Origin: a virus
Strand: one strand, 5' to 3'
Length of the DNA stretch: 25,257 nt
IMG/VR virus record: IMGVR_UViG_3300028925_010937
Location: 1 to 25,257 of that record
In this document: positions 1 to 25,257 of the stretch, one piece after another
Layout: every line of letters begins with the position of its first letter
Numbering within the stretch: position 1 is the stretch's first letter
The notes under the pieces: model-generated
What the model saw: the letters and a program-made list of their open reading frames with translations, nothing else
The model's database searches: none
What the model was told of the DNA's origin: nothing
Made by a program: the position numbers and the translations under genes

Positions 1-2
1 AT

Positions 3-245
3 AGCTGGACGATATGGGATGCTGCAAGGAGCCCCGGCAATCCAGCTAACGATTATATTCAACCAGAAATACCAGGCGCGGAGGTGGTGGGGGCTACCGC
101 TAATACGCTCGACATATTGTCTAACGGATTCAAGTTACGGACGGCAGACTCTCGAACAAATTCTGCACAAACATTTATTTATGCGGCATTTGCTGGTGAA
201 TCCCCAAGCATCCTATTCGCATCAGGACAAACAAGAGCAAGGTAA
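3..245 (+). CDS. Tail/structural protein, C-terminal end (5' truncated by window edge)
   Basis: This reading frame is open from the first bases of the window and ends at TAA 243-245, so only about 80 C-terminal residues are seen. It contains WDAARSPGNPANDYIQPE and, later, LDILSNGFKLRT followed by QTFIYAAFAGESP. The pairing of NGFK-[IL]-R with a terminal YIYAAFAE-like strand is typical of C-terminal domains of phage tail or receptor-facing proteins (DUF7483-like, from memory). Another frame is open over the same bases with an ATG at 19, but it has no recognisable content and poor composition, so it is taken as a shadow. Its place just before the lysis cassette fits the end of a tail gene block. 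The frame is sure; the exact family is a resemblance. Confidence 0.6.
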   Translation, partial: SWTIWDAARSPGNPANDYIQPEIPGAEVVGATANTLDILSNGFKLRTADSRTNSAQTFIYAAFAGESPSILFASGQTRAR

Positions 246-251
246 ATAATA

Positions 252-605
252 ATGGACGGCGCAATCGATCTTAGACTCTTACTTTCTCTTGGTGCGATAC
301 TTGTTTCAGTAGTGGCGGCATCAGCTATTGTAAAACAGAAGCTTTCCTCGGTGATTACTAAACTTGACGATTTGCAAAAGGACTACGAATCAAGGTTACG
401 CGCCCTTAACCATCGAACAGACAAGCAGGAAAATCTTATAGACCTATGTCGTCAGAAGACAGATGTGATTGGTGAAATTTTGTCTCCAAAAGAACTGGCG
501 AAAATCAATAGAGAGAGTGAGCGACTGATCGTACTTACGGAGAGTAACTCTCTACGGATTTCCAAATTAGAGTCGTTACATAACGGAAAGCATCCAAGTC
601 AGTGA
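252..605 (+). CDS. Small membrane protein with coiled coil, first gene of lysis cassette
   Basis: This is a 117-residue protein. A hydrophobic segment lies at about residues 8-27 (LLLSLGAILVSVVAASAIV), followed by a long charged helical region (about 28-110) with heptad-like spacing. The layout is one N-terminal membrane anchor with a soluble coiled-coil tail. An AAGG stretch lies a few bases upstream of the ATG. The stop TGA (603-605) overlaps the GTG start of the endolysin gene, so the two are probably translationally coupled. Position and topology suggest a lysis accessory or single-TM holin/antiholin, but a better spanin pair exists downstream, so no definite role is assigned. Confidence 0.7.
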   Translation: MDGAIDLRLLLSLGAILVSVVAASAIVKQKLSSVITKLDDLQKDYESRLRALNHRTDKQENLIDLCRQKTDVIGEILSPKELAKINRESERLIVLTESNSLRISKLESLHNGKHPSQ

Positions 606-1063
606 ATATTTATGGCAAGACATCTACAGCAAGGCTCGAAACCTGTTCCAAGATTTTGCAGGCTGTCTGTCAAGAGGCAATTAAACGAACACCGTATTTC
701 GCTGATCGAACTCGGGAACTCGTAGTTCCAGACCTCATCGTAATCTGTGGCCACCGCACAGAGGAGGAACAACAGCGAGCTTTTGATAGCGGCATGTCAA
801 AGGTGCAATGGCCGAACTCTAAACACAATACAGACCCGTCAATTGCTGTAGATATCGGCCCATATATCAAAGACTTACCGGGCCATATTCCGTGGGGTAC
901 TAAAGATATATGGAAGTCACTCTATTCGTTGATGATGGAGGTTTCCGATGATCTTGATATCCCCCTACGGTCTGGGATAGACTGGAACAATAATGGCGTT
1001 TTCGTCGATGGTGACCCCACCGAATCATTTTGGGACGCGCCACATTATGAATTGAGGTTTTAG
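602..1063 (+). CDS. Endolysin: M15-family (VanY/L-Ala-D-Glu type) zinc peptidase
   Basis: This 153-residue protein has the layout of phage M15 peptidoglycan peptidases such as the T5 endolysin. The first zinc site lies in SKHNTDPSIAVDIGP (H75 and D84), and the C-terminal DAPHYEL gives D145 as likely catalytic residue and H148 as third zinc ligand. It should cleave peptide cross-links of host peptidoglycan at lysis. It has no signal peptide, so release through a holin is expected. The start is GTG, inside the stop region of the previous gene (GTGA overlap), and the next gene begins directly after the stop. H75 and D84 are nine residues apart; a shorter H-x6-D spacing is seen in several family members, and the Pro-containing longer form is familiar among phage endolysins. 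Confidence 0.9.
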   Translation: MNIYGKTSTARLETCSKILQAVCQEAIKRTPYFADRTRELVVPDLIVICGHRTEEEQQRAFDSGMSKVQWPNSKHNTDPSIAVDIGPYIKDLPGHIPWGTKDIWKSLYSLMMEVSDDLDIPLRSGIDWNNNGVFVDGDPTESFWDAPHYELRF

Positions 1064-1336
1064 ATGCTGAAACTGTTAATGGGCAACCTGTCGTCGGCTC
1101 AATCAGGCGCTCGCCAATTAGGCCAGTTATTCGTGTGGCTGATTTTATTCGTACTCGCCATGTACACTTGGGCTATCTTTTTTGCCGACCCTAAGAGTGT
1201 AACTGCATTTAGTAGCTCAGTCGTAGGAATCCTGGGGGTGTTATGCGCCGTCCCGGTCACTGTTTTCTGCGTCACGAGGGTAACAAAGGACAAGTACAAC
1301 GCAGATAAATCACAGAGCACTGTTACCTCCCCCTAA
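1064..1336 (+). CDS. Holin-like protein with two membrane segments
   Basis: This is a 90-residue protein with two strong hydrophobic segments, about residues 21-41 (FVWLILFVLAMYTWAIFFA) and 51-71 (VVGILGVLCAVPVTVFCV), joined by a short loop. It ends in a hydrophilic, Lys-containing tail. That is the topology of class II holins, which form the inner-membrane hole that frees the endolysin. The ATG directly follows the endolysin stop codon and is preceded by TGAGG. A strong terminator follows within five bases of its stop, closing the first lysis transcription unit. Holins have little sequence conservation, so the call rests on topology, size and position. Confidence 0.7.
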   Translation: MLKLLMGNLSSAQSGARQLGQLFVWLILFVLAMYTWAIFFADPKSVTAFSSSVVGILGVLCAVPVTVFCVTRVTKDKYNADKSQSTVTSP

Positions 1337-1340
1337 ACTG

Positions 1341-1373
1341 GGCGGGGGCCTAAAAACCCCCGCCGTTTTTTTA
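1341..1373 (+). terminator. Rho-independent terminator after holin-like gene
   Basis: A perfect 8-bp GC stem (GGCGGGGG at 1341-1348 pairs with CCCCCGCC at 1357-1364) with an 8-base loop is followed at once by G and seven T (1365-1372). It sits five bases after the stop codon of the holin-like gene and before the ribosome site of the next gene. Confidence 0.93.
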
Positions 1374-1386
1374 TTGGAGAACGGAC

Positions 1387-1578
1387 ATGGTCATAAATTT
1401 TAGACCGCTAAAAGTGGAAAAGCGCAAACCTATAAAACTGGTTCTGCACGTTCGTAGATCTGACTATGTAAAAAAAGAATCCGAGTTTGGGTACATAGGT
1501 CCACAAACGGCAGCAGAACGATTCGACCTGTATGCTGGCCGACACTATCGCAAAAACGGACACATCATATCCTGTTGA
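1387..1578 (+). CDS. Small basic protein of unknown function
   Basis: This is a 63-residue protein rich in Lys and Arg (KVEKRKPIKLVLHVRRS near the N terminus) with no membrane segment or family motif that I recognise. The ATG has a good ribosome site (GGAGAACGGAC just upstream) directly after the terminator, so a promoter or read-through must feed it. Its stop TGA (1576-1578) overlaps a TTG start of the next small gene (TTGA), suggesting coupling. It opens the second part of the lysis cassette, which includes the spanins, but nothing shows a lysis role for it. Confidence 0.6.
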   Translation: MVINFRPLKVEKRKPIKLVLHVRRSDYVKKESEFGYIGPQTAAERFDLYAGRHYRKNGHIISC

Positions 1579-1706
1579 AGCGTTACTGCCAGTTGCATCT
1601 GCACCCATTACGGCGAAAGAGGCGAGTTAATGAGCTGCGCATATATATCGTCTTTATTCTTATTGGGTTTATTGTACTGCTCGGGTTTTCTTTAGGTCAA
1701 AAATAA
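1575..1706 (+). CDS. 43-residue single-TM protein, TTG start, coupled on both sides
   Basis: This short frame begins with TTG 1575-1577, which overlaps the TGA of the preceding gene, and ends with TAA 1704-1706, whose last A is the first base of the i-spanin ATG (TAATG). The product has a very basic N terminus (LRRKRR at about residues 12-17) followed by one hydrophobic segment, IYIVFILIGFIVLLGF, at about residues 23-38. That is a classic N-in membrane protein. Both junctions look like translational coupling, and without this gene there would be an unexplained 127-base gap. A holin, antiholin or other small lysis protein is plausible by position. The start codon is the weakest point; a later TTG at 1593 is also in frame. 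Confidence 0.55.
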   Translation: MKRYCQLHLHPLRRKRRVNELRIYIVFILIGFIVLLGFSLGQK

Positions 1707-2200
1707 TGATTCAGGCACTGCTGATTGTCACCGTTATTATGACTGGCGCTGCGGCGTTTGCAGGGAACGGCTGGCTACAGGCCAAAGAGCAGCTTGGGGC
1801 GCTTAACACCGCCCTACAGGTGCAGCAGATTGAGGTCAAGAAAGCCAAAGAGACGAATGATAAACTAGTTAAAGATTTTCAGAGCAAGGCTCTAGCCCTC
1901 CATAAAATTCAAGTTGAACGTAGGTTTGAAAATGCAAAGCATGGTAGAGAAGTGGCGGCACTTCAGCGACGGGCACAAAAGGCTGAGGATGCGGGGGCAA
2001 AGTATCCAAATCGTTTGCCTTTATATATTTCTAACCGTATCAATCGGGGCATGTGGCTCGCCTGTAAGTCTTCTCGGGCTCAACCTCGATCTGACTGCAA
2101 ACTCTCCATTATTAAAACACCCAAGGCCGGACGTTCTAATAAACCCAAGGGTAAGCCGAGGGTTCAACCCAGGAAAGATACCGCAAAACCAGCACCATAA
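1706..2200 (+). CDS. i-spanin (Rz-like) inner-membrane subunit
   Basis: This 164-residue protein has an N-terminal membrane anchor (about residues 4-22, LLIVTVIMTGAAAFAG) followed by a long charged coiled-coil region (about 24-95, rich in Lys, Glu, Gln and Ala). The tail is basic and Pro-rich. This N-in, C-out layout is that of Rz-type i-spanins, which span the periplasm with an outer-membrane lipoprotein and fuse the two membranes in the last step of lysis. The call is strengthened by a second gene with a lipoprotein signal nested in its 3' half in another frame, the Rz/Rz1 arrangement. The ATG overlaps the stop of the small TM gene (TAATG). Confidence 0.8.
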   Translation: MIQALLIVTVIMTGAAAFAGNGWLQAKEQLGALNTALQVQQIEVKKAKETNDKLVKDFQSKALALHKIQVERRFENAKHGREVAALQRRAQKAEDAGAKYPNRLPLYISNRINRGMWLACKSSRAQPRSDCKLSIIKTPKAGRSNKPKGKPRVQPRKDTAKPAP

Positions 2201-2378
2201 GTATGTTTGTCTTCAGGTTTCAGATTTTTCTGTCCTTGAGGTTTGGCGGGCTAACGTGCGGCGAGTGACGAAACAATGCCACAAAGCCTTAGATTATTAC
2301 GAAAACGCTATTGATAAAGCCGATGGCGAAGACGAAGAAAAGAAGAAGAAAAAGAAGAAAAAGAAGAAAAGCAATTAA
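1989..2378 (+). CDS. o-spanin (Rz1-like) outer-membrane lipoprotein, nested in i-spanin gene
   Basis: Reading from ATG 1989 gives about 129 residues starting with a signal sequence and a lipobox: VCLYIFLTVSIGAC, with the lipid-modified Cys at residue 22 (I-G-A-C). A ribosome site AAAAGG (1977-1982) lies six bases upstream, so this start is preferred over in-frame ATGs at 1914-1941, which would put 40 or more residues ahead of the signal. The mature part has several prolines, as Rz1 proteins do, but is longer than usual. It continues about 60 codons beyond the i-spanin stop and ends in an acidic stretch and a run of ten lysines. The gene converges with the - strand hydrolase gene, their stop regions overlapping by four bases. 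Confidence 0.75.
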   Translation: MRGQSIQIVCLYIFLTVSIGACGSPVSLLGLNLDLTANSPLLKHPRPDVLINPRVSRGFNPGKIPQNQHHKYVCLQVSDFSVLEVWRANVRRVTKQCHKALDYYENAIDKADGEDEEKKKKKKKKKKSN

Positions 2379-2773
2379 CGGTAAAAAATATGCTCACCAA
2401 TTTTAATGGTTTGCTGCAAAGAAAGTCGCCACGCAGGAAACACTTTTGTTGTGTGGTAGTGTGTCGCACCCTCAGATACATCGAGGCGGTTTGAGATCGC
2501 GGACTTCGCCACATTTAGCGCGGTGTGCCAAGCTGCCCGGTCGCTGACCACCTCTAACTGACCATCACACCAAAACGAAAATTGGCACCTGTTCTTAATC
2601 GGATGACCGGAGGGGTACACCGGCCCCTCGAACACGACGGCGCAAATATTATTTGGATATCGGCTGCTCAGTTTTCGGTTGATAATGACGTTAGCCACAG
2701 CGAGTTGACCGGCTATAGGCTCTGAGCGAGCCTCAAAATAAACCGCAAAAGCGAGGCAAGCTATCTCCAGCAC
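2375..2773 (-). CDS. Cell wall hydrolase, SleB/CwlJ family
   Basis: This 132-residue protein matches the SleB-type hydrolase domain (Hydrolase_2) over almost its whole length. It has CLAFAVYFEARSEP near the N terminus with the conserved Glu at residue 14, then AVANVIINR, then CQFSFWCDG, and finally GATHYHT with PAWR. Members cleave peptidoglycan glycan strands. The start is GTG (2771-2773), set exactly at the usual domain start and overlapping the lipoprotein gene by 13 bases. No export signal is visible. It lies at the distal end of the replication-gene operon, on the opposite strand from the M15 endolysin, so the phage carries two different peptidoglycan-degrading enzymes. Confidence 0.88.
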   Translation of the reverse strand: MLEIACLAFAVYFEARSEPIAGQLAVANVIINRKLSSRYPNNICAVVFEGPVYPSGHPIKNRCQFSFWCDGQLEVVSDRAAWHTALNVAKSAISNRLDVSEGATHYHTTKVFPAWRLSLQQTIKIGEHIFYR

Positions 2774-3030
2774 GGGGAAAGTTTAAGTTTAGATGAAGTG
2801 CCGTCCGATTTGCGCTGCTTAAAATACACCCGGCTGAATGTTGTGGTCCTAACCCCCAAACCAAGCAATCCCATTGCCCACCTGTCGTCGTCGGCTATAT
2901 GGCAACCGATGTACTCGAAATTCCCTGAACTGATTTCTTCTTGGGGATCGTTGCTCAACCTCGCTAAATTTTGTGGTGCACATGCACTCAGGACTAACAG
3001 TCCAGATAATATCAACATTGTGTTTTTCAT
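2761..3030 (-). CDS. Small lipoprotein of unknown function
   Basis: This 89-residue protein begins with a typical lipoprotein signal, MKNTMLILSGLLVLSAC, lipobox L-S-A-C with the lipidated Cys at residue 17. The mature part is about 72 residues with two further Cys and no family motif that I recognise. GAGGA lies about eight bases before the ATG. Its 3' end overlaps the SleB-type hydrolase gene, so the two are probably translated together. Phage lipoproteins of this size can act as o-spanins or block superinfection; neither can be decided here. A better o-spanin candidate exists at 1989-2378. Confidence 0.75.
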   Translation of the reverse strand: MKNTMLILSGLLVLSACAPQNLARLSNDPQEEISSGNFEYIGCHIADDDRWAMGLLGLGVRTTTFSRVYFKQRKSDGTSSKLKLSPCWR

Positions 3031-3045
3031 TTACATATTCCTCAT

Positions 3046-3279
3046 TCATTCATTCAATAATTTCTTTTCGGGAGGTCCAGGGTGCTCGAAGTAATCGTTG
3101 TACTCGTAGCGCCCTGGTCCGGGATCAATACACACTGCCCCATAGACCGCCCGCCCGGCGTGATATAACCGATGTGCTCTTTTGTATGTCGGCAAGTTGG
3201 CGGGCCAGTAATCAAGCTCCAAGTCTTTCTGCGCTTCGCACCACTCCTCAACCACGAGCCGGAAATCAGAGTAGTTCAT
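3046..3279 (-). CDS. Hypothetical protein, coupled to ACP-like gene
   Basis: This 77-residue protein is rich in Tyr and Trp (DLELDYWPANLP; YHAGRAVYGAV) with no membrane segment or recognised motif. Its ATG at 3279 overlaps the TGA of the acyl-carrier-protein-like gene (ATGA), a strong coupling sign suggesting the two are made together. Whether it acts with the ACP is open. A tandem GAATGAATGAATGA stretch at its stop codon leads into the ribosome site of the lipoprotein gene, allowing reinitiation. Confidence 0.65.
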   Translation of the reverse strand: MNYSDFRLVVEEWCEAQKDLELDYWPANLPTYKRAHRLYHAGRAVYGAVCIDPGPGRYEYNDYFEHPGPPEKKLLNE

Positions 3280-3572
3280 AAACGGTTATACTCCGCGAGG
3301 ATTTCATCGACAACCAACGCTGCATTGCGTGGCGTTGTTACGCGGTCGGCTAGGGGGCTGTTAACATCGATGCTCACTTTGAAGATGTCTTCGATCTCCA
3401 TTATGAGGTGTATTTGGTCTAGGCTATCTAACCCAATAAATTCTGCATCGGGGGCAGCCCCGCCCGCAATGTTACTCCCGTCCATCAGATAACTGTCGGG
3501 CTTCACGGCCTCCTCGTTGACGTCGTAGAGGCCGTTATTAAGAAGAGCGAGAATGGTGTCGAGTGTCGTCAT
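3276..3572 (-). CDS. Acyl carrier protein-like protein
   Basis: This protein of about 98 residues has the phosphopantetheine attachment signature GLDSLDQIHLIMEIEDIF; the modified Ser is residue 50 from this start (54 from an alternative ATG at 3584). Its first residues TTLDTILALL and the following helix DSLDQIHLIMEIED fit the ACP four-helix fold. Between helix 1 and the DSL motif there is a longer loop than in classic ACPs. ACPs carry acyl or other groups as thioesters after modification by a host holo-ACP synthase. No acyl-transferring enzyme is seen nearby, so the cargo is unknown. ATG 3572 gives the usual ACP N terminus, preceded by GGTGAG; ATG 3584 would overlap the upstream small gene by seven bases. 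Confidence 0.8.
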   Translation of the reverse strand: MTTLDTILALLNNGLYDVNEEAVKPDSYLMDGSNIAGGAAPDAEFIGLDSLDQIHLIMEIEDIFKVSIDVNSPLADRVTTPRNAALVVDEILAEYNRL

Positions 3573-3577
3573 TCTTC

Positions 3578-3733
3578 TCACCATTTCTTCTTCATTGAGA
3601 CAATGCTTTTTACAAAGGCGTCTACTTTATTTTTAGGCACCCACAGGCAAATCTTCTTGTGCGTTTCCGCCTTGCGCCGCTGATATCGATCTTGCGCTTC
3701 TGCATGTGCAGACCTACCTGTTTTCTTCGTCAT
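3578..3733 (-). CDS. 51-residue basic protein, possibly DNA-binding
   Basis: A frame of 51 codons fills the gap between the DUF6378 gene and the ACP-like gene. Its ATG at 3733 has an excellent ribosome site (AAGGAGGAAGAATTAA just upstream), which lies inside the end of the preceding gene (20-base overlap). The stop TGA lies at 3578-3580. The protein is strongly basic in its first half (TKKTGRSAHAEAQDRYQRRK) and then reads ICLWVPKNKVDAFVKS. That strand-then-helix pattern resembles small phage and plasmid ribbon-helix-helix proteins, which is only a resemblance. Confidence 0.7.
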   Translation of the reverse strand: MTKKTGRSAHAEAQDRYQRRKAETHKKICLWVPKNKVDAFVKSIVSMKKKW

Positions 3734-4250
3734 TTAATTCTTCCTCCTTAAGTATCATTGCGATTGTTCGGGCGTACCCAGCTATGTCGATAATACTATC
3801 AATGTGTTTGGGTGAGTTGCACAGACGAGACATCTTCACGGCGATCATTTCCAGCGCGTGACGGATCTCAGGGTGAGGACAATCAGAGAGCGCCTCTTTA
3901 AGTTTTGTGATCCTCGCGAAGTCCCCCTTGGGGTGACCATAATCCACACCGCGATGATCGTTTATTTCTGACAGTGTGCGGTCGAAGATTTCAACTGTAT
4001 CGGGTTCGCGTACAGGGACGGCATCTTGCTTGAAGATGTACTGGTTAGTAAGGTGGCTAAGACCGCCCGGCTTCATATTCGTGTTTGTAATCTGTTCTTT
4101 AAACCGTTTTGTATCGGCGGAGTACAATTCACGGTTCTTCCGTAACCGTTCAGCCTCATCATCCTCCGGTTGCTCAACGTCAGACGGTGCCTCGACCTTG
4201 CGCGGTGCTTTAGGGACAACATTTAAACAGTCTGTAGGATATTCAGGCAT
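3714..4250 (-). CDS. DUF6378 domain protein
   Basis: This 178-residue protein has a disordered, acidic N-terminal half. The C-terminal domain (about residues 97-170) reads DHRGVDYGHPKGDF, then a helix with HALEMIAVKMSRL, then HIDSIIDIAGYARTI. This arrangement of YGxP, KxxR and D-x2-DxAGY is that of the DUF6378 family, common in phages and of unknown function; its helical motifs recall nucleotide-pyrophosphohydrolase-like folds, but that is inference. The ATG at 4250 has AGGA upstream. The 3' end overlaps the 51-residue gene. It lies among replication genes, so a role in nucleotide metabolism would fit but is unproven. Confidence 0.8.
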   Translation of the reverse strand: MPEYPTDCLNVVPKAPRKVEAPSDVEQPEDDEAERLRKNRELYSADTKRFKEQITNTNMKPGGLSHLTNQYIFKQDAVPVREPDTVEIFDRTLSEINDHRGVDYGHPKGDFARITKLKEALSDCPHPEIRHALEMIAVKMSRLCNSPKHIDSIIDIAGYARTIAMILKEEELNDEENR

Positions 4251-4284
4251 TGAGATCGATCCTTTCTAATGATAAATATTTTGA

Positions 4285-4299
4285 CAGTATCGAATACTG
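4285..4299. repeat. Short perfect inverted repeat before DUF6378 gene
   Basis: CAGTAT (4285-4290) and ATACTG (4294-4299) form a perfect 6-bp inverted repeat with a CGA centre. It lies in the 54-base gap between two - strand genes, 35 bases before the DUF6378 start. It could be a small operator or a processing hairpin; no clear promoter surrounds it. Confidence 0.4.
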
Positions 4300-4304
4300 A
4301 CGTC

Positions 4305-4784
4305 CTAGACATTTAGCTCACCCTGTGCGGGATCGGCAGCCTCATAGTTGGCCAGCCACTGTTCCCTACTGACCAGCCCCTTTTTGCCCTTACCTCTTAT
4401 AATTTTTACAGCTCGGCCTAGTATGGACTGCTGCAGGATGCGCTCGACCGAACCCATAGGCCACGGACCGCTAGACACTATGTACAGGGGTGTAAAATTA
4501 TGCAGAGACAAGGCCGCGTCTTGGTCGATGCGGAACTTAGACTGCAAAGGCCAATACTCAGCCGGGGTGTTTTCTGTAGTTGCCCGTGTCCCTTTAAACA
4601 CAATAGTGTTGCCCCTGTATTTTTTCTTCTTCTTCGCGGCGGTTAAAGCCTTCTCCAAATCTATCTTTAAGTCGGCATTTTCCTCCAGGCTCTTTTCCAT
4701 AGCCGTGCTTAACCCTTTAACGTACTCAATCTGCTCCTCTAGATCGACCTGCAGCTTATGGATATCGGTTGGTTTATTAAACAT
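4305..4784 (-). CDS. Hypothetical protein with N-terminal coiled coil
   Basis: This 159-residue protein has a likely coiled coil over about residues 8-50 (Leu/Glu/Lys-rich), a Lys run (AAKKKKKYRG) near residue 50, and a C-terminal region containing GPWPMGSVERILQQSI and REQWLANYEAA. I do not recognise the family. The ATG has a very good ribosome site (AGGAGGTTACC). It follows the DNA polymerase gene by nine bases and is surely in the same operon. The basic middle and the position suggest contact with nucleic acid or with the replication complex, but this is not shown. Confidence 0.7.
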   Translation of the reverse strand: MFNKPTDIHKLQVDLEEQIEYVKGLSTAMEKSLEENADLKIDLEKALTAAKKKKKYRGNTIVFKGTRATTENTPAEYWPLQSKFRIDQDAALSLHNFTPLYIVSSGPWPMGSVERILQQSILGRAVKIIRGKGKKGLVSREQWLANYEAADPAQGELNV

Positions 4785-4793
4785 GGTAACCTC

Positions 4794-6596
4794 CTATTCA
4801 AGTGCGGCCCAGTTCGGGCCAATGCCGCCCTCGACGATATTGTCGATAGGTGCGCCGGGGAACATGTCGAGGTAACCGGCGACCATGTCGGCGTTCATAA
4901 CCTCGAGACATTCCTGTGTATCCTTGACGGCTGCTTCATCGATCAGCGCGTCATGGATGGTCGACAACATGCGCGTCATGCGCTGCTTGCCCCTTGCTCG
5001 TAACAGATCGAGCGAGTTCTTATGTCGTGTGATGGCACGAGCCATGATACTGAGAGCTGCCCTCTGCACCGGAAAATTTGCAGCGCGGGGCAGGTCCGGT
5101 CTCCTCGACATGTAGACTGTGCCACCGTCGACCATGCGGATGTAGCCGGACCTGCTGGCTTCGTCCATCATGTCAAAGCGTAGTTGAAATGCTTTCGGAT
5201 ACCGATCCTGCCAGAAGTCGATATACCCCTGCGCCTTGTCGGCGGTCGTGCGCATGACCGTCGATAGGCCAGTGGCACCTGCGCCGTAGATGATGCCGAA
5301 GCTGACGCCCTTTGCCGCTTGACGTGCTGCTTTACCCGCCTTTGTCTTCTTGTCGATTGTGTGGCCCGCGATGACCGCCGCGACTTCTGAATGGACGTCT
5401 CCCTCGACCATGTCCTCAAGGAGCTGCTCATCACCGGACAGCAAGGCCAGCACACGCAGCTCGATACCAGAGTAGTCGAGGGAGACTAGACGGCGCCCCA
5501 TGCCCGCAATAAACGACCGGCGGACTGAGGTGCTCTCCCCAAGCAACTCGAGATCTCTCGGTATCTGTTGCAGATTGGGCGACGTACATGAGAACCGGCC
5601 AGTCTTTGCTGCGCCGATGTTGAAACGTGCGCGAACGCGCTTGTCCGGCGACATCTCTGACCTAGTGATTAATGTTTCACCGAAGGAAGATATGTATTTG
5701 CTAATGGTTTTATATTCTGACAGCGCGTCGAAGAAGTCCTCAAGAGGGGTGCCAGGAACTGCACCCGCTAACTGCTTTAACGTCGCGCCCTTCATAGATA
5801 GCAGACCTGTTTTCTCCGTCTTAGGCCACGCCGCCAGGAAGTCGCTCGGCATCCTTTGCGTGAAGTAATCCGACCATTGAGCATCCGACCTAACATTTGC
5901 AACCTCATCCTCGCCTACGAGGTCGCGTATCCTCTTGAGCCGAGTAGCCTGTGTTTTGATCCAAGATTTAATGAGCAGGCGGTGGTGCTTCGGGTCGAGT
6001 AACATGCCCGCAGTTTCCATCTCGATGACAGCGGGGACAAGGTCGTTGAACATTTTGAACCCCATCCACCGGCCCTCGTCGGCCTGCATCGACCAATAGA
6101 GCCACAGCTGCCATGTCCAGTGCGCATCACCGTAGGCATAATCGAGTTGGGATTGCGTAAGCGTCTTCGCGGCCCAGTCACTGATCTGTTCCTCTTTATC
6201 CATGTCGTGCGCTAAGTCCCACAGCAGCAGTTGCTTTAGGGAGTACGAGCCGCCGCCGAGTATAGCGCGTCTAAGGTAGCCGACATCTAGGCACCTTACA
6301 TCATAGCCCGCGTCCAGGAACCACCGGTTCTCGAAACCCGCGTTGAATACAACCCACGATCCACCCTCGAAAATATTAGCGGTGCGCCTGAAGCCGCCCT
6401 TAATCTTGTCGAAGTCGACGAGGTAGCGGCACTTGTCATTGCAAAGGCTGACCAAACGGACGCGGCCCTCGGCAGGGACGAGGCACGTCGTCTCGAAGTC
6501 CAGCGCAGTATTTCCAATCTTCTTGCATCGGACCACTGCTTTGTCGAGCGCGGCCTTACTTGACACCATCGTGTATTTTGGTTTATGGATCGTCAT
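4794..6596 (-). CDS. DNA polymerase I (family A) with 3'-5' exonuclease domain
   Basis: This 600-residue protein has a proofreading domain (about 30-170): ExoI ALDFETT (D33, E35), ExoII FNAGFE (N85, with E89 where Asp is usual) and ExoIII YAYGD (Y153, D157). The polymerase domain carries TGRFSC and NLQQIP (about 332-346), motif A LDYSGIELR (D374), motif B with R425, K429, F433, Y437 and G438, and motif C IHDALIDE (H548, D549). F433 is at the position equivalent to Phe762 of E. coli Pol I. No 5'-3' exonuclease domain is present, which is normal for phage enzymes. It replicates the phage genome with the primase-helicase encoded at 12532. An AGGAGG lies 16 bases before the ATG, unusually far. 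Confidence 0.97.
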   Translation of the reverse strand: MTIHKPKYTMVSSKAALDKAVVRCKKIGNTALDFETTCLVPAEGRVRLVSLCNDKCRYLVDFDKIKGGFRRTANIFEGGSWVVFNAGFENRWFLDAGYDVRCLDVGYLRRAILGGGSYSLKQLLLWDLAHDMDKEEQISDWAAKTLTQSQLDYAYGDAHWTWQLWLYWSMQADEGRWMGFKMFNDLVPAVIEMETAGMLLDPKHHRLLIKSWIKTQATRLKRIRDLVGEDEVANVRSDAQWSDYFTQRMPSDFLAAWPKTEKTGLLSMKGATLKQLAGAVPGTPLEDFFDALSEYKTISKYISSFGETLITRSEMSPDKRVRARFNIGAAKTGRFSCTSPNLQQIPRDLELLGESTSVRRSFIAGMGRRLVSLDYSGIELRVLALLSGDEQLLEDMVEGDVHSEVAAVIAGHTIDKKTKAGKAARQAAKGVSFGIIYGAGATGLSTVMRTTADKAQGYIDFWQDRYPKAFQLRFDMMDEASRSGYIRMVDGGTVYMSRRPDLPRAANFPVQRAALSIMARAITRHKNSLDLLRARGKQRMTRMLSTIHDALIDEAAVKDTQECLEVMNADMVAGYLDMFPGAPIDNIVEGGIGPNWAALE

Positions 6597-6628
6597 GTCG
6601 TAATAGTATTAACCTCCTGTAGCGACAT
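6593..6628 (-). other. Possible 11-codon leader frame overlapping polymerase start
   Basis: ATG at 6628 opens an 11-residue frame (MSLQEVNTITT) that contains the AGGAGG box in its codons and ends with TGA 6593-6595. That TGA overlaps the polymerase ATG (ATGA). Because AGGAGG is 16 bases from the polymerase ATG, termination-reinitiation on this frame could explain how the polymerase is started. The leader itself has no ribosome site of its own, so it may be chance. Confidence 0.3.
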
Positions 6629-6662
6629 TGAAAACGCAACGTACTCAATCTTGAAGAACTAG

Positions 6663-6684
6663 CCCCGCCCCGCAAGGGGCGGGG
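6663..6684. terminator. Strong GC hairpin between polymerase and upstream gene
   Basis: CCCCGCCCC (6663-6671) pairs perfectly with GGGGCGGGG (6676-6684) across a four-base loop. It lies just after the stop of the Lys-tailed protein gene (- strand) and before the polymerase gene. Neither side is followed by a true T run, so it is more likely an attenuating or mRNA-stabilising hairpin, or a weak terminator, than a full terminator. Confidence 0.55.
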
Positions 6685-6698
6685 TTAATTCTATCGAA

Positions 6699-7415
6699 CT
6701 ACTTTCGCTTCTTTTTCGCGGCCTTCTTGGCCACCTTCTTTTTAGGTTTGAGGCCATCTACAAGTTCAGACATGCTCATGTCGCCTGCAAGATATGCAGC
6801 AGCACTTGCACGAGTGACCCATGACTCCCGAGGCAGCACCGGTTTATGATTTGTGTTACCTTGCGCAACAAAACTCTCCGCCTCAAAATAAATCAGCGGT
6901 AAACTTGGCTCGCCTGCGCTTGCACGTAACCCTATCTCTTTCATCAGGTCGGCTATAGAATTACGACCAGACTTCGATGTTGAACTGAACTCGATTTGGG
7001 AGTTCTTCTTGTCGCACGCTATGGCACCAAAACCGAGCATCTGCTGCCAGCCCTCGCCGCTGCTCTCGCGGTACGGCCCATGCTCTGTGAGCATCTCTTT
7101 AGAGACAGCCTGCTCCTTAGTTTTAAGGACATCCCACTTAATACGGTCGATGGGTTTGGAGTTTTTCCAGCACGTCCAGCCCGCCACAAAGGTATGGGGC
7201 TCGACGATGTACAGCTGCTCAGGGTCGACTGGCTCTTTATCTCTACCGAGAGAATATAGCCCTGATTTACCTGAGAACGAAAGGTAATCAGATGTCCCGG
7301 CACCCGCGCCTGTCGTAGCGTCATCAGCAGCTTCTGATAATGCAGCGGCCAAGACCGCGTCGTCGATAGCGGGTAGAGAAGACGTGTTGAGATACTTTGT
7401 TAGATCATTAGACAT
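6699..7415 (-). CDS. Replication-associated protein with Lys-rich tail; possible ssDNA-binding protein
   Basis: This 238-residue protein begins with an Ala/Asp-rich stretch and continues with a core (about 40-205) containing LSFSGKSGLYSLGRD, FVAGWTCWKN and LPLIYFEAESF. It ends in a strongly basic tail of about 16 residues (PKKKVAKKAAKKKRK). It lies between the nuclease and DNA polymerase genes. The size, beta-rich core and position are those of the uncharacterised proteins often taken as the phage ssDNA-binding protein in such operons. A classic SSB or gp2.5 has an acidic tail, whereas this tail is basic, so the call is tentative. The ATG has AGGA upstream. Confidence 0.5.
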   Translation of the reverse strand: MSNDLTKYLNTSSLPAIDDAVLAAALSEAADDATTGAGAGTSDYLSFSGKSGLYSLGRDKEPVDPEQLYIVEPHTFVAGWTCWKNSKPIDRIKWDVLKTKEQAVSKEMLTEHGPYRESSGEGWQQMLGFGAIACDKKNSQIEFSSTSKSGRNSIADLMKEIGLRASAGEPSLPLIYFEAESFVAQGNTNHKPVLPRESWVTRASAAAYLAGDMSMSELVDGLKPKKKVAKKAAKKKRK

Positions 7416-7451
7416 ATTTCTATTTCCTACTTCGTTACTTCGTTAATGGCA

Positions 7452-8441
7452 CTATGCCCTTTTCACCGTCAACCGTTCTGAGGGTTGTCCGATGGTCTCA
7501 AACGGAGACAGGTCTATTCCTGCCGCCGCTACGGCCTTCCGGTTAAGGGAGGCGCGTCCTTTTGCAACGCTGACTGAGACGGCGAGGCCCCCGACGATCA
7601 GCGTCTTTGCATTTCGTTTGTGCAGCTCTTTAAGGATATCTTCTCTCAGCGTTGCCTTCTGCGATTTAATTGTGGCCTCGGTGTCCGACAGTGCCATGTA
7701 CTGAGCCGCCGACCCGTCGAGCTGGCTGCCCTTGTTGGCTTTGCCTCGGTCGGCGTCTGCCTCCATTGTGACACCGCACACCTTGGTGTAAGGGCACATG
7801 GTTTTGCATTCATTACCGCCGTCTCGCTTGCCCTCACGGTCGAGGTTGGCAACGTCCTTTGTACGGAAAATTTTAGCCGCACGCTTTGCCATGTTGTCGA
7901 GGATGCCTGCGTTAAAAGGCACGTCGAACTGGATGACGTCGTAGTAGTTCGACGCGTCCATGTAAACAAGCACGCCGCGCAGCTTCACATGATCAGGCCG
8001 GTCGATCTTTTGATCTATCATAGCCATTGCGATCTCTAGCTGAGTGATGTGTGCCGGTTTAGGCAGCTTACCTTTATTGGTGCGCGGATCGATTGTCTTA
8101 AACTCGGGCACGATCCACTCATCGTCGTATTGTAATATGCCGTCCGGTGTAGAGCTGATACTACGTTTCTCATCTTTCCACGTTTGCTGATCCGCACCGG
8201 CATATGCCAAAGGCACGTTTGCTGCGATGAGGCTCTCAACAATAAACTTTTCACCGTGGCTGCCGCGACGTGCAAAACCCCAGTCCTGATCCGCCTGTGG
8301 TGCGTCGTTCTTCGCGTACCACTGTTTGCGTATGCAGGTCATTGCCTCGGAGCCGTTCAACCACTTTTTTCGCTCGGTATCGTCGAACTTCCCTTCCTCT
8401 AGGATGCTCGAGCCGCGTATAATTTGCTCTTTAAAATTCAT
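7452..8441 (-). CDS. PD-(D/E)XK nuclease, Cas4/RecB-like, probable Fe-S cluster
   Basis: This 329-residue protein has a nuclease core with STPDG (D100), then VPEFKT (E113, K115) and QLEIAM (Q134), the D-ExK-Q pattern of RecB/Cas4-type PD-(D/E)XK nucleases. Four cysteines are placed as in Fe-S cluster members: C36 ahead of the core, and C212, C216 and C222 after it (ECKTMCPYTKVCG). The C-terminal region (about 285-329) has GLAVSVSVAKGRASLN and AAGIDLSPFE, like the end of phage recombination exonucleases. It probably resects or trims DNA ends during replication or recombination. The 5' end overlaps the upstream gene by 11 bases, consistent with the operon. Confidence 0.88.
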   Translation of the reverse strand: MNFKEQIIRGSSILEEGKFDDTERKKWLNGSEAMTCIRKQWYAKNDAPQADQDWGFARRGSHGEKFIVESLIAANVPLAYAGADQQTWKDEKRSISSTPDGILQYDDEWIVPEFKTIDPRTNKGKLPKPAHITQLEIAMAMIDQKIDRPDHVKLRGVLVYMDASNYYDVIQFDVPFNAGILDNMAKRAAKIFRTKDVANLDREGKRDGGNECKTMCPYTKVCGVTMEADADRGKANKGSQLDGSAAQYMALSDTEATIKSQKATLREDILKELHKRNAKTLIVGGLAVSVSVAKGRASLNRKAVAAAGIDLSPFETIGQPSERLTVKRA

Positions 8442-8718
8442 TTAACTCAAAATCCTTTTTCCAATGTAATGGCCCGAAAATTTTATGGTATTGGCTGTGC
8501 GCCAGTTGGACGGCCTCATCCGAGACTGCGCGGGCGTCCTCAGACAAGGCGAACTTCGGTTTGGCCTCACGCTCCATTGCCTGCATCAGCAGCCGCTGTA
8601 TGCGCTCCAGCCTCTCGAGTAGTTCCTGTCGAGACAGCAGGTCAAGTTCTCCTTTATTGGTCACGATAATAACGCCCCAATTTAACCCGGCACGCCAAGT
8701 GCTCCACAGTTCGTCCAC
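8431..8718 (-). CDS. Hypothetical helical protein, start uncertain
   Basis: The frame encodes up to 95 residues from GTG 8718. The most convincing part is the helix LLSRQELLERLERIQRLL (about residues 27-44) and the C-terminal half ending in KKDFELNEF. No family is recognised. The GTG at 8718 lacks a ribosome site and lies inside another short frame (8654-8791). An AAAGGAG box lies just before LDLLSRQ, so the true start may be about 25 codons further in, at a GTG or a rare CTG. The 3' end overlaps the nuclease start by 11 bases. Confidence 0.55.
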   Translation of the reverse strand: MDELWSTWRAGLNWGVIIVTNKGELDLLSRQELLERLERIQRLLMQAMEREAKPKFALSEDARAVSDEAVQLAHSQYHKIFGPLHWKKDFELNEF

Positions 8719-8791
8719 AAATTAAGATTAGAATATCACGCCAACAGAGGGTCACCTGATCCGGTCCGTGCGTCGAGGGTGTCCATTTCAT
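8654..8791 (-). CDS. 45-residue ORF coupled to SNF2 helicase gene
   Basis: ATG 8791-8789 overlaps the TGA of the SNF2 helicase gene (ATGA), and the frame runs for 45 codons to TAA at 8654-8656. The product starts MKWTPSTHGPDQ and has a short hydrophobic stretch DILILICG near the middle. An AAAGGAG box for the next gene follows its stop directly. If real, it fills the otherwise empty 69 bases between the helicase gene and the 95-residue frame. No family is recognised. Confidence 0.4.
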   Translation of the reverse strand: MKWTPSTHGPDQVTLCWRDILILICGRTVEHLACRVKLGRYYRDQ

Positions 8792-10128
8792 GATACTTTT
8801 TCCTTTATCTGCATGAGGGTTTTATGGCCACGCGTCTTGGTTGCATTGATGCGAGCCACGGCCTTGTCCAAGTCGGTGTCGGTTGTGAGGATGTCTGCGT
8901 GTACATGGTGCGCGGTCTCGCCGAAGTTCATCATGCGATAAAAAAACTGCTCCATGATGGCAGGCGACCAATCCTCCTCGACCACAACGATATGGCCACC
9001 GGCAGGGCTGAGGTCTATGGCAACGCCCATCGCGGAGATTTGTCCGATGAGCACCTGGATGATGCCCCGGTTGAAATCATCGATGTATACGTCTCGGTCG
9101 GTTGGTGATGTGCGGCCATCGATGACGGCACATCCGATACCTGCTGAGGTGATGGCGTCGTGTAAATCAATAATAACTTCGGTGTGCCATGCTCCGAGGA
9201 GGATAGGGCCGTTGTTGTCATCGATGCGCTCGACGATCTCGGCGACGGCTGCCTTAACTTTGCCTTTGCCGAGCAAGCGGCGGATCGTCGCGAGCCCTAC
9301 GTCTAGATTAGACAAACTATTGTCCTGCTGGCTGGGCGTGAGTTTTTTAAAACCGAGCAGCAGTTGTTTTAGTTCATCAGTCATCTCCAGCCCGATCTGC
9401 AGCCGGTTGGTCGTGAGGTCCGGCATGCCCTCGACAGTCTCACGTCGCACGGCGAGGCCGCCATCAAAAATAAAATTGTTCAGCTCTTCTGTATTACGAT
9501 TGCCAACGGTGACAATCGTTGGCGTCTTTTGGTAGGGGTGAAACCGGCGCTCTTGGGTGACACAGTAACGCAGGCGGAACCTACTCATGTCGACCTCGCC
9601 GATGCGATCCTTGAGCCCGGCGTAGTCGGCGCGTGCGAGGAACGTGAACATATCGTCGTTGTATTTGGTCGATGGAGAGCCGGACAGCAAAAATGTGTGC
9701 GAGACGCTTTCGCACAATCCGTGCTTGCCTATTATGGCGGCGGTACGTTTTGCGTCGATGGATTTTAGGGCGTGGCTCTCATCACAGATAAGCACCGTTG
9801 CGCATAGCTCCTTCAGCTCATCACGCCGCTTGGTCGCGATCTGATATGACATTATGTACGCGCCTGCATGGGGGCTGATCTTACTCGTGCCCGCCTTCAG
9901 TATCTGCGCACGTTGTCCGGGGAAGAAATCCTCGAACTCTTTTTGCCACATGGAAAGGGAGATGGGCGGGCCGACAATGATGGTGCAGTTGGCTGCAACG
10001 AGGCGGACGGCTTCGAGGGCTGTCAGTGTTTTGCCCGTGCGCATTTTGGAAAAGTTCCCAGCGAATGCTTTGCTTGCCAGAAATTCAGCATCCTCGATCT
10101 GATGGGGGAGCAGTTGCTTCGTCGTCAT
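8788..10128 (-). CDS. SNF2-family DEAD-like helicase/ATPase
   Basis: This 446-residue protein has an N-terminal Q-motif-like LLPHQ, Walker A SKMRTGKT (27-34), Walker B with DESH box (116-119), motif III LLSGSPS (147-153), and a C-terminal RecA-like lobe with a motif VI region QFFYRMMNFGE (394-404). The order and spacing match phage SNF2-type ATPases, which translocate on dsDNA and help replication or recombination. In motif VI the first Arg (R398) is kept, but the usual second Arg (as in RxxRIGQ) is Asn401. The ATG has an ideal ribosome site (AGGAGGTTAATT). It probably acts with the polymerase and nuclease downstream. Confidence 0.93.
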   Translation of the reverse strand: MTTKQLLPHQIEDAEFLASKAFAGNFSKMRTGKTLTALEAVRLVAANCTIIVGPPISLSMWQKEFEDFFPGQRAQILKAGTSKISPHAGAYIMSYQIATKRRDELKELCATVLICDESHALKSIDAKRTAAIIGKHGLCESVSHTFLLSGSPSTKYNDDMFTFLARADYAGLKDRIGEVDMSRFRLRYCVTQERRFHPYQKTPTIVTVGNRNTEELNNFIFDGGLAVRRETVEGMPDLTTNRLQIGLEMTDELKQLLLGFKKLTPSQQDNSLSNLDVGLATIRRLLGKGKVKAAVAEIVERIDDNNGPILLGAWHTEVIIDLHDAITSAGIGCAVIDGRTSPTDRDVYIDDFNRGIIQVLIGQISAMGVAIDLSPAGGHIVVVEEDWSPAIMEQFFYRMMNFGETAHHVHADILTTDTDLDKAVARINATKTRGHKTLMQIKEKVS

Positions 10129-10140
10129 AATTAACCTCCT

Positions 10141-10161
10141 GTAATCTCATGTTCTGATTAC
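10141..10161. promoter_or_regulatory. Inverted repeat and weak promoter before SNF2 gene
   Basis: GTAATC (10141-10146) and GATTAC (10156-10161) form an inverted repeat 13 bases upstream of the SNF2 helicase ATG, next to its AGGAGG box. Just upstream on the - strand, TTGACG is followed after 18 bases by TAATCA, a poor -10. It may be an operator or an internal promoter; the evidence is weak. Confidence 0.3.
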
Positions 10162-10193
10162 GACATTATTGTCGTCGTCGTCAACCTGTAAAT

Positions 10194-10406
10194 TTAAGGC
10201 TGCCCGCCCTTGCGGCGGGGTATGTACTCATCACTGCTGGTTTCCTCGACGAGGTCGCCGCTCGGCCAGCGTCGAAAGGTACGCACGCGCCTTTTGTAGC
10301 TGTAAGAGATAGGCACTGATACCGACCTCTCTAGGCCCAGCAGGAACTCGTCCACCGTTTTAATTGTTGGCCCCGGAGTTGGACCCCAGTTCAGATATCG
10401 TAACAC
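10194..10406 (-). CDS. Small hypothetical protein, GTG start
   Basis: This is a 70-residue protein, basic and Arg-rich in the middle (YSYKRRVRTFRRWPSG), ending in IPRRKGGQP. I recognise no family. The GTG start (10404-10406) directly follows the ArdC stop codon. It has an AGGAGG eight bases upstream, inside the ArdC gene, so the start is well supported despite being GTG. Its length and basic charge would allow nucleic acid binding, but nothing proves it. Confidence 0.65.
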   Translation of the reverse strand: MLRYLNWGPTPGPTIKTVDEFLLGLERSVSVPISYSYKRRVRTFRRWPSGDLVEETSSDEYIPRRKGGQP

Positions 10407-11258
10407 TTAGGCGGCCTCCTGCTGTTTGACGCGGGTCAGGCTGTCGGTGTAATCGACTGCTTTCTGTGCGTGGGCGGCTGCTCTGAAGATTGCCTTCTTG
10501 TCAGCCTTGATGATCTTCAACCAGCCAGCGAGATACTGCGCGTGATCGTCCCGCACGGTACTCTCGATGCCAAGCTTGGCGCATGTCATGCTGGCATATA
10601 TCTCAGCGACCAGCTCCTCGTTACCGTAATCAAGCGCACGGTCGGGGCCGCCGGGTTCGCCCTTCGTCCAGTGGCCGACCTCATGCAGCGCGGTGCCATA
10701 GTAAGCGACGGCATCCTCGAACTGCTCATACTCGGGGAGCTGGATGCGATGCGTGCCTGGGACGTAGTAGGCCCGGTTGCCACCGTGATTGATAATCGCC
10801 TTGGTATTTTTAATGTACAGCTCCGCCGCCTCAATTCGCGGTGCGCTGTTTATGTCTTCGAGGTCGAGCACCGGAAAATATTTCTCAGGCAAGCCGTCGA
10901 TCTGCAGCGCATTGAATACAGTGTACGCTTTCATGAGGGGGATGGTGACGAGCTTGTCGGGGTTGTTGCGATCTTTAACCTTGAGCGGTTTGAAGAACAC
11001 GACGGTCGTGCCCTTCTCGCCGGAGCGCACCTGACCGCCAACCGACTTGGCCTGATTGTATGTCATCCAATGCGGGTTGCCCCTGCCGGTCAAGGCAAGG
11101 ATGAAAAGGTTTATGCCTTTGTAGTGCTGCCCGGTGAACCGCGTAGGCAGTTCGCCGCCGAGCGAGGCCCAGGACTTTTTCCAAGCCCCGGTGCCCTGCT
11201 CGAGCATCGCGATGAGTTGATCAGTTACGAGCTGTTCGACGTCAATTTTCTTTTTCAT
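10407..11258 (-). CDS. ArdC-like antirestriction protein (ssDNA-binding domain plus zincin-like domain)
   Basis: This 283-residue protein has two parts. The N-terminal domain (about 1-125) contains WKKSW, the GINLFIL segment and GEKGTTVVFFKP, as in the ArdC ssDNA-binding domain (DUF1738). The C-terminal domain carries a metalloprotease-like HEVGH motif (H192, E193, H196) followed by NEELVAEI (213-220), which supplies the third ligand. ArdC proteins of plasmids and phages protect incoming DNA from restriction and can bind ssDNA. It lies at the promoter-proximal end of the - strand operon, where early defence-evasion genes are often found. The ribosome site is weak (AAGGTGG). Confidence 0.9.
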   Translation of the reverse strand: MKKKIDVEQLVTDQLIAMLEQGTGAWKKSWASLGGELPTRFTGQHYKGINLFILALTGRGNPHWMTYNQAKSVGGQVRSGEKGTTVVFFKPLKVKDRNNPDKLVTIPLMKAYTVFNALQIDGLPEKYFPVLDLEDINSAPRIEAAELYIKNTKAIINHGGNRAYYVPGTHRIQLPEYEQFEDAVAYYGTALHEVGHWTKGEPGGPDRALDYGNEELVAEIYASMTCAKLGIESTVRDDHAQYLAGWLKIIKADKKAIFRAAAHAQKAVDYTDSLTRVKQQEAA

Positions 11259-11260
11259 AA

Positions 11261-11545
11261 TTATGCAGCCACCTTCAAATGGTTGTCGCTGATCCGCAGC
11301 GACACAGATACCGACGCTTTAGAAAAGCGTGCGGCCAGCTCAGGCAACTCGGCTTTGAAAGCCTTGCTGTCGATGACCACGCGGTCGGCGTGTACGATGA
11401 CGACGCCGACTTCGTTTTTTGAGCCGGGGATGAAAGTGCCAGCCGGGCGGCTGCCAATTAACCTAGTGCGCAACGCGGCACGCACTTTGGACAGCTCTTT
11501 AATTTGAGCGTCGAGGGTGATGAATTGGTCTACTGTCTTTTTCAT
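11261..11545 (-). CDS. Hypothetical protein with N-terminal helix
   Basis: This protein has about 94 residues. The N-terminal helix (TLDAQIKELSKVRAALRTRL) is followed by a probable beta-rich part containing GTFIPGSKNEVGVVIVHADR and ending in RISDNHLKVAA. The alternation of a charge-rich helix and strands is common in small phage proteins of unknown role. The leader reads AGGAG, two bases, ATGATTATG. The second ATG (11545) has the normal spacing of eight bases and is chosen; the first ATG is at 11551. The stop is two bases from the ArdC start, so the two genes are co-transcribed. Confidence 0.65.
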   Translation of the reverse strand: MKKTVDQFITLDAQIKELSKVRAALRTRLIGSRPAGTFIPGSKNEVGVVIVHADRVVIDSKAFKAELPELAARFSKASVSVSLRISDNHLKVAA

Positions 11546-11583
11546 AATCATGTCTCCTAAGTGTGGTTAATCTTTAATAACGA

Positions 11584-11612
11584 ATTTTAGCATATCAGAT
11601 GCTGATTGTCCA
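11584..11612 (-). promoter_or_regulatory. Predicted sigma70-like promoter with operator-like motif in spacer
   Basis: Read on the - strand, TGGACA (11612-11607), a 17-base spacer and TAAAAT (11589-11584) form a good -35/-10 pair directed at the gene starting at 11545, 38 bases downstream. The spacer begins with ATCAGCATCTGAT, a near-palindrome (ATCAG-N3-CTGAT) also found at 12417 and 14999. A repressor bound there would block the promoter. This is pattern-based; no transcript is known. Confidence 0.5.
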
Positions 11613-11667
11613 GGGGGAAGAAAACCGCCCCTGACTGCGGGTGTCAGAACCGGAAAATTTTATCCCT

Positions 11668-11913
11668 TTATAATACTCCTTGAATTGATAGCGGCACGTC
11701 GACCGAGTGCAGGTAAATATGTTTGTAGGCGCCGCCCTCTGCCGCCCAGTTCTCACCGCCTTGGGCGATGAGGTCATCGACGCCCCAGTACCGGGTGTAG
11801 ACGTCCCCATCATCCGTAATCTCGATGGTGTCGGGGTATTTTTTACTCAGTGAGACGCGGCTGATAATTGTGCGCCCGCCGCGTTTTAAAATATTTACAA
11901 TTGTCTGATGCAT
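11668..11913 (-). CDS. Small hypothetical protein
   Basis: This is an 81-residue protein. It starts MHQTIVNILKRGGRTI and contains DTIEITDDGDVYTRYWG and HIYLHSVDVPLSI, a pattern of short beta strands, with no family recognised. The leader again reads AGGAG, two bases, ATGATTATG; the second ATG (11913) has the correct spacing, while the first is 11919. The frame stays open further upstream, but that part lies inside the DUF6011 gene and is not needed. It is the second gene of the - strand operon. Confidence 0.65.
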   Translation of the reverse strand: MHQTIVNILKRGGRTIISRVSLSKKYPDTIEITDDGDVYTRYWGVDDLIAQGGENWAAEGGAYKHIYLHSVDVPLSIQGVL

Positions 11914-11927
11914 AATCATATCTCCTA

Positions 11928-12374
11928 TTAAAAGTGTTTGATGCATTCGGGGCCGATGCCGGCCGCAAGGCTTGCTTCGGTGGTGATCTCGCGACCACAA
12001 CGGCAGCAGTTGCCGGAGTGCCCGATGGTAACGCCGTCAGGTAACTCACCTGCGACGAGGCGTTTAAGAACCCATGCGAAAGCTTTGAAGGCGTCACATG
12101 GGGGCGTGCCGGAGGCCTTGTCTTTCTTCGACTGGTTGAGGCGGTCGCCGTCGGCGAAGAAGAAACCGACGAAGTGGTTGAAGTCATCGTCGTTGGGATC
12201 GCCGGTCAGCTCATTCACGAAGAAGATTTTGGCGTCGTGATCGCGTTTGTTGGTTTCTTTATCCCAAGGCTTTTTGACCTTGAGGGTGAAGCGGCGGGTG
12301 GCGAACTCGAGGATCACGGTGGCGTTTGAGCCGGTGATAAACTTGAGGGCGTCTTGGGCGGAGGTGAAGGTCAT
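11928..12374 (-). CDS. DUF6011 domain protein
   Basis: This 148-residue protein is the first gene of the - strand operon. The first 110 residues form a beta-rich region (VILEFATRRFTLKVKKP; NHFVGFFFADGDR). The C terminus has a small Cys cluster, GNCCRCGREITTEASLAAGIGPECIKHF overall, with CxxC and a later Cys/His. This is the DUF6011 signature (a treble-clef-like zinc motif) common in phages and plasmids. Its function is unknown. The ATG is preceded by AAGGA and lies 33 bases from a predicted -10 element in the divergent control region, so it is probably expressed early. Confidence 0.75.
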   Translation of the reverse strand: MTFTSAQDALKFITGSNATVILEFATRRFTLKVKKPWDKETNKRDHDAKIFFVNELTGDPNDDDFNHFVGFFFADGDRLNQSKKDKASGTPPCDAFKAFAWVLKRLVAGELPDGVTIGHSGNCCRCGREITTEASLAAGIGPECIKHF

Positions 12375-12406
12375 GTCAAAATTTCCTTTCGTTTAAATCT
12401 GATCTG

Positions 12407-12435
12407 AACATACAGTATCAGCATCTGATTGTATA
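12407..12435 (-). promoter_or_regulatory. Predicted promoter for the leftward (replication) operon
   Basis: On the - strand, TATACA (12435-12430), a 17-base spacer and TATGTT (12412-12407) form a moderate -35/-10 pair aimed at the DUF6011 gene start at 12374. The spacer carries the ATCAG-N3-CTGAT near-palindrome (12417-12429), in the same position as in the promoter at 11584-11612. The -35 is part of a perfect 10-base palindrome (TTGTATACAA, 12429-12438). Confidence 0.4.
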
Positions 12436-12453
12436 CAACAAATCAGCATATGA
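12417..12453 (+). repeat. Two direct copies of ATCAGCATCTGA-type motif in the divergent control region
   Basis: ATCAGCATCTGA (12417-12428) and ATCAGCATATGA (12442-12453) are direct repeats with one mismatch, starting 25 bases apart, with the palindrome TTGTATACAA between them. They lie in the 151-base gap (12375-12525) between the diverging DUF6011 and primase genes. The same 12-mer occurs at 14999-15010 and, inverted, at 11595-11606. I expect a shared regulator-binding site. Confidence 0.65.
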
Positions 12454-12471
12454 CCGAAATTAATTAATTTC

Positions 12472-12501
12472 TGGACAAGGGACGCAAAATCTGCGTATAG
12501 A
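12472..12501 (+). promoter_or_regulatory. Predicted promoter for the primase-helicase gene
   Basis: TGGACA (12472-12477), an 18-base spacer and TATAGA (12496-12501) match the sigma70 consensus fairly well, 31 bases upstream of the primase-helicase start at 12532. The second copy of the operator-like motif (12442-12453) lies 18 bases upstream of this -35. Confidence 0.45.
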
Positions 12502-12531
12502 AATAGTCCTATTTTTCAGGAGGTTATGATT

Positions 12532-14685
12532 ATGAGTCCACTCGTATTGGCAGCCCTCGCTGTCGCGAAGAATTATCCCGTATTCCCCACCACCAAGAAT
12601 AAGATGCCCTGCTGGTCAAATGCCGAGCTAGGCTGCGCCAAGGGCGAGGGTGGCTTCAAGGTAGCCACGCAAGACCCTGAGCGCGTCGTCGAATTATTCT
12701 CACACCGCAACGCCGAGACGGTGTCAGTCCCGACAGGGGCTACTATGTCAGGGCTACTATGCATCGACGTCGACATATATAAGGGCGACCACGTCGTCGA
12801 CTGGCACGAGGCCAACCGCGAATGGCTGGAGAAGACGCTCTGCCACGAGACCCAGAGCGGCGGCCTGCATTACATTTTTAAATGTACAGACACGACGCGA
12901 CGCTTCCCGGCGACGCTGGCGGCCGGTGTCGACGTCAAGGGGCACGGCGGCTACGTCGTATTCCCGCCGTCAGGCGGGTACACGGTGCTGCATAAGAGGA
13001 CGGTCAAAGATTTCCCGGCTGCTGGGGTGGTCGCCCAGGGTAGCACCGGCAACGTCATCCAGATGGACAGCTACAACCAGTACACCGACGCACAATTGAT
13101 CGAGCAAATCGAGCAGGCTACCGAGCTGTACCCTGCGCTGCGGTCGTTGGCCTATCGGATGCCGAGCAGGCGGCAGCCTGACGGCTCGTATTTGACTGAG
13201 ACCGAGGCCATCAACATTCTTGAGAATATCTGCGATACGTCGGTCGGGGCGAGCGAGGCACATCCGAGGCATGATGACTGGCTCGACCGACGGGGCAAAA
13301 TCCCCGACCTCGTTGGCACATCGTTTAAAAAAGCGTTCGCCGGTCTCGGTGTTGGGTTGACCGACATGGAGATCGAGGCCTTATCTGAGGGCGATAGTTT
13401 TATAGATACGATTGCGATAGGCCCGCGTTTCATCGGGCCGCAGCGCGAGACAACACCGAAAGACATCGAGGTGCGCGTTGCGGCAATCGGAGACACTCCG
13501 ACGAGCGAAAACGAAACTACAAGCGCGTTCGCGTCCGTAAACGTAGCGGATTTAAGAAGCACAACCCTGCCGCCGATTAAGTGGGTGCTACCTCGCATGA
13601 TCCCTGAGATGGGTACTGTGTCGTTGGCAGGTATGAGCAACGTCGGCAAGACGCGCTGGCTGGCGTCGCTCGTCGTCGGACTTGCCGTCGGGGATACAGC
13701 ACGCATTGGCCTGCCACAGGTAGAGCGGAAAATTACCACGCTGTGGGTTGCAAACGAAGAGCGCGTCGAAGACATCTACCGTCGCCTAAAAGCGGTGGCG
13801 CTGCAGAATGGTGACACTGAGAGCGCGGACATCGTCGTGCGCGGCAAAGCGTCGGGTATGCTCAGGCTCGTCGCAATGAATGAAGCAGGCAACTTAGAAA
13901 TTGATGAGAAGAACGTCGCTTTGTTGGTGGACGAGATCAGGAAGGCTAGGGCGGAGCTGTGTGCGCTCGATCCATATGTTACGTTGTCTGATGCAGCTGA
14001 TGAGAACTCAGCGAACAGCGCATCGATGCTGACGAAGGCAATGTTGTTGGTGACATCGATGACCGGCTGCGCTGTCATCCACGCACATCACACACCCAAG
14101 GATAGAAACAAAGACCCCGACTGGGTGCGCGGCGATGCATCAGCATGGCGTGGCTCCGGCGCGATCTACTCGGCTCTCGACTGCGGCTTCACGCTGTCGA
14201 ACTGGATGCCTTACAACAAAGAGAACCGTAAGGCATGGAAGCAGCAATTTTTAACAGCGAAGCTATCTCGGTTCATCGTGCTCGACACGGGAAAGATTAG
14301 GGAGGGCGCGTCGGTCGACCCGGTGATCATGGAGCTGGTCCCGCAAGATATGGACAAGGGCGAGGGCGATCCTATAGGGGTCTGCCAGCTGTCAGATGAG
14401 GCATCAGCAAACAACGCACTGCTTGCATCGAGCGTTGATCACATGGCTGCCAGTGAGCTTGGCATTGCGATGGTAAACACGATGGGTGCTGGTCAGCACG
14501 ACAATATGACGGAGTGCAAGAGGTTGATGTCAGGCCACCAGTTGTGGCCCGACACAGCAAAAACTGAAGGCAAGGAAAAACTGCTCACCATGTACGGTGA
14601 GAAATATTTTGTAGAGAACGGCAGCGTCGAGGTCCGCCGCAGTGGCAAGGGCAAGTGGCGCATTATAATTGAGGAGAGCAAATAA
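12532..14685 (+). CDS. Primase-helicase: prim-pol domain plus RepA-like AAA ATPase
   Basis: Positions are counted from an upstream ATG at 12526 (719 residues). The N-terminal prim-pol domain has LLCIDVDIYKG (D81, D83), SGGLHYIF (H115) and GVDVKGHGGYVVFPPS (about 134-149), matching the archaeo-eukaryotic primase DxD, sxH and third motifs. The C-terminal RecA-like domain has Walker A GMSNVGKT (369-376), a Walker B-like ALDPYVTL (D482) and AVIHAHHTPK, typical of AAA_25/RepA helicases. One protein thus primes and unwinds DNA. AGGAGG is two bases from ATG 12526 but eight from ATG 12532, so the second is chosen. It is the first rightward gene after the divergent control region. Confidence 0.92.
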   Translation: MSPLVLAALAVAKNYPVFPTTKNKMPCWSNAELGCAKGEGGFKVATQDPERVVELFSHRNAETVSVPTGATMSGLLCIDVDIYKGDHVVDWHEANREWLEKTLCHETQSGGLHYIFKCTDTTRRFPATLAAGVDVKGHGGYVVFPPSGGYTVLHKRTVKDFPAAGVVAQGSTGNVIQMDSYNQYTDAQLIEQIEQATELYPALRSLAYRMPSRRQPDGSYLTETEAINILENICDTSVGASEAHPRHDDWLDRRGKIPDLVGTSFKKAFAGLGVGLTDMEIEALSEGDSFIDTIAIGPRFIGPQRETTPKDIEVRVAAIGDTPTSENETTSAFASVNVADLRSTTLPPIKWVLPRMIPEMGTVSLAGMSNVGKTRWLASLVVGLAVGDTARIGLPQVERKITTLWVANEERVEDIYRRLKAVALQNGDTESADIVVRGKASGMLRLVAMNEAGNLEIDEKNVALLVDEIRKARAELCALDPYVTLSDAADENSANSASMLTKAMLLVTSMTGCAVIHAHHTPKDRNKDPDWVRGDASAWRGSGAIYSALDCGFTLSNWMPYNKENRKAWKQQFLTAKLSRFIVLDTGKIREGASVDPVIMELVPQDMDKGEGDPIGVCQLSDEASANNALLASSVDHMAASELGIAMVNTMGAGQHDNMTECKRLMSGHQLWPDTAKTEGKEKLLTMYGEKYFVENGSVEVRRSGKGKWRIIIEESK

Positions 14686-14686
14686 A

Positions 14687-14962
14687 ATGGGACGTATGAG
14701 TGATTTAGCTATCGAGCTTGAAGAAAATGGTCCGTTTAAAAATATTGATGAGCGTGCGCAGGACATCGCAGAGCTGGCCGCGTCGGTTGATGGTGACAGT
14801 ATCTATCTGCGTGCGCAGGCACATCTCTACGATGTGAGCACCTCTAAGCCGACCTTGGAGCTACGCTGGAAGACCACACACAGAGACGACGGCATGTCGC
14901 ATCATATCCTCGAACAACGCGCCACGGGGGATGATTTATGGACGCGGGTGCCAGTCGAATGA
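14687..14962 (+). CDS. Small hypothetical protein after primase-helicase
   Basis: This is a 91-residue acidic protein. It starts at ATG 14687, one base after the primase stop, with GAGGAG (14671-14676) upstream; another ATG follows at 14696. Residues 20-45 form an acidic helix (ERAQDIAELAASVDGD), then probable strands (SIYLRAQAHLYDV; LELRWKTTH). I recognise no family. It closes the primase transcription unit before a 271-base non-coding region. Confidence 0.65.
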   Translation: MGRMSDLAIELEENGPFKNIDERAQDIAELAASVDGDSIYLRAQAHLYDVSTSKPTLELRWKTTHRDDGMSHHILEQRATGDDLWTRVPVE

Positions 14963-14998
14963 CGTTCAAAATGTCGTCATATCGGACAGGTAGATATT

Positions 14999-15010
14999 AT
15001 CAGCATCTGA
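14999..15010 (+). repeat. Third exact copy of the ATCAGCATCTGA motif
   Basis: The 12-mer is identical to 12417-12428. It lies in the non-coding gap after the small gene that ends at 14962 and two bases before a predicted -35 (15013). Shared position beside a promoter supports a common regulator-binding site. Confidence 0.55.
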
Positions 15011-15012
15011 AA

Positions 15013-15041
15013 TTCACATTGATATTATCGTTTAATATCAA
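15013..15041 (+). promoter_or_regulatory. Predicted promoter within a perfect inverted repeat
   Basis: TTCACA (15013-15018), a 17-base spacer and TATCAA (15036-15041) resemble a sigma70 promoter reading toward ruvC and the packaging genes. Spacer and -10 are covered by a perfect 9-bp inverted repeat (TTGATATTA at 15019-15027, TAATATCAA at 15033-15041), a good operator candidate. Confidence 0.4.
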
Positions 15042-15050
15042 GGGCTACGG

Positions 15051-15137
15051 CCTACTACCGTCTACTTTGCGGTAGACGCTGGTAGGTGGGTGTTTTACTC
15101 AATGAGATCAATGTGTTATGCCTACTACTACGTCTAC
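15051..15137 (+). repeat. CCTACTAC..CGTCTAC repeats: two direct copies and one inverted
   Basis: CCTACTACCGTCTAC (15051-15065) pairs with GTAGACGCTGGTAGG (15072-15086) as a long hairpin with about 13 of 15 bases matched and a six-base loop. A third, direct copy, CCTACTACTACGTCTAC, lies at 15121-15137. A second hairpin follows at 15147-15171 (GAGGGT with ACCCTC, plus GCC with GGC). The 14963-15233 gap holds no convincing gene. The repeats could be replication-origin, protein-binding or RNA-processing elements. Confidence 0.55.
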
Positions 15138-15192
15138 TCCTCTAAAGAGGGTCGCCTTGGGCGGCACCCTCATGAGGTAGAGAGAGAAATTT

Positions 15193-15237
15193 ATGTGTAA
15201 AAATATAAAGCGGAAATTTTGTGTGGGGCCTAAATGA
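15193..15237 (+). other. Possible 14-codon leader frame before ruvC-like gene
   Basis: ATG 15193 opens a 14-residue basic frame (MCKNIKRKFCVGPK) ending in TGA 15235-15237, which overlaps the ATG of the resolvase gene (ATGA). A GA-rich stretch (GAGGTAGAGAGAG) lies upstream as a possible ribosome site. This could be a leader that couples translation; it may also be chance. Confidence 0.25.
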
Positions 15238-15713
15238 TCATCTTGGGAATCGACCCCGGAATCAGCGGCGGCCTCGTTTTGGTCCGGGCACATACGAGTG
15301 GCCACATCATCGAGAGCGGGATGAGGATGCCGACGGTCAGGTGTGGTAAAAAGAGGATCGTCGACGCAAGAGAAATAAATATGTGGCTCATTGAGGTGCC
15401 GCGCATCGATGTCGCTGTACTGGAAAGCGTGCACGCTATGCCGAAGCAAGGCGTGTCCAGTTCCTTTTCATTTGGCCGCAACACAGGCGCAGTTGAGAGC
15501 CTCGCACTGATACACGCCCGTGTTGTAAATTGGGTGACGCCACAGCGCTGGAAAAAACATTTTGGTCTTAGTAAAATTAAAAACGAGAGCATCGTTCTCG
15601 CGCAGGAGATATATGGTACGCGGTTTTATTGGGATAAGCTTGCCGATGACGGGGTCGCTGAGGCCGCACTGATGGCGCAGTGGTATCTAGACACCAACAA
15701 CCCGATGGGGTAA
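15234..15713 (+). CDS. RuvC-like Holliday junction resolvase
   Basis: This 159-residue protein has the RNase H-like nuclease motifs of phage RuvC-type enzymes: IILGIDPGISGG (D7), VLESVHAMPKQG (E64) with the following SSSFSFGRNTGAVE, and LADDGVAEAALMAQ (D138, D139) near the end. It should cut branched DNA, clearing recombination intermediates before packaging, which fits its place directly ahead of the terminase genes. The ATG overlaps the stop of a short leader frame (ATGA). The length is normal for the family. Confidence 0.93.
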   Translation: MIILGIDPGISGGLVLVRAHTSGHIIESGMRMPTVRCGKKRIVDAREINMWLIEVPRIDVAVLESVHAMPKQGVSSSFSFGRNTGAVESLALIHARVVNWVTPQRWKKHFGLSKIKNESIVLAQEIYGTRFYWDKLADDGVAEAALMAQWYLDTNNPMG

Positions 15714-15722
15714 AGACAACAG

Positions 15723-16475
15723 ATGGCAAAACACCATTACGTTTACGCGCTGACCGACCCGACCAAATTTGGGCAGCCGTTCTACGTTGGCAAGGGCAGC
15801 GGCGACCGCAAGGTGCAGCACTTCCGCAGTGTCTCAAAAGAGATGGCCGGTGCTGAGACCAGCGACAAATTTAAAATCATCAAGAGCATCCGCGATAAAG
15901 GATTGCAGCCCGGTGCTATTGTCTTATCTCATCACGACGTTGAAGACGATGCACTCAGGGAAGAGAAGCGCGTCATCGAGGAGATTGGTCTCGACAACCT
16001 GATTAATAAATCCATTGGTGGTGAGGGTGTGAAGGCGACGAAGAAGACAGTGTCGGTGAACCTCACTGCAAAGGAAGAGAAGTTCTGCCAGCTCATGGCT
16101 GGTGGTGTAAGTGGTAACGCATCGGACTGCTATCGTATCGCGTACAATCCTAAGAACGCGACGAAGAAATCCATAAATGAAATGTCTGCGAAGCTGACGC
16201 GTAAGGTCAAGTTAGTATCAAGGATAGCAGAGCTGCGTGCACCGGTCATAAAGAAGACACAATACGATCTCGAGTGGTGCTTGGCGGGGCAGGAGCAGGC
16301 GAAAGACCTTGCCGAGGAGACTGGCAACGCTGGTGCTATGACAGGTGCGGTGCGTGAGATTGGTAGGCTCGGCGGTTTGTATCCGAGTGAGAAGCAAGAC
16401 CTTACAATTCATAGCGATGATTTAACTGAGGCGTTGGCACGCGGCCGTCAGCGTGTGTCGGAGGACAAGCGATGA
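15723..16475 (+). CDS. Fusion: GIY-YIG nuclease domain plus terminase small subunit
   Basis: This is one continuous 250-residue frame. Residues 5-102 form a GIY-YIG nuclease of the LEM-3-like type: YVY (6-8), FYVGKG (20-25), Arg29, Glu in LREEKRVIEEIG (about 78-89), and LINKSIGGEG (93-102). Residues 113-225 resemble a phage terminase small subunit: LTAKEEKFCQLMAGGVSGNA, then helices with KLTRKVKLVSRIAELR, then AVREIGRLGGLYP. TerS proteins bind phage DNA and load TerL. The gene lies between the resolvase and TerL, where terS is expected. The nuclease domain could cut DNA at the packaging site; that is inference. The stop overlaps the next start (ATGA). Confidence 0.82.
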   Translation: MAKHHYVYALTDPTKFGQPFYVGKGSGDRKVQHFRSVSKEMAGAETSDKFKIIKSIRDKGLQPGAIVLSHHDVEDDALREEKRVIEEIGLDNLINKSIGGEGVKATKKTVSVNLTAKEEKFCQLMAGGVSGNASDCYRIAYNPKNATKKSINEMSAKLTRKVKLVSRIAELRAPVIKKTQYDLEWCLAGQEQAKDLAEETGNAGAMTGAVREIGRLGGLYPSEKQDLTIHSDDLTEALARGRQRVSEDKR

Positions 16476-16684
16476 GGATGGAGCAGAATAGTGGCGTGGC
16501 ACCGGGTGGTGCGCATACGTCGCACAATCACGATTGGGGTGCACCGTTGCCCGGCGCTGGATCGATGAAGGTGTGCAAAGCGTGCGGCGAGAAACTGACA
16601 ACGTACACCGACCGCGCCGAGTGCATTGGTCGACCAGCCGAGGGATTGAGCGAGACGACGCATGACTACAACCCAATTAAGTGA
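16472..16684 (+). CDS. Small protein with zinc-ribbon-like Cys motif
   Basis: This is a 70-residue protein. Near residue 33 it has VCKACGEKLT, a CxxC knuckle, followed by a further Cys in RAECIGRP; His residues occur nearby (HTSHNHDWG). A small zinc-binding fold is plausible, but only three Cys are seen. The ATG overlaps the TerS-fusion stop (ATGA) and the 3' end overlaps the TerL start by 23 bases, so it is inserted tightly between the two terminase genes. No family is recognised. Confidence 0.65.
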   Translation: MRMEQNSGVAPGGAHTSHNHDWGAPLPGAGSMKVCKACGEKLTTYTDRAECIGRPAEGLSETTHDYNPIK

Positions 16685-18164
16685 GGCCACCAATGTCGAG
16701 CAACAAATCAACGAAGAGATGGCTTCTTGCTATGCTGATCCTCTTCGCCATGTGCTCATCAGTTATCCTTGGGGTCACGGATCACTCGTTGGACGTGACG
16801 GGCCGGATGATTGGCAACGAGAGTTTCTCATTGAACTGGGGAACGAGGTAGCCAAGCGCGGCTTCGACGGCATCAACCCCGTCGCTCCTATACAATTTAG
16901 TACAGCCTCGGGCCACGGCATTGGAAAATCGTGCTTGTCGGCGTGGATCATAAGATGGATTGCTGATACTCGCAAGAACAGCGTCGGCACCATCACAGCT
17001 AACACCGCCGAGCAGCTGCGCAGTAAAACATTTGCCGAGCTGGCCAAGTGGCACGACATGGCATTGACCAAGCATTGGTGGATGCTGAACGCAGGCGGCG
17101 GCGGCTCACTCAACATGTACCACAAGGCGCATCCAAAAACTTGGCGTGTCGATGGACAGACGTGCCGAGAAGAAAACAGCGAGGCGTTCGCCGGTCAGCA
17201 TAGGGCCGACAGCACATCATATTATCTCTTCGATGAAGCAGGTGGCATACCTAATAAAATATTTGAGGTGCGTGAAGGGGGACTGACCGACGGTGAGCCG
17301 ATGACGTTCGACTTCGGCAACCCAACGCGTAACAGCGGTCGCTTCCACGACAACATGCTCGGCAAGTTCCGGCACAGTTTCATTAAGCGGTTCATTGATA
17401 GCCGCAGCGTGTCAATCACAAACAAGTTGTACTTGACCCGCCTCATAGACGACTATGGCATCGATAGTGACTTCGTTAAGGTGCGCGTGCTCGGCACATT
17501 CCCGTCAGCGTCGGAGCATCAGTTCATCAACAGCAAGGATGTCGAGGCAGCGATGGCTCGGGATATGCTGCCCCATGAATATAACTTCGCGCCGACCATC
17601 ATAGGTGTCGACCCAGCATGGACAGGGAACGACGACTTCGTGATCTATCTGCGACAAGGCATGAACGCAAAGATACTTGGTTTTTATTCATTCAACGATA
17701 ACGACGTGCAGATGGCACAGCTGATTGCACAGTTCGAGGATGATCATAACGCCGATGCCGTGTTCATTGACGGCGGCTTCGGTACAGGCATCGTAAGCGT
17801 TGGTCACACGATGGGCCGAGAGGATTGGCAAATCGTGTGGTTCGGTGAAGCCAGTAACGATCCAGGCTGTATCAACAAGCGTTCCGAGATGTGGGTATCT
17901 ATGCAGCAGTGGCTGAAGAAGGGAGGATGCCTTGAGGACGATGAGCTGATGAAGGCTGACCTGACCGGCGTCGAGCTGGTGCCACGCCTCGATGGTAAGA
18001 AGCAGCTCGAAAGCAAAGAGCACATGAAAGAGCGAGGGCTGGCATCGCCTAACCGTGCAGACGCTCTGGCCATCACGTTTGCATTCCCTGTCGTGGCGAA
18101 GAAAGTGCCGTACAATCCCAAGGAGGTCTCTGTAACGGTGAGCGAGTATGACCCAATGGGGTAG
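16662..18164 (+). CDS. Terminase large subunit (TerL)
   Basis: This 500-residue protein has an N-terminal ATPase with GPDDWQREFL (47-56), Walker A SGHGIGKS (83-90) and Walker B YYLFDEAGG (187-195). A C-terminal RNase H-like nuclease has GVDPAW (D317), VFIDGG (D370) and SPNRADALA (D467). It is the packaging motor that cuts and pumps DNA into the prohead through the portal. The start ATG at 16662 has only a weak ribosome site and lies inside the preceding gene. The conserved N-terminal region begins by residue 26, so the frame is certain even if a shorter start is used. Confidence 0.96.
   Translation: MTTTQLSEATNVEQQINEEMASCYADPLRHVLISYPWGHGSLVGRDGPDDWQREFLIELGNEVAKRGFDGINPVAPIQFSTASGHGIGKSCLSAWIIRWIADTRKNSVGTITANTAEQLRSKTFAELAKWHDMALTKHWWMLNAGGGGSLNMYHKAHPKTWRVDGQTCREENSEAFAGQHRADSTSYYLFDEAGGIPNKIFEVREGGLTDGEPMTFDFGNPTRNSGRFHDNMLGKFRHSFIKRFIDSRSVSITNKLYLTRLIDDYGIDSDFVKVRVLGTFPSASEHQFINSKDVEAAMARDMLPHEYNFAPTIIGVDPAWTGNDDFVIYLRQGMNAKILGFYSFNDNDVQMAQLIAQFEDDHNADAVFIDGGFGTGIVSVGHTMGREDWQIVWFGEASNDPGCINKRSEMWVSMQQWLKKGGCLEDDELMKADLTGVELVPRLDGKKQLESKEHMKERGLASPNRADALAITFAFPVVAKKVPYNPKEVSVTVSEYDPMG
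16693..16851 (+). CDS. Possible overprinted 52-residue membrane protein inside terL
   Basis: In another frame of the terL 5' end, ATG 16693 starts a 52-residue frame. Its product has a basic N terminus (SSNKSTKRW) and a hydrophobic stretch LLAMLILFAMCSSVILG, which looks like a signal anchor or signal peptide, then a polar tail. GTGAGG lies nine bases upstream. The terL frame here is surely coding, so this is either a real overprinted small membrane protein or chance. No family is known to me. Confidence 0.3.
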   Translation: MSSNKSTKRWLLAMLILFAMCSSVILGVTDHSLDVTGRMIGNESFSLNWGTR

Positions 18165-18198
18165 ACGCAGCTTATCGGTTTGTGGTAATGCGGAGCGT

Positions 18199-18816
18199 AT
18201 GAAAGCATTCATTTTATTTGGCGACGACAACATCCATCCCCTTGGTGGCCTGCTGCGCACCGGCTTCAAACATTGTTGGTGCATCATCGCAGACGAACGA
18301 GCCAAGTGTTGGCTTAGTTATAATTGGGACATGGGCCTACCGGTTGTTCGTGCCGAGGCGCCCATTGAGTTTGACGTAGCAGGCTTTTACCGAGACGAGG
18401 GCTGGCGCGTTCTAGACCTTGCCGACCATAACCCCTCGGTTGTTCGCACTACATTCAGTCTGAATAATTGCGTTGGCAACGTCAAGATACTGCTGGGCAT
18501 CCGAAGCAATTCATGGACGCCTTACCAGCTGTACCGGCACATGACCCGCACACCATCCTGTTTAACGACAGCCTTAAATTCTTTTCCTTATCCATTACTG
18601 CCCGGCTTTGGTGGTGGCAGTACTAGCCAGCAACCTGTGCCCGTAGCAGTGTCGGCACCGCAAGATGCCAGCATGATCGCAGGTAATGTTAAGGCCAGCG
18701 ATGAAGAGAAAGCGCGGCGTGCACAGCAAAAGACCGATGCAGCTGAAGCGGACCCCGACGGCGTGTTACTTGAAGACGACGACGGCAGCACTAGTAACAC
18801 TACAATGTTAAAATAG
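18199..18816 (+). CDS. Papain-like (permuted NlpC/P60-type) domain joined to a small PGFGGG module
   Basis: This protein has about 205 residues from ATG 18199; an earlier in-frame ATG is at 18148, inside terL. The first 125 residues contain LLRTGFKHCWCI and, later, SLNNCVGNVKILLGI then WTPYQLYRHM. A His before a Cys in an NC motif, followed by LGI and TPxxLY, recalls permuted papain-fold proteins (LRAT/YiiX-like); the catalytic role is inference. The last 75 residues start at LLPGFGGGS and end in DGVLLEDD, matching the two small proteins that follow. It lies between TerL and portal and may be a virion or assembly protein. Confidence 0.6.
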   Translation: MKAFILFGDDNIHPLGGLLRTGFKHCWCIIADERAKCWLSYNWDMGLPVVRAEAPIEFDVAGFYRDEGWRVLDLADHNPSVVRTTFSLNNCVGNVKILLGIRSNSWTPYQLYRHMTRTPSCLTTALNSFPYPLLPGFGGGSTSQQPVPVAVSAPQDASMIAGNVKASDEEKARRAQQKTDAAEADPDGVLLEDDDGSTSNTTMLK

Positions 18817-18826
18817 GTCAGCAGAC

Positions 18827-19045
18827 ATGAAACTATCACACCTTATTTTCTTACCGGGCTTTGGTAGCGGATCGAACAACGCACAGCCCACGCCGCCCGC
18901 GGCAGTGTCGGCGCCAACGTCATCCAAGAGCCCGGATGGCAGCACGACGAAGAAGAAGGGGGCAGGTTCAAAAGCACCTAAAACAGATAGCAACCGCGAC
19001 GGTGTACTCATCAGTGATAACAATAAGTCGTTACTCGAAAACTAG
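18827..19045 (+). CDS. Small Pro/Ser/Lys-rich protein, PGFGGG family copy 2
   Basis: This is a 72-residue protein. A short hydrophobic N terminus leads into FLPGFGSGS, then a Pro/Ala/Ser/Lys-rich low-complexity middle, then DGVLISDNNKSLLEN. The same frame of PGFG at the start and GVL..D near the end occurs in the previous protein's tail and in the next one, and PAAVSAP is shared with the previous protein. Small proteins of this kind commonly lie between TerL and portal genes in T7-like phages; their role is unknown. The ribosome site is weak. Confidence 0.65.
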   Translation: MKLSHLIFLPGFGSGSNNAQPTPPAAVSAPTSSKSPDGSTTKKKGAGSKAPKTDSNRDGVLISDNNKSLLEN

Positions 19046-19057
19046 AAGGATACCATC

Positions 19058-19288
19058 ATGAAGTGGTTCATACTATTATTCTCCCCTGGCATGGGAGGTG
19101 GCGCACCAGCCCCACCACCAGCACCCGCAGCTCCCCCCGTCCCGCCAAAGAAGCCGGACGTCGCCGTGCAGCAAGCGCGTGCTGATGAGATCAAGAGGTC
19201 AAAGCTGGCAGCAGGTCAAGCAGGCACCAATAAGACAGGCGGTGTGCTGGTCGCTGACGCGAGTACTTCAAACAAGACTTTGTTGTAG
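19058..19288 (+). CDS. Small Pro-rich protein, PGFGGG family copy 3
   Basis: This is a 76-residue protein starting MKWFILLFSPGMGGG, followed by a Pro/Ala-rich run (PAPPPAPAAPPVPP), a charged helical stretch (VQQARADEIKRSKLAA) and the ending GGVLVADASTSNKTLL. The Pro-rich start and KTLL end are features of small head-region proteins found next to the portal gene in T7-type phages. AGAAGGA lies ahead of the ATG. It is the third related module in a row. Confidence 0.7.
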   Translation: MKWFILLFSPGMGGGAPAPPPAPAAPPVPPKKPDVAVQQARADEIKRSKLAAGQAGTNKTGGVLVADASTSNKTLL

Positions 19289-19295
19289 CAGTTAG

Positions 19296-21032
19296 ATGCC
19301 ATTAATAAACCCAGGTAATGCCAGCGACAACGCGCCCGCTCACGGTACGAAGGCGACGCTGTTACGTCGTTATGCAACTCTTGAGCAAGATCGCACGTCG
19401 TGGCGAAATCACTGGATGGAAATTAGCGACTACTTGCTACCGCGCCGTGGGCGCTTCCTATTCACGTCACAGAACGACAGGGGCAAGAAGCGCACGACGA
19501 AGATCATCGACAGCTCTGGCACGCAAGCACTGCGCACGATGGCCGCCGGTATGATGTCCGGCATGACCAGCCCGGCGCGTCCTTGGTTCCGTTTCGCGAC
19601 CCAGGATATGGAATCCAACGAACGTCACGATGTTAAGAAGTGGTTGTCTGATGTCGAGCGTATAATTAGAGGCATCTTACAGAAGTCGAACTTCTACAAC
19701 TCAGCATTCACAGTTTATTCAGAGCTGGGTGCATTCGGCACCGCGCCCTTATATCGACAGCGTTCTATAGACGACGTTATCAGGTTCCGGCCCTTCACGG
19801 TCGGCGAGTACGTCATCGCGGAGAACTCGCAAGGCGAGGTTGACACGCTTGGTCGATCATTCACCATGACAGTCAGCCAAGTCGTCGAGAAGTTTGTCAT
19901 CGACGGACAGCGTGGCGTCGATGACTGGACAGGCGTCAGTCGTGCGACGCGTCATATGTGGAACCAGAAGAACTATGATGCGTTGGTGCCAATCATACAT
20001 ATGATCGAGCCTCGACGAAAAGCCGAGCGAGACCCTAAGAACTTCACGTCAGAGCATATGCCCATCAAGAGTTGCTACATGGAACAAGGCGCCGACGGCG
20101 ATGAGATGCTGTTCAACGGTGGCTTCAAAACATTCCCGGCATACGTCCCGCGGTGGGATGTACTGCAGGGTGATGTTTATGGGCGATCTCCCGGCATGGA
20201 CAACCTCGGTGACATCAAACAATTACAACAACAGCAGAAGAGGAAGGCGCAGGCTATCGACAAGATGGTCAACCCTCCAATGACTGCTCCAACTTCGTTA
20301 CGCGGTAAGCCTTCGACCGTGATACCCGGCGGCACGACGTATGTCGATCCGTTGCAGGGTGGCCAAGGGTTCTCGCCCGCGTACACAGTAACGCCCCGCC
20401 TTGGTGAGATGCAGCAAGACATTGCAGAAGTGCAAGAGCGCATCCAACGCGGCTTCTTCGCAGACCTCTTCGCGATGATGATCAACTCAGACCGTAGGAA
20501 CATCACCGCTACAGAAGTGGCTGTTCGCCAAGAAGAAAAGCTCGTACTGTTGGGTCCAGTTCTACAAAGGTTGAATACAGAACTGCTTGATCCGCTGCTG
20601 GACGATGTGTTTGCATTTGCTCTGGAAGCCAATCTCCTCCCCGAGCCTCCAGAAGCATTGCAGGGACAAGACCTGCGCGTAGAGTACGTCAGCTTGCTGG
20701 CGCAGGCCCAACAGGCTGTTGCAGCGTCGGCTCTCGAGCGCACAATGGCGTTTACTGGTAACCTAGTCGCCGTGCAACAAGACGTCATCGACAACATCGA
20801 CTTCGACGAAGGCATCAGGCAATACGCTGAAATCCTCGGCAACTCACCTAACCTGCTCGTCGACAAGGGTGCAGTCAAGAAGAAGCGCGAGGAGCGTGCG
20901 CAGCAGCAGCAACAAGCTCAACAGATCGAGCATGCGTCTCAAGCAGCTCAAGGAGCGAAGACATTATCCGAAGCTGACACGCAGAACCCTAACGCCCTCA
21001 CAGATTTACTAGGCGTAGGCAGCACAGTTTGA
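19296..21032 (+). CDS. Portal (head-to-tail connecting protein, T7-type)
   Basis: This 578-residue protein matches the T7-type portal family (head-to-tail connecting protein). It starts with a charged helical region (LLRRYATLEQDRTSWRNHW) and DYLLPRRGRF, followed by GTQALRTMAAGMMSGMTSPARPWF, a hallmark segment of the family. Further on it has PLYRQR, GRSFTMTV and a GRSPGMDNL loop near residue 290. The C terminus is Gln-rich (REERAQQQQQAQQ). Twelve copies should form the ring at one vertex through which DNA enters and to which the tail attaches. The stop TGA overlaps the next ATG (TGATG). Confidence 0.95.
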   Translation: MPLINPGNASDNAPAHGTKATLLRRYATLEQDRTSWRNHWMEISDYLLPRRGRFLFTSQNDRGKKRTTKIIDSSGTQALRTMAAGMMSGMTSPARPWFRFATQDMESNERHDVKKWLSDVERIIRGILQKSNFYNSAFTVYSELGAFGTAPLYRQRSIDDVIRFRPFTVGEYVIAENSQGEVDTLGRSFTMTVSQVVEKFVIDGQRGVDDWTGVSRATRHMWNQKNYDALVPIIHMIEPRRKAERDPKNFTSEHMPIKSCYMEQGADGDEMLFNGGFKTFPAYVPRWDVLQGDVYGRSPGMDNLGDIKQLQQQQKRKAQAIDKMVNPPMTAPTSLRGKPSTVIPGGTTYVDPLQGGQGFSPAYTVTPRLGEMQQDIAEVQERIQRGFFADLFAMMINSDRRNITATEVAVRQEEKLVLLGPVLQRLNTELLDPLLDDVFAFALEANLLPEPPEALQGQDLRVEYVSLLAQAQQAVAASALERTMAFTGNLVAVQQDVIDNIDFDEGIRQYAEILGNSPNLLVDKGAVKKKREERAQQQQQAQQIEHASQAAQGAKTLSEADTQNPNALTDLLGVGSTV

Positions 21033-21340
21033 TGGTAAAGAACGTACACCTATATGACGCCAGCGATCCTGACCAAGTCCACGAAGCTGAGAAAGACATG
21101 GCTGACCGGGATAAGGACGTTGTGGCTTTGATGGGGCAGCCCCGTGGCAGGCGGTGGATTTACGATTTGATTTGGCGCACCTGCCACAAGGATTCGATTA
21201 GTCATGTGCCGTCTGACAAAGACAGTACGGCATTTAATGAGGGAGCGCGGAGTATTGGTTCTGCGTTGGAGATCATCATTCGGCGAGAGACACCGAAGAT
21301 GTATATAAAAATGTTAGAGGAGTATCATTTTGATGACTGA
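21032..21340 (+). CDS. Bbp19-like protein
   Basis: This is a 102-residue protein. It has the pattern of Bordetella phage BPP-1 Bbp19-like proteins: DVVALMGQPRGRRWIYDLIW, a Cys a few residues on, then FNEGARSIGSALEIII and a C-terminal YIKMLEEY. Its function is unknown, though the gene is always found between portal and scaffold in such phages and is probably a head-assembly factor. The ATG overlaps the portal stop (TGATG); an in-frame TTG directly before is less likely. Confidence 0.8.
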   Translation: MVKNVHLYDASDPDQVHEAEKDMADRDKDVVALMGQPRGRRWIYDLIWRTCHKDSISHVPSDKDSTAFNEGARSIGSALEIIIRRETPKMYIKMLEEYHFDD

Positions 21341-22064
21341 AGAAACACAAGATACCGGCGAAGCAATTGAAGCCGCCGACGCTGCGCCAGATGCCGCAGC
21401 CGCAGAAACAAAATCCGCCGAAGCATTAGATGCTGCACCCGGCGGAACAACTGAAGGGTCCGCCAGTGGTGGACCGGAAGCGGATACCAAAGTCCTGCTG
21501 TCGGATGACGAGGATGATGGAGCCGGAGGTGACACGGGTGTGCCAGACGCGTACACGTTCACCTCTCCTGATGACATCGGTGAGATTGATATGACCGATG
21601 CTGTCAAAGCACAGTTTGATGAGTTTGGAGTACGAGCCAAGAACGCGAACCTGACACAAGATCAGTATCAGACGCTCGTCTCAGATGAAATCAGACGGGG
21701 TCGCGGGGTCATGGAGAAAATGGCCGGTGACTATCAGCAGCGTGTGGACGGATGGGGTGAGACTACCCGTAATGATAAGGAGATGGGCGGTGACGATCTT
21801 AAGCTCACCTTATCCAACGCGGCACTTGGGATGAAACAATTTGGGACGCCGGAGTTGAACGCACTGTTCAAGAAGCCGTCACCCGAAAATCCAGAGGGCC
21901 TCGGAATCGGTAATCATCCAGAGATCATCCGTTTGCTCCATCGAGTTGGGACACAAGTTAAAGAGAGCGGAGAGCTTGCTGACGGCGACGTCAGTAAACT
22001 CGAAAGTGATGCTTCTCTTCGGCGCATGTACCCCAGCATGTTCAAAGACGAAGCAGCAGCCTAA
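21333..22064 (+). CDS. Capsid scaffolding/assembly protein
   Basis: This is a protein of about 243 residues. The first 85 residues are acidic, Ala-rich and likely unstructured. A helical middle has VKAQFDEFGVRAKNANLTQDQYQ, and the C-terminal part has LNALFKKPSPENPEG and IIRLLHRVG. This order, between portal and major capsid genes, is that of scaffold proteins, which guide coat assembly and then leave. GAGGAG (21316-21321) lies upstream; ATG 21333 is taken over TTG 21330, though the latter has the closer spacing. It overlaps the previous gene by eight bases. Confidence 0.85.
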   Translation: MTEETQDTGEAIEAADAAPDAAAAETKSAEALDAAPGGTTEGSASGGPEADTKVLLSDDEDDGAGGDTGVPDAYTFTSPDDIGEIDMTDAVKAQFDEFGVRAKNANLTQDQYQTLVSDEIRRGRGVMEKMAGDYQQRVDGWGETTRNDKEMGGDDLKLTLSNAALGMKQFGTPELNALFKKPSPENPEGLGIGNHPEIIRLLHRVGTQVKESGELADGDVSKLESDASLRRMYPSMFKDEAAA

Positions 22065-22079
22065 TAAAGGAGATAACTA

Positions 22080-23081
22080 ATGGCTACTCTAAGTGTTACA
22101 AACCCGACCCTGGCCGACCTGGCTAAGGTCACCGACCCCGACGGCTCCGTCGCCGACGTGGTCGAAATTCTAAACGCGACAAATGAAATCCTCACGGATA
22201 TGTCGTGGCAAGAAGGTAACCTTACGACAGGTAACCGCTCATCGATCCGTTCGGGTTTACCAAGCCCGACATGGCGTAAAATGTATGGTGGCGTGCAGCC
22301 GACTAAAAGTCGAGCGGTACAGGTCACAGACAATTGCGGCATGATGGAAGACTACGCTGAAGTCGACGCCGCCCTCGTTGGGATGGCCGGTGACCCAGCC
22401 GCCTTCCGTCTTCAAGAAGATCGCCCTCACATCGAGGGCATGAACCAAGAGTTCGCGGCTACTCTCTTCTACGGAGATGAGAGCACAGCACCAGAAGAGT
22501 TTACTGGTCTGGCCCCCCGCTACAACTCTCTGTCTGCAGCCAACGGCGACAACATCATTAATGGCGGCGGCAGCGGTTCAGACAACGCTTCGATTTGGTT
22601 AGTCTGCTGGTCCCCACAAACGTGCCACGGGATTATCCCCAAAGGCTCCAAAGCGGGTATCCAACAGCGCGACCTTGGCGAAGTAACCATAGAAGACGCA
22701 GATGGTTCAAATGGCCGTATGCAAGCTTTCCGCACACACTATCGCTGGGACGTGGGCCTTACGGTTCGCGATTGGCGTTACGCTGTGCGTATTGCGAACA
22801 TCGACCGTTCGCTACTTTTAGTAGCGGCTACTGGTACTTCTGCTGATCTCAATGACCTAATGCACCAAGCGTGGACCGAGCTGCCTTCGACGGCTGCAGG
22901 ACGTTGCTCTTGGTATATGGATAAGAGCATCTTATCCATGCTGCGGCGTCAGACGTCCAGCGCAGTGTCCTCTTCGACGCTGTCGGTAGACATGGTTGGT
23001 GGAACGATGCAGACGAGCTGGGGCGGTATTCCAATCCGTCGTTGCGACGCGTTGCGCCCCGATGAAGCTACGGTCAGCTAA
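22080..23081 (+). CDS. Major capsid protein
   Basis: This 333-residue protein fits the coat protein family used by BPP-1-type podoviruses (HK97-like fold inferred). The N-terminal part has LADLAKVTDPDGSVADVVEIL and LTDMSWQEGN; later it has FAATLFYGDES, EEFTGLAPRYN and, in the C-terminal part, WYMDKSILSMLRRQ and a GGIPIRRCDAL ending. Hundreds of copies build the icosahedral shell. AAGGAG (22069-22074) lies at good spacing from the ATG. It follows the scaffold gene by 15 bases and precedes the cement gene. Confidence 0.93.
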   Translation: MATLSVTNPTLADLAKVTDPDGSVADVVEILNATNEILTDMSWQEGNLTTGNRSSIRSGLPSPTWRKMYGGVQPTKSRAVQVTDNCGMMEDYAEVDAALVGMAGDPAAFRLQEDRPHIEGMNQEFAATLFYGDESTAPEEFTGLAPRYNSLSAANGDNIINGGGSGSDNASIWLVCWSPQTCHGIIPKGSKAGIQQRDLGEVTIEDADGSNGRMQAFRTHYRWDVGLTVRDWRYAVRIANIDRSLLLVAATGTSADLNDLMHQAWTELPSTAAGRCSWYMDKSILSMLRRQTSSAVSSSTLSVDMVGGTMQTSWGGIPIRRCDALRPDEATVS

Positions 23082-23130
23082 ATCTGTCCGTTATTCCTGT
23101 AGCGCCATTTGATTAAGAAGGAGATTTACA

Positions 23131-23622
23131 ATGGCTATCTTAGACGAAAGACTTGAGTTTGCTGATAACACAGATGTATCCGCTTCCGCGGGCACGGCAC
23201 TTATTGGCGACGTCATCGATTTGGGTGCAGCTGGCGAAGACATTGGTAACGGGCAACCGCTCTACCTTGTCCTTCGCACGGGCAGCACCGAGATCATTAC
23301 CGGTGGATCAGCCGGTACACTACAGTTCACGTTGGCGTCGGATGCTGCCGCCGCCATCGCTACCGACGGCACTGCCACCGAGCATGTACTGACGGAAGCG
23401 TTCGTGACGGACGATGCGGCTGCCAATGATGTAGAATTGAACGCAGGCGGGTTGATCTACTGTGCGCCGATTCCTGTTGGAACTGGTGGAAACTATGAGC
23501 GGTATCTTGGTATCCTCGCCACAACGGCGACGACCACAACGACGGCTGGCACGATTAACGCCTACCTGACGCTCGATCCAAACATGGCTGCAGGGAAGAC
23601 GTATCCCGACGCTATCAACTAA
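23131..23622 (+). CDS. Capsid cement/decoration protein (Bbp16-like)
   Basis: This 163-residue protein starts ILDERLEFADNTDVSASAGTALIGDVIDLG, a typical Bbp16-like opening, then YLVLRTGSTEI and LQFTLASD, with later VTDDAAANDVELNAGG. It is beta-rich, small and Thr/Ala-rich. In BPP-1, Bbp16 is the cement protein that clamps the coat protein on the capsid surface. AAGGAG lies about eight bases before the ATG. A strong hairpin follows its stop. Position directly after the major capsid gene supports the call. Confidence 0.85.
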   Translation: MAILDERLEFADNTDVSASAGTALIGDVIDLGAAGEDIGNGQPLYLVLRTGSTEIITGGSAGTLQFTLASDAAAAIATDGTATEHVLTEAFVTDDAAANDVELNAGGLIYCAPIPVGTGGNYERYLGILATTATTTTTAGTINAYLTLDPNMAAGKTYPDAIN

Positions 23623-23639
23623 GTCGTAAGGCTTGCGGT

Positions 23640-23669
23640 TTGGGCGGCATCTAGAATGGTGCCGCCCAA
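23640..23669 (+). terminator. Hairpin after cement gene (possible attenuator)
   Basis: TTGGGCGGCA (23640-23649) pairs perfectly with TGCCGCCCAA (23660-23669) across a 10-base loop. A run of T (ATTTTTC) begins only about nine bases after the stem. That is looser than a standard terminator, so partial termination or stabilisation of the abundant capsid mRNA is more likely. Confidence 0.5.
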
Positions 23670-23702
23670 TACCTACCGATTTTTCTTGGAGGAGAGAACA
23701 AC

Positions 23703-24074
23703 ATGACTCAGATTACAACACTGGACGTAAGATTTCGCAATCCATTCTACCACAATCAATTTGGCTTGCTGGGCGGCGGCGACGACAGCGATACCATTTA
23801 CACGCTGCCGGATACCACTACGTTGCCGGAGACTGCAGTCATAGTCTCAGGCTCGAGCGTGTACCGCGTCGATCACCCGCCGCGTCGTACACAGCGTAAA
23901 GACGGGCGCTTCACGCCGGACCAGGACAGTAAGCCGGGGTCTGATGCAGAAGACGACGCAGTCGAGACCGACGCATATGCACCGTCAGAAGTAGAGAAGC
24001 GTGCCACTCCGGTCGAAGGTAGAGACAAAGTCATTGCACCCAAGATTGGCAAGAAGAAAGCCGCAAAGAGATAA
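23703..24074 (+). CDS. Hypothetical structural-region protein
   Basis: This is a 123-residue protein. The N-terminal half reads FRNPFYHNQFGLLGGG and VIVSGSSVYRVD, probably beta-rich. The C-terminal half is highly charged and low in complexity (DGRFTPDQDS; EDDAVETDAY), ending in IGKKKAAKR. I do not recognise the family. The ribosome site is strong (GGAGGAG). Its place between the cement and tail tubular A genes suggests a minor head or connector protein. Confidence 0.65.
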   Translation: MTQITTLDVRFRNPFYHNQFGLLGGGDDSDTIYTLPDTTTLPETAVIVSGSSVYRVDHPPRRTQRKDGRFTPDQDSKPGSDAEDDAVETDAYAPSEVEKRATPVEGRDKVIAPKIGKKKAAKR

Positions 24075-24086
24075 GGAAATTGACCA

Positions 24087-24677
24087 ATGGCGTCTGACAC
24101 ACAGATAGGTAAGCTCGCGTTGCAGCATCTCGGCGATAGGTACGACATCGCCGATCTAACGGAGGAGAGTGTCGAGGCCGAGCAGGTCAATCTAATCTAC
24201 GCCGACACACGGGCATGGCTGCTGCGCCAGCACCCGTGGAACTTTGCAACTAAGTTCGCGACACCCACTGCGCTCACGGGTACAGTACCTAACAATTTCG
24301 ATTATATGTACATATACATGACGGATGCTGTGAGGGTTCTCAATGTGGTCGACCCACTTGACGCGGGTACGGTCATAGAGTTTGAGGTGGCCCGAAACAG
24401 CGAAGATGTTAAAGTAATTTTAACAAACCAATCGACTGCTGAGTTTAAGTACACGTCACTTGTTACGAACCCGGCCTCCTTTGACCCGGAGTTCACGATG
24501 GCGTTTTCCTATGCGCTGGCTGCTAAGATGGCTATGCCGTTGACAGGGGACCGACAGATTGCGGGCGACCTCGCGACGCAGGCCCGTAACATAATCAACA
24601 GTGCATGGGAGACTGACAGCAACGAGGGCCTTGAAGATGATCAGCCGGACGCGGACTGGATACAGGCGAGGGCTTAA
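24087..24677 (+). CDS. Tail tubular protein A (T7 gp11-like)
   Basis: This 196-residue protein has the typical start of tail tubular A: LALQHLGDRYDIADL, then AEQVNLIYADTRAWLLRQHPWNFATK, in which the LxxHPWNFA segment is a hallmark. The C-terminal helices contain DPEFTMAFSYALAAKMAMPLTGD, also typical. The protein forms the ring that joins the portal to the tail nozzle. Its stop TAA overlaps the ATG of the next tail gene (TAATG), so the two are coupled. Confidence 0.9.
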   Translation: MASDTQIGKLALQHLGDRYDIADLTEESVEAEQVNLIYADTRAWLLRQHPWNFATKFATPTALTGTVPNNFDYMYIYMTDAVRVLNVVDPLDAGTVIEFEVARNSEDVKVILTNQSTAEFKYTSLVTNPASFDPEFTMAFSYALAAKMAMPLTGDRQIAGDLATQARNIINSAWETDSNEGLEDDQPDADWIQARA

Positions 24678-25257
24678 TGACCAAAGTAATTCAATCAAAC
24701 CTCGCTGGCGGTGAAGTCTCACCGGCCATTGGGGCGCGGGTGGACATTGGTAAGTACAAATCATCTCTGGCTGTTGCCGAGAACGCATATGTGCAAGTAC
24801 ACGGCGGCGTATCAAATCGTCCTGGAATGCAGTATATCTGCGAGTGCAAGAGCGGTACGTTAGCTACGCGCATTATCCCATTCAGTTTCAACACCTCTCA
24901 GACATACATCCTAGAGCTAGGAAACCACTACATCCGCATCGTTAAAGATGCAGGACAAATCCTCAACGGCACAGCTAAGACCATTAGCGCCGTTACCAGG
25001 GCGAACCCCGGCGTCGTTACAGCGACGAGCCACGGCTTCAGCAACGGAGATGACGTGTACGTCACTGGCGTAGTTGGGATGACACAGCTCAACGGGCGCA
25101 CAATGCGCGTCGCTAACAAGGCGACGAACACTTTCGAGCTTAACGATTACGACGGCAGTAATATAAACACGTCTGCCTATACAGCCTACGGCAGCGCGGG
25201 TACAGCAGAGCCTGTTTACGAGGTTGCTACGACATATACGACGGCGGAGCTGTTCGA
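24677..25257 (+). CDS. Tail tubular protein B / nozzle protein, N-terminal part (runs off window)
   Basis: The frame starts at ATG 24677, overlapping the tail tubular A stop (TAATG), and is open to the window end (193 codons seen). The N terminus reads VIQSNLAGGEVSPAIGARVDIGKYKSSL and GGVSNRPGMQYI, the opening typical of tail tubular B/nozzle proteins (LxGGE-SP-GR-D-YxxG and RPG). An inserted domain (about 100-155) has VTATSHGFSNGDDVYVTGV and MTQLNGRTMRV, a beta-rich module often found in these proteins. The product would form the tail nozzle. Confidence 0.85.
   Translation, partial: MTKVIQSNLAGGEVSPAIGARVDIGKYKSSLAVAENAYVQVHGGVSNRPGMQYICECKSGTLATRIIPFSFNTSQTYILELGNHYIRIVKDAGQILNGTAKTISAVTRANPGVVTATSHGFSNGDDVYVTGVVGMTQLNGRTMRVANKATNTFELNDYDGSNINTSAYTAYGSAGTAEPVYEVATTYTTAELF

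Follow-up and report, generated by a model that had tools for sequence, protein, structure and literature searches.

The open reading frame (ORF) at positions 3276-3584 of the phage DNA analysed here (the window, an IMG/VR virus record of 25,257 bases that is probably a fragment) was confirmed to encode an acyl carrier protein (ACP) of type II whose attachment serine is intact. No phosphopantetheinyl transferase (PPTase), ketosynthase or acyltransferase was found in the 25,257-bp record, in agreement with a preliminary description of this DNA that had reported no acyltransferase, synthase or PPTase nearby, and the window ACP is an orphan within this possibly incomplete record. Orphan status is the rule among phage ACPs and no peculiarity of this phage, with a ketosynthase present in 1/50, an AMP-binding ligase in 1/50 and AcpS/PPTase in 0/50 other ACP-carrying viral records. 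Because PPTase and ketosynthase are missing here and from nearly all of these 50 records, the partners of the ACP must be host proteins.

The genes recognised in the window are those of a tailed phage (DNA polymerase, exonuclease, helicase, primase, RuvC-like resolvase, large terminase, head-tail adaptor and major head protein), and its terminase is similar to those of Pseudomonas phage vB_PaeP_Tr60_Ab31 and Cobetia phage Carin1, with epsilon15 more distant. The presence of an Rz-like spanin with an overlapping lipoprotein frame (Table 1) points to a Gram-negative host. Within the window, no RNA families or tRNAs were found, promoter-like counts showed no excess over shuffles, and a PADLOC search found nothing.

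Sequence and predicted fold of the carrier protein

The preliminary description had placed the gene at 3276-3572. This start is plausible, and the 98-amino acid form made from the internal ATG at 3572 gives a better N-terminal alignment with other ACPs than does the 102-amino acid form encoded by the full ORF. The carrier-protein signature that had been noted in the sequence, GLDSLDQIHLIMEIEDIF, is indeed present, and homology, profile score and predicted fold agree with it. The predicted attachment residue is Ser54 in GLDSLDQIHLIMEIED, which contains the D-S-L motif of type II ACPs. A PHROG profile search gave a significant match to phrog_5934 'acyl carrier protein' (E 2.5e-6, residues 50-98), and a single-sequence phmmer search of the PDB gave a best E value of 5e-4, with ACPs making up 60/60 of the matches listed. 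Using a hidden Markov model (HMM) of other phage ACPs, the window ACP scored 30.7 bits, whereas 20,000 shuffles reached at most 12.3 bits and no frame among the remaining 489 of the window scored above the shuffles. The PF00550 score of 19.2 bits lies just below the cut-off of 20.8 bits, with the helix II part alone being matched, and matches to the NCBIfam ACP equivalogs are far under their cut-offs. On account of these two results, the protein is classed from its sequence as an ACP-fold protein that is not an AcpP equivalog.

AlphaFold2 (AF2) modelling on an alignment with 41 viral ACPs gave a pLDDT of 90.7 and helices at residues 7-16, 54-68 (with Ser54 as the first residue), 77-80 and 85-101, and VIA-align comparison of the model with ACPs gave Z scores of 10-11.6 at 1.7-2.0 Å; the input alignment consisted of ACPs and steered the model. 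Alignment-free, single-sequence AF2 gave a pLDDT of 44, which is too poor to use, with the helix order unchanged. Structure prediction had been proposed as a check, with a fold unlike ACP counting against the assignment, and the fold predicted is the four-helix fold of ACPs.

The window ACP is unusual in three respects within a comparison set of 42 rows that includes 41 viral ACPs and was selected by a GADSLD-type pattern, so that conservation around the Ser is overstated: a 13-residue insert before the Ser is present in 1/42 aligned ACPs (the window protein), His59 occupies a position that is Glu in 40/42, and Val74 occupies a position that is Asp in 39/42. Its net charge is -11, compared with -15 for AcpP. 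In AcpS-ACP complexes the helix II surface is the part read by AcpS, and the retention of Ser54, Asp53, Asp56, Met62 and Glu65 on this surface supports modification of the window protein by AcpS. The reading that we tentatively prefer is that host AcpS makes the window ACP holo and that the holo-ACP then competes in the host ACP network. AcpS would attach phosphopantetheine to Ser54 during infection, and the phage ACP would compete with the host ACP, or take its place, at some of the host proteins that bind ACP, candidate targets being the synthesis of fatty acids, phospholipids or lipid A, or regulators, SpoT among them. The changed surface (the insert adjoining the Ser, a helix II that bears His in place of Glu, and Val in place of Asp) would narrow or alter the partner set, resulting in a shift of host lipid or envelope metabolism with no phage-encoded pathway being served. 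The same substitutions also count against an AcpS-dependent carrier, as FAS enzymes and AcpS use the surface that carries His59 and Val74, and the protein may be a poor substrate of either.

Gene order and the accessory slot

The ACP gene lies in a minus-strand run with the order polymerase, 159-amino acid ORF, DUF6378 gene, 51-amino acid ORF, ACP, 77-amino acid ORF, 89-amino acid lipoprotein-like ORF and cell-wall hydrolase (Table 1). The preliminary description had assigned the ACP to a phage replication operon; the run does begin with replication genes, but the ACP itself is at the 3′ end, in an accessory slot. The PHROG label 'phosphofructokinase' of the DUF6378 gene is doubtful, and the 89-amino acid ORF has no family match in Pfam or PHROGs. 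Elsewhere in the window, an all-GC hairpin of 9 bp lies at 6663-6684 (-), between the polymerase and the gene at 6699-7415, and two predicted wall hydrolases that differ from each other, at 602-1063 (+) and 2375-2773 (-), lie on converging strands within 2 kb.

Table 1 Coordinates of the carrier protein gene, its insert and neighbouring features of the window
Feature	Position	Strand	Details
i-spanin (Rz-like)	1706-2200	+	phrog_739
Rz1-like lipoprotein ORF	1989-2378	+	Overlaps i-spanin out of frame
Cell-wall hydrolase	2375-2773	-	Final gene of run; PF07486 Hydrolase_2; phrog_938 endolysin
89-aa lipoprotein-like ORF	2761-3030	-	Downstream of 77-aa ORF; LLVLSAC lipobox read from sequence
77-aa Tyr-rich ORF	3046-3279	-	8/77 Tyr; ATGA overlap with ACP stop
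ACP gene, 102 aa	3276-3584	-	Predicted phosphopantetheine Ser54 within GLDSLD
13-residue insert of ACP	3438-3476	-	Residues 37-49 (SNIAGGAAPDAEF), between helix I loop and DSL motif, from alignment
51-aa Lys-rich ORF	3578-3733	-	Directly upstream of ACP; distant relatives in same place in L085, L087
DUF6378 protein	3714-4250	-	PF19905; within conserved block before slot
159-aa ORF	4305-4784	-	Between polymerase and DUF6378
DNA polymerase	4794-6596	-	Head of stretch

A recognisable ACP was absent from 49/50 related phage records and present solely in the near-identical contig IMGVR_UViG_3300028925_012905 (99.6% over 10.5 kb, with an ACP copy identical in DNA), which is the same phage; many of the related records are fragments, and ACP absence is firm just where the slot is visible. 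In one such record (L087), polymerase, a 121-amino acid ORF, DUF6378 and a gene like the 51-amino acid ORF are followed by an HTH gene in the slot instead of the ACP, and in another (L085) the gene like the 51-amino acid ORF is followed by a different gene. The ACP gene is regarded as accessory because it is present in this single near-identical contig of the 50 related records and because an HTH gene follows the block in L087. No close relatives of the ACP were found in INPHARED, or in 84,980 species genomes at the sensitivity used, where the sole match was a canonical AcpP (L204). Two sets of candidates were rejected: L117-L119 as relatives, L117 being a canonical phage ACP that lacks the insert, and L048/G032 as an ACP, being a weak match of 30% over 30 residues within a 535-amino acid frame.

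The accessory position and single occurrence of the gene could reflect an acpP gene that was acquired recently from a host and has no function in the phage. We consider this very improbable, since the protein is ~28% identical to E. coli AcpP and lacks a close relative among the species genomes at that sensitivity, and since its frame is open with a codon-position composition the same as that of the neighbouring genes. The ATGA overlap reported between the ACP and the Tyr-rich ORF is real, and such translational coupling, together with the restriction of both genes to the window and its near-identical contig, could indicate a two-gene unit in which the 77-amino acid product is the specific partner of the ACP. 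Stop/start overlaps are, however, usual in phage operons, the two contigs are one phage, and outside that contig searches of PHROGs, Pfam, INPHARED and IMG/VR gave no relative of the 77-amino acid protein, whether accompanied by an ACP or not. We regard a dedicated partnership as quite improbable.

Serine-less proteins and gene neighbourhoods of other phage ACPs

An IMG/VR profile scan gave 310 confirmed stretches, the best 80 of which were retrieved, some of them being host DNA, and no general neighbour gene of phage ACPs was found across ~80 ACP loci. The Acinetobacter MD-2021a 'phage' ACP record (fabD/fabG) and L120, L122, L123, L125 and L138 (fabG-like gene) are host DNA and were left out of the evidence on phage function. 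In publications, phage ACPs figure as auxiliary metabolic genes whose roles are unproven (PMC5463345, PMC11705849, PMC10152775, PMC8224337), and no literature on the mechanism of any phage ACP was found.

A scan with the serine-less pattern G-A-D-[D/N]-[L/F]-[D/E] in context gave 36 stretches. At least 21 viral contigs among them have Asp or Asn in place of the Ser and reach 29-86 bits as ACPs; these form six groups at 50% identity, and one serine-less ACP is still above the PF00550 cut-off. Serine-less ACPs include those of L241, L208, L233, L225, L210, L223, L220 and L219, and also L114:3995-4528. In Vibrio phage 277E43-1, a case additional to the six groups, the motif reads GFDNLD, and the Ser is kept in similar Vibrio phage proteins (P018-4, 10AMN). 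Judged from their sequences, the serine-less ACPs cannot carry phosphopantetheine on the replaced residue, and the at least 21 contigs that encode them count against a carrier reading in that some phage ACPs do not function as carriers.

A search for i-spanin/o-spanin genes up to 4 kb away from 102 ACP loci gave 12 pairs, two of which are secondary readings, leaving 10 loci, and all 12 spanin-like pairs lie directly 3′ of the ACP, starting at most ~420 nt from the ACP end and mostly touching or overlapping it; the search considered same-strand pairs only, was designed after L214 had been seen and covers related loci, and thus provides a lead rather than a measure of enrichment. The spanin-linked loci fall into about two families, one serine-less and one serine-bearing. 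A serine-less ACP directly precedes an Rz/Rz1-like pair in L214:12312-12536, L228, L229, L239, L224, L237 and L232, as does a serine-bearing ACP in L150, L151 and L162. PHROGs identified Rz-like spanins (phrog_739, phrog_812) in L150 and L162, with a Ser ACP, and in L214, with a serine-less ACP and an endolysin directly upstream of it. An ACP near a spanin-like gene has been reported in Eneladusvirus jumbo phages, as a third case (PMC7760394).

This arrangement, the six serine-less groups and the lipoprotein-like ORF and cell-wall hydrolase that end the window run favour an envelope or lysis role, in which the ACP, late in infection, would bind a host protein of envelope synthesis and aid the spanin/endolysin step, with the prosthetic arm being optional. 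ACP without phosphopantetheine supports membrane-derived oligosaccharide synthesis, which provides a precedent for such a role. For the window ACP it is the main alternative to competition in the host ACP network, but is nevertheless rather unlikely, as the protein has its Ser intact and is outside a spanin operon, with the spanins at 1706-2378 on the opposite strand, as the 10 loci amount to two observations rather than twelve, and as many other phage ACPs lie among replication or tail genes.

Other neighbourhoods of phage ACPs include gyrase genes and, in T4-like gene groups, those of the tail and neck. The ACP has a head closure Hc2 gene on one side and a tail sheath stabiliser gene on the other in L149:3246-5049, where it is serine-bearing, and in L233, L238, L210 and L240, where it is serine-less and directly precedes a T4 gp15-like gene. 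Mass spectrometry has also found ACPs in virions, both of Eneladusvirus (PMC7760394) and of phage Sajous1 with a count of 1 (PMC10892097). These observations are consistent with a virion-associated or structural carrier that is packaged or active in assembly, but the window ACP is in a replication run on the strand opposite to the structural genes, and for this protein we consider such a role improbable. A nucleotidyltransferase-like gene (GG...DID/DFD motif, identified by eye) is present one to two genes after the ACP in L114, L243 and L244 (Vibrio phages) and in L203.

Phage ACPs are filed as auxiliary metabolic genes on the assumption that they take part in the fatty acid synthesis of the host. 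That they are nearly always orphan, that some are without the key residue and that some are grouped with lysis or tail genes suggests an oversimplification in this assumption. Several lineages have swapped the Ser for Asp or Asn, and some keep the gene before spanins, as would fit a use of the ACP fold as a protein-binding tool; the broader proposal, that phages use this fold to bind host envelope or lipid machinery and not as a carrier, and that the window ACP, with its insert and changed helix II surface, still has its Ser but has been adapted to one particular partner in the host, is one we regard as rather unlikely. The wider pattern is of greater interest than the window gene itself, and makes the role of phage ACPs testable by Ser mutants, pull-downs and lysis timing.

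Comparison with known carrier proteins

E. coli AcpP, a bacterial type II ACP (PF00550), shares with the window protein the four-helix ACP fold, the Asp-Ser-Leu-Asp opening of helix II and a net acidic charge, whereas the window ACP has a longer loop I, scores under the Pfam cut-off and has no fab genes around it. The ACPs of PHROG 5934 and PHROG 4154 are, like the window protein, stand-alone small phage ACPs with the DSL motif and fold. One of them, ORF32 of Erythrobacter phage vB_EliS-R6L, has no FAS enzymes adjoining and a function called unclear (PMC5463345); it is ~35% identical to the window protein in the alignment, and the insert, His59 and Val74 distinguish the latter. The loop from helix I to the Ser is also long in the ACP of another phage, L116 (IMGVR_UViG_3300044445_000048), which shares GLDSLDxxxxIMEIEDxF as well and is 35% identical overall, but its insert differs from that of the window in sequence and length. 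ACPs of Alteromonas phage R22Y, Vibrio phage R16F and Rhodobacteraceae prophages have been assigned to host fatty acid or secondary metabolism (PMC11705849, PMC10152775, PMC8224337); three prophages pair the ACP with fabF and fabG, whereas the window ACP stands alone. Orphan phage ACPs are an already known kind of gene, of which the window ACP is a new, somewhat divergent example.
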